Origin: Bacteroidota bacterium
GTDB taxonomy: Bacteria > Bacteroidota > Ignavibacteria > Palsa-1295
Assembly: GCA_021324685.1 (NCBI GenBank)
Contig: JAJPIQ010000064.1
Location: forward strand, 1-53,088
Direction: 5' to 3'
Length of the DNA: 53,088 nt
Every line of letters begins with the position of its first letter. Position 1 is the first letter of the stretch. Of the stretch, positions 1-53,088 are shown piece after piece. The notes beneath the pieces are model-generated. The model was not told the origin of the DNA and made no database searches. It was given only the letters and a program-made list of their open reading frames with translations. The position numbers and the translations under genes were made by a program.

Positions 1-96
1 CCGACGTTTTGGAAGGACGTCGGCTCTGCCACTGCAATCACCGCTCAAATGATCACCATCGTCGCAGGCTTATTCTTGCTATATAAAAACAAATAA
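1..96 (+). CDS. C-terminal end of a membrane-anchored protein, possibly polysaccharide export (SLBB/Wza-like)
   Basis: An open frame enters from the left edge and stops at 94-96 (TAA), 11 nt before the next start. The 31 visible residues hold a hydrophobic stretch (TAQMITIVAGLFLLY) followed by a short basic tail KNK. A single C-terminal membrane helix of this kind is common in Bacteroidota SLBB-domain export proteins, which usually sit directly before a Wzz-like gene as here. The assignment rests on position and the helix only; no domain is visible. Confidence 0.5.
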   Translation, partial: PTFWKDVGSATAITAQMITIVAGLFLLYKNK

Positions 97-107
97 AGGA
101 TTTTTGG

Positions 108-1442
108 ATGGCTCTGGATAAGCAAAAGTCTGCTTCACGACTCTCTTCCCCGCCCGATCTTCTTACTACCATTGCTCGGCGTTGGAAGCGCATCATCGTA
201 TTTGCTATAAGCGGCGGCGTTCTGCTTCTGGTTTACTCGTTTACGCGTCCGGAAGTATATGTTGCCACCGCCACGGTACTTCCGCCGGAACATGAAGGCG
301 TGGGGGGGCTGATGTCCTTCCTAAATAGTAATTCCACAGCGGCTTCGGCACTTAGCATGTTGGGTGGCGATCTTGGGGGTAATCCGACGCTGGATCTTTT
401 CAAAGCGATCGTTGAGTCCCGCTCCGCGGCCGAAGAAGTCGGACACGATTCTGTGGTCCGCGGATATTTTCTCCGGCGCGATACCAGCCTTAAAGGGATG
501 ATCGACGCACTCAACGGCTCCGTTTCCGGCGAAGCCCTTCGATATGGAATGCTTACGGTCTCCGTTCGGCTGGGAACGCCGCGCTTTCCTTCGGCGCGGC
601 AGCTCGATTCGACGAAACGGATGGCGGCATACCTCGCCAATAAGTTTGTCGATGCCCTGGACCGGTTCAACCGCGATCGCCTGATGACGAGTGCGAAAAA
701 TTCCAGAATCTTTGTCGAGCAGGAATACCATCAGAAAATGTCTGATTTGGACAGTGCGTATGGCCGGCTGGAGCAGTTCCAGGAAACGCACGGAGCGATT
801 TCACTGCCCGAACAACTGACCGCGACGGTCTCTGCAGCGGCCAAACTCACCGGGGATATGGAACGTGCGGAAATGGAGCGAGATGTCGAAGCAAAAGAGC
901 TCGGGCCAAATTCCCCCCGAATCAAAATGCTGACGGCGGAAGTCGAGGCCGCACAGCAGGAACTAAACAAATACGATAGCGGGGGTGCCGGGGAATACGT
1001 CCTGGCACTCAAGAATGCACCCGAGTTATCGCGTGAACTCGCCGGATATCTTCGCGAGATCAAAGTCCTCGAACAAGTAACGGCATTTTTACGAGAGCAG
1101 GTCGAGCAGGAACGCATTTCCGAGCAGCGCGATCTTCCCTCGCTCCAGCTTCTGGATGCCGCCCTCCCTCCGGTAAAAGCAGCTTCTCCAAACCGCCTGA
1201 TCTTTGCGATCGTCGGGATTGTTCTTGGACTGCTCGGTGCTATTGTGCTGACGATCGTCCAACGGTTTTATCGCGACCTTCGGGAACGGCCGGAAGCACA
1301 TTATCGAATGATCAACATTCTTTCTGCATTGCGGCACGGCCCATCGGCCGAGTTCCTCAGACCGGTTCCCATACAGACTTCCGGAGGACTGCAAACGCCG
1401 GAGACGGAACCGTTCGAGAAACCATCCAGAATTCATTCCTGA
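108..1442 (+). CDS. Wzz/GumC-type polysaccharide chain-length determinant
   Basis: Inner-membrane protein that sets chain length or couples polymerisation and export of a surface polysaccharide. The 444-aa product has the family plan: short cytoplasmic N-terminus, membrane helix at about residues 29-48, long periplasmic section rich in charged coiled-coil helices (about 195-345), and a second membrane helix at about 362-385 followed by a short cytoplasmic tail. A Pro/Ala-containing stretch just before the second helix (ALPPVKAASPN) is typical of Wzz proteins. No C-terminal tyrosine-kinase domain is present, so it is a stand-alone co-polymerase. It is followed after 10 nt by a glycosyltransferase and flippase, which supports a polysaccharide operon. 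Confidence 0.85.
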   Translation: MALDKQKSASRLSSPPDLLTTIARRWKRIIVFAISGGVLLLVYSFTRPEVYVATATVLPPEHEGVGGLMSFLNSNSTAASALSMLGGDLGGNPTLDLFKAIVESRSAAEEVGHDSVVRGYFLRRDTSLKGMIDALNGSVSGEALRYGMLTVSVRLGTPRFPSARQLDSTKRMAAYLANKFVDALDRFNRDRLMTSAKNSRIFVEQEYHQKMSDLDSAYGRLEQFQETHGAISLPEQLTATVSAAAKLTGDMERAEMERDVEAKELGPNSPRIKMLTAEVEAAQQELNKYDSGGAGEYVLALKNAPELSRELAGYLREIKVLEQVTAFLREQVEQERISEQRDLPSLQLLDAALPPVKAASPNRLIFAIVGIVLGLLGAIVLTIVQRFYRDLRERPEAHYRMINILSALRHGPSAEFLRPVPIQTSGGLQTPETEPFEKPSRIHS

Positions 1443-1452
1443 TGAGCGGTGA

Positions 1453-2646
1453 ATGCGGACGCTGATCGTCAACTCGATGTTCGCAAGCACCGCCTACCGG
1501 CGTTGTGCCGATGAATTAGGAAAATGCCCCGGCATGGAACTGACCATGCTCACCGTCGATCGTTGGCGCATGAATAATCGCTCGATGCCGTTCGAACCGA
1601 TGGCCGCCGATGTCCCGTATGCCACGGTGGTCGGGAAGGCGGCCTGGCGCGGTTTTGAAAACCGTGGATTTTACACTTCCGGCCTTCGGCGAGCGTTCCA
1701 AATCTCGAAGCCGGAAGTCTTATTCCTCATGGAGGAACCATTTTCTGTTTTTGCGCTGGAACTCATGATCGCAAAATCGATCTTCGCTCCACAGGCCCCT
1801 ATTGTATTTTTCACGTGGAATAATCTCTCGCTTACGGAGTTCGATTACCGTCCCTCGTTTTTTTATCGGAACGTCGCACGTCAAATCTTGCCTCGAATGG
1901 CATTCGCTCTTACGGCCAATGCAGATGGCGTTTCGGTACTTCGTTCGAACGGCTTCGACAAGCCGGTCCATACGATCGGGTACGGCGTCGATACCGCTCG
2001 TTATCGCTTTGTACCAAAGGAACGAATTAATACGCTTCGCGAAAGGCTCTCGATCGCGGCAGACGATCGGGTGATCGGCTATGTTGGACGGCTCCTCGAT
2101 ATGAAAGGAGTCGACCTCCTCATCGAGGCCTTTGCACAAATTCGTGAGAAGCATTCGAACATAAAGTTACTGTTGGTCGGAAGCGGAGAGTCCGAGTTTT
2201 CGCTCCTCCAACAGGCACGCGATCGAGGCATCATGGCAGACGTCCGCCACGTCCCATCGGTCGCGCAGCACGAGGTTCCTGATTATATGCATGTGTTAGA
2301 CGTCCTCGTTCTTCCGAGCCGTCGTAAAGGAATGTGGGCCGAGCAATTTGGCCGCGTGCTCGTCGAAGCGATGGCGGCCGGAACGATCGTGATCGGTTCC
2401 GATTCCGGCGCAATACCCGAAGTGATCGCCGATGCGGGATTTGTGTTTCCGGAAAACGACGCACGGGCGCTCGCGAGATCAATGGAGACGGCACTCTCTC
2501 TCCATCAGGAAGAGAAAAGATCGCTGCTCGAGCGCGCCTCGAACCGCGCCGACTACTTTAGCTGGGAGCGCTTTGCCAAAGATTCATTCGAGGCACTGAC
2601 GTATGCGCATCGGCATCGCACAGCGTTACAAACGAGAAGCCTATGA
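1453..2646 (+). CDS. Glycosyltransferase family 4 (GT-B fold)
   Basis: Transfers a sugar from a nucleotide donor during assembly of a surface glycan; cytoplasmic or membrane-associated. The 397-aa product ends in a clear GT4 donor-binding domain: VIGYVGRLLDMKGVDLL at about residue 212, then the EX7E-like segment EQFGRVLVEAMAAG followed by GSDSGAIPEVI. The N-terminal half is the acceptor domain and is less conserved. The ATG at 1453 is 10 nt after the wzz-like stop. Its stop overlaps the next gene by 4 nt (ATGA at 2643), indicating translational coupling with the flippase. The exact sugar cannot be read from sequence. Confidence 0.88.
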   Translation: MRTLIVNSMFASTAYRRCADELGKCPGMELTMLTVDRWRMNNRSMPFEPMAADVPYATVVGKAAWRGFENRGFYTSGLRRAFQISKPEVLFLMEEPFSVFALELMIAKSIFAPQAPIVFFTWNNLSLTEFDYRPSFFYRNVARQILPRMAFALTANADGVSVLRSNGFDKPVHTIGYGVDTARYRFVPKERINTLRERLSIAADDRVIGYVGRLLDMKGVDLLIEAFAQIREKHSNIKLLLVGSGESEFSLLQQARDRGIMADVRHVPSVAQHEVPDYMHVLDVLVLPSRRKGMWAEQFGRVLVEAMAAGTIVIGSDSGAIPEVIADAGFVFPENDARALARSMETALSLHQEEKRSLLERASNRADYFSWERFAKDSFEALTYAHRHRTALQTRSL

Positions 2647-4307
2647 GCGCTCAACGAATCACTCGCGGCTTCGCGTGGAACCACCTCTATAAGATCGTCG
2701 AGTTCGGCGGAGTGAATCTCTATGCCATTATTGTAGCGCGCGCATTCGGTCCGGCCGTTGGCGGGAATTATTCCGTCTATTTATCCATCAGCGGTACCCT
2801 TGCCATTATCAGTGCCTTTGCAGTCGACGGGGTGCTCCTGCGGTATTTACCGAGAATTCTTCGCGGCGAACGATCCTACGGTGAAGCCACCGTCGAAGGA
2901 ATACGTCCATTTTTGATCGACCTGCTCTCCTTCCGGTTACTCGTCAGTCTTGGCCTGACCCTATTACTTATCGTTGGTCTCGGAATTCTGCCGAATTATT
3001 CACCGGGATTAGAAACATCGCTCGGGACGATCCGGCTGCTGTGGCCATACCTTGTCATCTATTTACTCGCTCAGGCGGTCGTCGCCTTTGGAACATACAC
3101 CCTGATCGGTCTTCTTCAAACAAAATGGGTTTTTTTTGCAAGCGTGGCCAGCAGGACGCTCCTCCTCGCTGTGGGGATACTTTTGGTGGCGACGAGGACA
3201 CTTTCTATCGAAGGAGCGGTTGCGCTGCATGCGTGCTCTGCCGTTGTGATCGCGGCAATGCTCCTTTATTGGATCCACCGTCATGTCGAGCAGGAATCGA
3301 GCCCAGGGCTCCGTATCGAATTTGCAAACTTTCGAAAACGATTGTTTGGGTTCGTAAGCCGGCCGCGCCGAGTCCGAATTTTTCTGCTCATGCCATTTAT
3401 GCTATATGGCATCACAACATGGGGATCCGATGTGCTCAGCACGGTCCTGGGTAGACAGCCCGACATCCTCATGATGCGCGCGATCCTTGGGGAAAATACA
3501 CCGGCAATTGGACTATACGATGCGGCCGCGCGCCTTGGCCTGATGACAGAGTACGTTGCATTGTTTGGTCTGGGCGGCACACTCGTCAGCGTCTTCAGTG
3601 AATTCGCTCACGAGGACGAACAGAACTTCCCAGATCGGTCCCATAATGGCAAGCGGTTATACCCGAGACTCTTAAAAGCCCGGCGCGATATTTCGGGTTA
3701 CCAAACGGTCGCGACGACTCCTCTTTTCTTTTTCATGCTTGCCTTCGCACCGCTCGTCATTCAAGTTGCGTACGGTATGCGATTTTCCGGAGCGACACCG
3801 ATGTTTGTCGCCAGCCTCATTCTTCAGGCACTCACGGTAATTACGTTCGGCGGCGGAATGCAGGTCACCTCGCTCGTTGTGATCGGCAAAGAGCGCGTCG
3901 TTTTTTTGAATCGACTCGCCTGGGGCATTCTCAATCTCGTTGTGAACTATTTTCTCATCCTGCATTACGGTGGGCTGGGCGCCATGATCGGGACCCAGGC
4001 CGCAAACATGGGCGTCATCGTTGTCGAAAGTATGCTTGCGGCCCATTGGATCGGACAGAGTCTCGTCGCTCGTCGCTCAGCCGCAATCGTTGCCATCGCG
4101 GCTCTTAGCACCTTCGTGACATGGTATGCGGTCTCGTTTTTCGACGGTTTTCTTCCACTCGTACGCTTAGTCATTGCTGCAATTCTAATGGGAGCGCTCA
4201 CATTCGCGGGTTATGCACTCTTCCGAATCCCAGAGGCAAAGAACGTATGGGCGAAAATTCGCTCGCTTGCTTCGCGATCGGCCGAACCGGTATCGCTTTC
4301 CGCGTAG
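2643..4307 (+). CDS. Polysaccharide flippase (Wzx/MATE-like, MOP superfamily)
   Basis: Multi-pass inner-membrane protein expected to flip lipid-linked oligosaccharide. The 554-aa product has about 12-14 hydrophobic segments across most of its length and the usual N-terminal pattern of this family (ITRGFAWNHLYKIVEFGGVN, then GGNYSVYLSISGTLAI). A hydrophilic loop around residues 320-350 (DEDEQNFPDRSHNGKRLYP) divides the two halves. It overlaps the upstream glycosyltransferase by 4 nt, so the pair is almost certainly co-transcribed. The polymer it serves is unknown. A 97-nt gap separates it from the polyketide synthase gene. Confidence 0.85.
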   Translation: MSAQRITRGFAWNHLYKIVEFGGVNLYAIIVARAFGPAVGGNYSVYLSISGTLAIISAFAVDGVLLRYLPRILRGERSYGEATVEGIRPFLIDLLSFRLLVSLGLTLLLIVGLGILPNYSPGLETSLGTIRLLWPYLVIYLLAQAVVAFGTYTLIGLLQTKWVFFASVASRTLLLAVGILLVATRTLSIEGAVALHACSAVVIAAMLLYWIHRHVEQESSPGLRIEFANFRKRLFGFVSRPRRVRIFLLMPFMLYGITTWGSDVLSTVLGRQPDILMMRAILGENTPAIGLYDAAARLGLMTEYVALFGLGGTLVSVFSEFAHEDEQNFPDRSHNGKRLYPRLLKARRDISGYQTVATTPLFFFMLAFAPLVIQVAYGMRFSGATPMFVASLILQALTVITFGGGMQVTSLVVIGKERVVFLNRLAWGILNLVVNYFLILHYGGLGAMIGTQAANMGVIVVESMLAAHWIGQSLVARRSAAIVAIAALSTFVTWYAVSFFDGFLPLVRLVIAAILMGALTFAGYALFRIPEAKNVWAKIRSLASRSAEPVSLSA

Positions 4308-4404
4308 CTCAGCAGTCGGTCCATAGAAATGTTTTTCGTACCCTGCCGTTGGTATCAGGTGTATATCATTTCGTGTCTATGAACCGACTACATTTCGTAC
4401 CCTT

Positions 4405-5466
4405 ATGCCATACATTGCCGGAGTCTCCACCTCGGTGCCGCCACATGTCTTACGACAAGAACGCGCGAAAGGTTTTGCGGAACAGCTTTTTGGCCCACGA
4501 ATCCAGCACCTGCTGCCCGTCTTCGACCATGCGTTAATCGACGAACGGCATTTTGCAACGGAACCTGAATGGTTCCTGACTTCACACACCTTTACCGAGA
4601 CAAACGACCGCTATATCGAAACTTCCCTTGTGCTCGCCGAAGACGTCGTTCGCAAACTCGTTTTGCAATGTGGCCTCTCGACCGAAGCCTTCGACGCGAT
4701 CTTTTTCGTTTCCACGACCGGACTATCGACCCCGTCCATCGATGCTCGGTTGTTCAACCGGCTTAACTTTCATTCTCATATCAAACGCATTCCGATCTGG
4801 GGTTTGGGATGTGCCGGCGGGGTCGGAGCCATTGCTCGAGCGAGCGAATATGTTCGCGCGTTTCCAACCCATCGCGCGCTGGTTCTGAGTATCGAACTGT
4901 GCAGCCTTGCATTTCAGTTGGGCGACCGCAGTAAGAGCAATATCATTGCCTCGGCACTTTTTGCCGATGGAGCAGCGGCGGCACTTATTGCCGGAGACGA
5001 GGTCGAACCTCAAAAATCAAATTTTTCAAAGCCCACCATCGTCACTACCCTCTCGACCACCTATCCAGACACTCTGGACGTCATGGGCTGGCGCATTTCC
5101 AGCGAAGGATTCCATATTGTGCTCTCGCGGGATATTCCTTCCATCGTGACCTCGCTCGTCCGAGCGAATATCGAGGAGCTTCTTTCTACAAATGGATTGA
5201 CCGTTCCCGATATCCGGCATTATGTTGCCCATCCCGGCGGAGCGAAAGTAATGGATGCGTATCGCGAGGCGCTTTTGCTTACGAACGGCGAACTCCGTCA
5301 CTCCTACGACGTACTTCGTCACTTCGGAAATATGTCGAGCGCGACAGTCTTCTTTATTTTAGAGCAGGTGTTAATGGAAACAGTAGAGACCACCGGCGAA
5401 TACGGACTCATGTCCGCACTTGGACCCGGATTCAGCTCTGAACTCGTGTTACTTCACTGGGAATGA
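4405..5466 (+). CDS. Type III polyketide synthase (chalcone/stilbene synthase family)
   Basis: Homodimeric ketosynthase that condenses an acyl-CoA starter with malonyl-CoA to give alkylpyrones or alkylresorcinols. The 353-aa length is normal. The three catalytic residues are visible: Cys136 in GLGCAGG, His276 in VAHPGG, and Asn309 in HFGNMSS. The C-terminal GPGFSSELVLL matches the family's closing GPG-loop region. The start ATG at 4405 gives an N-terminus (YIAGVSTSVPPH) that aligns with the usual beginning. Its stop overlaps the following methyltransferase-like gene by 4 nt. That pairing is known for Bacillus subtilis BpsA/BpsB, which make and O-methylate alkylpyrones. The starter unit cannot be deduced. 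Confidence 0.92.
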   Translation: MPYIAGVSTSVPPHVLRQERAKGFAEQLFGPRIQHLLPVFDHALIDERHFATEPEWFLTSHTFTETNDRYIETSLVLAEDVVRKLVLQCGLSTEAFDAIFFVSTTGLSTPSIDARLFNRLNFHSHIKRIPIWGLGCAGGVGAIARASEYVRAFPTHRALVLSIELCSLAFQLGDRSKSNIIASALFADGAAAALIAGDEVEPQKSNFSKPTIVTTLSTTYPDTLDVMGWRISSEGFHIVLSRDIPSIVTSLVRANIEELLSTNGLTVPDIRHYVAHPGGAKVMDAYREALLLTNGELRHSYDVLRHFGNMSSATVFFILEQVLMETVETTGEYGLMSALGPGFSSELVLLHWE

Positions 5467-5990
5467 CGCATACAATTTTTTTCTCTTTGTTGGTCCTGCT
5501 CTTGATCGCTCAGCGCCTATTGGAACTTCGTTCTGCAAAACGAAATACCAGGTGGCTTCTTTCGAAGGGCGGTCGTGAATTCGGGCAGAAGCATTATTCG
5601 ATGATCGTCGGCATGCATTCGGCATTTTTTGCAAGTTTCCTCGCAGAATTTTTCTTTCGCCGCGCGCCGCTTGTCCCATTCTGGCCCGGACCGCTTGCCG
5701 TCTTTGCCCTTGCGCAGGCACTCCGCTTTGCAACGCGTCGAACGATGGGAACTCGCTGGACGACCCGTGTCATCGCCGTTCCCGGGGAACAACTTATTTC
5801 GACCGGCACTTTTCGCATAGTACCACATCCCAACTATCTCGCCGTCGCTTTGGAGCTCTTTTCGCTCCCATCGATCTTCGGACTATGGGATACCATGATC
5901 GTTTTTACGGTCCTCAATGCCATTATACTTCTCACAGTTCGTATCCCGTGCGAACGGGCTGCCCTCGAATGGTCGCAGAGGTTGGAATAA
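5463..5990 (+). CDS. Isoprenylcysteine carboxyl methyltransferase family protein (BpsB/YpbQ-like)
   Basis: Small integral-membrane SAM-dependent methyltransferase. The 175-aa product has about four hydrophobic helices and the ICMT-family motif near the C-terminus, RIVPHPNYLAVALE, in which the HPNY segment forms part of the cofactor site. A second hallmark, an Arg/Glu-containing helix (RIPCERAALEW), follows. It starts inside the stop codon of the type III polyketide synthase gene (4-nt overlap). By analogy with BpsA-BpsB the likely substrate is the polyketide product rather than a prenylated protein; this is inference from context. No known bacterial CAAX partner is visible nearby. Confidence 0.85.
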   Translation: MTHTIFFSLLVLLLIAQRLLELRSAKRNTRWLLSKGGREFGQKHYSMIVGMHSAFFASFLAEFFFRRAPLVPFWPGPLAVFALAQALRFATRRTMGTRWTTRVIAVPGEQLISTGTFRIVPHPNYLAVALELFSLPSIFGLWDTMIVFTVLNAIILLTVRIPCERAALEWSQRLE

Positions 5991-6047
5991 TGAGGCCATT
6001 TTCAATCGTTCTGAACGCGATGATTTCGCACTTTTTATTTAACGCTA

Positions 6048-6078
6048 TTGACTTCTTGCACTTTATTTCGTATGTTTG
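6048..6078 (+). promoter_or_regulatory. Candidate Bacteroidota-type promoter
   Basis: TTG at 6048-6050 and TATGTTTG at 6071-6078 are separated by 20 nt. This fits the TTG-N19/20-TAnnTTTG promoter read by the primary sigma factor of Bacteroidota. It lies about 80 nt upstream of the barrel gene at 6160 and follows the polyketide operon. No experimental evidence; a chance match is possible. Confidence 0.4.
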
Positions 6079-6159
6079 GGACCATTGACGTTCCCATTCC
6101 CGCATGGTAGCGGAATTTGAAATGATTTCACCCTTGTTCATCAAGTAAAAGTAGCAACA

Positions 6160-7566
6160 GTGAATAAATCGATACGAGCATCCCTGTTTCTTTTCTGCGC
6201 TTTTGTCCTCACTCCGCACGACGCCAGAAGCTATGCTTTTTCTGCAACGCCGCTTTTGCTTCGAGCACCGGTGATCGATACACCTGCACTCGACACCAGT
6301 GCAGAGATCGGCGACACGCTCGATTTCAATATTAACGATGGAAACTTTGTCCGGAAGCACCATCGAAAGCACATTTATACCATTACAGAAATCGAACGCG
6401 GCCGTCAGGTTCCTTACCGAGAAAATTTTTCTGTGGTCGACTTTAACCGAGTCACCGGTTTCTTCTTAGGGTTGGGAACCCCTGGAACGGTCGATGTTGG
6501 CCGGCACGATGAACTGGGCTTCGGCGGAGGTGCTGGATATGGTTTTGCTTCCAAACGCTGGGAATATCGCTTGAATGGCGAAGCCCGATTGCCGCTCGGC
6601 AATATCGAACAGATCGAACAGGACACGAGCTTTCGGCACCGCCTCTTTGCCCAGCCGACCCTGGCCGTGGGCGGGGAAGTCCATAACATTACTTCGACCG
6701 ACGATGCCTGGCGCGTAGGCCGACTGGAAAATGCCCTGGATGCCTTCTTTGCACGTGAAGACTTCCGCGATTATTACAAACTGGCGGGATGGGATGCTTA
6801 TCTCGCCTTCCGTCCACGGTACAATATGGAACTTCGCCTCGATTGGCGCAGCGATCATTACCAGTCTTTGCCACAGAACGTCTTCTATGGCCGCTTTGGT
6901 GGGAACAAAGTCCTGCCTCCGAATCCGGCCGTGGCCGAAGGAGAAATGCATTCGCTCGCGATCACGGCCCAGGGTGAGCGGGTTCACACTCGTCTCCTCA
7001 CGGTGAAAAATATCTTCGGCGATTCGGTCGATATCGAACAATTGGTGGGAACCAGCAGTCTTGCACAGATCGAGTTGGGTCATATGCCGGGCTCCGACTT
7101 CGGATTCAACCGGTTTTTGCTCGATGTCCGAAAGTACCATGCGTTCTTTCACGGACTGAGCTTCGACACCCGCTTTCGCTTCGAGGCGACGACCGGCGAC
7201 CTGCTCCCGCAGAAGATCGAATATCTCGGCGGGCCAAGTTCCCTTCCCGCGCTCTATAATAAGAGCATTCCGGGCAATCGGATGCTGCTGCTCAATACCG
7301 AAATACGAATCACTCTGAACATGATCTCGTCTTTTTTCCACTCCCCCGATTTTAATCTTGTGATCTACAACGATTTTGCTAAAATGGGACTGGCCGGACA
7401 GAGTGAATCGATCGTTCAAGGGTTCCAATTCAGTGGCATCTCCTCGATCCTCTATAATGTCGGTGTTGGAGTCGGCTGGACCAGTGGCATTCAGGTCGGC
7501 GCTTCGTGGCGAACGGATATCAAAGCGGACCCACGGATTATCTTCCGCCTGCAGCGACTCTTCTGA
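6160..7566 (+). CDS. Outer-membrane beta-barrel of the BamA/surface-antigen type
   Basis: The 468-aa product begins with a signal peptide (hydrophobic residues 7-18, cleavage near residue 24) and then consists of alternating aromatic/polar strands ending in RLQRLF, a typical outer-membrane C-terminal strand. Two segments recall the Bac_surface_Ag (Omp85) barrel as found in Bacteroidota DUF5686-like proteins: FNRVTGFFLGLG at about residue 96, and the LGG-SLP...GNRMLLLNTEIRI region at about residue 365. No POTRA domains are recognisable. GTG at 6160 is the chosen start. The role could be insertion or transport across the outer membrane; no substrate can be named. It converges on tadA with a 6-nt gap. 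Confidence 0.7.
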   Translation: MNKSIRASLFLFCAFVLTPHDARSYAFSATPLLLRAPVIDTPALDTSAEIGDTLDFNINDGNFVRKHHRKHIYTITEIERGRQVPYRENFSVVDFNRVTGFFLGLGTPGTVDVGRHDELGFGGGAGYGFASKRWEYRLNGEARLPLGNIEQIEQDTSFRHRLFAQPTLAVGGEVHNITSTDDAWRVGRLENALDAFFAREDFRDYYKLAGWDAYLAFRPRYNMELRLDWRSDHYQSLPQNVFYGRFGGNKVLPPNPAVAEGEMHSLAITAQGERVHTRLLTVKNIFGDSVDIEQLVGTSSLAQIELGHMPGSDFGFNRFLLDVRKYHAFFHGLSFDTRFRFEATTGDLLPQKIEYLGGPSSLPALYNKSIPGNRMLLLNTEIRITLNMISSFFHSPDFNLVIYNDFAKMGLAGQSESIVQGFQFSGISSILYNVGVGVGWTSGIQVGASWRTDIKADPRIIFRLQRLF

Positions 7567-7572
7567 ACTAAC

Positions 7573-8082
7573 CTATGCCGATTTCGTGGCATTTCTTTGC
7601 CGCCGAAAATATTCCTGCACCATCGAAGCACATTCGCGATCGAGAACGCCGGGAATGATTTGAACTCGGTGATTCAGCCGTGGGTCTTCCGGAATGTTAT
7701 ACAGCGTGCCGCAAGCACCCGCTTTACTATCGTAGGCACCGAAGACGAGCCTCGGAATCCTTGAAAGCACGATCGCTCCGGCACACATCGGGCAGGGTTC
7801 GATGGTGACATACAGGGTGCAATGTGTGAGATACCGAGATTCGAGCGCGGCACTTGCGGCGGTGATGGCCATGATCTCGGCGTGTGCCGTGGCATCCTTT
7901 AGTTGCTCGGTGAGATTATGTCCTTTTGCGATAACGGTTCCTTCGCGAACGATAATGCACCCAATAGGAACTTCATCAAGATCGAACGCCCGTTCTGCTT
8001 CCCGCAACGCGAGCCGCATCCAGCGCTCGTGATCCGAGACAGGGGCGTGGTCCGAGACAGGGGTTTGCAAGGGGTCGATCAT
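7573..8082 (-). CDS. tadA: tRNA-specific adenosine deaminase TadA
   Basis: Deaminates A34 to inosine in tRNA-Arg(ACG); cytoplasmic zinc enzyme. The 169-aa product shows the zinc/catalytic motifs HAEI and PCPMC, the substrate-positioning loop DSKAGACGTLYNI, and the C-terminal DPRLNHRVQIIPGVL typical of bacterial TadA. The frame stays open upstream through the adjacent tRNA gene to 8301, but that part is not protein-like, so the ATG at 8080-8082 is chosen. Just inside the start the protein repeats six residues (PVSDHA, PVSDHE), encoded by an 18-bp tandem duplication at 8026-8061. The tRNA gene ends 9 nt upstream, so the two may share a transcript. Confidence 0.93.
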   Translation of the reverse strand: MIDPLQTPVSDHAPVSDHERWMRLALREAERAFDLDEVPIGCIIVREGTVIAKGHNLTEQLKDATAHAEIMAITAASAALESRYLTHCTLYVTIEPCPMCAGAIVLSRIPRLVFGAYDSKAGACGTLYNIPEDPRLNHRVQIIPGVLDRECASMVQEYFRRQRNATKSA

Positions 8083-8091
8083 GCGGTGGAA

Positions 8092-8168
8092 TGGTGGGCC
8101 CTGCAGGACTTGAACCTGCGACCAATCGATTATGAGTCGACTGCTCTGACCAACTGAGCTAAGGGCCC
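8092..8168 (-). tRNA. tRNA-Ile2 (anticodon CAU, lysidine-dependent)
   Basis: Reading the minus strand, the 77 nt fold as a full cloverleaf: acceptor GGGCCCT/AGGGCCC, D arm GCTC...GAGC, anticodon stem GTCGA/TCGAT with loop CTCATAA, variable TGGTC, T arm GCAGG/CCTGC with TTCAAGT loop, discriminator A and an encoded CCA. The anticodon CAT could belong to Met or Ile2. The anticodon-loop and variable-loop context (CTCATAATCG then TTGGTCGC) and the GGGCCC acceptor resemble E. coli ileX-type tRNA-Ile2 rather than elongator tRNA-Met. If so, C34 must be converted to lysidine by TilS. Confidence 0.9.
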
Positions 8169-8262
8169 GTTTGGGCGGCCTGACAACTAAGGACTTCGCG
8201 TTGAAATTCCATTTGTAGCTTGCTTTTGGCACAAATTCGTTGATTAAGGCGTTCGAAGCCGC

Positions 8263-9600
8263 ATGTTGCCAGGAAAGGAAAATCCTCGAATTTCCGTCCA
8301 TACACTGGGCTGCAAATTAAATTATGCGGAAAGTTCATGGATCGCCGATTCCTTTATGGCCCGCGGTTTTTCCGCCGTCCCTTTTGGAGATGAAACAGAT
8401 GTTTTCGTTCTCAATACGTGCTCCGTTACAGAAAATGCTGAAAAGGAATGCCGGCAGCTTATTCGGCGGCAGCTCAGGACCTCTCCCGACGCCTTTGTCA
8501 TTGTAACCGGCTGCTATGCCCAGCTTCGACCCGAAGAGATCGCAAGCATCGACGGCGTTCAGCTTGTGCTCGGTGCAAAGGAAAAATTCGATCTTTCGCA
8601 GTACCGGACGTTGCTCAGGTCGAATGGACCTCGGGTACTGGTCTCCGAAATCGCCGATACGAACGAGTTCCATTTTGCTGCCACCAGCGAGTCCGATCGT
8701 CGTACACGAGCGTTTCTCAAAGTCCAGGACGGCTGCGATTACTCGTGCTCCTTCTGCACGATCCCGGCCGCACGCGGTGCTTCCCGATCGTCTGAAATAT
8801 CGGAGGTCCTTCGACGAGCCCACATCTTGTGCGAGGAAGGGTTCCAGGAGATCGTTCTTTCCGGAGTGAACGTCGGCGATTTCGGCAAAAAAACAGGAAC
8901 AACATTTTACGACCTCGCCCTCGCCCTCGATCGCGATCCCGACGTGACCGCTCGCATTCGAATAAGTTCGATCGAGCCCAATTTGCTCACCGATGACATC
9001 ATCGATCTTGTCGGGTCCTCCGAAAAATTTTGTCCGCACTTCCATGTTCCCATGCAGTCCGGTTCCGACGCCGTCCTGGCGAAAATGCAGCGACGGTATC
9101 GTTCCGGGACCTATGCCGGTCGCGTCGAGCGAATTAAAGCGCTTATGCCCCATGCTGCGGTCGGTGCGGACGTCATCGTCGGCTTTCCGGGTGAAGCCGA
9201 AAACGATTTCGAGGTAACCTGCGACGTTATTCGTGCTCTCGACCTTTCCTATCTTCATGTGTTCACGTACAGCGAGCGCCCCGGAACGAAAGCCTCCGCG
9301 CTCCCGAACGCCGTTCCCCGCGAGGCCCGAAAGGAACGGAACCGTATCCTGCGAGCGATCTCGGAAAAGAAACGTCGAGCGTTCTATGCCTCACAGATCG
9401 GTCGTGAGGTGACAGTCCTCCTGGAACAGGGTCTCGAGGGCTACAGCGAAAATTACGTTCGTGCACACTTGGAGGCTCCCATTCCGGAGGCCGCGGCGAC
9501 CGTTCGCGCACAATTGCTCGAAGTTCGCGGCGATACCGTTCGTGCAAAACCCCTCGAAGTCCTTTCCGAGCGTCACCGAGCTCTCCTGCCCATCCTATGA
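8263..9600 (+). CDS. mtaB: tRNA N6-threonylcarbamoyladenosine C2-methylthiotransferase MtaB
   Basis: Radical-SAM methylthiotransferase that turns t6A37 into ms2t6A37 in tRNAs reading ANN codons. The 445-aa product has the three-part plan: an N-terminal UPF0004 domain with cluster cysteines C17 (TLGCKLNYAE), C53 (NTCSVT) and C84 (GCYAQ); the radical-SAM motif C158-x3-C162-x2-C165 (GCDYSCSFCTIP); and a C-terminal TRAM-like region. TLGCKLN distinguishes MtaB from MiaB/RimO. It starts 94 nt from the divergent tRNA gene and overlaps the downstream glycosyltransferase by 4 nt, so it probably heads a three-gene operon. Confidence 0.92.
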   Translation: MLPGKENPRISVHTLGCKLNYAESSWIADSFMARGFSAVPFGDETDVFVLNTCSVTENAEKECRQLIRRQLRTSPDAFVIVTGCYAQLRPEEIASIDGVQLVLGAKEKFDLSQYRTLLRSNGPRVLVSEIADTNEFHFAATSESDRRTRAFLKVQDGCDYSCSFCTIPAARGASRSSEISEVLRRAHILCEEGFQEIVLSGVNVGDFGKKTGTTFYDLALALDRDPDVTARIRISSIEPNLLTDDIIDLVGSSEKFCPHFHVPMQSGSDAVLAKMQRRYRSGTYAGRVERIKALMPHAAVGADVIVGFPGEAENDFEVTCDVIRALDLSYLHVFTYSERPGTKASALPNAVPREARKERNRILRAISEKKRRAFYASQIGREVTVLLEQGLEGYSENYVRAHLEAPIPEAAATVRAQLLEVRGDTVRAKPLEVLSERHRALLPIL

Positions 9601-10886
9601 AAGGAGCGTTTGCTCGTTGGATCGAAAGCATCGGCGAACGCCGCGTGCTCATCGCGATCGCCCTGCTTGCGTTTATCTGCCAGTTGGCCTGGCTCCGGCC
9701 CCCAACGTTTTTCGGAGAGCCGTATCTCGTCGCAAAAAATATTGTCGCCGGAAAAGGATTTGTATTCGAGTACCCACTCACGGGCCGCATCCTTCCCTCC
9801 TGCTATGTGACCCCGCTCTACGTCTGGATCCAGGTCCCCTTTCTCTATTCGGGTCTTGGCGAGCGTGGGATCCAAATCCTGAACCTCCTCTTCCTACAGC
9901 TCTCCTGCGTTGTACTATTTTATTTCTTTCGGAGATTTTGTTCATCCACGGTTGCCCTTATTTGTTTTGCGGCGCTCGAATTTTATATCCCTTTTTGGAT
10001 CCTTGCCTATACGCTCGATCCGAATACACTGAATCTGCTCCTCCTTGCTCTCACCGTCGAGCGCACCTACCGGGCCTCCAGGACTCCGGCGACGAAGATA
10101 TGGATCCAGCTTGGCATTCTCGTCGGACTTCAACTGCTCTTGCGACCCGATATCATGCTCGGCTCCCTGTTGTTTGCGGCCTGGCTTCTTTTCTGGAACC
10201 GCAGGAAAGCGACCCTCCAGGGCATCGGGATTGCCGCCGCGATCGCTATTGCGATGTGCCTGCCGTGGACGGTTCGGAACTATATGGAATTTCACAAGTT
10301 CGTCTTTGTCAGCGCGAATGCGGGAATGAACTTGTTCGAAGGGAATAATCCCGTGGCGACCGGCGAGTTCAGCCAGCGTCCTCCCACGGACGAAAGCCGA
10401 AAGCTCTTTGCAGACGTCACCGCCTTCCAGGCGACCCACTTCGACGGTATCGACATCGATCGGTATCGATTCCACCTGGCAAAAGAGTGGATCGTCGAAC
10501 ATCCCTACCACGTTCTCACGCTCGATATAAAAAAGATCTGGTTCCACTGGTTTGGCCGCCCGATCATGGGGGAACAGTTCCATTATGCGTTCCAGGTATT
10601 TGCGGCGGCCTATCGGATCGTCGGAGCTCTTTTGGTGTTTCTCGGTTTCTATGGACTCTGGCGCATTCGCGATAAACGTCTCCAAACACTGCTTGTGACC
10701 GTCTTTCTCTATTCCACGCTGATTTCCGCGATCTTTTTTGTGCAGTCTCGTCATCGTATTCTAAAGGTCGATCCGTTTTTGATACCGCTGGCCGTGATCG
10801 CGATCGCACACGTCGTCGCAACGCTGAGATCCCGGTCCGTCGCCTCCTCCGCTCCCCTCACCGTCACGACGCCGCACGCCGCATGA
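9597..10886 (+). CDS. Multi-pass membrane glycosyltransferase, GT39/ArnT-like (PMT superfamily)
   Basis: GT-C fold enzyme that would use a polyprenyl-linked sugar to glycosylate a lipid or protein on the periplasmic side. The 429-aa product has about 9-10 membrane helices. After the first helix there is a periplasmic loop with PPTFFGEPYLVAKNIVAGKG, resembling the first catalytic loop of bacterial PMT_2 proteins, though the usual acidic pair is not obvious. A soluble segment (about 245-310) follows NEGNNP-like GMNLFEGNNPVATGE, which recurs in this family. It is tied by 4-nt overlaps to mtaB upstream and the DUF512 gene downstream. The acceptor is unknown. Confidence 0.72.
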   Translation: MKGAFARWIESIGERRVLIAIALLAFICQLAWLRPPTFFGEPYLVAKNIVAGKGFVFEYPLTGRILPSCYVTPLYVWIQVPFLYSGLGERGIQILNLLFLQLSCVVLFYFFRRFCSSTVALICFAALEFYIPFWILAYTLDPNTLNLLLLALTVERTYRASRTPATKIWIQLGILVGLQLLLRPDIMLGSLLFAAWLLFWNRRKATLQGIGIAAAIAIAMCLPWTVRNYMEFHKFVFVSANAGMNLFEGNNPVATGEFSQRPPTDESRKLFADVTAFQATHFDGIDIDRYRFHLAKEWIVEHPYHVLTLDIKKIWFHWFGRPIMGEQFHYAFQVFAAAYRIVGALLVFLGFYGLWRIRDKRLQTLLVTVFLYSTLISAIFFVQSRHRILKVDPFLIPLAVIAIAHVVATLRSRSVASSAPLTVTTPHAA

Positions 10887-12232
10887 GTATCAAGATCACA
10901 TCTGTCGAGCCGGGTTCGATCGCCGAGGAACTCGGAATTCATCCCGGCGATGAACTCATGACGATGAACGGCGAACCGGTCCACGACGAGCTTGACGTAA
11001 AGTTCCACATGCCCGGGGAGGCGCTGGAACTCGGGATCTATCTCAACGGCGAGTATACCCTGCTCGAGGTCGAGAAAGAAGAAGACGAAGAACTCGGCTT
11101 TGCCGTCGAAACGATGAAAATGACGGCCTGTGGCAACGATTGCGTGTTCTGCTTCGTCGACCAAAATCCCGAAGGCCTCCGGAAGGCGCTCTATTTTCGA
11201 GATGGCGATTACCGCTTCAGCCATCTCTATGGGAATTTTAACACGATGACGAACGTCGGTCCCAAATCGCTCGAACGCATCGTCCGGCAGCGCCTCATGC
11301 CGCAATACGTCAGTGTCCACTCGACCGATCTCGAAGTCCGCAAGAAGCTGATGCGCCTTCGTAAGGACGACCACATCATGGACAAGCTCCGCTACCTGGC
11401 CGAGAACGATATCTGGATGCACGGACAGGTCGTCCTCTGCCCCGGCATCAACGACGGCGAGAGCCTGAACAAGACCATCGACGATATCTACCGCCTCGGC
11501 CCCGCCGTCCAGACGATGGCCATCGTTCCCGTCGGACTCACCAGCCATCGAACGGGACTCGCCGAATTGAAACAGGTCGATAAGAGCTATGCCCTGCACA
11601 TGATCGAATCGGTCTTCGAGCTCCAGAAAAAATATCGGGACGAGCGTGGCGTCAACTGGCTTTATCTTTCCGACGAATGGTTCCTCGTCGCCGAAGAGAC
11701 CGTTCCCGATCAGGACTGGTACGATGGCTTTCCTCAACTCGAAAATGGTGTCGGCATGGTCCGCGATTTTATCGAAGAGACCAAAAAGGAGGTCCATACG
11801 ATACGCCGGACCTCCGAGCGCAAGGCCCCTCGCCGGCTCACGCTCGCGACCGCCACGCTTGCCAGCGGCTTTATGCGATCGGACATCGTTCCCATCCTCC
11901 AGAGCATTCCACAGCTCGAAGTCGATCTCGAAGTTGTCGTCAATCGACTCTACGGGTCCGACGTTACCGTGACCGGCCTCTTGTCCGGGCAGTGTTTCGA
12001 GCACCATTTCCAGGACCGCCCGCCCACCGATCTCCTGCTGCTGCCGCCGAACGTCCTGAACGAGGACGATATTTTCATCGACGATGAGACCCCGCTCGGC
12101 CTGAAGCGGAAATTGGGCGGCCGCCCCATGGCGATCTTTCATGGATCCTGGGAAGAGGTCCTTTTCTATCTCGACCATCCCGAAGCCGAGGCCTTCGATA
12201 CGAAGAAGATGAAGCTCCCGGTCGTCCACTGA
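10883..12232 (+). CDS. DUF512 protein: PDZ domain plus radical-SAM-like Fe-S domain
   Basis: A conserved bacterial family of unknown function. The 449-aa product starts with a PDZ domain (residues about 1-65, with SIAEELGIHPGDELMTMNG), followed by CGNDCVFC, giving a C83-x3-C87-x2-C90 motif for a 4Fe-4S cluster, then GDYRFSHLYGNFNTMTN, which is characteristic of the family. The C-terminal half (about 300-440) is the DUF512 domain proper. It overlaps the GT39-like gene by 4 nt. In other phyla the gene lies next to the ribosome-assembly GTPase der; here it is in an operon with a tRNA-modifying enzyme, which does not settle its role. Confidence 0.85.
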   Translation: MSIKITSVEPGSIAEELGIHPGDELMTMNGEPVHDELDVKFHMPGEALELGIYLNGEYTLLEVEKEEDEELGFAVETMKMTACGNDCVFCFVDQNPEGLRKALYFRDGDYRFSHLYGNFNTMTNVGPKSLERIVRQRLMPQYVSVHSTDLEVRKKLMRLRKDDHIMDKLRYLAENDIWMHGQVVLCPGINDGESLNKTIDDIYRLGPAVQTMAIVPVGLTSHRTGLAELKQVDKSYALHMIESVFELQKKYRDERGVNWLYLSDEWFLVAEETVPDQDWYDGFPQLENGVGMVRDFIEETKKEVHTIRRTSERKAPRRLTLATATLASGFMRSDIVPILQSIPQLEVDLEVVVNRLYGSDVTVTGLLSGQCFEHHFQDRPPTDLLLLPPNVLNEDDIFIDDETPLGLKRKLGGRPMAIFHGSWEEVLFYLDHPEAEAFDTKKMKLPVVH

Positions 12233-12272
12233 GCCGAGGGCCGCTGCTGCGCCAGACTCGATAACGGTGTAG

Positions 12273-12294
12273 CACCGGACCTTCAGGTCCGGTG
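12273..12294. repeat. Dispersed palindromic hairpin, copy 1
   Basis: Arms CACCGGACC and GGTCCGGTG form a perfect 9-bp stem with a 4-nt TTCA loop, 40 nt after the DUF512 stop. The same hairpin with six identical flanking bases on the left (GTGTAG) occurs at 15908-15929. There is no T-run, so it is not a clear intrinsic terminator; a REP-like element is possible. Confidence 0.75.
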
Positions 12295-12314
12295 GGCTCT
12301 GTCCATCGTGGATA

Positions 12315-12467
12315 ATGCGTCGTCATCTCTATTCGGGCGAACTCGCCGCCGGCGAGCACACCTTCACATGGGAAGCGCAAGCTAACGCATGCGCGACCAG
12401 CACGTATCGATGCCTCGTTCGGATGAACGGGCGCGTTGAGGCGCTACCCTTAGTGCTGATACATTGA
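12315..12467 (+). pseudogene. Orphan T9SS C-terminal sorting-domain tail, copy 1
   Basis: A 50-codon frame from ATG at 12315 encodes a tail with ELAAGEHTFTWE, then TYRCLVRMNGRVEALPLVLI. This is the pattern of the last strands of T9SS/FlgD-Ig-like sorting domains (AGEHTxTW...GxYxCxLxxxGxxxxxPxVxxx). No passenger domain or signal peptide precedes it, so it is either a fragment of a lost cargo gene or a stand-alone cassette. The usual SGTY turn is altered to TSTY. Confidence 0.6.
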
Positions 12468-12508
12468 GCGTGCGCGGCCCGGGCACGTTTCCCTTCGCGT
12501 GAAGATTT
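12339..12508 (+). repeat. 170-bp direct repeat, copy 1
   Basis: Matches 13104-13273 over the same 170 nt with seven mismatches by my manual count. It covers the final 43 codons of the sorting-domain tail plus about 41 nt of 3' flank that contains a short CGTGC/GCACG stem. The two copies lie in the same orientation, 765 nt apart start to start, and bracket the DUF4258/YgiT genes. Confidence 0.9.
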
Positions 12509-12562
12509 CAAATCGTCAATTGCTCTTCATGCTTTCGAAACGTCTTAGCAATTCGTCGCCCT

Positions 12563-12869
12563 ATGATTGATGAAATTACGCAACTTGCCGCGAGCGGGGA
12601 ATTCCGGCTAACGCGGCATGCTGCAGAGGAAATAGCCGAAGAGAATATTTCATTGACTGAACTACTGGAATCGATTATATCCGGTGAGATTATCGAGAAC
12701 TATCTCGAGCATAGGCGCTGCATTGCTGTTTAGTTAGCGGCACTACAAATCAAGGCCGCCGTTGCATAGTGTGTGCACCATTGGCAGGCCTCGGTTGCTG
12801 ATCATTACAGTCTATGAACCGAATCTGCCAAAATGGATTACACCGACACAAAGAAGAGAACCGGTATGA
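12563..12869 (+). pseudogene. Degraded DUF4258 (RelE/toxin-like) gene
   Basis: The first frame (ATG 12563, stop 12731-12733, 56 codons) encodes the DUF4258 N-terminus: FRLTRHAAEEIAEENIS and SGEIIENYLE. Homology then continues in other frames: SGTTNQGR and CIVCAPLAG in one frame, and LIITVYEPNLPKWITP in another ending with TGA at 12867-12869. At least two frame changes are therefore needed, and no complete product can be made. The final TGA overlaps the ATG of the zinc-finger gene (ATGA), the usual coupling of DUF4258 with its YgiT-type partner, showing that the gene once ran through to this point. Confidence 0.75.
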
Positions 12870-13090
12870 ACTGTACCATCGAAGGATGCCCCGGTCATTA
12901 TGAGCGCAAGAGCGTAACGCATACCGTTCGCCATAAAGGCGAAGTGGTCGTCATCGACCATGTGCCAGCCGAGGTCTGCGATATCTGCGGCGATGTGCTC
13001 TTTTCACCCGAGACGGTCCGTCATATCGAAAAGATTCTCGCGCAAATGCCGGAACCGGATACCACGGTACCGCTCTACGAGTACATATAG
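12866..13090 (+). CDS. YgiT-type zinc-finger protein (antitoxin-like)
   Basis: A 74-aa protein with a treble-clef-like zinc site: C3 and C8 near the N-terminus (MNCTIEGCPG) and C38/C41 in EVCDICGDVLF, followed by a helix ETVRHIEKILAQM. This matches the N-terminal zinc finger of MqsA/YgiT-type antitoxins, here without a C-terminal HTH domain, as is normal for partners of DUF4258 proteins. The start at 12866 is chosen over an in-frame ATG at 12833 because it coincides with the last codon of the degraded toxin (ATGA overlap) and with the family's N-terminus. The first cysteine pair is C-x4-C instead of the usual C-x2-C. Confidence 0.75.
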   Translation: MNCTIEGCPGHYERKSVTHTVRHKGEVVVIDHVPAEVCDICGDVLFSPETVRHIEKILAQMPEPDTTVPLYEYI

Positions 13091-13103
13091 GCTCCCAACC
13101 TAC

Positions 13104-13273
13104 GAACTCGCCGCCGGCGAGCACACCTTCACCTGGGAATCGCAAGCTAACGCATGCGCGACCGGCACGTATCGATGCGTCGTTCGGATGAACGGGCGCG
13201 TTGAGGCGCTGCCCTTAATGCTGATACATTGAGCGTGCGCGGCCCGGGCACGTTTCTCTTCGCGTGAAGATTT
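13104..13273 (+). repeat. 170-bp direct repeat, copy 2, with orphan T9SS tail
   Basis: Second copy of the 12339-12508 element, starting 13 nt after the YgiT stop. It encodes ELAAGEHTFTWES and TYRCVVRMNGRVEALPLMLI, stop at 13230-13232. The frame is open upstream only through sequence belonging to the zinc-finger gene in another frame. The right end of the repeat abuts the ribosome-binding site (AAGGAG, 13275-13280) of the next gene. Confidence 0.9.
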
Positions 13274-13290
13274 GAAGGAGCAAATTCATC

Positions 13291-13680
13291 ATGTTCCTGA
13301 AGCGGCTGATCACACTTACGGCACCGATTCCAGTTCGGCGAATCGCTATTGTTGCGGGTTTGATCCTTTCGTTGGTTACATCCGCAGTAGGAATAACTAC
13401 GACGTCTCCGAACTGCCCGATGGCTAAACAGCATCGCGGTTGTCCCCAATGTGTATCCCATGCTGCAAAAAGTGAAAAAAGTTGCTGTAGAAACCACCAC
13501 GAACTTCTTCGTGTCAGCCAAACGGCCCTCGATAATAAGAGTATGGCGGGACCACATTGGTTGCCCCAACTGTTCAAATCAGGGAATACTCTGTTTTTTA
13601 TTTTCGATAAACATTCCCATACAACAGGTATTATACGAGGCGACTCCCCGCCTGACCGGAATACGGTCTTAAGAATTTAG
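13291..13680 (+). CDS. Small exported Cys/His-rich protein, function unknown
   Basis: A 129-aa product with a hydrophobic helix at about residues 18-34 (signal peptide or membrane anchor), followed by a metal-binding-looking segment: C42, C51, C54, C65, C66 with H48, H57, H69 and H70 (CPMAKQHRGCPQC, then SCCRNHH). The rest is not recognisable. Spacing after AAGGAG at 13275 is good. Its place directly before a cupredoxin-containing gene suggests a role in copper or other metal handling, but this is inference. It might also be a metal-sensing leader peptide, since a hairpin follows at 13705. Confidence 0.6.
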   Translation: MFLKRLITLTAPIPVRRIAIVAGLILSLVTSAVGITTTSPNCPMAKQHRGCPQCVSHAAKSEKSCCRNHHELLRVSQTALDNKSMAGPHWLPQLFKSGNTLFFIFDKHSHTTGIIRGDSPPDRNTVLRI

Positions 13681-13704
13681 TCCTTCCAACGTTCGATCCA
13701 TTAT

Positions 13705-13727
13705 GAGAGCACGCATTTCGTGCTCTC
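13705..13727 (+). terminator. Hairpin between the Cys-rich gene and the cupredoxin gene
   Basis: Arms GAGAGCACG (13705-13713) and CGTGCTCTC (13719-13727) with loop CATTT; a short pyrimidine-rich tract with four Ts follows. It could be a weak terminator or attenuator in the 84-nt gap before 13765. Confidence 0.5.
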
Positions 13728-13764
13728 TCTGCCTTTTCGTCAAACTTTTTAGAGGACTAATTTC

Positions 13765-15636
13765 ATGCACAATTTCAAAACGTTTTGGAGCATACCGCTC
13801 ATTGTTTTCTCATTTTTACCGTCTGTTCTCTACGCGCAGAATCCCCCGCTCGTTCAGGAACGCCGAGAGGGGCGCACGGTAACGGCTGAACAGCTTGTGG
13901 CGCTGCAAGCTTCGCAAACGAAAGCCATGGTCTCCTCTTCGGGCCGTGCTCTTATCGTTCCCGATAGCGCGGACCTTGTCATTCTGACCGGCCCGGAATC
14001 GGACATGCTTTCCTACCGGGTTCAAGGGCTTCGGAACCCGACGCTTATCGTTCATGCTGGCGCGCAGCTTCATATTCTATTCGTCAATGTGGACGATGAC
14101 ATGACACACGATCTACGGATTGGGGACGTTCGCCCACCCGATACCATGGGAACCGTTGGGACGGCTCGTTTGCCCCATTCAGAAAATGAAACGTACTCGG
14201 CAGAAGAAGTAAATATTCGCGCCCTCACTCCCGGAACATACCCCTATTTCTGCAGCTATGGAACTCACGCAAGAAACGGCATGAAAGGTTGGTTCGTCGT
14301 GGCAAAACCGGGCGCAACAATGGAGGAAATGATGCGGATGAGCGTAAACGAACCTGAACAAATGAAGAATGATATGAACGGAATGGATATGGGTTCAATG
14401 AACATGGATGGAATGGATGGAATGAAGATGGACGGAATGAACATGGACCATTCCATGCAGATGGTCGGAATGCTCCGCAGCGAACCGATGTCGCAGGAAG
14501 GCTCGGGTACAAGTTGGATGCCCACTTCATCGCCGATGTACATGTGGATGACGATGCCAGATGACTGGTCGCTCATGCTGCACGGCGCAATCATGCCCCG
14601 TTATGATCACCAGGGCGGCCCACGAGGGGACAACAAATTCGATGCTCCAAACTGGGTTATGGGTATGGCTGAACATCCGATCGGTGCGGCTGGGCAATTC
14701 ACCGCACATCTCATGATGAGCTTCGATCCGATAACCGAGCAAGGAAAAGGTTACCCTTTGCTCCTCCAAACGGGTGAAACGTGGCAAGGTGTGAAGCTCG
14801 TCGATTTTCAGCATCCACACGATCTCTTCGATGAGCTTTCCATCGCCTATAGTCAGGGGTTGGCTGAAAAGACATCTTTGTATTTCTATGCAGGTTATCC
14901 CGGCGAACCGGCGCTGGGCCCACCCGTTTTTATGCACCGACCGAGTGCGATGTCGAATCCAAACGCGCCGCTTAGTCATCATTGGATGGACGCAACCCAT
15001 GTAACCTTCGGCGTTGCGACAGCAGGAATTGCTGTTGGAGATTGGAAACTCGAAGGCTCTTATTTCAACGGGGGTGAACCGGATGAAAATCGTTATGACT
15101 TCGATCCACTGAGGTTAAACTCCTATAGCGGCAGAATCTCGTTCAATCCAACCAAAGACCTTGCGCTTCAAGCTTCCAGCGGGCGAATAACGAACCCGGA
15201 AGGTGACGGCGTGGATGTTGTTCGATCCACGGCGTCAGTCATCTATACCAAAGAGCTTGGGAACAGTAGTTGGTGGTCAACAACGATTGCATGGGGTCAG
15301 AACCACGAGATCGATGTAGAGAATTTAGAAGCTTTGCTACTGGAATCGCAGTACGATTGGAACTGGTGGAGCGCCTATGGCCGCGCCGAGTATATTCAAA
15401 AAACGAACAGCGAGTTCAACCTCGATGAAAATCCTGACAAAATCAATGACGTTGAAGAAATTACACTTGGCCTCACGCGAACACTCTTCGCGATACGTTC
15501 GCTCGATGTTGAACTCGGCGCGCAAGCCGCGATGAATATCGTGCCCCCCTCTCTTGAGCCTCTGTACACCGCCCACCCTATGTCCTACGAGATTTATCTG
15601 TCACTCCATCCGAGTTTCCCGAAGGCTATGATGTAG
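13765..15636 (+). CDS. Cupredoxin domain / Met-rich linker / outer-membrane barrel fusion (copper-related)
   Basis: The 623-aa product starts with a signal peptide (cleavage near VLYA, residue 24). Residues about 85-180 form a cupredoxin with a type-1 copper ligand set: H115 (MTHDL), C163, H168 and M173 (FCSYGTHARNGM). Residues about 186-242 are a Met-rich linker (repeats such as MDGMDGMKMDGM), typical of copper-binding regions. From about 247 on it matches an uncharacterised outer-membrane family marked by GSGTSWMPTSSPMY, GYPLLLQTGETW, DFQHPHDLFDELS and LSHHWMDATHVTFGV, often seen in metal-resistance islands. RBS AGAGGA precedes the ATG. The likely role is binding or export of copper at the outer membrane. 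Confidence 0.75.
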   Translation: MHNFKTFWSIPLIVFSFLPSVLYAQNPPLVQERREGRTVTAEQLVALQASQTKAMVSSSGRALIVPDSADLVILTGPESDMLSYRVQGLRNPTLIVHAGAQLHILFVNVDDDMTHDLRIGDVRPPDTMGTVGTARLPHSENETYSAEEVNIRALTPGTYPYFCSYGTHARNGMKGWFVVAKPGATMEEMMRMSVNEPEQMKNDMNGMDMGSMNMDGMDGMKMDGMNMDHSMQMVGMLRSEPMSQEGSGTSWMPTSSPMYMWMTMPDDWSLMLHGAIMPRYDHQGGPRGDNKFDAPNWVMGMAEHPIGAAGQFTAHLMMSFDPITEQGKGYPLLLQTGETWQGVKLVDFQHPHDLFDELSIAYSQGLAEKTSLYFYAGYPGEPALGPPVFMHRPSAMSNPNAPLSHHWMDATHVTFGVATAGIAVGDWKLEGSYFNGGEPDENRYDFDPLRLNSYSGRISFNPTKDLALQASSGRITNPEGDGVDVVRSTASVIYTKELGNSSWWSTTIAWGQNHEIDVENLEALLLESQYDWNWWSAYGRAEYIQKTNSEFNLDENPDKINDVEEITLGLTRTLFAIRSLDVELGAQAAMNIVPPSLEPLYTAHPMSYEIYLSLHPSFPKAMM

Positions 15637-15762
15637 GATTTGTCCGACTCTCTGAATGGGCACCGGGCGGAGCACATGGATCTTCCGTTCCGTTCGGGAG
15701 GAAAAGAATGATGATCCCGAAACGAATTATCGCCTATCGTCTTCGCCGTGAACATTCCCGTG

Positions 15763-15900
15763 CCAGCGGGTCCTGCGCGCACCGTAGGAGCGCACGAGCG
15801 GCATGTTACATGGGAACCCATCGCTTTGCCCGATGGGATGTATGCGTCGTTCGGATGAACGGGCGCGTTGAGACGCTGCCGATCGTGGTCCTCCGATAGT
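15763..15900 (+). pseudogene. Degenerate T9SS sorting-domain tail, copy 3
   Basis: In one frame the sequence reads PAGPARTV and HVTWEPIALPDGMY, matching the first part of a T9SS tail. One missing base after GMY shifts the homology to the next frame, which reads VVRMNGRVETLPIVVLR and stops at 15898-15900. About 35 nt (around 15846-15880) match the two 170-bp repeats closely; the rest has diverged. No passenger gene precedes it in frame. The identical hairpin to 12273 follows 8 nt downstream. Confidence 0.6.
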
Positions 15901-15907
15901 TGTGTAG

Positions 15908-15929
15908 CACCGGACCTTCAGGTCCGGTG
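15908..15929. repeat. Dispersed palindromic hairpin, copy 2
   Basis: Identical to 12273-12294: 9-bp arms CACCGGACC and GGTCCGGTG, TTCA loop, and the same GTGTAG on the left. It sits between the degenerate tail and the 3' end of the convergent phosphatase gene, at the right border of the accessory island. Confidence 0.75.
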
Positions 15930-15953
15930 AGTTCCGCCGGACTAAAAAAGATT

Positions 15954-16904
15954 TTACTTTGGAATGGTCGTCGAATAGAGCATTTTGCCGTGCTCGTCGA
16001 TCACACGGACCTCCATGAGGGTCGGCGTCAGCGATACGGCCATGAAGCCCGGTTTCGAAGCGCTAAATTTTGTGGTCGGTGTTTTACCGGTGGGCCGGAC
16101 TTCCGATCCCGCACCGGACACAAAATAATTGACCGTTCCGGAGGGCCGCTTCTGGTGCTGAAGGTCGTGCTCGTGTCCGGCAAAGTATGCATCGACATGG
16201 TATTTTTCGAAGACCGGCTCGAGGCGTTGGATAAGTTCCGTCTGGTTCCCATGCTCGGACCCGCTGGAATAGACCGGATGATGACCGAATGCGATCTTCC
16301 AGGTCGCGGTCGAGTGGCTGAGGACGCTATCGAGCCATAGCAATTCCTGGTCGGCCCAGGAAGCCTGAATATGATCGTACTCTTCCGGATGTTGAATATA
16401 TTTCTCGATAAAGGGGTCGGTATCGAGGAAAATAAAAAGCGCCGAGGCATTCGGGCCGATCTTTTCTTCTACCGTATAATAGCGAGCCGGCATGACCCAG
16501 CGCCGGCTGCGCCGGGTGTAGTCGATCTCCGCCTGGGGATTGCCATGATAATCGTGGTTCCCTAACACCGGGTGCCAGTCGATCTGAAGAGAATGATTCG
16601 TATAGACGTTCTCGAACGAAGACATCCACTGCGGGTCGTCCACGCTGGCTACTCCGCAGCAATAAAAATTATCGCCGAGCGCGGCGATGAACTTTGGATG
16701 AAACGTCTCGCTGTATTTTCCGAGTTCGTCGGCAACGGTCTGCTGGTGCATTTGTCCATTACGTCCCCAGTCCCCGATGGCAAGGAAATTTAGATGATGC
16801 TCCTTCTTTTCGGCTTTGAGGTGTCCCGGTTGTTCGGAAAAAAGGGTCGAGAAGAAACAGAACAGTAAAACAAATCTGCGAGCGGAAAAAAGCAAGTGGT
16901 GCAT
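15954..16904 (-). CDS. Purple acid phosphatase (TRAP/ACP5-like metallophosphoesterase)
   Basis: Exported metallophosphatase that releases phosphate from phosphate esters. The 316-aa product has a signal peptide (hydrophobic residues about 10-22) and all five blocks of the small purple acid phosphatase family: GDWG (D45), GDNFY with CC after it, GNHDY, GHHP and GHEHDLQ. The spacing and the motif YFVSGAGSE are those of mammalian-type TRAP enzymes. The frame can be extended to a TTG at 16919, but the ATG at 16902-16904 gives a better signal peptide. It is divergent from the TonB-dependent receptor gene with a 161-nt spacer, which may be co-regulated. Confidence 0.88.
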   Translation of the reverse strand: MHHLLFSARRFVLLFCFFSTLFSEQPGHLKAEKKEHHLNFLAIGDWGRNGQMHQQTVADELGKYSETFHPKFIAALGDNFYCCGVASVDDPQWMSSFENVYTNHSLQIDWHPVLGNHDYHGNPQAEIDYTRRSRRWVMPARYYTVEEKIGPNASALFIFLDTDPFIEKYIQHPEEYDHIQASWADQELLWLDSVLSHSTATWKIAFGHHPVYSSGSEHGNQTELIQRLEPVFEKYHVDAYFAGHEHDLQHQKRPSGTVNYFVSGAGSEVRPTGKTPTTKFSASKPGFMAVSLTPTLMEVRVIDEHGKMLYSTTIPK

Positions 16905-17009
16905 GAATAGAAATGACAATAATATCGGAGGAAATAAAATACGCGCCCGACATTTCCAAAGTATTATCTCAATACTAATGAATGAATGCAGAGCGTGAAA
17001 AATAATATG

Positions 17010-17042
17010 TTGACATGTTGCTCATGCTTTAGAAATAGTTTG
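17010..17042 (+). promoter_or_regulatory. Candidate promoter of the TonB-dependent receptor gene
   Basis: A perfect TTGACA at 17010-17015 is followed after 17 nt by AAATAGTTTG (17033-17042), which contains a TAGTTTG close to the Bacteroidota -7 element. The start codon is 24 nt further. The same 10-mer AAATAGTTTG occurs at 29353-29362, 30 nt before another start codon. Confidence 0.4.
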
Positions 17043-17065
17043 GAAATCCGTTATCGGTAATTTAG

Positions 17066-19843
17066 GTGCATCGCATTCGATTGCGAGCCCGAATAGAAGT
17101 CACCACACCGTCAACGTTTTTGAGCTGTTTTCATCATTCCAGAACCTACGTGGCCTGCGGCCTCCTTATTATCCTGCGTTTGAGCAATGCCCCTTTATCG
17201 CGAGCCGGCACGATCCATGGCCACGTACTGGACGATAAAAAACAGCCTGTGATCGGGGCGATCGTAAAGGTCGCTGGCACGAAACGAGGAGCATATGCGG
17301 ACGTCCGCGGGGAATATCGGATCGATGGCCTTCCTCCCGGTACCTACCGGGTTATCGCCAGCCGTCTTGGCTACACCCCCGATTCGAGCGAGCATGTGAC
17401 CATCTCGCAGGAGTCCACGGTCGAAACGCTCGACATCACTTTGGTGACGGCACCGTTGAGCGGCGGCGATGTCGTTGTTCAGGGACGCATGGACCGTGAG
17501 ACCGAAGCCAGCGCGCGGCTCTCCGAACGTTCTGCCAAAAATATCATCAATGTCGTAACGGCAGAAACGATCACCCGTTCGCCGGAGCACACGGCAGCCG
17601 ATGTCTTACAGAGAGTCTCGGGACTCTCCCTGCAAAGCGACCAGGGCGAAGGCCGTTATGTGATCTTTCGTGGCATGGAGCAGCGGTACAACAATACGTT
17701 GCTGAACGGGATCGAAATTCCGAGTCCCGAACCGAAGGACCGCTTTGTGCCGCTCGACATCATTCCTTCGGAACTTCTCTCTCGTGTCGAAGTGACGAAG
17801 GCGCTGACGCCGAATATGGAGGGCGATGCGATAGGGGGCACGGCGGATTTACTGCTCAAGAGCGCGGGCGACGAGCCGTTGCTTGCCCTTACGATCGGCA
17901 GTGGATACAGCCAATATCTTCTTAATACCGATTTTACCTCGTTCGACCACCATGTCAACGATCTCGATCCCGCCGAGGTGCATGGCACTGGCTACGCGGC
18001 CCAACCCAACGATTTTACCCGCAATAATCTAACGTACACCAATGCCCGGGCCATGCCCGATGCATACTATAGCCTGACCGCCAGTAACCGGTATTTCGAC
18101 CATCTGTTCGGGGTCCTCGTTTCCGGAAGTTACCAAAATACTTACCGGCGCACCGAAGGCCTCTATTATTCGATCGAAAATAATATCAACAATATCGATA
18201 GCGTAAGTCACGTGATCGTTCCTACGTATGGCACACAGGAAACGCGCGAGTATTCGACCGATCGCGAACGGATCGGCCTCTATGGGAAATTCGATTATAT
18301 TTTCGATCCTGACAATACGATCGACCTGGGATATTCCTACGTCGGTCTGAACGATTGGGAAGCTCGCCACGCCGTCAATGCGGTCATCAATACCCAACGC
18401 GGCCGCGCGTTTTATAATATCACCGATCGTTCCGCGATCGAATATCAACGGATTTCGACGCTCCAACTGGATGGGAACCACAATCTCCTTCCCCAGCTAA
18501 CGCTCACCTGGACCGGCGCCTATTCCGATGCTTATCGCGACCAGCCGGACAAGGCCGATCTCGAGACCAACCAGAATAAAGATGCCGAGGGAAATACGAT
18601 CCCGACCGTTATCTTCTTCGGTATCGACCGGACGTGGCAGCATAACGACGACCACGACCTGATGGGCAAAGCCGATCTCACGTATGCGCTCAACGACCAT
18701 ACGACGCTTCAGGCGGGAACGTTCATCCGCGATAAGCACCGGGTCAATTACCAGAACGATTACGTCCTGAACGCCGACACCGGTCACACTCAGGTCTTTA
18801 CCAGCATCGACAGCGCGGCCTGGACCGTCTATGACAATTATGGAACTCCCGTCTATGGCTATAATAACTATACGGCGACGGAGCAGGTCGTTTCCGGGTA
18901 TGGAATGGGAACGTTTACATTCGGCGACCTGACGGCCCTGGGCGGCGTCCGGATCGAGCAGACCAACCAGGGGTATACGACGCAGGCGCCGATCTCCGCC
19001 GGCGCCAATTCGGCGTCCATTAACTACACGGATATCCTGCCCAGCCTTCATCTTCGGTATGCACTGACGGAAAAACAGTTCCTCCGTTTTTCGGCCACCG
19101 AATCGATCAGCCGGCCAAGCTATTTCGAACTGGTCCCCTATCAGGTCACGGGCGAAGAGTTCACCGAGACCGGGAACTACCAATTGCGCCGTACGAAAGC
19201 GACGAATTTCGACGTGCGGTATGAATATTACCCGAATCTGATCGAGGTCCTCACCGCCGGAATTTTTTATAAGAAGATTATCGACCCGATCGAACTCGGA
19301 TTTGTCGGGAATAACCCCGCGAGCTCCGTCATCCAGCCTCAGAACCTTGGCAATGCCGTCAACGCCGGCTTCGAACTCGTCGCGGGGAAGCACTTCGGCG
19401 ATTTCGGCGTGGAACTCAATTATACCTACACCCACTCGGCGATCTCGTCGACAAAAATAGAATACACCCGCGATAGCAATGCCGACCCCGTCACGCATTA
19501 TTTAAATGAAACGCGGCCGCTCGTGGGGCAATCCGATCATATCCTGAATGCGACGATCTCCTTCGAACGACCGGAAAGCGGCACATTCGCGGAAGTGACC
19601 TATGGATACACCGGACGCCGCCTCGTACTCGTCTCGCCCTTCGAAGGATACGACAATTATCAAAATCCCGCTTCGGACTTAAGCTGCTCCTTCGAACAAC
19701 GAGTCTATCACACGCTAACCTTTTTTGGCAAACTCACGAACCTGCTCAACACGCCGTATGAAGTCGTGCTCCAAAACGGACAACTGTTTACGCGCGAAAC
19801 GTACAAAGCATCGATCGAGCTGGGGCTTCGATACAAAATGTAA
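17066..19843 (+). CDS. TonB-dependent outer-membrane receptor with N-terminal CarboxypepD-regulatory-like domain
   Basis: Active-transport receptor of the outer membrane. The 925-aa product has a signal region (about 26-47), a carboxypeptidase-regulatory-like beta sandwich (about 48-130; IHGHVLDDKKQPVIGAIVKV, GEYRIDGLPPGTYRV), a plug domain (about 150-270; AADVLQRVSGLSLQ, VIFRGMEQRYNNTLLNGIEIP, GGTADLLL) and a 22-strand-type barrel ending in LGLRYKM. GTG at 17066 is the most likely start; the N-terminus before the signal core is long and basic, so it is uncertain. It overlaps the frame of the next lipoprotein gene. The plug resembles FecA/TIGR01782-like receptors more than SusC. The neighbouring phosphatase suggests a phosphorylated substrate, as inference. 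Confidence 0.88.
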   Translation: MHRIRLRARIEVTTPSTFLSCFHHSRTYVACGLLIILRLSNAPLSRAGTIHGHVLDDKKQPVIGAIVKVAGTKRGAYADVRGEYRIDGLPPGTYRVIASRLGYTPDSSEHVTISQESTVETLDITLVTAPLSGGDVVVQGRMDRETEASARLSERSAKNIINVVTAETITRSPEHTAADVLQRVSGLSLQSDQGEGRYVIFRGMEQRYNNTLLNGIEIPSPEPKDRFVPLDIIPSELLSRVEVTKALTPNMEGDAIGGTADLLLKSAGDEPLLALTIGSGYSQYLLNTDFTSFDHHVNDLDPAEVHGTGYAAQPNDFTRNNLTYTNARAMPDAYYSLTASNRYFDHLFGVLVSGSYQNTYRRTEGLYYSIENNINNIDSVSHVIVPTYGTQETREYSTDRERIGLYGKFDYIFDPDNTIDLGYSYVGLNDWEARHAVNAVINTQRGRAFYNITDRSAIEYQRISTLQLDGNHNLLPQLTLTWTGAYSDAYRDQPDKADLETNQNKDAEGNTIPTVIFFGIDRTWQHNDDHDLMGKADLTYALNDHTTLQAGTFIRDKHRVNYQNDYVLNADTGHTQVFTSIDSAAWTVYDNYGTPVYGYNNYTATEQVVSGYGMGTFTFGDLTALGGVRIEQTNQGYTTQAPISAGANSASINYTDILPSLHLRYALTEKQFLRFSATESISRPSYFELVPYQVTGEEFTETGNYQLRRTKATNFDVRYEYYPNLIEVLTAGIFYKKIIDPIELGFVGNNPASSVIQPQNLGNAVNAGFELVAGKHFGDFGVELNYTYTHSAISSTKIEYTRDSNADPVTHYLNETRPLVGQSDHILNATISFERPESGTFAEVTYGYTGRRLVLVSPFEGYDNYQNPASDLSCSFEQRVYHTLTFFGKLTNLLNTPYEVVLQNGQLFTRETYKASIELGLRYKM

Positions 19844-19866
19844 TGACCGCTACTCCATATACACTC

Positions 19867-21087
19867 ATGAAAAAACATCTCCTTTTTTTGGTTCTTGCCG
19901 GTGGCATGGCGCTCCTGGCCTCCTGCAAAAATTCGAACACCGTCACCGGGCCGCCCAGCGGCTCGACGATCTCTAACCCGATTTCCAGGGATACGCTTTC
20001 GGGAAATATTCGGGGAACGATGCTCAACGGCCATACCTACTATATCAAGGACTCGATCACGGTCCTGGCCGGCGATACCCTGAGCGTTCAGCCCGGAGTG
20101 ACCGTAATTGCATTGCAACAAACGACCGCGATTTTCATCCAGGGCTCTTTCGACGCGGAAGGCACGAAGAGCAACCCGATCCTTTTCACCTGCCCGGCAT
20201 CGAAGAGGACCGGTCCCTCGGGCAAAGGAAGCTGGGGTGGCATTCGCGCCGATTCGGCCTTTTTCTTTACGATGAAGTGGACTCGCGTCGAATACACCGG
20301 CGGGCCGGATGAAGGCGGCAGCCCGCGAGGCATGATCAAGATCGTTTCCATCAATAACCGTCCGACACTCATCGATATCGAAGATTGCTGGATGTTTTAT
20401 GGCGTGGACGACGGGCTTCGGATCCAGGGAGGAAAAGGGGTGATCCTTCGCAACACGCTCGATGCCATGGGCTCGGACGACGGCGAAGCGATCAACATCA
20501 AGGTCGGCTTCATCGGCGATGTCGGTCATAATGTCGTCTGGCAACCGGCTGGGAATTGCATTAAGATCGAAACGAGTACCACGGATCTTTCCGCGATCAC
20601 GAAGGTCAATGTATTCAATAATACGTGCATTGCTTCCGGGTTCCGGCGCTTAGGCGAGATCGGCTACGGCACGCTCGTCGATGCCAACGCGCAGGCAAAC
20701 GTGTTCAATAATATTTATGTGAACGACCGCGACGGGTTCGAGATCGGACCGGACGCGGACACGGCAAACGTAAAATATGGCAACAACCTCTTCTTTGGAA
20801 CGATCGACACGTTGAACCTGCCGACGACCTTCTATCCTTCGGACGGCGTTGGGAAAAAACAAGCGGGAGATATCTTTGCCGACCCACAATTTACATCGTT
20901 CGACGGCTCCCCTGCAGGGATTACTGCCGCTTCCGATAATAACGATTACCATTTGAAAGCGGGTTCGCCGGCCCTCGGGAAGGGAACTTCATTCCAGGGG
21001 TTCGATTACACGACCGGCGGCCGCAAGGCGATCTCGGAAACCGATATGGGCGCTTACACTTCGACATCGAGTTCCAATCAGCATTAA
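19867..21087 (+). CDS. Lipoprotein with right-handed parallel beta-helix
   Basis: The 406-aa product starts MKKHLLFLVL and has a lipobox LLASC (Cys20), so it is lipid-anchored, probably on the surface as is common for partners of TonB-dependent receptors. The body has repeated short strand-turn units (SVQPGVTVIA, IFIQGSFDAEGTKSNPILFT, WGGIRADSAFF, VFNNTCIASG, VFNNIYVNDRDG) typical of parallel beta-helix proteins, plus a DPQFTSFDGS and SPALGKG ending seen in choice-of-anchor or pectate-lyase-like helices. An upstream in-frame ATG at 19843 exists, but the signal peptide favours 19867. It lies 23 nt after the receptor gene. Substrate binding or polysaccharide cleavage are both possible. Confidence 0.75.
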   Translation: MKKHLLFLVLAGGMALLASCKNSNTVTGPPSGSTISNPISRDTLSGNIRGTMLNGHTYYIKDSITVLAGDTLSVQPGVTVIALQQTTAIFIQGSFDAEGTKSNPILFTCPASKRTGPSGKGSWGGIRADSAFFFTMKWTRVEYTGGPDEGGSPRGMIKIVSINNRPTLIDIEDCWMFYGVDDGLRIQGGKGVILRNTLDAMGSDDGEAINIKVGFIGDVGHNVVWQPAGNCIKIETSTTDLSAITKVNVFNNTCIASGFRRLGEIGYGTLVDANAQANVFNNIYVNDRDGFEIGPDADTANVKYGNNLFFGTIDTLNLPTTFYPSDGVGKKQAGDIFADPQFTSFDGSPAGITAASDNNDYHLKAGSPALGKGTSFQGFDYTTGGRKAISETDMGAYTSTSSSNQH

Positions 21088-21110
21088 TGTAAGACGTTGT
21101 GGATCGAAGG

Positions 21111-21133
21111 GGGGAGCAATGCTCCCCTTTTTT
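21111..21133 (+). terminator. Intrinsic terminator after the beta-helix lipoprotein gene
   Basis: Arms GGGGAGC and GCTCCCC with an AAT loop are followed by six Ts (21128-21133), 24 nt after the stop codon at 21087. Ends the receptor-lipoprotein operon. Confidence 0.85.
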
Positions 21134-21220
21134 ATTTAGAAAAAGTCAACATTTTCCCTCTCCGTAATGGCAGTCATCCTCTCGTTCCTGTTGTGGCTGG
21201 GGAGGCGGTGGTCCTAAGAT

Positions 21221-21246
21221 AAAAAAGCCGGTCGTTTCCGACCGGC
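21221..21246 (-). terminator. Intrinsic terminator of the propeller lipoprotein gene
   Basis: Arms GCCGGTCG and CGACCGGC (21227-21246) are preceded on the plus strand by six As, giving a T-run on the minus strand. It lies about 50 nt beyond the stop of the minus-strand gene at 21296. Confidence 0.8.
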
Positions 21247-21295
21247 CTTTGACACACACCTCATTCTTTGTTCCTTTATTTTTATCCCTAATTCG

Positions 21296-22405
21296 TTATT
21301 TTGGCATCATAAAAACGTTGGTAGTATTGAAGATCGCGCCGCTCGGAGTTCCACCGGAACGTTGGTCTCGAGCCGGGATCGTGACCGGTGCCATCGCCGT
21401 ATTTCCGTTCCCGTCGTAATTCACGCCCAGGCCCGGGCCGTTCGAAGAGACCCATAGCGTTCCCGAACTCGTGATCGCGATTCCCCATCCGTTCACGAGA
21501 TTGGGATCGATCCGCGCCGCCCCGAAGCCGGCCGTATCCGCAACCAGTTTCGTTACCATATAGCCGGAGCCCGAAGGCTTGATGTAGCCGAACATTCCAT
21601 GCCCTTCGTCCTGCGGTCCCGCCGCCCAATAGAGCGTATTCGGGTCGAGCGCGGTCGTGATCGCAGGATCGGGGAACTTGACGCTCCAGAGGCCGTCGAT
21701 CGTCACGGTCGTGCCATTCGGGTCTTTGAGCTGCCCGAGGAAGGTCCCGTCCAGCCCGAACACGCTGACCGTCCCATCGCCAAAATTGTTGACCAGAATA
21801 TCGTTCGAAAACTCTCCGAAGCCGCCACCGGACATCGTGACCCCCCAGGGGGAATTCAGCGAGCCGTTCGATGCGAACCGTTTTACGAACGACCCGTCCG
21901 GGTTGAAGACGTCGATGTAACCATTCCCCACCCCTGCCGAATCGTCGTGGTTCCCAACTTTATGCTTCGCATAGGTCACGTAGAGGAGTCCGTTAATATT
22001 CGCGATTCCGAACGGGCCGAAATCGGCGGGAATGGCCGGTGACCCTCGATCGACGAAGCTCGCTCCCTGGAACGGCGCGCCCTGCTGATGATGAAATCCC
22101 GTGTCGTAAATATCGATCTGCGATTCGGAAAAATCGGTGACGTATAAATAGGAGGTCCCACCGAGCGGTGCGATGGCAAGGCTTTTATAGACCGCCTTAT
22201 CCGAAGCGCTCCGCGCGACCTGCGTGGCTGTGGCGCCGGAAGCCCACGCCGAAACGATTCCGTCCTCGCTCGAATAAAGCACCTGAGCCTTCGTTCCAGA
22301 AGCCGGATCGGAGTTCGTAGGGGTGGTATTGCTGTGACACGAGACAAGAATGAGGGCCAGCCCATACACCACAGAGCGAGGGACACGATACGATGCTTTT
22401 TTCAT
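21296..22405 (-). CDS. TIGR03118-like beta-propeller lipoprotein, blades in permuted order
   Basis: The 369-aa product has a signal peptide with lipobox LVSC (Cys23) and a good ribosome-binding site (AAGGAG). From residue 42 it follows the TIGR03118 family: VLYSSEDGIVSAW, AVYKSLAIAP, LYVTYAKHKVGNHDDSAGVGNGYIDVF as separate conserved stretches, SLNSPWGV, NDILVNNFGDG and IDGLW. The stretch that opens other members of the family (VTKLVADTAG, DPNLVNGWGIA, LWVSSNGPG, GTPSGAIFN) is found here at the end, residues 283-360. The protein therefore contains the whole propeller once, but begins one or two blades later than usual. Family function is unknown. The terminator at 21221 closes the gene. Confidence 0.8.
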   Translation of the reverse strand: MKKASYRVPRSVVYGLALILVSCHSNTTPTNSDPASGTKAQVLYSSEDGIVSAWASGATATQVARSASDKAVYKSLAIAPLGGTSYLYVTDFSESQIDIYDTGFHHQQGAPFQGASFVDRGSPAIPADFGPFGIANINGLLYVTYAKHKVGNHDDSAGVGNGYIDVFNPDGSFVKRFASNGSLNSPWGVTMSGGGFGEFSNDILVNNFGDGTVSVFGLDGTFLGQLKDPNGTTVTIDGLWSVKFPDPAITTALDPNTLYWAAGPQDEGHGMFGYIKPSGSGYMVTKLVADTAGFGAARIDPNLVNGWGIAITSSGTLWVSSNGPGLGVNYDGNGNTAMAPVTIPARDQRSGGTPSGAIFNTTNVFMMPK

Positions 22406-22560
22406 TGCTTCTCCTTAAAGGATATCGATGAGTTGAAAAAGAGAATTATTAGAATTCTCGGAAATACTATTTACAAGAGACACCAAACGACGGGAGTGAA
22501 AGACAACGCTGGGACAAAAAATTAATTTTGCCTACTCGCTTTCCAATTTCTTTTGCTCTG

Positions 22561-23235
22561 CTATCTCTTTTTGATCATATGATTCCTGAACCACTCGGCG
22601 CTCTGATGGGCCACGGCTTCGAGCGTTCCGGGCTCTTCGAAAAGATGGGTTGCACCGGGAACGATCATCAGCTTTTTTTCGCAGCGCATGGCGATCATCG
22701 CTTCCTCGTTGAGCGCGAGGACATCGGTATCGAGCTCGCCGATCAGGAGCAGCGTCGGCGCAGACACTTGCTTGAGGTACGGCCCAACGAGGTCCGGACG
22801 TCCGCCGCGACAGACGACGGCCGCAACTTCGGTTCCCAGCTCGCTCGCGGCTACGAGCGCCGCCGCCGCACCCGTGCTGGCCCCAAAAAATCCGATCGGA
22901 AGGTCATGCGTCGGCTGCTGGTCCGACTGCCAATGGGTCGCGATACGAAGGCGTTTGGCAAGCAACGGAATATCGAAGCGATTATCGAAGACGCGGTCCT
23001 CATCCATCGTCAGCAGGTCGAAGAGCAGCGTGACAAATCCGGCGCGATTCAGTTCGTGGGCCACAAATTGGTTCCGAGGGCTCAATCGGCTCGAACCGGA
23101 ACCATGGGCAAAGAGAATAAGCCCGCGAAACGGAGTTCCGTTGCGCGGCGGTGTATCTAAAATCCCTTCGAGCCGTGTCCCTTCGACGGGAATCGTGAGG
23201 CTTTGACGCGTCGATTTCGTTACGTGTTCGATCAT
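22561..23235 (-). CDS. Alpha/beta hydrolase, dienelactone-hydrolase-like
   Basis: The 224-aa product shows the alpha/beta hydrolase fold: LILFAHGSGSSR (oxyanion region), nucleophile elbow GFFGASTG with Ser, an Asp in LLLIGELDTDV, and His in VPGATHLFEEPG. No signal peptide, so cytoplasmic. The family is related to DLH and to proteins often fused to phosphoribosyltransferases. The frame remains open upstream to 23544, but that region is a tandem repeat and not protein-like; ATG at 23233-23235 starts the conserved N-terminus (IEHVTKSTRQSLTIPVEG). The substrate is unknown. Confidence 0.85.
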   Translation of the reverse strand: MIEHVTKSTRQSLTIPVEGTRLEGILDTPPRNGTPFRGLILFAHGSGSSRLSPRNQFVAHELNRAGFVTLLFDLLTMDEDRVFDNRFDIPLLAKRLRIATHWQSDQQPTHDLPIGFFGASTGAAAALVAASELGTEVAAVVCRGGRPDLVGPYLKQVSAPTLLLIGELDTDVLALNEEAMIAMRCEKKLMIVPGATHLFEEPGTLEAVAHQSAEWFRNHMIKKR

Positions 23236-23605
23236 GGGTTCCGATGAGCTAAAAACCAGAGATAAAAATTCGCTCGAACCTTCGGTGAATAAGAAAGACC
23301 ATGGGGAGAAACAGACCGAAATACTGCACTCAGGATAGTCCGAAATACTGCACTCAGGATAGTCCGAAATACTGCAGCACTCAGGATAGTCCGAAATGAT
23401 GCGGCACGGAGCGATGAGCTTGATAATGAAAGGACGAGCGGCGTTCCATGGCTGGGCAACGCCATGGGTCGAGGCAAAACAATTCGACCGGCATGGCACC
23501 GGTCTTTGAATAAGAGGTCCAAAGCTATCAAATCTGGCACTCATTCAAGAAGGGTGCCATAAAGAAAGCTCCAAATATTAATTCCAGCAGCCGTGAGGCG
23601 GTTAA
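23236..23605. other. Intergenic stretch with tandem repeat, no gene seen
   Basis: The 370 nt between the hydrolase and the helical-protein gene hold the 24-bp tandem repeat at 23316-23400 and a few short inverted repeats (GGCGTT/AACGCC around 23430-23455; GGCAC/GTGCC around 23536-23560). No convincing coding frame, tRNA or terminator with a T-run is visible. Confidence 0.6.
23316..23400. repeat. 24-bp tandem repeat, three full copies and a partial fourth
   Basis: Units begin CCGAAATACTGC and end CAGGATAGT. Copies 1 (23316-23339) and 2 (23340-23363) are identical, copy 3 (23364-23390) carries a 3-nt GCA insertion, and the fourth breaks off after about 10 nt. No spacers, so it is not a CRISPR array. 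Lies 80 nt upstream of the hydrolase start. Confidence 0.9.
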
Positions 23606-23944
23606 TTAACGTTCCGCGACGTGGAGCTGCTTGATGGTCAGTGCGAGCTGCAGCACGCTCGAAAGGACAAAATATTCGGAGAGCTCGGGATGTTCGGCAA
23701 CATCGGCGCTCAGCGCCTGCACGATCCGTTCGATAGAACGTTCGCGTCGCTCGAGGACGGAGCGTGAATTGGTTCTCCACGATTCGGGGATCGTATAGGC
23801 GAGGCTGTGGAGGAGGTCGAGCAGACGCTCGATGCGTTGCGCGCGATGGGCCGCGCGGTCGGCGAGTACGAGGTTGGCGGCGTAATTCACGGCCTCGGAA
23901 TAATTGGAGCACGTGTAGTGCATCGTTGCCGGTGTCATAGTCAT
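23606..23944 (-). CDS. Hypothetical all-helical protein
   Basis: I do not recognise this family. The 112-aa product is predicted to be mostly amphipathic helix: SEAVNYAANLVLADRAAHRA, IERLLDLLHSLAYTIPE, then RRERSIERIVQALS and EYFVLSSVLQLALTIKQLH. It has no signal peptide. The sequence does not carry the NIAEG signature of the S23-type four-helix-bundle proteins. ATG at 23942-23944 is chosen; an upstream TTG at 23983 and a second ATG two codons downstream are alternatives. Coding bias looks similar to neighbours, so it is probably real. It stands alone between a repeat-rich gap and the divergent PorW-like gene. Confidence 0.5.
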   Translation of the reverse strand: MTMTPATMHYTCSNYSEAVNYAANLVLADRAAHRAQRIERLLDLLHSLAYTIPESWRTNSRSVLERRERSIERIVQALSADVAEHPELSEYFVLSSVLQLALTIKQLHVAER

Positions 23945-24149
23945 TCGTATCAAGAGACACAAACCAACGCGGCCGGGAGACAAAATGGCCGTTAACTGTC
24001 CTTGAAGTTATGGTTTCCAAATAATCTTTTTTGCGCGTTCAACAGAAATTTTCGCGCACCGGGATGAAATTTTTGCGTACTTCTTGCGTACATGGGCGAA
24101 ATTTAGCCCTCAAGAACGAAGTGATTTTTGATGGCGTTGGAAGGCCCGT

Positions 24150-26567
24150 ATGCACCTCGTTCGCCGAATATTTGTGCTCTGGCTCGCCGTGCTGCTCGTT
24201 GGGGCGCCGGGCTGCATGTGGTGGCATAATTTCTCTACCTATTTCAACACGGTCTATCTGGCGAAGACGCATATCGATGCGTACGAAGCGCAGCAACGGG
24301 CCGTCGTCGCGCAGAACCCGAACGGGGCCGTCGCGGTACTCAATCACCGGTGGCTCGATGAAGAATACCTCATGCGCCAGCGCGGCCTCGCTATGGGAAC
24401 GGCGACGCCGATCACTCCGTCGTTTTCGCAGTCCCTCAGTGCCACGAAGGAGATCAAGAACGTCCACCTGGATTCGGCGATCATTTTAGGTTCCAAGGTC
24501 CTGGCCGATAAAAAAGGGACCAAATATTATGAAGATGCGCTGTTCCTCGTGGGGAAAGCGGAGTTTTACAAGAACGATTTTGCGGATGCGGAACGAAAGT
24601 TTTTAGAACTGCTCGCCCATTATCCGGAGACCAAATACGGCGCGGACGTTCAGGTCTTTTTAGCGAGGTCCCTGCTCATTAACCGGCATTTCGATACCGC
24701 GGCCATTGCGCTTCAGCGTGGACTTTCCTTTACGGCGAACGACAATGTGGCCGCGTCGAGCGTCCACCGCGCGCTGGCGGAACTGATTTATGCGCGCAAC
24801 CCCGATTCCCTTTCGGGCATTGCCGAGCAACTGCGAGAAGCCGAGCATGGGCTCGGCGGCGAAGATGTAGCGCGGCTGGCCTACGAAGAAGGGGCCGTCG
24901 ACTACTTAAATGGCGATTGGACAAAAGCGGAACATGCGTTCGAAGTGACCTATAGCTCCGCAAACGATCCGTGGCTTAGCGGCGAAGCCCACGTCGCGCA
25001 TGCGCTCGCGCTCCGTGAAGAAGGGAACCTGGACGCCGCCGAATCGGAACTCCGCGCAGTCGTCAACCGCGTTTCCTATGGCGGTTCGCAGGCGGCGGCA
25101 CGCTATGAACTGGCCTTTACGCACGAATCGATCGCGCGCAAAGCGGTGCAGGACGACCTGCGCTCGCCCGAATTTCGCGAGCGTTATCATCCGGCCCTGT
25201 TCCGCGAATATTTCACGCTCGATACGATGTATAAGAATACGAGCCAGGTGATTATTTCGCGGGCCACGTTCCGTCAGGCCGAAATGTACCGTGAAATGGG
25301 ACTCTACGATTCTGCCGCGCGGATCGCCGCCGGCCTGGTCGGTACCCACGAGTTTTCGTCGCTCGCGATGAACGAATACGTCTCGGAGCGCGCGGCCAGC
25401 CTTGCCAGCTTTGCTCGGTACCGGCAGGAACTTTCGCATATCGATTCGCTCGAGACCGAGCTTAAAAAAGCTCCCACGCCACAGTCGCATATCCATGTGA
25501 CCGGAGAGGTCCCGGATGCCGAGATCCACCTGAAAGCGATGCAGGAAGCCCTGGGACGTCGCTGGAACCCGGGTGCTCCGGTCACGATGTCAAAGGAAGA
25601 TTCGGTCCGCGTGCAGGAGATCGAGCAGCGCCTGAAACGGAGTCAGCCCGGAAACCTTACGATTAAAGACACCTCGCATTTTATCGACAGCTTGCACTTC
25701 GTCGGAGCGACTGCGCATTATGAGTTGGGCCGTGCCTACGAGACCTTTGGAGAAATTCCCGAAGCACGGACCGAATACCGCTTGGCAGCGACCATGGACA
25801 TGGGAGCGATGGATACCGCCCGGACCGCGCTCAAAGCGCAAACGATCTATGCCTGGGTCGAGCTCGAGCACCAGCAAAAAAATCAGCCTGTCTTCGATTC
25901 CCTGCTCCAGGAACTGCTGGCCCATTACGGCCAAACGATTTATGCCGAAGAGGCCCGGGAGCAGTTCGTTCGTTCGACCGAAAATTCTCCCGGAGAACTG
26001 GCCTACCGCGCCGCCTTTAAATCGCTCGGGATCGGCGGTCTTGACGCCGCAAAACCTTCCCTGCTGGACGTGGTAAAGACCTATCCGCAGGAGGACGTAG
26101 CGCCGCGCTCGCTCTATGCAATCGGCGAACAGTATGAAGAGGTGGAGCGATACGATAGTGCCGTGCACTATTACCGGCGCGTGCTAAATGAATATCCGTA
26201 TTCGACCTATGCCATCGCCCTGCGCCCGCGCCTGGCGGATGTGAGCGTATCCTCTCCGCCATCGCGCGGTCAAACCGTCGGCAATCCCGCGCTCCGGAAC
26301 CAGCAACAACCCGGCGAATCGCCCTCGCAGCAACCGTGGCAGCCGCGCCAAAATCCGGTCGTTCCTTCGGGAGAAGTTCCGTCGCCCGGCGAGCAGTCGC
26401 CCAGCGAGCCGCCCGCCAACCAACAGTTCCCGCCGCAGCCGCCGGGCATGCCGCCACAAGTTCCCCCGGGCATTGTGCGACCGCCGATGCCTCCGGGCTA
26501 TAAACCGCCCCCCATTCCACCGAATTTTCAACCCCCACCCCCTTCCGATACTTCACGTCACGGATGA
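24150..26567 (+). CDS. TPR lipoprotein, PorW/SprE-like (probable T9SS component)
   Basis: The 805-aa product has a signal peptide ending at Cys22 (APGC, a weak lipobox), then WWHNFSTYFNTVYLAKTHID, which resembles the conserved start of PorW/SprE lipoproteins. Helical tetratricopeptide repeats fill residues about 100-700 (for example EDALFLVGKAEFYKNDFADAE and YAIGEQYEEVERYDSAVHYY). The last 100 residues are Pro/Gln-rich low complexity. SprE/PorW links the T9SS to its attachment complex in the periplasm. Window evidence for T9SS is the sorting domain on the subtilase at 33138. Its stop overlaps pyrK by 4 nt. A generic TPR lipoprotein is the alternative. Confidence 0.65.
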   Translation: MHLVRRIFVLWLAVLLVGAPGCMWWHNFSTYFNTVYLAKTHIDAYEAQQRAVVAQNPNGAVAVLNHRWLDEEYLMRQRGLAMGTATPITPSFSQSLSATKEIKNVHLDSAIILGSKVLADKKGTKYYEDALFLVGKAEFYKNDFADAERKFLELLAHYPETKYGADVQVFLARSLLINRHFDTAAIALQRGLSFTANDNVAASSVHRALAELIYARNPDSLSGIAEQLREAEHGLGGEDVARLAYEEGAVDYLNGDWTKAEHAFEVTYSSANDPWLSGEAHVAHALALREEGNLDAAESELRAVVNRVSYGGSQAAARYELAFTHESIARKAVQDDLRSPEFRERYHPALFREYFTLDTMYKNTSQVIISRATFRQAEMYREMGLYDSAARIAAGLVGTHEFSSLAMNEYVSERAASLASFARYRQELSHIDSLETELKKAPTPQSHIHVTGEVPDAEIHLKAMQEALGRRWNPGAPVTMSKEDSVRVQEIEQRLKRSQPGNLTIKDTSHFIDSLHFVGATAHYELGRAYETFGEIPEARTEYRLAATMDMGAMDTARTALKAQTIYAWVELEHQQKNQPVFDSLLQELLAHYGQTIYAEEAREQFVRSTENSPGELAYRAAFKSLGIGGLDAAKPSLLDVVKTYPQEDVAPRSLYAIGEQYEEVERYDSAVHYYRRVLNEYPYSTYAIALRPRLADVSVSSPPSRGQTVGNPALRNQQQPGESPSQQPWQPRQNPVVPSGEVPSPGEQSPSEPPANQQFPPQPPGMPPQVPPGIVRPPMPPGYKPPPIPPNFQPPPPSDTSRHG

Positions 26568-27361
26568 CCGATCGCCAGCCTTCACAACCGTCTATCGTTA
26601 CGCACCGCCGCGAAATCGCTCCCGGCCTCGTCACCCTTCGATTTCGCAATGAACGGGTGGCACGCCATACGACCGCGGGACAATTCGTCAATGTCATTCC
26701 CAAACGTGGCTTCATCGATCCGATGCTCCGAAGGCCGTTCTCGGTCTATTGGACCGAAGGCGACGAAGCGGAGATCATCGTCCAGTCCCACGGCCGTGGA
26801 ACCGAAATTTTGTGCAATACGCGCGAAGGAGAAGCGCTCGATATTCTCGGTCCGCTCGGCCGGCCGTGGATGTTCGACTCGAACGATTATATGACGGCTG
26901 TCCTCTTAATTGGCGGGGTCGGCGTTGCTTCGATGCCGCTGCTCACTCGCGAGCTCGAACGGCGAGAGGTCCCGGTCCAAACCTTTTACGGCGCCCGGAC
27001 CTCCAACTTGATCGCTCGCGAACATCTCAAGAATCTGCAGCTTGCGACGGACGACGGCTCGGAAGGATTCCAAGGCTCGAACGTCGCGCTCCTCCGAACA
27101 TTCCTGGAAGCGCGCCGACTCGAGATGCCGAAGATTTTTGCCTGCGGACCGACGGGAATGATGCGCGCGGCGCAATCGCTCGCGGCAGAATTCGGAATTC
27201 CGTGTGAGCTTAGTCTCGAAACCGAAATGGCCTGCGGCGTGGGGATTTGCCAGGGCTGCCCCGTCCTCAATGAAGAACGTGTGTTCCAACGGACCGGAAG
27301 GAAATTTCGGTTGGTCTGCACGGACGGGCCGTCGTTTCAATCGGATGAAATTGTATTATGA
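26564..27361 (+). CDS. pyrK: Dihydroorotate dehydrogenase B electron-transfer subunit PyrK
   Basis: Passes electrons from dihydroorotate oxidation to NAD+; forms a complex with class 1B PyrD. The 265-aa product has the ferredoxin-reductase FAD motif RRPFS (57-61), the NAD-binding GGVGVASMPLL, and the 2Fe-2S ligands C224, C229, C232 and C252 (MACGVGICQGC ... VCTDGP). Length and order are normal. It overlaps the upstream TPR lipoprotein gene and the downstream pyrD by 4 nt each, so the three are translationally coupled. Confidence 0.95.
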   Translation: MTDRQPSQPSIVTHRREIAPGLVTLRFRNERVARHTTAGQFVNVIPKRGFIDPMLRRPFSVYWTEGDEAEIIVQSHGRGTEILCNTREGEALDILGPLGRPWMFDSNDYMTAVLLIGGVGVASMPLLTRELERREVPVQTFYGARTSNLIAREHLKNLQLATDDGSEGFQGSNVALLRTFLEARRLEMPKIFACGPTGMMRAAQSLAAEFGIPCELSLETEMACGVGICQGCPVLNEERVFQRTGRKFRLVCTDGPSFQSDEIVL

Positions 27362-28335
27362 ACACTTCGCTTTCCTCGAACGGCACGGTCGCTCCGGATG
27401 TGAGCGTGAAGCTGGGCAATATTTCCTTTAAAAATCCCGTCCTTGTTGCGAGTGGGACCTTCGGTTACGGCGCGGAAGCCAAACAATGGTGCGACATCGA
27501 AGGACTGGGCGGCGTGGTCACGAAGTCCGTGAGCTGGAACCCTCGCATGGGAAATTCACCGCGCCGGATCGTTGAAACGGCAAGCGGAATGTTGAATTCG
27601 ATCGGGCTCGCAAACGTGGGAGTCCACACGTTCGTCAAAGAGAAACTTCCCTATCTTGCGCAGTTCGATACAAAGATCATTGCGAACATTGCGGCCTCCT
27701 CGATGGAGGAATACCGCGATGTGCTCGAGCACATCGAAGCGAATGCGGTCGAGAACCTGGCCGGCTACGAGATCAACATCAGTTGCCCGAATGTAAAAGA
27801 CGGCGGCCTCTCCTTCGGGACGAACGTCGAACGGACGGAAGAACTGACGACGCTCCTGCGGGCGGCGACCGATCGATTGCTGATCATCAAACTGACCCCC
27901 AATGTGACGAGCGTAGCACCCTTCGCCCAGGCCTGCGAGCGCGCCGGCGCGGACGCGATCTCGCTCATTAATACTCTCGTTGGAATGTCGATCGATATTT
28001 ATAGCCGGGAACCGCGTTTGAATACCGTGACCGGTGGCCTTTCCGGTCCGGCGGTAAAGCCGATCGCGCTCGCACAGGTCTATCAGGCGCGCAAAGCGTG
28101 TTCGATTCCGATCGTCGGCATTGGCGGTATCGTCTCGGCCGAAGACGCGGTGGAGTTTTTTATTGCCGGCGCCTCGATGGTCCAGGTAGGAACCGCAAAT
28201 TTCGTCTGGCCCGACGCCGGCGTACGGGTCGCGGACGGGCTAACGAAGTTTTTGAAGGAGCAAAAGATCGCGCAGATGTCAGACCTTGTGAACTCACTCA
28301 AGATCAGGGCGGAATTAAAAGCTGCCGGCTGGTAA
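27358..28335 (+). CDS. pyrD: Dihydroorotate dehydrogenase, class 1B catalytic subunit PyrD
   Basis: Oxidises dihydroorotate to orotate, fourth step of pyrimidine synthesis; FMN TIM barrel. The 325-aa product has ASGTFGYG (FMN site), NPRMGNSPRR, SGMLNSIGLAN (substrate loop), the catalytic Cys143 in INISCPNVK, GLSGPAVKPIAL and GIGGIVSAEDAVEF (phosphate site). Cys as catalytic base and the adjacent pyrK identify class 1B (NAD-dependent). Start at 27358 overlaps the pyrK stop. Confidence 0.96.
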   Translation: MNTSLSSNGTVAPDVSVKLGNISFKNPVLVASGTFGYGAEAKQWCDIEGLGGVVTKSVSWNPRMGNSPRRIVETASGMLNSIGLANVGVHTFVKEKLPYLAQFDTKIIANIAASSMEEYRDVLEHIEANAVENLAGYEINISCPNVKDGGLSFGTNVERTEELTTLLRAATDRLLIIKLTPNVTSVAPFAQACERAGADAISLINTLVGMSIDIYSREPRLNTVTGGLSGPAVKPIALAQVYQARKACSIPIVGIGGIVSAEDAVEFFIAGASMVQVGTANFVWPDAGVRVADGLTKFLKEQKIAQMSDLVNSLKIRAELKAAGW

Positions 28336-28381
28336 ATTATTAATTTTGCTACGGTCGGCCCGATCCGACCGATGCCTCCTC

Positions 28382-29335
28382 ATGCGAGTACAACGAATAG
28401 CCGTTGCGGCGTTCATCGCGATTCTCCTTCTTGTGGTCCTGGCCGTCATGGACCGCTGGAATGCCAGCATGTATGCGGAAAAGATCGCACAAATAAAAAT
28501 TCCGCCGCGCGCTCCGGCTTCCGGCTCGATCGCGACCATTGCCGATCTGCCTCTGCCCACCGAAGAGACGCTCTTCGGCGAGCAGATACCGCTCGGTAAT
28601 TGGTTCATTGGCCAGCAATACGACCGGGAATTTTACTACAACTGGAATATCGCGAGCGCCCTGCTGTTGTGGTGGCAGCGGTCGGGCATTTATTTTCCGA
28701 TGATCGAGGCCGAACTTCACAAAGCCGGGCTTCCGGACGACCTGAAATATCTCGCCGTCGCCGAAAGCGGGCTTACGAACGTGAAATCCTCCGCCAATGC
28801 CAACGGCTTCTGGCAGTTCATTCCACAGACCGCTCAACGCTTCGGGCTCCGCGTGGACGACCTGATCGACGAACGCCTCGACCCCGAAAAGTCGACCCAT
28901 GCCGCCATCGCGTATTTCCAGTACATGCGGACGCGTTTACCTTCGTGGCCGCTCGTTGCCGCAGGCTATAACATGGGAGAAGACAATGTCGCGACGTCCA
29001 TGCAATGGCAGCATGCCGAGAGTTATTGGGACCTTTTCGTGAACGACGAAACCATGCGCTACGTCTTCCGCATTGCGGCGATCAAGGAACTAATGTCTCA
29101 TGCCGATCGCTACGGGCTTTATTTCGATCGCCTGGCACCCTGGCGGGCACCACAGGTCCGGCATGTTACCGTCCATGGGCCGATCGCATCGATCGCCGAT
29201 TGGGCGGTCGAGCACGGGTGCTTGTATAAAGACATAAAAGTGCTCAATCCCTGGCTGGTCGGCCGCAGCATTCCGGACGGGACATTTGAAATCGCTCTTC
29301 CAGCGACCGATAACGATCGAGCGAGCATAAAATAA
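28382..29335 (+). CDS. Membrane-anchored lytic transglycosylase (SLT/MltD-like)
   Basis: Cleaves peptidoglycan glycan strands. The 317-aa product has an N-terminal membrane helix (about 5-23), then an SLT domain with the catalytic Glu128 in AVAESGL, followed by ANANGFWQFIPQTAQRFGL, DPEKSTHAAIAYF and VAAGYNMG, the classical goose-lysozyme-like blocks. The C-terminal 60 residues (VRHVTVHGPIASIADWA ... LNPWLVGRSIPDG) form one LysM-like module. A longer frame begins with TTG at 28346, but the ATG at 28382 gives the proper anchor. It follows pyrD after 46 nt and may be read from the same transcript. Confidence 0.87.
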   Translation: MRVQRIAVAAFIAILLLVVLAVMDRWNASMYAEKIAQIKIPPRAPASGSIATIADLPLPTEETLFGEQIPLGNWFIGQQYDREFYYNWNIASALLLWWQRSGIYFPMIEAELHKAGLPDDLKYLAVAESGLTNVKSSANANGFWQFIPQTAQRFGLRVDDLIDERLDPEKSTHAAIAYFQYMRTRLPSWPLVAAGYNMGEDNVATSMQWQHAESYWDLFVNDETMRYVFRIAAIKELMSHADRYGLYFDRLAPWRAPQVRHVTVHGPIASIADWAVEHGCLYKDIKVLNPWLVGRSIPDGTFEIALPATDNDRASIK

Positions 29336-29391
29336 GGCTGAGCTTGGCACAAAAATAGTTTGCTCCCGGAAGAATTACTGTCTAACTACAT

Positions 29392-30150
29392 ATGAATACC
29401 ATTCAAAAATCCTTTACTTTGTTTGCCATACTGCTCGTTTCCCTTCCGTTTTGGAACGGATGTTCAACTTCCACAAGCACGTCGAACGGATCTTCGGTTA
29501 CGATGCAAACCCAGCTTGCGACCTCCGATGTGGACCGGGCGATTCCGGTAAAAGGTGCCCAGGTTTCCACGCTCGGATTCGATACGATCGTTATCACGAA
29601 TGCCGTGGTCTTTGTAAGCGACGTCAAGCTCCATTCGGACGCGGACGACAGCAACGCCGACACGCACGACCAGACGATCAAGACGGGTCCCTTCCTGCTG
29701 GTGTTCGATTCGAGCGGGACGCACGTTGTTTCGAATTCGACCATCCCTGCCGGCACTTATGACCGGATCAAGTTCGAGTTCCATAAACCGGATAAGAATG
29801 CCGACGCAGCGATCCTCGCGCAATATCCCGAACTCCAGAACGGCGGACAGACGTATTCCGTCTGGATCTTCGGCTATACCGTGCAGAATGGGGTCCGTTC
29901 GTCATTCTCCGTTGTTTCGAATCGTTCCGAAAATCTTATGTTGCGCTTCGAAGACAAGAACTTCAACGATCGCGACAACATCGTCCTGACGTCGAACACG
30001 GCAGCGACATTACTGTTCGAATTCGATCCCAGGATCGTGTTCCATCTTGGTGGATTGCTCAACGGTTCGCTATTCGATCCGCGCAATACCGGGCATCAGG
30101 GAGATATCGATAATAACCTGCTGGTCGCGATACGGGTCGTCGAATTTTAA
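29392..30150 (+). CDS. Lipoprotein, DUF4382-like
   Basis: The 252-aa product has a signal peptide and Cys24 (FWNGC, weak lipobox) followed by a Ser/Thr-rich linker. The body contains ITNAVVFVSDVKLH and TIPAGTYDRIKFEF, which resemble the two conserved strands of DUF4382 beta-sandwich proteins found in surface lipoproteins. No catalytic motif is seen. The sequence AAATAGTTTG 30 nt upstream of the start may be part of its promoter. Its stop codon overlaps the stop of the convergent gene at 30147 (shared TTAA). Confidence 0.6.
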   Translation: MNTIQKSFTLFAILLVSLPFWNGCSTSTSTSNGSSVTMQTQLATSDVDRAIPVKGAQVSTLGFDTIVITNAVVFVSDVKLHSDADDSNADTHDQTIKTGPFLLVFDSSGTHVVSNSTIPAGTYDRIKFEFHKPDKNADAAILAQYPELQNGGQTYSVWIFGYTVQNGVRSSFSVVSNRSENLMLRFEDKNFNDRDNIVLTSNTAATLLFEFDPRIVFHLGGLLNGSLFDPRNTGHQGDIDNNLLVAIRVVEF

Positions 30151-30752
30151 TATCGCGCTTCGATCACGATGGCGCCGCCCAGGCTCGGCGTAAAGCCACT
30201 GAAATTCGCAAAGAGGACCGCTCCGATCCCAGCATATCGGAGCGGTTCGTAAACCACCTGGACCTGTATGGGAATGCCGAACGAATACTCGAAGGTGTTC
30301 GGTGGAAAGAGAAGATTTGGGGTCTGCGACCTCCCGAATCGCCGCCAACGCTCCTGATACAGATCGAAGCTTATACCGGTCGATAGCGACGCATGGAAGT
30401 TATCGGCCGGACGCTCGTAATGAGAGAAAATTTCGTCCAAGGCGATTCCATATAACAGATCGAATTCGGAATACGAGCGGCGTGGAAGGGCCGTCGTCAC
30501 ACTCGAACTGGTGACGAAACCACCGCTAAAAATACTGATGCCCATTTCGAAGCTCGCGTTTCCAATGTACGTTGCGGGTGTAAGCGAGCCGAGCCCGGCA
30601 TTGCCTCCAAAGCCAAAGATGGCGCGGTAATGAGTATCGGCAGGCTGAATATACCGCGGTACCCCGACCGATTGAGCGTACACCGACCGAGTGTACGGTT
30701 GAACGGAGCATAACGTGACCCAGAGACCAAGCAAAACGCCCTTTGCCATCAT
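30147..30752 (-). CDS. Small outer-membrane barrel-like protein
   Basis: The 201-aa product has a signal peptide (hydrophobic residues about 4-20, cleavage near YAQS) and a run of alternating strands (HYRAIFGFGGNAGLG, ASFEMGISIFSGGF, FHASLSTGISFDLY, IPIQVQVVYEPLRYAGIGAVLF) ending in IVIEARY. This fits an 8-stranded outer-membrane barrel of unknown role. ATG at 30750-30752 is the chosen start, with another ATG immediately after; a GTG lies 12 nt upstream. It converges with the preceding lipoprotein gene. Confidence 0.6.
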   Translation of the reverse strand: MMAKGVLLGLWVTLCSVQPYTRSVYAQSVGVPRYIQPADTHYRAIFGFGGNAGLGSLTPATYIGNASFEMGISIFSGGFVTSSSVTTALPRRSYSEFDLLYGIALDEIFSHYERPADNFHASLSTGISFDLYQERWRRFGRSQTPNLLFPPNTFEYSFGIPIQVQVVYEPLRYAGIGAVLFANFSGFTPSLGGAIVIEARY

Positions 30753-30788
30753 TCCATAAAACACCGATGTCTGCGCAAAGTATTAAGC

Positions 30789-30823
30789 AAAAAAAGAACC
30801 CGCAAGCTTTCACGCCTGCGGGT
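30789..30823 (-). terminator. Intrinsic terminator of the long envelope operon
   Basis: On the minus strand the arms ACCCGCA and TGCGGGT (30798-30823) are followed by T, C and seven Ts. It lies about 70 nt after the BatA-like stop at 30894 and upstream of the next minus-strand gene. Confidence 0.85.
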
Positions 30824-30893
30824 CCTATAAGGGAGAGACCTTATTACCCCGAATATGATGTATATAGCTTGGATGCTCCATCATTCAATTAGT

Positions 30894-33131
30894 TTAATGG
30901 ACCGCCGCCGGTTCGACCGAAATTCGACCACGACTTCGAGCTTCCCTGGCAAGGATGAGTTCGATAAACGCCAGCACGATCGCTATCCACAAAAACGATT
31001 GCCATAGCTCGACGCCATAGCGCGATTGCTCAACCGTTTTCGCAATTTGGCGGTCGGTCGATTGAAGCCGGACGATCGTAGGTTTTTTGGCAGCCATTCG
31101 AGCGGCAAGATATTCCTGCATCTCTTTAGGGGTCGCCGCTCGCAGGTCCGATTCGTCGCTCTGGACATTGACGGCAAACGCCGCGATCGGCTGCCGTGCT
31201 TCGATGTCCCGGAACACGGTATAGTCCCCTGCTACGGAGGCCTGGTCCATCTGGAGTTCGGGAGTTTTGTCGGGCGAGATCGTTACTTTTTGCCGCGAAC
31301 TGGTACCGTCCGGGGCCTGAACAAGTATAGTCGCTCCCGCCTGCATTCCCGAGAGTTCGGGAAGCCGGACGCTGAAGGGTTCCGTCGTTACGAACTGCTC
31401 GCTCTGCGCTTCATCGCTCGAAGTCACGATCGAACTCGAATAGGACGCCGTCCTTCGAATGAGCGGTAAAAAAATGCTTTTTCGCGGAAGATCGCTATAC
31501 GCCATTGTCGGCGGCGTTGCAAACAGCAGAAGATCGCCTTTGCCCGACCGGGCTTCAACAAGAAAAGGCGAACCGTTCGAAAGTTTTATGAGTGCGAGTC
31601 CGGTATTCGCCGCCAGATCGTACGATTCGTAAATCCTGGGAGATTGGATCCCTTCGAGCGCAGAGCCGTTGGCCGGCGGCGCTTCGAACATCCCGGCAAA
31701 AAATGGATGAGAAAATTCGAGCCGAGCGAAGCTGAGGTAATGCGTCGCGTCGTTTGGCATCCCCTCTTTTTTTACGATCTGCGGAAGACCGAGCGCTCCA
31801 AGATCTCTATTGATCGAGGGTATATCGGCATTCGGCATAAGAAAGATCGCGGCGCCATGCCCAGAGCCGACATATTGTTTCAGGCCTTGTAAATCGTTCG
31901 GATCGAGCGCGGCAGGGCCTAACGCGACCATCGCGGCATCGTATTTCTGTGACCCGAGGCTGCGCAGTTCTTCGAGCGGTTTTACGTCGATGACGAACGG
32001 CAAGCTGCCGCCGGTATTCGTAAGGGTCTGCTCGAGAGCAAGTTTGATAAAGACGGCATCGGCCGGATCGTGGACAAAAATTCCAATGTGCCGGGACAGC
32101 GGGACATCGACGACGGTATATCGTGTATTGTCGAAGGGCAGCGCATCGCGTTCCAACTCGGCGCGAACTTCGATCAGTCCCGAGCCCCGCGCCGGGCCCT
32201 CGATCGTGACGCCCTGCTCTTCGTTCCCAGCGATGGAGGCGATCGTTTTTTGCGCTACGCGGTCCCCATTGTAAAAGAGCGACAGGACCACGTTCTGGGC
32301 GGCGTCCGGCGTTGTATTTCGTATCCACGCTTCGAACTGGATCGGCCGGCCGGGTTCGAAGATCGTGGTCACCGGCCGGAGCGAATCGATCGAAAGGTTC
32401 CTGCCGGCGATATGCGCACCACTTCCGAACGTCATCGAGAAAAGCCGGGTGGAGGCATCGAAGAGCTTATTCGTCTGTGAGGTATCGGTATTCCTCGCAG
32501 CAATATTATCGCGAAGGTTCCGCGCCTGGTCGTCGGAAAAAAGATACACTTCCTTGTTGACATTGTGCGACGTACTGAGCACGCTGCTGGCCATGCGGAG
32601 TCCGTCGGCCAGCGAAGCCGGGCGGTCTGCGATACGAATATTCGCAATGGCCGCAACGATCTCCTGCCGGGAATGAAGCGCGTTAAACGCACCGGCGCGC
32701 CCGATCGAAGCCAGCGGGACGACAGTCGCATCGTCGCCCTCTTCGAGCACTCCGGCAATGGCGGTGGCCGCATCTTTCGCCTGCTTGAGCAGTTCCCCGC
32801 GATCGTCCGACCGCGACATGCTCGACGAGTTATCGATGAGAAAGACCATCGAGGAATTCGCGTGGGACGACCCGAAAAAACTTCCTAAATAACCTTTGAG
32901 GGCCGGGCGAGCAAACGCAAGCACCAATGCTGTAATAAGCAGCGTGCGTACGATAAGAAGCAAAAGCTGACGTATCTTAACGGCACGCATCGATGTCTTC
33001 TCCAACTTCTGGAGAAAACGGAGAGAGCTGAATTCGACACGCCTGGAACGCCGCCGCGCAAACAGATGGAACAGCACCGGAAGGCTCGATGCCGCAAGTC
33101 CAAACAGAAAAAAAGGATTGAGAAACGTCAT
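30894..33131 (-). CDS. BatA-type membrane protein with von Willebrand A domain
   Basis: The 745-aa product starts with the TIGR02226 double-membrane-helix domain (FLNPFFLFGLAASSLPVLFHL, then VKIRQLLLLIVRTLLITALVLAFARPAL). A vWA domain follows with a MIDAS motif D100-x-S102-x-S104 (LIDNSSSMS). The long middle part is periplasmic and beta-rich. A final membrane helix (SFLWIAIVLAFIELILA) anchors the C-terminus. Bat-type proteins work with MoxR ATPases in envelope stress tolerance. moxR lies two genes upstream, with the subtilase gene between; no DUF58 gene, which usually accompanies the pair, is present in the window. Confidence 0.85.
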   Translation of the reverse strand: MTFLNPFFLFGLAASSLPVLFHLFARRRSRRVEFSSLRFLQKLEKTSMRAVKIRQLLLLIVRTLLITALVLAFARPALKGYLGSFFGSSHANSSMVFLIDNSSSMSRSDDRGELLKQAKDAATAIAGVLEEGDDATVVPLASIGRAGAFNALHSRQEIVAAIANIRIADRPASLADGLRMASSVLSTSHNVNKEVYLFSDDQARNLRDNIAARNTDTSQTNKLFDASTRLFSMTFGSGAHIAGRNLSIDSLRPVTTIFEPGRPIQFEAWIRNTTPDAAQNVVLSLFYNGDRVAQKTIASIAGNEEQGVTIEGPARGSGLIEVRAELERDALPFDNTRYTVVDVPLSRHIGIFVHDPADAVFIKLALEQTLTNTGGSLPFVIDVKPLEELRSLGSQKYDAAMVALGPAALDPNDLQGLKQYVGSGHGAAIFLMPNADIPSINRDLGALGLPQIVKKEGMPNDATHYLSFARLEFSHPFFAGMFEAPPANGSALEGIQSPRIYESYDLAANTGLALIKLSNGSPFLVEARSGKGDLLLFATPPTMAYSDLPRKSIFLPLIRRTASYSSSIVTSSDEAQSEQFVTTEPFSVRLPELSGMQAGATILVQAPDGTSSRQKVTISPDKTPELQMDQASVAGDYTVFRDIEARQPIAAFAVNVQSDESDLRAATPKEMQEYLAARMAAKKPTIVRLQSTDRQIAKTVEQSRYGVELWQSFLWIAIVLAFIELILAREARSRGRISVEPAAVH

Positions 33132-33137
33132 GCCAGG

Positions 33138-35099
33138 CTATTGGCGAACAGCGACGGGCAGCACTTTCGTCTCCCCATTTGCCGACGTTAACTTGAAATA
33201 ATAGACGCCGTTGGAAAGGCCAGATAAAGAGGCCGTCGTTAACCCGATTCCCGCCGTTCCGTCCAGCATGGTCTTACCGGTCTGATCGTACAGCATCCAT
33301 GAGCCAACTTCATTGCTCTGGATATTAAGCGCTGGTCCGGAAGGATTTGGATAGAGTGAAAGGCGGAGTTCCGACGGAGTCAGGCTGAATTCATTCCAAC
33401 CGGAAGCCGGAAAGGTTGCGATCGTACCGTTCCTGTCTTCCAGGACGACGCGATAAAAGAGCGAATTTGCTATCCGGTCATTGGTAATGGCACCGGAATA
33501 GACCAGGGAGTCCGCAGCGAGGCGCAACGGGACCGATGTTAAGACCGTATCGGTATTATAATAGTACTCGAGCGAAAGATCGATAATTCCAAATTTTGCA
33601 GCGGCCCCGACATAAAAGCGTACATCGGTATCGACCGAGATATTCATCACGTGTTCGACGGGACCTAATTCGAGCGCGGCGGCATAGGTGTCGATCTCGC
33701 CCCAGCCATACACCGTATCGGGATGCGTGGCACGCCGGCCGGTGATCATCACCGCTTGGCGTATTTCCTGTGCGGTGGCTTCGGGATGCGTCTGTTTAAT
33801 CACGCAACAGGCTCCGCTTACCAGCGGTGTGGCGAAACTCGTTCCGCCCGCCAGCGGTGAAAACGTTCCATCGCGCTCCTGCACAAAAACATCGACGCCG
33901 GGCGCACAAATATCGGGCTTGATCCGGCCATCGTAGGTCGGACCGAGCGAAGAAAATCCGGCAATGGAATCGTTCACATCGAGAGCGCCGCACGCAAGAA
34001 TGCTGTCGGCATCGGCGGGGGCCTGCTCGTGCGGATACACGGTGTCCGCCCCATTATTGCCCATGGCGGTGACGACCAGCACGCCCAGCTTCGCCGCGCG
34101 TTCCACGGCCTGCGTGCAAATAGTCGTATGGCCGTTCATGTCTGCATACGAATAGCTGTGCTGGCCGGAGTCGAATGTAAAATAGCCTAAGGAGCTGGAA
34201 GTTATTTCCACTCCGCGCGCTTCGAAATCTTCCAGGGCCGCTGCATAATTATCTTCTTCGACATTATGCTCGCTCCGTATATCTTCCGTGTGCGCGAGCA
34301 TCACAGACGTACGGTAGGCCGGCCCCATCAGCGTGTCCGGAAGGTATCCCATCGCCGTCGAGAGGGTTTCGGTCCCATGCTGGTCCTGAGGGCCGGCGGT
34401 AATGCTGTCCTGAAAAACGTAATCGTGTTCAAAGAGCACATTACTTCGGTCGAGCGACGACACGGCCCGCCAGTTAAAGCCGACGTCGAGAAATCCCAGC
34501 CTCACGCCCGACCCATCGAAACCCATCGCATGAAGCGGCCAGACGTTAATACGGTCCAACTGCGACCCGGAACCTCCGTATTCCGAAACGATCGTATCGT
34601 AGCCGCCACCGGAATTGGACGAACTATGAGCCACGCTTTGGAGCAACATCGGAATTATTTTATGGACCGGCGGTATCGGCTCCGTAGAAAGTTCGTGGGC
34701 CTCAAGGACCGGATCGACCGACGTTATAAACGAGAGCCTTCGAAGAACGGCGCATTCCGTATCGGTCAGGATCGCGCTGACCGCGTTGACCCATCGTACT
34801 TCGCGGATGGGAACAATACCGAGCGTTCTGAGGCAGTCGAGATAGCGTGGGCAGATGGGTGCGTCTTCTAAGGAAACGGTCGCGATGGGCGGCGCATGAA
34901 GGGCCACGGAGCGCCGCGCAAGACAGGCGTTCGTCAGTAATTTCCTGGTCTTTTCGAAGGTCGGATTTCCGGCATGGAACTCCGCGCGTGCGATCCCCTT
35001 ATCCCGAAATACGATCCAATATCGAGATTGAGCGTGTAGTGGACTCCGGTCGAGGAACGAAAAAAAGAAAAGAAGAAAACAGAGCGACCGAACGTTCAT
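33138..35099 (-). CDS. Subtilisin-like serine protease (S8) with T9SS sorting domain
   Basis: Secreted protease. The 653-aa product has a signal peptide (to about residue 23), a propeptide-like region (about 25-140), and an S8 domain with catalytic Asp205 (LGFLDVGFN), His241 (DQHGTE), oxyanion Asn (GNNGAD, about 348) and Ser421 (GGTSFATP). A linker domain (about 470-570) precedes a C-terminal type A sorting domain: LYPNPSGPALNIQ, WMLYDQTGK, LSGLSNGVYYFKL and VLPVAVRQ. It is therefore predicted T9SS cargo displayed on or released from the surface. It lies 13 nt after moxR and 6 nt before the BatA-like gene. Confidence 0.92.
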   Translation of the reverse strand: MNVRSLCFLLFFFSFLDRSPLHAQSRYWIVFRDKGIARAEFHAGNPTFEKTRKLLTNACLARRSVALHAPPIATVSLEDAPICPRYLDCLRTLGIVPIREVRWVNAVSAILTDTECAVLRRLSFITSVDPVLEAHELSTEPIPPVHKIIPMLLQSVAHSSSNSGGGYDTIVSEYGGSGSQLDRINVWPLHAMGFDGSGVRLGFLDVGFNWRAVSSLDRSNVLFEHDYVFQDSITAGPQDQHGTETLSTAMGYLPDTLMGPAYRTSVMLAHTEDIRSEHNVEEDNYAAALEDFEARGVEITSSSLGYFTFDSGQHSYSYADMNGHTTICTQAVERAAKLGVLVVTAMGNNGADTVYPHEQAPADADSILACGALDVNDSIAGFSSLGPTYDGRIKPDICAPGVDVFVQERDGTFSPLAGGTSFATPLVSGACCVIKQTHPEATAQEIRQAVMITGRRATHPDTVYGWGEIDTYAAALELGPVEHVMNISVDTDVRFYVGAAAKFGIIDLSLEYYYNTDTVLTSVPLRLAADSLVYSGAITNDRIANSLFYRVVLEDRNGTIATFPASGWNEFSLTPSELRLSLYPNPSGPALNIQSNEVGSWMLYDQTGKTMLDGTAGIGLTTASLSGLSNGVYYFKLTSANGETKVLPVAVRQ

Positions 35100-35112
35100 T
35101 ATCGGTTTGCAC

Positions 35113-36132
35113 TTATTCGCGGACCAGCCGCTCGACCATCTCTACGCTCGAAAGGCCTTCGGCCTCGGCATTGAAATTCGTAATAATGCGGTGCCGCAGT
35201 ACTGGGACGGCGAGTGCGCGAATGTCCTCGATGGATGGCGTATAGCGTCCATCGAGCACGGCACGAACTTTCGCTCCCAGGACGAGATATTGCGAGGCGC
35301 GCGGGCCGGCGCCATAACTGACGTATTTCGAAATGTAGTCCGGCGTCGTGCCCCGTTTGGGCCGGGTTTTAGCGACCAGGCGGACCGCATACGAGATCAC
35401 ATTGTCGGCGGCGGGGACGGTACGGACAAGGTCCTGAAAATCGCAGATCTCTTTTGCGTTCATCACTTTTTCCAGCGAGGCCGCATATTCGCTCGTGGTC
35501 GTCCGAACGATTTGCATCTCTTCCTGCTCGGAAGGATAATCGAGCCAGAGATTGAACATGAAGCGATCGAGCTGCGCTTCCGGAAGTGGATAGGTCCCCT
35601 CCTGCTCGATCGGGTTCTGCGTAGCGAGCACAAAAAAGGGTTCCGCAAGCGTGTACGTCGTATTCGCGGCGGTAACGCGGTGTTCCTGCATCGCTTCGAG
35701 GAGTGCGGCCTGGGTTTTCGGAGGCGTCCGGTTGATCTCGTCCGCCAAAATGATGTTGGCAAAGACGGGTCCCCGAAGAAAACGAAATTCCTTCCCACCG
35801 GTGGAGACGTTCTGTTCGAGAATTTCCGTTCCCGTAATGTCGGTCGGCATCAGGTCCGGCGTAAACTGGATGCGGCTGAAGGAGAGGTGCAACACGTCCG
35901 CCAGGGTGCGGATAAGCAGCGTTTTCGCGAGTCCGGGAACGCCGACGAGCAGGCAATGCCCGCGCGCCAGGAGCGCGATCATCAGTTCATCGATCACGGC
36001 TTCCTGCCCGACGATGACTTTCGCGATCTCGCGTTTGAGTGCGGCGAACTTTCGGACCAGCTCCCCCGCGGCCTCGATCTCTCGGCCGTTCGTCGATACT
36101 TTGGAAATTCGTTCTGTCGTTACTTCAGCCAT
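35113..36132 (-). CDS. MoxR family AAA+ ATPase
   Basis: Chaperone-like ATPase working with vWA proteins. The 339-aa product has Walker A GVPGLAKT (64-71), the MoxR signature FTPDLMPTDITG, Walker B IILADEINR (D131, E132), sensor ATQNPIEQEGTYPLPEAQLDRF, and a C-terminal lid domain. Length is normal. It is followed by the subtilase and then the BatA-like gene. Start ATG at 36132 is 35 nt after the M16 gene upstream in the same operon. Confidence 0.94.
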   Translation of the reverse strand: MAEVTTERISKVSTNGREIEAAGELVRKFAALKREIAKVIVGQEAVIDELMIALLARGHCLLVGVPGLAKTLLIRTLADVLHLSFSRIQFTPDLMPTDITGTEILEQNVSTGGKEFRFLRGPVFANIILADEINRTPPKTQAALLEAMQEHRVTAANTTYTLAEPFFVLATQNPIEQEGTYPLPEAQLDRFMFNLWLDYPSEQEEMQIVRTTTSEYAASLEKVMNAKEICDFQDLVRTVPAADNVISYAVRLVAKTRPKRGTTPDYISKYVSYGAGPRASQYLVLGAKVRAVLDGRYTPSIEDIRALAVPVLRHRIITNFNAEAEGLSSVEMVERLVRE

Positions 36133-36167
36133 TCGTTCGGCGTGTTCTATAATGGTACCGGCACTGC

Positions 36168-37562
36168 TTATAGCGTGACCGGCATTTCAATAACCGTTCC
36201 CTCGTCGTCGAATACCTTGATTTCCCCGAACTGGCCCATTCCCGCCTCGAGCGCCTGTACATTGCCGCTCGCCACGATCGTGAGGACGTCCGGATGAAGA
36301 TATTCGCGCGCGACACGATAGAGATCGACGCAGTTCAGCGCCGAAAGTTTCTCGCGATAGGTATCCCAATAATTGGCGTCGAGACCGTAGAGGATCAGCG
36401 TCGCTACACGGCCGGCCACCTGCTGAGGCGTTTCGATCTGGAGTGGAAAACTGCCGATCATATAGTTCTTCACCATTTGAAGTTCCTCTTCCGAGACCGG
36501 TTCCACCGCGAGCCTGGAAATTTCGCTGATGATCTCCTCGACGGCACGAACGGTCACTTCGGTACGAACTTCGGTCGATACAACAAACGGTCCAGCGGCG
36601 ATACGAGCATCGATATAACTTCGCGCGCCATAGGTATAGCCGTGGACTTCCCGTAAATTCAGGTTGATCCGTGAATTGAAATAGCCGCCCAACAGCATAT
36701 TCAGCGCGGAAAGCGAGATGAAGTCCGGTGTATTCCTCGGAACTCCGATATGTCCGACCCGGAGTGCGGACTGCACGGCGCCTTCACGATTTACCAGGCC
36801 GACCTGGCGGGCAGATAAAAGATCGGCATTGCCAAAGTTCACGGTCTGCTTCTCTGGGCCGGTCCAGGTCGCGAGTTCGATTTCCAGCATCTTTTGGAAC
36901 TGGTCCGGCCGAATATCACCGGCACCGATCAGGAACGAATTATACGGCGTAATATACTGCCCGGCAAATTTTACGATATGCTCGCGGTCCATCTGCCCGA
37001 TGGAGTGTTCCGTTCCAGCCGGCTGCTGGCCATACGGATGTCCTGGAAAAACGATCTTCGAAAATACGGTATCGGCAAGAAATCCGGCATCCGCTTTCGC
37101 CTGGCGAAGGCCGGCAAGGCGCTGAAGCCGCATCCGTTCCAATTCCTCCGCCGGGAACGTCGAGTGCTGAATAATATCGGCCAGCAGATCGATCGCCACA
37201 TCGAGGTATTTGCTGAGGACGTTGATATTGATCACGACCGCATCCCAGGAAGCGGAGGCCGAGAGCGAACCGCCGACGAAGTCGATGGTCTCGGCGATAT
37301 CGGTCGCAGAACGTTTGGCCGTACCCTTCGTGAGCAGATCCGCCACGGAAGATGCGAGCCCTTCCCGGTGCTTCGGATCGCACGAGGAACCTCCGCGAAT
37401 GTAGAGCGAAAGCGAAGCGATCGGCTGCTCGTGATTCTGGACCGTGTACACCCCGAGTCCGTTCGAAAGGGACGCGCCCTCGAATTTCGGGAACGATACC
37501 TTGGGGATGCGCCCCGGCTGCGGGGGTTTGGAACGGTCTAATGGAGTGACGTGAGTGTTCAT
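36168..37562 (-). CDS. M16-family protein lacking the zinc motif (non-catalytic partner)
   Basis: The 464-aa product has the two-lobed M16 fold: N-terminal SLSNGLGVYTVQNHEQPIASLSLYIRGGS and C-terminal LNLREVHGYTYGARSYID with LNMLLGGYFNSR. At the position of the zinc-binding HxxEH the sequence reads GLASSVADLL, so it cannot be an active protease by itself. Such subunits pair with an active M16B protein to form the closed chamber. The gene overlaps the upstream active M16 gene by 4 nt (ATGA at 37559-37562), consistent with a 1:1 complex. Confidence 0.9.
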   Translation of the reverse strand: MNTHVTPLDRSKPPQPGRIPKVSFPKFEGASLSNGLGVYTVQNHEQPIASLSLYIRGGSSCDPKHREGLASSVADLLTKGTAKRSATDIAETIDFVGGSLSASASWDAVVININVLSKYLDVAIDLLADIIQHSTFPAEELERMRLQRLAGLRQAKADAGFLADTVFSKIVFPGHPYGQQPAGTEHSIGQMDREHIVKFAGQYITPYNSFLIGAGDIRPDQFQKMLEIELATWTGPEKQTVNFGNADLLSARQVGLVNREGAVQSALRVGHIGVPRNTPDFISLSALNMLLGGYFNSRINLNLREVHGYTYGARSYIDARIAAGPFVVSTEVRTEVTVRAVEEIISEISRLAVEPVSEEELQMVKNYMIGSFPLQIETPQQVAGRVATLILYGLDANYWDTYREKLSALNCVDLYRVAREYLHPDVLTIVASGNVQALEAGMGQFGEIKVFDDEGTVIEMPVTL

Positions 37563-38935
37563 ACGTTCGTTGTTACGGCCGGTTCTTCCGGCACATGATA
37601 AATGATCGAACAGCGACTGGAAGGTCGCAGGTATCGGCGAGCGGCTTCCCGAATTTCCTCGCAGGTAATGGACAAGTATTCGTCCAGAATTCTATTGACG
37701 CGGCCCGTATCCCGGAACATGAGGGCCGCGTGCGCCAGTTGGTCGGCTCTGCCATGCATGGTAACTCGCGCGGCGACGGTCTGTGCCTCGATCTTATTCT
37801 TGGCTTTTTGCAATTCCATTTCGCTCACGCCCGTTCGGCCGATCTCTTCCAGGAGCGCCTCGATGACGCGCTCGAGTTCGTCCGTCTGCCCTTCGGGCGA
37901 GTGATGAATGGCATAGAGATACAACAGCCCCGGCATTTCGCGCGCATCGACATACGCGGCGACTTCTGAGGCAATCTGTTTATCGTAGACGAGCGTGCGA
38001 TAGAGCCGCGAACTTTCACCGCTCGACAAAATATCGGTAAGCAGGTCGAGCGCGATACAATCCCGGTCGCCCTCCGGAGGGATCCGCCACGCGTAAAACA
38101 CGGCCGGCAATGGGACCGCCTCGTCGCGTATGATCTCCCGACGTTCTTCGGTAATCTCCGGATCGTTGAACGCCGGTGGACCCTCGGGGGTAACGGCGTT
38201 CGGTATCGAGCCGAAATAATATTCAATGCGTTCTTTGGCGACCGCGGGCTCGAAGTCGCCGGTCAGCACGAGCACCGCGTTCGACGGCACGTAAAACTGC
38301 TCGAAAAAATTCCGGACGTCGAGCAAGGTTGCCGCATCGATCGTTTCCATATCTCCGATCACGGCCCACCAGTAGGGATACGTGCGATACGCCAGCCGGC
38401 TCATACGGATCGAGAGCGAACCATACGGAGTATTATCGTACCGTTCTCTCTTTTCTTCCTTGACGACCTGTTTTTGCGTTTCGAGACTGAGCTCGCTTAC
38501 GCCAAACTCGAGCATCCGGTCGCTTTCGAGCCAGAGCCCAAGTTCTAACTGATGCGATGGAAGGACTTCGTAGTAATTGGTCTTGTCCTCGGTCGTATAG
38601 GCATTGTCATGTCCTCCGGCCTGCGTAATAAAAATATCGAAGGCGCCCCTGGGAACATTTTTTGACCCGTCGAAGAGCAAATGCTCGAACAAATGAGCAA
38701 ACCCGCGCCGCCGGACCTCCTCGTTTTTGCTGCCGACATGATAGGCAATATTGAGGCAGACGACCGGCGTCGCATGGTCCTCATGTAACACAACATGCAA
38801 ACCGTTCGGCAAGCGGTACTCTTCGAACGACAGGAAGCCCGAAGTGCTCCCCGAAACCGGCAACGTTTGGGAAGGTGTCGTATCGAGGAGCAGGTTCTTC
38901 TCGTTCATGGCGAACATTTCGGTCATGGCGAACAT
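37559..38935 (-). CDS. M16B zinc protease (pitrilysin family), active
   Basis: The 458-aa product has the inverted zinc motif H81-L-F-E84-H85 (FAHLFEHLLFDG) and the downstream acidic helix KQVVKEEKRERYDN. It is expected to degrade short unfolded peptides in the periplasm or cytosol; a classical signal peptide is not seen. The N-terminus has a perfect-frame 18-bp duplication (MFAMTE, MFAMNE; DNA 38900-38935), so there are two candidate start regions; the first ATG lies 5 nt after the preceding stop. Partner of the following non-catalytic gene. Confidence 0.9.
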   Translation of the reverse strand: MFAMTEMFAMNEKNLLLDTTPSQTLPVSGSTSGFLSFEEYRLPNGLHVVLHEDHATPVVCLNIAYHVGSKNEEVRRRGFAHLFEHLLFDGSKNVPRGAFDIFITQAGGHDNAYTTEDKTNYYEVLPSHQLELGLWLESDRMLEFGVSELSLETQKQVVKEEKRERYDNTPYGSLSIRMSRLAYRTYPYWWAVIGDMETIDAATLLDVRNFFEQFYVPSNAVLVLTGDFEPAVAKERIEYYFGSIPNAVTPEGPPAFNDPEITEERREIIRDEAVPLPAVFYAWRIPPEGDRDCIALDLLTDILSSGESSRLYRTLVYDKQIASEVAAYVDAREMPGLLYLYAIHHSPEGQTDELERVIEALLEEIGRTGVSEMELQKAKNKIEAQTVAARVTMHGRADQLAHAALMFRDTGRVNRILDEYLSITCEEIREAARRYLRPSSRCSIIYHVPEEPAVTTNV

Positions 38936-38940
38936 TGGCG

Positions 38941-40236
38941 TCAGGCCTGCGGAATAACATGGCAGATGACCGCGCGTTCCGGGTCAAGATACGCATGGGC
39001 CGCATCGCGTATTTCTTCAGCCGTGATCGAGCGAAAAATTTCGAGCTCGTGGTTGATGTAACCGGTATCGCGCAGGAAACACCAGGCGCGTTGCAGCCGG
39101 TCGGCGCGCGGACCCAGTTCGATCATCGAAGCGACGGTCCGCATTTCGGCGCGGTTCTTTACTTTTTCCAACTCGAGTTCCGATATGGGCTCTTCGCGGA
39201 TCCTCTCAATTTCCTTCCATATCGCCGATTCGACTTCGTCCAGGGTGCTGTTCGGCTGGACTTTCGCATCGATAACGAAGCTGCCGGTCTTTTCCATGCA
39301 ATAATTGAACGTTTCGACGTCGCGCGCGATCTTTCGTCGATACACCAGTTCCTGATACAGCCGGCTGCTGCGACCGGTGTCCATTACATAACTGAGAAGG
39401 TCGAGCGCATATTCTTCGCGACTAAATGCGAACGGCCCTTGAAAGGCGATATAAATGGCTGGAAGTTTTATGGCGTCCGATTGTGAAAACCGCAACTGGG
39501 TGTTGATCGGCTCGACCGCTTGTTTATCTCGGAACGGTTCCGAAGCTTTGGGGATCGGCCCAAAATAGCGTTCCACGAGGGTCCTCGCTTCCGATTCGTC
39601 AAAATCGCCGACCAGCGCAAGCGAACAGTTATTCGGCTTATAGTACTCGGTATGAAAGGCACGAACATCGTCGATCGTCGCCTGATTGAGATGCTCCATG
39701 GAGCCGATCGTCGTCCAATGGTATCCGCTCGTAGGGAAAAGCCGTTCGACGATATTTTCCCAGACGGTCCCGTACGGTTTGTTTTCATACCGCTGGCGTC
39801 GCTCTTCTTTTACGACATCGCGCTGATTTTCGAAATTTTCTTTGGTCACGTCGAGCGCAAGCATCCGATCGCTTTCGAGCCAAAGAGCGAGTTCCAGGTC
39901 GCCCGAGGGCAGTGTTTCGAAATAATTGGTGCGATCGACGCTCGTCGTCGCATTCAGCGAACCGCCGGCGCGCTGAATGTATTTGAAATGTTCCGTCTTC
40001 CCGACATTCTGCGACCCCTGGAACATCATGTGTTCGAACAAATGCGCGAAACCGGTGCGCGCCGGGGGATCGTCTTTCGATCCCACATGATACCACAGGT
40101 TCGTGACCACTAACGGCACATGGTGGCTCGGGGCAAGAATGACGTGCATCCCGTTGTCGAGGTCGTATTCCGAAAAAGAAATACCATTTTGCGCCGGGAC
40201 GCCGTGGGTCTTTCGTTCGCCGTTCTTCGAGATCAT
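38941..40236 (-). CDS. M16B zinc protease (pitrilysin family), second active copy
   Basis: The 431-aa product carries H65-L-F-E68-H69 (FAHLFEHMMFQGS), the KEERRQRYEN helix and the C-terminal lobe (AIKLPAIYIAFQGPFAFSREEYALDLL). It is a paralogue of the gene at 37559; both share DNGMHVIL/PNGLHVVL-type N-termini. A longer frame reaches 40335, into the upstream PPIase gene, but the ATG at 40234-40236 starts the conserved region and sits 25 nt after that gene's stop. Likely cytosolic or periplasmic without a visible signal peptide. Confidence 0.9.
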   Translation of the reverse strand: MISKNGERKTHGVPAQNGISFSEYDLDNGMHVILAPSHHVPLVVTNLWYHVGSKDDPPARTGFAHLFEHMMFQGSQNVGKTEHFKYIQRAGGSLNATTSVDRTNYFETLPSGDLELALWLESDRMLALDVTKENFENQRDVVKEERRQRYENKPYGTVWENIVERLFPTSGYHWTTIGSMEHLNQATIDDVRAFHTEYYKPNNCSLALVGDFDESEARTLVERYFGPIPKASEPFRDKQAVEPINTQLRFSQSDAIKLPAIYIAFQGPFAFSREEYALDLLSYVMDTGRSSRLYQELVYRRKIARDVETFNYCMEKTGSFVIDAKVQPNSTLDEVESAIWKEIERIREEPISELELEKVKNRAEMRTVASMIELGPRADRLQRAWCFLRDTGYINHELEIFRSITAEEIRDAAHAYLDPERAVICHVIPQA

Positions 40237-40261
40237 AGGGTTTGTATAACGAGATCCTAAG

Positions 40262-41596
40262 TTATTTATAAAAGGCGGAGAGATCGCGGATATCGATGTA
40301 CACCGAGTTTCGCGCGCGCGCCAGCCAGTCTGCAAGTTCCTGTTGCTGCTTCCACTGGATCGTCGCCGTTTCGAGTTCTCGGTAATCTTCGTCGATCGTC
40401 AATTTATGCGAAGGGATCTTTTTTATAAGTTTCACGATCTGGTATCCCGTCCGATTTGCCGAGTAGCCAATGTGCATCGGTTCCGAAACATCGCCTTCCT
40501 TGAGGGAGTCGATGACGCTCCGCTGCTCCGGTGCGAGGTCCTCCAACCGAATTTTTCCCAGTTCGCCACCAAACGAACGCGTTTCATCGTCATCGGAATG
40601 TTCTTTTGCCAGGGTAGCGAAATCTTCTCCGTGCATGGCGCTGTCGCGTATCGCGACGAGTGAATCCCGGACGGCGGCTTCATCGGCGGCGTTCGCAGTC
40701 GGTTTGATCAGGATCTGGGCGACGCGAATTTCTTCGCCGCGACGGTCGAGCAGTTTAATGATATGAAATCCCTGTTCGGTCTCGACGACGTTCGAGATCT
40801 CTCCCGGTTTTAACTGGAACGCCGCTTCCTCGAAGGCCGGGAGAAACGTTCCACGAGCATAGTAGGCCCCCAAATCGCCGCCGGTGGAGGCCGACGCGTC
40901 CTGCGAATATCGCTTCGCCATCGCCGCGAAATCGGCGCCATGGCGCAAGGAATCGAGGATCGTTTCCGCCAGGACGTGGGAACGCTCTTTTTGATTCGGC
41001 AGCGGCTTTACGAGTTTGACGATCGTCGCCAGGTCCACTTCATCGCCCAACGTGGGAAGGGAATCTTTGTACAACTTGTAAAACGTCTCGACGTCCTGCC
41101 TCGAAACGCTCTGGACCGGAGGGAGCACTTTTTGCCGTTCTTTCTGGACCAGGATATTTTCTCGCGTCCGTTCGCGAAGGTCCGGCGAAGCTTTCAATTC
41201 CGCGATGGTCTTTCCGAACTCCCGCTCCACCGCTTGCTCGCTCCCAAACCGAGAGACGTAGCCTTTCAAAAGCTGATCGAGTTCGTCATCGACTTCTGCC
41301 TCGGAAACGGTGACCGAATCCTGATCGGCTTTGGCAAGCAGGATGTTCTGATCGATCTCGCTCTCTAATATCTGTTTCCGGAGCGCCATCAGCGTGTCCG
41401 GTCCCGCATTGGTCACACCGCGCTGCATTAAGAATAATTCGGTTTGCGCATCGATCGAAGATTTATAGATCGGGTGCTTCCCCACCACGGCGACGACGGC
41501 GTCGAGTACGTCTCCGTCTTTCGGCACCGGCATTTGCGCGAATGCGCTCGTGGCGATCAGAGCAACGGCCAGCGTATAAAATAAGGTGAGCTTCAT
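40262..41596 (-). CDS. SurA-like periplasmic chaperone with two parvulin PPIase domains
   Basis: The 444-aa product has a signal peptide (cleavage at SAFA/QMP), an N-terminal SurA-like helical domain (about 28-165; VVAVVGKHPIYKSSIDAQ), and two rotamase domains (about 180-285 and 290-395). The first ends FAAMAKRYSQDASASTGGDLG ... GEISNVVETEQGFHIIKL; the second has AQILIKPTAN and FATLAKEHSDD. It should help outer-membrane proteins fold. It lies 25 nt upstream of the M16 genes in the same direction. Confidence 0.9.
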   Translation of the reverse strand: MKLTLFYTLAVALIATSAFAQMPVPKDGDVLDAVVAVVGKHPIYKSSIDAQTELFLMQRGVTNAGPDTLMALRKQILESEIDQNILLAKADQDSVTVSEAEVDDELDQLLKGYVSRFGSEQAVEREFGKTIAELKASPDLRERTRENILVQKERQKVLPPVQSVSRQDVETFYKLYKDSLPTLGDEVDLATIVKLVKPLPNQKERSHVLAETILDSLRHGADFAAMAKRYSQDASASTGGDLGAYYARGTFLPAFEEAAFQLKPGEISNVVETEQGFHIIKLLDRRGEEIRVAQILIKPTANAADEAAVRDSLVAIRDSAMHGEDFATLAKEHSDDDETRSFGGELGKIRLEDLAPEQRSVIDSLKEGDVSEPMHIGYSANRTGYQIVKLIKKIPSHKLTIDEDYRELETATIQWKQQQELADWLARARNSVYIDIRDLSAFYK

Positions 41597-41635
41597 GTTA
41601 TTGATCGGTGAGCGGCATTTCGTTTTTATATGCTA

Positions 41636-41675
41636 TTCCCGCGAAGAAGAGACTGCATCTCCTCTCTCGCGGGAA
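41636..41675. repeat. Hairpin between the two PPIase genes (inner)
   Basis: Arms TTCCCGCGA (41636-41644) and TCGCGGGAA (41667-41675), extended by AGAGA/TCTCT pairing. No T-run follows on either strand. It may stabilise or attenuate the operon transcript upstream of the SurA-like gene. Confidence 0.65.
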
Positions 41676-41680
41676 CGACA

Positions 41681-41714
41681 CACGCGGACATGCGTAAATT
41701 CCTTCGTCCGCGTG
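41681..41714. repeat. Hairpin between the two PPIase genes (outer)
   Basis: Arms CACGCGGAC (41681-41689) and GTCCGCGTG (41706-41714), placed one base beyond the stop codon of the upstream minus-strand gene. No T-run; possible 3'-end stabiliser or processing site. Confidence 0.65.
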
Positions 41715-41715
41715 C

Positions 41716-43863
41716 TTAATTTTTCATCAAATGGCTTTCGTCATGCCCGGCATGCTGTTTGGTCCATTCCGACGAAATAAGATCGTCATTGATCTGGCGA
41801 TCGTATTTCGACCGAAGTTCTTCGACCCATTCCGTACGCAGTTCTGAAGCCCGGTCGTCCTGATACTGACTGGCCACTTCCTGCCGCGCCTCCTCGAACG
41901 ACTTCTGCTGCAGCGGCACCCGACGGTTCACCCGAACGATCGAATATCCGCCCTGGAACGAAAAAGGCTCTTTGATCTCATCGACGATAAAGTCGAAGGA
42001 GCGGCGCGCGAGTTCGTTCTCGTCCTTCATCATGAGTCCCCAGTGCCCGGCTTTTTGCTTGAATCCCGGGCGCTCGGTGTATTGGCGGGCCAGCGTATCG
42101 AAATTCTCCCCGGCGATCGCCCGCTTGTAGAGCGCTTTGGCAAGGGAATCTTTCGTTACGAAGATCTCCGAAATATCGATCCGTTCCGGCCACATGAATT
42201 TCGCTTTATGCGCTTCATAATACTTGCGCTCGTTCGCACTGTCCGGGACGACCTTCGACCAGACCCGCTTGTTCTCGAGATCGAACAGGATAATGCCGTT
42301 CTTATAGTCCTGCATGATCTTTTCGAACTCGGGATATTTGGTCGGAATGTTACGAGCTTCGATGTCCAGCGCGGCCTGTTCGACATTCTTATCGATGACG
42401 TCCCGAATGGCATTGCGAGCAAGCGGAGAGCCCGGATTCGCGGTCAATGTATCGACCAGCGATCCAACGGTCCAGCGAATATCGCCCGTGTGAAAGATCT
42501 CCCGATTGCGATCGGTTAGCTTCTTCGCCCAGTTGGTATCGGCCGAGGTACGCGAAGAATCGACATGCGCCATGATATAATTAAGCGCCGACGAATCCAT
42601 GCGATAGTGCTGCCCGGCTTCGAGGGAAGCCAGGTATTTCTGCTTGTCCTCTTCGAAGAAATACCGTTTATAAAATTGCTTGAGTTGATCTTTAGACTCA
42701 TCGAACGTCTTCGGAGCAACGCCATTGAGCCGCTTGATAATGTGGTAACCAAAACTGGTGCGGACGAGACCCGAAATCTCACCGTCCTTCAGGCTATAGG
42801 CAGCTTTATCGAACGCCGCTTCGGTACGGCGCGTATCGTGATTGATCGTGTCCATATCGCCACCGCGTACGGCCGAGGGTTTATCGTCGGAAGATTCTCT
42901 GGCGACCTGCTCGAAGTTCGCACCGTTTCGGACCACCTGCAGCAGGCTATCGGCACGATGGTAAAACGGCAGCGTATCGACGCCACCGACCTTGGGGACC
43001 GAAACCAGAATATGTTCTACATGAACACCGCCCGTGTGTGGAATTTTCTCGTAGAGATAGATCACATGGTATCCATACCGTGTCTTGACCGGCGTTTTCG
43101 AATACTGGCCGGGCTGAAGCGAGAAGACAGCATCTTCGAACGGTCTCACGGTCATGCCGGCCATGAAGAACCCAAGGTCACCGCCCGCTTTGGCGCTCGC
43201 ATGATCGTCGGAGCCGTCCCAGTTTTCCATTTTGGATGTGTCCAAATGTTTTGGCTGCGCCCGATAATCTTGCTCATATAATACGGTCCTCTCCCCGGGG
43301 GACATGCAAACGTATTCGATTGGAAAACCGGCATTCAGCATTTCGATCGCGCGCATCGCTTTTTGATAGGCGCGGAGCGTGTCGGCGGGATCGTTCCAGT
43401 TCTTGACCGATGCTAAAAAGTGTGCGGCATGAACTTCCCACTGCCGCCGCTCGAAGATCGCTTTGACGGCAGGATCGGTCAGTTCTTTATCCAGGATATA
43501 TGGGCCGGCAAGCATCTGCCGGTAGCCTGCGATCTCCTTTTGGACGGAAGGGTCCCGGTCCAGGCCTTCTTCCGTCGCTTCCTGAAGTTTCAGGCGATAA
43601 TCGGCATAAACGCTAAGAAAGTCCTTTAAGCTATCAAGGGTTGTCGAATAAGCCGGCTTGCCGTTCATGCGCTGGAACGCATCTTCAAATTCCGGAAGGG
43701 AGACCTGGCCGCCTTTCCACTTTATGAGCCAGGGACCCTCCGCATCGTTTTTGGAATTGGTCTTCTGAGCCAGAACATATGGAGCAAAGGCGGTAACGAG
43801 AAGGGTCAGGGCCAGTCCGAACGAAAAATTTCGGAAATGCCAGCGACAAGAAATGAATTGCAT
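41716..43863 (-). CDS. Large periplasmic peptidyl-prolyl isomerase (PpiC/SurA-like)
   Basis: The 715-aa product has a signal peptide (cleavage near YVLA/QKT), a PpiD/SurA-type N-terminal helical region (QVSLPEFEDAFQRMNG ... DFLSVYADYRLKLQEA), and two parvulin domains. The first (about 115-285) ends in PFEDAVFSLQPGQYSKTPVKTRYGYHVIYL; the second (about 290-395) ends in GEISGLVRTSFGYHIIKRL. A further C-terminal rotamase-like segment (about 570-690; DISEIFVTKDSLAKALY and YSIVRVNRRV) makes it longer than SurA, as in many Bacteroidota homologues. The ATG at 43861-43863 begins the signal peptide; an upstream start would add an unlikely tail. Confidence 0.87.
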   Translation of the reverse strand: MQFISCRWHFRNFSFGLALTLLVTAFAPYVLAQKTNSKNDAEGPWLIKWKGGQVSLPEFEDAFQRMNGKPAYSTTLDSLKDFLSVYADYRLKLQEATEEGLDRDPSVQKEIAGYRQMLAGPYILDKELTDPAVKAIFERRQWEVHAAHFLASVKNWNDPADTLRAYQKAMRAIEMLNAGFPIEYVCMSPGERTVLYEQDYRAQPKHLDTSKMENWDGSDDHASAKAGGDLGFFMAGMTVRPFEDAVFSLQPGQYSKTPVKTRYGYHVIYLYEKIPHTGGVHVEHILVSVPKVGGVDTLPFYHRADSLLQVVRNGANFEQVARESSDDKPSAVRGGDMDTINHDTRRTEAAFDKAAYSLKDGEISGLVRTSFGYHIIKRLNGVAPKTFDESKDQLKQFYKRYFFEEDKQKYLASLEAGQHYRMDSSALNYIMAHVDSSRTSADTNWAKKLTDRNREIFHTGDIRWTVGSLVDTLTANPGSPLARNAIRDVIDKNVEQAALDIEARNIPTKYPEFEKIMQDYKNGIILFDLENKRVWSKVVPDSANERKYYEAHKAKFMWPERIDISEIFVTKDSLAKALYKRAIAGENFDTLARQYTERPGFKQKAGHWGLMMKDENELARRSFDFIVDEIKEPFSFQGGYSIVRVNRRVPLQQKSFEEARQEVASQYQDDRASELRTEWVEELRSKYDRQINDDLISSEWTKQHAGHDESHLMKN

Positions 43864-44022
43864 TGAGTCCTTGAAATTTGAACGGATAAACGAGAACGAT
43901 GGGCCGGCGAATCTTCCTGCCCATATAGCCAAAATTCAACGCCTCTTGTTGTAATTTTGGTTCGCGAGAATTCAACGATGGGGCACGGTCTGCCTATCTG
44001 AATCTGGGGGCAATTGTATGAA

Positions 44023-44047
44023 AAAAGCGGAGAAATCCTCCGCTTTT
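44023..44047 (-). terminator. Intrinsic terminator after the transketolase C-terminal gene
   Basis: Arms AAAAGCGGAG and CTCCGCTTTT with an AAATC loop; on the minus strand the stem runs into six Ts. Ends 16 nt beyond the stop at 44063. Confidence 0.85.
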
Positions 44048-44062
44048 CAACGATCATTTTAC

Positions 44063-45139
44063 TTATTTCTTTCTCGCAATTGCTCTTAAGACCGCGGCCT
44101 TTATATCTTTACTGGTGAGTCCAAAGAATTGCATCAGTTCGTCCGGCTTGCCGGAACCGCCAAACGTATCCTTGACTCCGACAAATTCGAGCGGCGTCGG
44201 GATTTCCTGTGCGAGGACCTCGGCAACGGCGCCCCCTAAGCCGGCATTGATCTGATGCTCTTCGGCCGTTACCATTGCCCCGGTTTCTTTTGCGGCATTG
44301 ATAATAGCCGTGCGGTCCAGCGGCTTAATCGTGGACATATTGATCACGCGGACATTGATCCCCTCGCCTTCGAGTTCGTATGCCGCTTGTAACGATTCCC
44401 AGACCATCGGCCCACAGGCAATGACCGTGGCATCGTTCCCCTCTTTGAACGTCTGGGCTTTGCCGATCTCGAACGGCGTATCCTCTCGTGTAAAACTTGG
44501 CACATCGACACGGCCGAATCGAATATACGCCGGTCCATAGGTCTCCCCCACCGCGACGGTCGCTTTTTTCGCTTCGAGAAAATCGCAGGGAACGACGAGC
44601 GTCATGTTCGGCAATACTCGAATGATGGCGATCTCTTCGAGCGCCTGATGCGTCGCGCCGTCCTCGCCAACGGAAATTCCTGCGTGCCCTCCGCCAATCT
44701 TGACATTCGCATCGTTATACGCGCAGGAAATCCGGAGCATATCGGTATTGCGGCATGCCGCAAAGGCGCCGTAGGTCGCAAAGAACGGGACCATTCCGGA
44801 AAGCGCAAGGCCCGTGGCGACGAGCGTTGCCGTCGCTTCGGTAATGCCCATCGAGAAGAATCGGTCTGGGAATTTATCCTTGAAGTACGAGGTCATCACA
44901 GAGCCGGTGATGTCCCCGCCGAGTACCACGACATTGTCGTACTTCTCGCCCAGTACGACCAGCCCCTCACCGAACCCGAAGCGCGTGGCTTTTTTGCCCT
45001 GCATCTCGAATCTCGGCTGCGAGGAATGGGCTGGGGCAGGATTTTTCAAATTAGCACCGTCGCCATCCAACGGTCGTTGGCCTCCCACGGCTACTTCTTT
45101 CAGTGATAATGTTTTATCCAATAATTCTGATGTTGCCAT
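44063..45139 (-). CDS. Transketolase, C-terminal (pyrimidine-binding) half
   Basis: The 358-aa product is the second subunit of a split transketolase of the pentose phosphate pathway. It carries the pyrimidine domain (FSMGITEATATLVATGLALSG, the ITE glutamate activates thiamine diphosphate) and the C-terminal domain (DATVIACGPMVWESL ... TAEEHQINAGLGGAVAEVL). The first 48 residues are an unusual extension. It follows the N-terminal subunit gene after 90 nt. Split transketolases of this type are normal in many bacteria and archaea, so this is not a frameshift. Confidence 0.93.
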   Translation of the reverse strand: MATSELLDKTLSLKEVAVGGQRPLDGDGANLKNPAPAHSSQPRFEMQGKKATRFGFGEGLVVLGEKYDNVVVLGGDITGSVMTSYFKDKFPDRFFSMGITEATATLVATGLALSGMVPFFATYGAFAACRNTDMLRISCAYNDANVKIGGGHAGISVGEDGATHQALEEIAIIRVLPNMTLVVPCDFLEAKKATVAVGETYGPAYIRFGRVDVPSFTREDTPFEIGKAQTFKEGNDATVIACGPMVWESLQAAYELEGEGINVRVINMSTIKPLDRTAIINAAKETGAMVTAEEHQINAGLGGAVAEVLAQEIPTPLEFVGVKDTFGGSGKPDELMQFFGLTSKDIKAAVLRAIARKK

Positions 45140-45229
45140 TGTAGAAAAATCCTAATCCCTCAAAAATCTTCCTAATCCCAGATTTCAAAAGCTAATCTCA
45201 AAGTCTTCCCGGGTCTCGTGCTTCCGAGC

Positions 45230-46180
45230 TTACACGAGCTCTTTCAAGGCCTCGACGGCCTGCTCCTTATTCGGCGGCTTGCCGTGCCAGCGGTAGTCGT
45301 CCTGCATAAAGCTGACACCCTGCCCCATAAAGGTATGCGCAACGATGCATGTTGGCCGGCCGACTACACTCCGGGCCTCTTTAAATGCCGCCCGTAACTC
45401 ATTGATATTATTGCCGTTGCACTCGATCACGTGAAAATTGAATGCGCGGAATTTTTCACCTACCGGATTGAGCTTCAATACGTCCTCGGTGCGTCCATCG
45501 ATCTGGCAATTATTGCGATCGACGATCATAGTAAAGTTATCGAGCTCCCAGTGCGCCGCGATCAATGCGGCTTCCCAAATCTCGCCTTCCGAGAGTTCGC
45601 CATCGCCGGTCAGAGCAAAAACACGACGTCCGTTTTTATCGACCCTTTTATCGGCGAGTGCCATACCGACGGCAATTCCGAGCCCCTGCCCGAGCGAGCC
45701 GGTGGAACTTTCTATGCCCGGTAGTCCCATATCTCGACCCGGATGTCCCTGCAGGCGAGAGTTGAACTTACGCAATGTCAATAGTTCTGGCTTCGGGAAA
45801 AATCCTGCATTGGCGAGCGTGGCATAGAGCACCGGGCACATATGGCCCGCAGAAAGAATGAAGCGGTCCCGCTCGGGCCACCACGGATTTTTGGGGTCAT
45901 AGCGCATAACGCCGCCGAAATGGAGCGTTGCGAAAATATCGGCGCTTCCCAGAGGACCACCGGAGTGGCCGCTGCCGGCCTCGACTAATTCACGAATGAT
46001 ATCGCGCCGGATGGTCTGTGCGATCTCGTGAAGTTCGGCATCCGTACGATCTGCCGAATTTACAAACGGAGTGAAGGTGTCGTAGTTGTACTGCCTGACA
46101 AGCTCGGGATTGGGTGTTGGCCGCGTCGGGCCATGAAAACCGGTCGTCAGGGGATAAATTTGGTGCGTGAACCGTGCCAT
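45230..46180 (-). CDS. Transketolase, N-terminal (ThDP-binding) half
   Basis: The 316-aa product has the thiamine-diphosphate module: AGSGHSGGPLGSADI, GHMCPVLYATLANAG, SLGQGLGIAVGMALADK, and the GDGELSEGEIWEAALIAAHWELDNFTMIVDRN segments (GDG-N motif for Mg-ThDP). It acts with the adjacent C-terminal half. The frame is open to a TTG at 46237, but the ATG at 46178-46180 is preferred; neither has a strong Shine-Dalgarno. Confidence 0.93.
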   Translation of the reverse strand: MARFTHQIYPLTTGFHGPTRPTPNPELVRQYNYDTFTPFVNSADRTDAELHEIAQTIRRDIIRELVEAGSGHSGGPLGSADIFATLHFGGVMRYDPKNPWWPERDRFILSAGHMCPVLYATLANAGFFPKPELLTLRKFNSRLQGHPGRDMGLPGIESSTGSLGQGLGIAVGMALADKRVDKNGRRVFALTGDGELSEGEIWEAALIAAHWELDNFTMIVDRNNCQIDGRTEDVLKLNPVGEKFRAFNFHVIECNGNNINELRAAFKEARSVVGRPTCIVAHTFMGQGVSFMQDDYRWHGKPPNKEQAVEALKELV

Positions 46181-46439
46181 CGAGGAAGGAGGATAAATTC
46201 GGTGGCTGAAAGAGAGAGAACAAAGAAATGGTTTCAAAAATGTAATTTTCTATCGTCATCCTGTTCTTGAAGCCGGGGACCAGAAAATCTGTAAGGCAAA
46301 ACGTAACCAGGAAAGACGGTAAGCCCAGGAAAAACGAGGGACTTTTTCTTTGCTTCATGGGAGCTTCATTGCTCAACTCGAGGAGACGCTTTCCCGAAGC
46401 AAGTCTCCTCAGACAAAAATTTTTAGGCAGGTCTATGCC

Positions 46440-47150
46440 TTACAGGCGATACCGAACTCCGACCGCCCCATCGAAATCAAGATCGAAATAATGGGCAATG
46501 GGAACCATCGGGCCGGACTCGACAAAAAATTCCATGCGGGAGGCTGCCGGCATAATACACATACCGAGGATCGCTCGGCCACCGATCCCAAAGCCGCGGT
46601 CTTCCGTGTTGCTAAAACTTTCCTTCTCCCATTCATGGGTATAGAAGGTATTGATCCCTTTCGCGAACGCGACGGCCAAACCCGGTCCGGCATATTCGGA
46701 AATGGTAGTGGAACGGAACGCATGAAAGAACCAGACATAGTCCAATTGCATACGGGGGGAACCGAAGTAGTCGGGACCGAAACCGAGATCGATCGCACGC
46801 TGGGGATTGAACGTATACCGCATCGAAATTCCCGCAGGATTGCCGAGTTGAAGGCCGAAACTGATCGGCCGAACCGGCAGCGTAGAGATCGGTGCGATTG
46901 GCCCTGCCGACGAGGGTGCGACCGCAGCCGGAGCGCTCGCCGATCCAGGCGCGATCGTCGATCCAGGTGCGCTCGTGGATGCAGGCGCGGCCGCGGCTTG
47001 AGCGCTCGTCGCGGCTTGGGTGCTCGTCGCGCCTTGAGCGTTCCCGGGTGCAGCCACGGTTCCACCCGTTTGCTGAGCCACAGCAGCCGCGGCAAAAAAA
47101 ATGCTGGCGAAACACATGAAGATGCCGTTTTTAAGAGAGACAAAATTCAT
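46440..47150 (-). CDS. Outer-membrane protein with Ala/Ser/Pro-rich N-terminal linker
   Basis: The 236-aa product has a signal peptide (cleavage near AAVA/QQT), a low-complexity segment of about 60 residues (QAATSAQAAAAPASTSAPGS-like), then a barrel-like domain with SFGLQLGNPAGISMRYTF, LGFGPDYF, MQLDYVWFFHAF, YAGPGLAVAF and a terminal GAVGVRYRL. The barrel resembles small Bacteroidota outer-membrane proteins (BAPKO_0422/DUF3996-like), but I am not sure of the family. ATG at 47148-47150 gives the best signal peptide; a longer antisense frame across this region is a shadow. Confidence 0.68.
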   Translation of the reverse strand: MNFVSLKNGIFMCFASIFFAAAAVAQQTGGTVAAPGNAQGATSTQAATSAQAAAAPASTSAPGSTIAPGSASAPAAVAPSSAGPIAPISTLPVRPISFGLQLGNPAGISMRYTFNPQRAIDLGFGPDYFGSPRMQLDYVWFFHAFRSTTISEYAGPGLAVAFAKGINTFYTHEWEKESFSNTEDRGFGIGGRAILGMCIMPAASRMEFFVESGPMVPIAHYFDLDFDGAVGVRYRL

Positions 47151-47388
47151 ATTCAGGTCAATACTTCGAACTGGGGTCAATACTTCTGGTTCAAGCCGAT
47201 ACTCTTACGGCCAATTTCCCTATATAGAGATGTAACTCCGAACGAGAAGGTGAATAACAGAAGAACGTCAACTGCAGCCTTTTACAATTGCGGCCACTTT
47301 GGATCCGTTCCAGGAAAAGCGCGCGATCCTGACTTTAAATTATGTCAGGAAAACGGTCTGAAGTTCGTGAATGAGGATTAGTTAGACA

Positions 47389-47420
47389 ATACTTCGATTT
47401 ACAAATACTTCGATTTACAA
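47389..47420. repeat. 16-bp perfect tandem duplication
   Basis: ATACTTCGATTTACAA occurs twice head to tail (47389-47404 and 47405-47420); a diverged third piece (AACTTCCATTTGACAA) follows immediately. Confidence 0.9.
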
Positions 47421-47541
47421 AACTTCCATTTGACAATGGTAAGCGATAAAATAGGTTCCCTCTCGTCGATGGGCGGGTTCCCGTTCGATCGACGGAAAGG
47501 CAGCGCTTCTCCAGTAGTCCGAAAAGGTAGTCCGCAAAAAG

Positions 47542-47567
47542 AAAAAAGCCGGGCATTGCCCGGCTTT
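47542..47567 (-). terminator. Intrinsic terminator of the hsp20 gene
   Basis: Arms AAAGCCGGGC and GCCCGGCTTT with an ATT loop; on the minus strand six Ts follow. It lies about 45 nt beyond the hsp20 stop at 47613. Confidence 0.87.
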
Positions 47568-47612
47568 CGTTTAGTTGCAATTGAGCCGGAATTACGCTAT
47601 CGCGCGTTATCG

Positions 47613-48137
47613 TTAACGTTTTTCCTGACCGTTACCATTCTTTTGGCCATTCGTCAATGTAACCTCCCCATTTTTTCGTATTCCGCCGGAGATCTTCACT
47701 TCACGTTCTTTCGGCTTGGAAGGCTCTTTTTTCGGTACCATGATTTCGAGGACGCCGTCCTTGAAATCGGCCTGGATATTTTCCTCCTTCACGTCTTCGG
47801 GTAGCGTGAATTGTCGAACGAATTCGCCATACGACCGCTCCATACGATAGAAATTCCGATCGTGATGTTCTTCCTCCCGCTTTTTTTCACCTCGGATGGT
47901 GAGTACTCCTTCGCTGATGGTGACCTTTACATCGTCCGAGTTCAGGCCCGGCAACTCGGCGATGAAGTAGAGGTTATCCTTGTCTTCATTGATATCGACC
48001 GAAGGATTGAAATTGCCCTGATTAAGGGCGGGAGAGAAATTGAAAAAATTGCGGTCGAAATCCTCAAAAAGTCGTCGCATGCCGCGGGTGGCGAGGTCGA
48101 GCTCACGGCGCGGCGATTCCCATTTAATGAGTGCCAT
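47613..48137 (-). CDS. Hsp20 family small heat-shock protein
   Basis: ATP-independent holdase that binds unfolding proteins; cytoplasmic. The 174-aa product has an N-terminal arm with RRLFEDFDRNFF, the alpha-crystallin domain (about 46-140; PSVDINEDKDNLYFIAELPGL, GVLTIRGEKK, ADFKDGVLEIMVPK with the LxIxVPK edge strand), and a C-terminal extension VKISGG in place of a strict IXI motif, ending in a Gly/Asn/Lys-rich tail. AAGGAC 10 nt before the ATG is the likely RBS. No CIRCE-type inverted repeat is visible upstream. Confidence 0.95.
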   Translation of the reverse strand: MALIKWESPRRELDLATRGMRRLFEDFDRNFFNFSPALNQGNFNPSVDINEDKDNLYFIAELPGLNSDDVKVTISEGVLTIRGEKKREEEHHDRNFYRMERSYGEFVRQFTLPEDVKEENIQADFKDGVLEIMVPKKEPSKPKEREVKISGGIRKNGEVTLTNGQKNGNGQEKR

Positions 48138-48355
48138 ACTTTAAGTCCTTTCCATTGTGATGAGTTTAACCTACGATGGTGTTTTGCCGCACCGATTAGT
48201 AAATGCGTGCCACACGATAAAACTCTACATTTTCCACTATTTTCAGTGTCGACGGTCGCAAAGCTGGCAGACGAACCGGAAATTATTTCCGACCGATATG
48301 AAATTTTTTCAGGCTCCCACGTGTCCAGTGAGTTTGCTCTGAACCCCGTCCTGAC

Positions 48356-49915
48356 GTGACTGCACGAGAATATTTCGATATGGGCCTTGCCCTGGAGCAA
48401 AATGGCCAGGCCGATCTTGCCCTTGCGACCTATGCCCGCATGACGTCGTTGTGGCCGAAGGAAATCGCCCCCTATCACCGCCTTTCGGTCCTCGCCCTTC
48501 GCGATAAAGACGCTGCCCATGCCTTGGTATGGATCGATAAAGCACTCGAGGTCGATCGCGGACTCGTGGAACTTTGGAACAATCGCGGCCTTGCGCTTAC
48601 GGAACTGGGCCGGTACGACGAAGCCAAACGTGCATTCGACGAGGCCATCGCCATCCGGGAAGAGAACTGGGATGCCTATTACAATCTCGGCCGCATGCTC
48701 TTTTTGCAAAAGCGATTCGAAGAAGCCGAGCCGGTCCTTCGACGAGCTGCCGAACTCGACCAGCGGTCTGCCATGACGTTCAATAATCTCGGACTCGTCT
48801 ATCATCAACTGCATCGCTACGATGAGGCCTGCGCGGCATTCGATCGGGCGATCGAGATCGATCCCACCTACATCGAAGCGCGCTCGAATAAAGGCGCTTC
48901 TTTATTCCTCTCACGCCGGTTTCGTGACGCGGAATCGCAATGGCGCGAAACGCTCCGCGACGCGCCCGAAGAGGCCGGCGTTCATTATAATCTCGCCTCG
49001 CTCCTGCTCTGTCAGGGGAACCTCGCCGATGGGTTCCGGGAATACGAATGGCGCTGGAAAACGAAGGGCTGGGTTCCCATGCGGACCTATCATGGACGCC
49101 CGTTGTGGGACGGCGATGCCGCGGGCGGGGAGACGATCCTCGTCTGGCATGAGCAGGGATTTGGCGACACGATCCAGTTCGTGCGGTTCGTCCAGGAACT
49201 TTCAAGGCAGAACGTGGAAATCGTTCTCGAAGTCCAAGCGGAACTCTATCGGCTGCTGGCGGCATCGTTCAGTCTTCCGAACGTTCGGATCATTCGCGGC
49301 GGCACGAATCCCCCGACCTTCGATTATCATATTCCCCTCCTCAGCCTTCCCTCGATCCTCGGGATCCAATATGAGACGTTCCCAGCTTTTAAACCCTATG
49401 TACGGCCACGGGGATGGGAAGTGGATGAGTGGCGGATGAAATTAAAGAAGATGACTCCGGTAGAACATCGAAAGAAAAAGAAAATCGGTATCGCCTGGGC
49501 CGGCAATCCAAGCCATCCGGCCGATCATAATCGTTCCATGTCCTGGAATACCTTCGCCCCGATTGTCGAGTCGTATAAAGACCGGTTTCAGTTCTTCGAT
49601 CTTCAGCCGACGTCTTCCTCTGGACCGGCAGACAACATGATCGTGCTTGGGGACCAGCTGAAGGACTTCGGAGTGACCGCTGCGATCATGGCCAATCTCG
49701 ATCTGGTGATCTCCGTCGATACCTCCATCGTTCATTTAGCGGGGGCGCTGGGCCGGAGGGTCTGGAATCTTCTTTCCTATACCCCGGACTGGCGCTGGAA
49801 GATCGGGGACGAACGTACCCCGTGGTATCCTTCCATGACGCTGTTCTGGCAACAATCGCCCTCCTCCTGGGACAACGTCATTTCCGAAGTGATCGAAACT
49901 TTGTCCCTCGAATAG
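48356..49915 (+). CDS. TPR-repeat protein fused to a GT9-like glycosyltransferase domain
   Basis: The 519-aa product has tetratricopeptide repeats over residues about 1-215 (for example AREYFDMGLALEQNGQADLALATYARM and FNNLGLVYHQLHRYDEACAAFDRAI) and a C-terminal GT-B-like domain (about 240-519) with LVWHEQGFGDTIQFVRFV, IGIAWAGNPSHPADHNRSMSW, and ISVDTSIVHLAGALGRRVWNLL. This arrangement is known in bacterial GT9/GT41-like proteins. GTG at 48356 fits the first TPR helix; ATG six codons later is the alternative. It leads a three-gene run with asparagine synthase and a GT4 enzyme. Confidence 0.85.
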   Translation: MTAREYFDMGLALEQNGQADLALATYARMTSLWPKEIAPYHRLSVLALRDKDAAHALVWIDKALEVDRGLVELWNNRGLALTELGRYDEAKRAFDEAIAIREENWDAYYNLGRMLFLQKRFEEAEPVLRRAAELDQRSAMTFNNLGLVYHQLHRYDEACAAFDRAIEIDPTYIEARSNKGASLFLSRRFRDAESQWRETLRDAPEEAGVHYNLASLLLCQGNLADGFREYEWRWKTKGWVPMRTYHGRPLWDGDAAGGETILVWHEQGFGDTIQFVRFVQELSRQNVEIVLEVQAELYRLLAASFSLPNVRIIRGGTNPPTFDYHIPLLSLPSILGIQYETFPAFKPYVRPRGWEVDEWRMKLKKMTPVEHRKKKKIGIAWAGNPSHPADHNRSMSWNTFAPIVESYKDRFQFFDLQPTSSSGPADNMIVLGDQLKDFGVTAAIMANLDLVISVDTSIVHLAGALGRRVWNLLSYTPDWRWKIGDERTPWYPSMTLFWQQSPSSWDNVISEVIETLSLE

Positions 49916-49919
49916 TGGC

Positions 49920-51818
49920 ATGTGCGGCATAGCGGGAATTCTTTCGATCGACGGTCGGCCCATTTCGGACGAAGAGGTCGCACAGCTACGGACGGCGAGC
50001 GACGCCCTGCGGCATCGTGGACCGGACGACGAGGGACTCTGGACGCATCCCTCCAGACATGCGGCCTTAATTCACCGACGACTTGCCATCATCGACCCCA
50101 CCCCGGAGGGGCACCAGCCCATGCAGAGCCGTTCGGGGAACAGGATTGTTTTTAATGGAGAAATATATAATTATCAGGAACTTCGCCGCGCGTATCGATT
50201 AAACGTTCCACCGTCCGACACCGCTGTCCTGCTGGCGCTTTTAGAATTGAAAGGAAATAAAATCCTTCCTGAATTGCGCGGTTTTTTTTCGTTCGCATAC
50301 TGGGATGAATCGAAACGCTCGTTGCTCCTGGCGCGCGATGCGATCGGAAAAAAGCCGCTCTATTATTCACTACGGAATGGCCGATGTATGTTCGCTTCGG
50401 AACTTCGCGCCCTGCTCTCGAGCGGCCTCATTCCGTGTACCATCTCTCGGGCCGCATTGAGCGAGTACCTAAGATTTTATTGCGTCCCTCACCCGTTCTC
50501 GATGATCGAAGGCGTCCAGATGCTTCCCCCCGGAAGCATGCTCGAAATTTCCGAACACGGCGATGTCGCCATGGAACGTTGGTATCGCCTTCCGGAATAT
50601 TTGCCGATCGCGATCGAATACCCGGACGCGGTCCGAGAAACACGACGGATCCTGGAGCGCTCCGTGCACGACCGGCTCGTAAGCGATGTTCCCGTTGGAG
50701 CATTCTTATCGGGCGGGCTCGACTCGAATGTGGTCGTCGGTCTTGCTGCACAGAATTCGAAAAATCCACTCGAGACGTTCTCGATCGGTTTTCGTTCCAA
50801 CTATACCGAGAATGAACTGCCCACGGCAGAAATCGGCGCTCGGGCCTTCGGCACGGCTCATCACTCGATCGAGATCTCCGATAGCGACGTCGCCTTTGCA
50901 CTCGAGGACTTTTTTTCCTCGATGGATTCGCCGACGGGCGACGGCCTTAATAGCTTCCTTATTTCGAGAGCAGCGCGAAATGCGAATCCTACGTTCAAAG
51001 TCGTCTTAAGCGGGGTCGGTGGGGACGAAGCATTTTTGGGTTATAGAAAATATCGCTGGCTCGCGCAACGCTCCTCGATCTTAGCATTGCTATGGAAAAC
51101 TCCGCAGCCCTTGCGGTCGGGCCTCGCCACACTTCTTACCATGGGAGCGGATGCACGTTGGAAAACGGCCATCGCAACACTTCTTCATCCGGAAGCGACT
51201 CGAATTCTTTTTCGCGACAGGGAAATAAATGAATTAACCGGAAGCGCTTTGCCATACTCCGGCGTTCGTTCGGCGGCCAGTCCCCTCGTTTCGCTCCTCC
51301 GTTTCGACCTGGAACATTATTTACCCAATATGCTCCTGCGCGATCTCGACGCGATGACGATGTCGCACAGTCTCGAAGCACGCGCTCCGCTGCTCGACAA
51401 AGAACTTTTGGAATTCACCTGGCAGCTTCCGATGAACGTGAAAGCGCGTGGCCGATCGAAGCAATTGCTGATCGATGCGGCTCACGATCTCTTGCCGCAC
51501 GCTATTAAACAAAAGCCGAAGACCGGTTTTGAGCTCCCCATGCGGGAGTGGCTCCTGGAAGGCAAACTGCGTCCCTGGCTCGACGTGCTACTTACAGATA
51601 CACTCGAACTGGCTCAGGATGGATTCCTGACCGTTCCGGCCGTCCGCAAGATACACCAGGAGTTCGTGGGAGGCCGCTCTCATTATCTTAAACCCTGGAA
51701 CCTCATCGCACTTGAAATGTGGTATCGCAATATCAAGTCGGATTCCATAGGAATTCCAAACGGAGCGAAGGCATCCGCATCGGGAATGACGGTATCAGAA
51801 AAAGCCGGGACCGTATGA
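49920..51818 (+). CDS. asnB: Asparagine synthase (glutamine-hydrolysing), AsnB type
   Basis: The 632-aa product has an N-terminal glutamine amidotransferase domain with nucleophile Cys2 (MCGIAGILS), RHRGPDDEG and FNGEIYN (ammonia-handling residues), and a C-terminal synthetase domain with the pyrophosphate loop SGGLDS (264-269) and the GVGGDEAFLGYRKY motif. In this length class and between glycosyltransferase genes, such enzymes usually amidate glycans or modify capsule components rather than supply asparagine. It starts 4 nt after the TPR-transferase stop and overlaps the next gene by 4 nt. Confidence 0.93.
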   Translation: MCGIAGILSIDGRPISDEEVAQLRTASDALRHRGPDDEGLWTHPSRHAALIHRRLAIIDPTPEGHQPMQSRSGNRIVFNGEIYNYQELRRAYRLNVPPSDTAVLLALLELKGNKILPELRGFFSFAYWDESKRSLLLARDAIGKKPLYYSLRNGRCMFASELRALLSSGLIPCTISRAALSEYLRFYCVPHPFSMIEGVQMLPPGSMLEISEHGDVAMERWYRLPEYLPIAIEYPDAVRETRRILERSVHDRLVSDVPVGAFLSGGLDSNVVVGLAAQNSKNPLETFSIGFRSNYTENELPTAEIGARAFGTAHHSIEISDSDVAFALEDFFSSMDSPTGDGLNSFLISRAARNANPTFKVVLSGVGGDEAFLGYRKYRWLAQRSSILALLWKTPQPLRSGLATLLTMGADARWKTAIATLLHPEATRILFRDREINELTGSALPYSGVRSAASPLVSLLRFDLEHYLPNMLLRDLDAMTMSHSLEARAPLLDKELLEFTWQLPMNVKARGRSKQLLIDAAHDLLPHAIKQKPKTGFELPMREWLLEGKLRPWLDVLLTDTLELAQDGFLTVPAVRKIHQEFVGGRSHYLKPWNLIALEMWYRNIKSDSIGIPNGAKASASGMTVSEKAGTV

Positions 51819-52987
51819 AGATCGGTATTGCAGCCATCGGCCGGCTCTCGGAAGATACCGGCGGAAAAAATTATATCATCCATTTTTTGAATGAACTCAA
51901 GAACCTGGATACAAAAGATTCCTTTGTGCTATTCGTTAGCAGTGGCGAAGCCGAACCACTCGGAATTAAAGGATCCTCTCAGCTAAAAATTGTTTCCATT
52001 CCCTCTTCGAAACGAACGTCCTTACATAAAGTCGTAGCGGAACAACTTCGCCTGCCTTCGTATATCACTCGGGAAAAGGTCGATGCGATGTATTACCCGG
52101 GCAATTTCATCAGCCTTGTTTCCAGCGTCCCTTCGATCGTCAATATTCGTTCGGCCGCGCATTGGTATGGGAAGGAATATGGAATTCGGGGCCTTCGGAG
52201 ATGGGTCCGTTCGTGGCTCATGCCGCCGGGTGCCCGAAAAGCCAGGGCCGTGATCGCGCCCAGCGAGGACATCAAGCGGGATGTCGTCCGGTTTGCGAAG
52301 ATCGCCCCTGAAAAAATCCATGTCATTCCACATGGCGTCGACGTTTCTCTCTTCGACGGCGCGGCAAATCGGGTGGCCCCGGAGTCTTTGGAAGTTTTAA
52401 AGAAATACGACCTGCGATCCGGCCAGTATGTGCTATATGTCTCGGCCCTCTGGCGATACAAACGTCAGGACCAACTCCTCCGGGCGCATGCTTCGATCGT
52501 AAAAAAAGGGTTTCCCGACCTCAAACTTGTGCTAGCGGGAATGGGAATGGGAACCGATAAAGCATATCTCGAAGCACTGCGCCGGTTACCCCAACAATTG
52601 GGAACCGAGGGTCTGGTCGTGTTTACCGGAAATCTGCCGCAGTCGTCCCTTCGGTATTTATACGCGCATGCGAACGCGTTTGTTTTTCCATCCCGCTACG
52701 AGAGTTTCGGCAATCCCTTGTTCGAAGCATGGTCGAGTGGAATTCCGGTCGCCGCCGCGAACGTCCACTCGTTCCCGGAAATCACGAATGGAGCCGCTCT
52801 TTTATTCGACCCCATGAAGCTTCCGGAAATCGAGCGTGCCGTACTTGAACTGCTTTCCAACCGCGCGCTTCGCGATGCGTTGATCGAACGCGGGTTCGAG
52901 CGGGCCAAAAAATTTTCGTGGAACGAGACGGTAAGGCGAACGCTCCGGGTGATCGAAAATGTTGAACCGCTTTCACGCCTATCGTAA
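51815..52987 (+). CDS. Glycosyltransferase family 4
   Basis: The 390-aa product has the GT-B plan: N-terminal acceptor domain (IAAIGRLSEDTGGKNYIIHFL, then GNFISLVSSVPSIVNIRS) and C-terminal donor domain with VLYVSALWRYKRQDQLLRAH, LKLVLAGMGMG, and the EX7E-type YESFGNPLFEAWSSGIPVAAANVHSFPEI. The ATG at 51815 overlaps the asnB stop (ATGA). A longer frame begins inside asnB at 51719 but lacks homology. The stop codon at 52985-52987 lies inside the first unit of the terminal tandem repeat. Confidence 0.9.
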   Translation: MKIGIAAIGRLSEDTGGKNYIIHFLNELKNLDTKDSFVLFVSSGEAEPLGIKGSSQLKIVSIPSSKRTSLHKVVAEQLRLPSYITREKVDAMYYPGNFISLVSSVPSIVNIRSAAHWYGKEYGIRGLRRWVRSWLMPPGARKARAVIAPSEDIKRDVVRFAKIAPEKIHVIPHGVDVSLFDGAANRVAPESLEVLKKYDLRSGQYVLYVSALWRYKRQDQLLRAHASIVKKGFPDLKLVLAGMGMGTDKAYLEALRRLPQQLGTEGLVVFTGNLPQSSLRYLYAHANAFVFPSRYESFGNPLFEAWSSGIPVAAANVHSFPEITNGAALLFDPMKLPEIERAVLELLSNRALRDALIERGFERAKKFSWNETVRRTLRVIENVEPLSRLS

Positions 52988-53088
52988 GGCACCGACAATT
53001 TCACGCCCGTCGTAAGGCACCGACAATTTCACGCCCGTCGTAAGGCACCGACAATTTCACGCCCGTCGTAAGGCACCGACAATTTCAC
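52971..53088. repeat. 28-bp tandem repeat reaching the end of the window
   Basis: Four head-to-tail units of 28 bp fill 52977-53088, preceded by TTTCAC, the tail of one more unit. The last three units are identical; the first differs at two bases (CTAT instead of CCGT) and contains the stop codon of the glycosyltransferase gene. There are no spacers, so it is not a CRISPR array. The array may continue past the edge. Confidence 0.92.

Follow-up and report, generated by a model that had tools for sequence, protein, structure and literature searches.

Circular permutations account for most of the non-sequential alignments among six- and seven-bladed beta-propellers (PMC2213659), and duplication, fusion and truncation form the standard route by which permuted proteins arise (PMC4735018; PMC3320104). 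Engineered 3+1 permutants of the Pizza and WRAP-T propellers roughly equal the usual form in stability and withstand chemical denaturation well, and 2+2 closures are weak (PMC8458387). The permutation of propellers is therefore already known, and what we describe here is a clean example between close relatives, found in a family, TIGR03118, that has been listed among the genes acquired by hot-spring viruses (PMC11003980). The stretch of DNA that was analysed, hereafter the window, is 53,088 nucleotides long and contains the following features.

21296..22405, minus strand: circularly permuted TIGR03118 lipoprotein gene, 369 aa, ATG to TAA; an open reading frame with two swapped TIGR03118 matches
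22292..22405, minus strand: signal peptide, lipobox LVSC (Cys23) and Ser/Thr/Pro linker, residues 1-38; read from the sequence, with a matching layout in canonical relatives of the genus
21572..22291, minus strand: segment B, now first; profile 99-334, strands b-d of blade 2, blades 3-5 and strands a-c of blade 6; 220 bits, 57-60% identity to the syntenic canonical orthologue
21299..21571, minus strand: segment A, now last; profile 1-97, strand d of blade 6, blade 1 and strand a of blade 2; 51.5 bits, 56% identity to the same orthologue
21554..21592, minus strand: new B/A junction FGYIKPSGSGYMV; predicted covalent-hairpin turn replacing the former open seam, with strands taken from model m60b341884cca
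21223..21250, minus strand: terminator-like hairpin, 12 bp stem and T-run, about 46 nt past the new stop codon

Two repeats elsewhere in the window were also observed. The contig end (52971-53088) consists of 4.2 copies of a 28-bp tandem unit, which is possibly why the assembly stopped there, and a 24-27 bp tandem repeat at 23316-23407 reads ISDYPECS in the N-terminal part of an alpha/beta-hydrolase ORF (22561-23544, minus strand), where it probably lies upstream of the true start codon.

Profile matches, signal and junctions

The NCBIfam profile TIGR03118 matches the 369-aa protein with 259.3 bits in total, split over two stretches, against a curated cut-off of 79.95 bits that segment B exceeds alone (218.7-220 bits). 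When the protein was divided into residues 1-278 and the last 91 residues and each part was searched separately, residues 38-275 corresponded to profile positions 99-334 (220 bits) and residues ~282-366 to positions 1-91 (51.5 bits, E 7e-14); the E-value of this weaker part rules out that the swapped order arose by chance. A profile search of the whole genome again gave these two matches, in swapped order (profile 1-97 behind 99-334), and no third match on the contig, each segment being present once, and the other TIGR03118 gene of the genome is a distant collinear paralogue on another contig (C72:7065-7994). No collinear match runs over the length of the profile; the whole profile is covered, but permuted. 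Compared with canonical proteins, the N-terminal part is homologous to their C-terminal part and vice versa with the full domain kept, as expected of a circular permutation. Judged by these matches, the protein is a rearranged descendant of the TIGR03118 family and not a collinear member of it.

The first-pass annotation had proposed the swapped order, with each conserved segment occurring once in a complete domain, and had named a two-hit alignment to the profile HMM as the check. That check gave two ordered matches, the C-part of the model first and the N-part second, and bore out both proposals; the moved C-terminal part, which had been placed at residue 299, starts nearer residue 280. The PEP-CTERM sorting tail, from which the TIGR03118 model takes its name, is absent from the protein, which ends NTTNVFMMPK, and is also missing from the canonical relatives in the genus. 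Against the NHL repeat (PF01436) the protein scores 10.3 bits, below the Pfam gathering cut-off of 20, and by sequence it resembles NHL blades but is not filed under that family.

Read by eye, residues 1-23 (MKK...LALILVSC) form a lipoprotein signal with a lipobox and Cys, and in canonical relatives of the genus the Cys is likewise preceded by such a signal and followed by a Ser/Thr/Pro linker. The linker that follows Cys23, CHSNTTPTNSDPASGT, resembles its counterpart CKSDSTSSTDPPNSSY in G005, a species of the same genus. Because signal, Cys23 and linker all resemble those of G005, we conclude from the sequences that the signal stayed in place and that signal and linker are retained from the canonical architecture. 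The earlier idea that a lipoprotein signal had been added at a new N-terminus is wrong, since the canonical orthologues of the genus already carry one.

Segment B starts KAQVLYSSEDG (canonical AKVLFSTEDG) and ends FGYIKP, after which segment A begins SGSGYMVTKLV (canonical SSYQETVLV) and ends with NTTNVFMMPK and the stop codon (canonical NTTNDFNGAKVLF). Because the start of B and the end of A align with the canonical sequence there, the two ends can be seen to meet almost exactly at one place, and this cut site is the very length-variable loop of the family between strands a and b of blade 2. A repeat search found no repeats marking breakpoints at the junctions, no duplicated remnant of a second gene copy is left, and the DNA of the two linkers is only weakly similar, over about 20 bp (shuffle p 0.018, uncorrected, for the best of two pairs tried).

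The canonical orthologue and the origin of the permuted order

The nearest relative of the permuted gene is a canonical gene in G005 (G005:C6:56149-57093), ~58% identical and with one collinear TIGR03118 match (1-334). The two loci have in common the genes for a TPR protein (window 24150-26567) and a 125-aa protein, as well as the DHOD-region genes; these keep their orientation relative to one another, with several extra genes between. Segments A and B each have this orthologue as their best match (56% and 57-60% identity), and when A and B are each given a tree of their own, the permuted gene falls in or beside the G005/G001 group with moderate support. The TPR lipoprotein at 24150-26567 resembles PorW/SprE of type IX secretion with a score below the cut-off, and nothing was found that links it functionally to the propeller protein.

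We propose, and consider likely, that a six-bladed lipoprotein propeller was permuted in place by the duplication route, with its ring still closing and its anchor face kept. The segment order, the completeness of the domain, the orthology, the canonical order of the other members and the conservation of the loops are direct results; the DNA route, the closure, the face and the function are inferred. From an ancestral order of signal and linker, A, B, a tandem or partial duplication would have added, in frame after B, a second A that brought along part of its upstream linker; deletion would have removed the original A, and the second B would have been lost behind the new stop, which would leave the present order of signal and linker, B, A. 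The same permutation could have been reached by another DNA route, in which A moved directly to the 3' end by cut-and-paste, or A and B were temporarily separate genes (fission and fusion), without a tandem copy. Both are given as alternatives in PMC3320104, and the missing tandem remnant and the almost exactly complementary ends would fit either of them. We regard them as rather unlikely, though as the most serious competitors to the duplication route, because in the relatives neither A nor B was recognised as a gene by itself (there are a few partial matches, which may be contig ends) and tandem TIGR03118 copies do occur, with adjacent copies present in G009 and G771.

The frame has been under protein-level constraint, because divergence is concentrated in third codon positions in both A and B (0.63-0.67 vs 0.21-0.31) and their GC3 is normal and fits that of the neighbouring genes; most of this constraint may predate the permutation. 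Some loss of constraint is possible, because the branch of the permuted gene is longer than that of its orthologue (0.49 vs 0.20 in the tree) and, among the positions invariant across 13 canonical proteins, three of 37 are changed, one of them from Gly to Ser. These last features would also suit a decaying gene, whose fold was broken by the permutation and which is now a recent pseudogene or has a non-functional product, but the 369-codon frame is intact with its signal peptide, 34 of the 37 invariant positions are kept, and the codon pattern is that of a normal gene. We hold decay to be improbable, and the permuted gene is, from these sequence features, probably genuine and functional.

Less probable still, though it is the main risk to this reading, is that the true gene is canonical and that the contig was mis-joined within it. 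The assembly is a draft of 89 contigs and the single genome of its species, and it contains the sole permuted case found, but an artefact of this kind needs three internal junctions that are all in frame and sensible: one from signal and linker to the start of strand b, one at a linker of hairpin size, and one where stop codon and terminator come right after strand a. The junctions contain no repeat that might have led an assembler astray.

All other full-length TIGR03118 genes examined, about 76 by a hand count from the result tables, are collinear, and the permuted order occurs in one genome. The collinear full-length members comprise 19 in the gene's own class (same genus and family included), 29 in another order of the phylum (that of G125), 23 in the phylum of a Chloroflexi genome (Chloroflexota), two on proteobacterial plasmids and three on IMG/VR viral contigs; a scripted check of the loci gathered by then counted 39 distinct full-length genes in collinear order and a single permuted one. 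Because the syntenic orthologue and all of these genes are collinear, the permutation is derived, and most simply arose in this genome's own lineage once it had separated from that of G005. An initial protein scan of genome contigs yielded no permuted relatives, and phage records yielded no relatives. A pattern for the junction, in which the C-end is joined to the N-start, is specific within the window but has a low recall (4/19 known members carry both motifs); a scan of 84,980 genomes with it for close permuted cases beyond this gene gave one hit only, a transporter-like protein by sequence, which was rejected as chance. The permuted clade that the first-pass annotation had held out as a possibility was not found (0 of about 76 other full-length members), and we give the least credence of all to an old alternative form of the family with a permuted clade including this gene: its distant members could escape a pattern of such low recall, but the full-length members are collinear in every group surveyed and the sole outside match is unrelated.

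Two further observations came from the survey. At G009:C45:13045-15643 (L049-L051) one of two adjacent TIGR03118 genes contains its C-terminal part of ~80 aa (profile ~254-334) in an additional copy and so encodes a propeller with a duplicated blade region, and among the TIGR03118 genes on IMG/VR contigs classed as viral (L067-L070), two are preceded by long Gly/Thr/Ser-rich repeats.

Predicted ring closure and face toward the membrane

By strand assignment from NHL-like motifs, the canonical chain runs from strand d of blade 6 through blades 1 to 5 to strands a-b-c of blade 6, a 1+3 closure, and the permuted chain runs from strands b-c-d of blade 2 through blades 3 to 6, all whole, and blade 1 to strand a of blade 2, a 3+1 closure. 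The fold should be a six-bladed NHL-like beta-propeller, in which the Velcro closure is predicted to change from 1+3 to 3+1. The ring would stay six-bladed: the old seam, where the N-terminal strand d lay on the C-terminal strand c, would become a covalent hairpin, and a new seam would form where the C-terminal strand a packs against the N-terminal strands b-d.

A model of the permuted form only (m60b341884cca) is of moderate quality, with a pLDDT of 68.6 and a pTM of 0.78, and was built on a thin alignment of four viral-contig loci; a fold run without an alignment reached a pLDDT of 36.5 and was discarded. In the model, strands b-c-d come first and a c-d hairpin lies at the B/A junction, where the two strands are model residues 248-255 and 258-264 (protein 271-278 and 281-287). 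The C-terminal strand a that would close the ring falls in a region of low confidence (pLDDT below 50, model residues 311-346). Foldseek and other structure matches of the model are six-bladed propellers of NHL and YWTD type. The alignment with v31Pizza6 (6i39) runs end to end (Z 23.3, rmsd 2.9, 249/251 residues), and unpermuted propellers score equally high.

A propeller of four-stranded blades carries its a-b and c-d loops on one face and its b-c and d-a loops on the opposite one. Since the canonical chain opens ahead of strand d and stops behind strand c, and the permuted chain opens ahead of strand b and stops behind strand a, all four termini, old and new, should lie on the face with the a-b and c-d loops. 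Because these ends share one face, as the start and end strands and propeller geometry suggest, the lipid anchor probably moves to another blade and the face toward the membrane is probably unchanged. The first-pass annotation had anticipated the different blade; its suggestion that the permutation may reveal which face is exposed holds only in part, both cuts being on the same face, which is predicted to be unchanged. Termini and lipid anchor would thus stay on the face of the a-b and c-d loops, with the other face directed away from the membrane. Among 39 collinear members, with strand limits set by hand, conservation is higher in the b-c and d-a loops (2.43 bits) than in the a-b and c-d loops (1.99 bits; p 0.003 by permutation), examples of the conserved loops being the NFGDG, TEDG and DDxAGxGxG stretches. 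This conserved face is the one that probably points away from the membrane and binds a putative partner.

Significance and comparison with known systems

Permutations of propellers have mostly been inferred between distant structures, and here a permuted gene and its orthologue are ~58% identical and have neighbours in common. Because of that identity and those common neighbours, the two genes form a real pair on which one can measure what a displaced seam costs or gains, a natural experiment on rings opened elsewhere. More tentatively, we suggest that the pair may represent a change of closure from 1+3 to 3+1 that occurred naturally between two congeneric species, fixed for a change in stability or for a tether moved to another blade, with the membrane face kept. 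For an uncharacterised family, the placement of all termini on the face that lies across from the best-conserved loops would indicate where to seek a putative binding site. Profile-based annotation can misread permuted genes as truncated or fused.

The canonical TIGR03118 (PEPCTERM_chp_1) members, such as the G005 orthologue, have motifs and residues, lipoprotein signal and neighbours in common with the permuted gene, but keep the A-B order and close 1+3, whereas the permuted protein has the order B-A and a predicted 3+1 closure. Saposin/swaposin and other duplication-permuted proteins (PMC3320104) represent the same kind of evolutionary event in other folds, which are not lipid-anchored propellers. 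The TRIM-NHL propellers (Thin, TRIM2, TRIM71) are the best PDB matches by sequence and Foldseek, but these eukaryotic RNA- or protein-binding domains are 14-20% identical in structural alignments, and their function is not transferable. The engineered permutant of the NHL-type Pizza protein, v31Pizza6-AYW (PDB 6i39), has six blades and a 3+1 inner Velcro, as predicted here; it was engineered with identical blades, whereas the present case is natural, in an irregular propeller, and lies between species of one genus.
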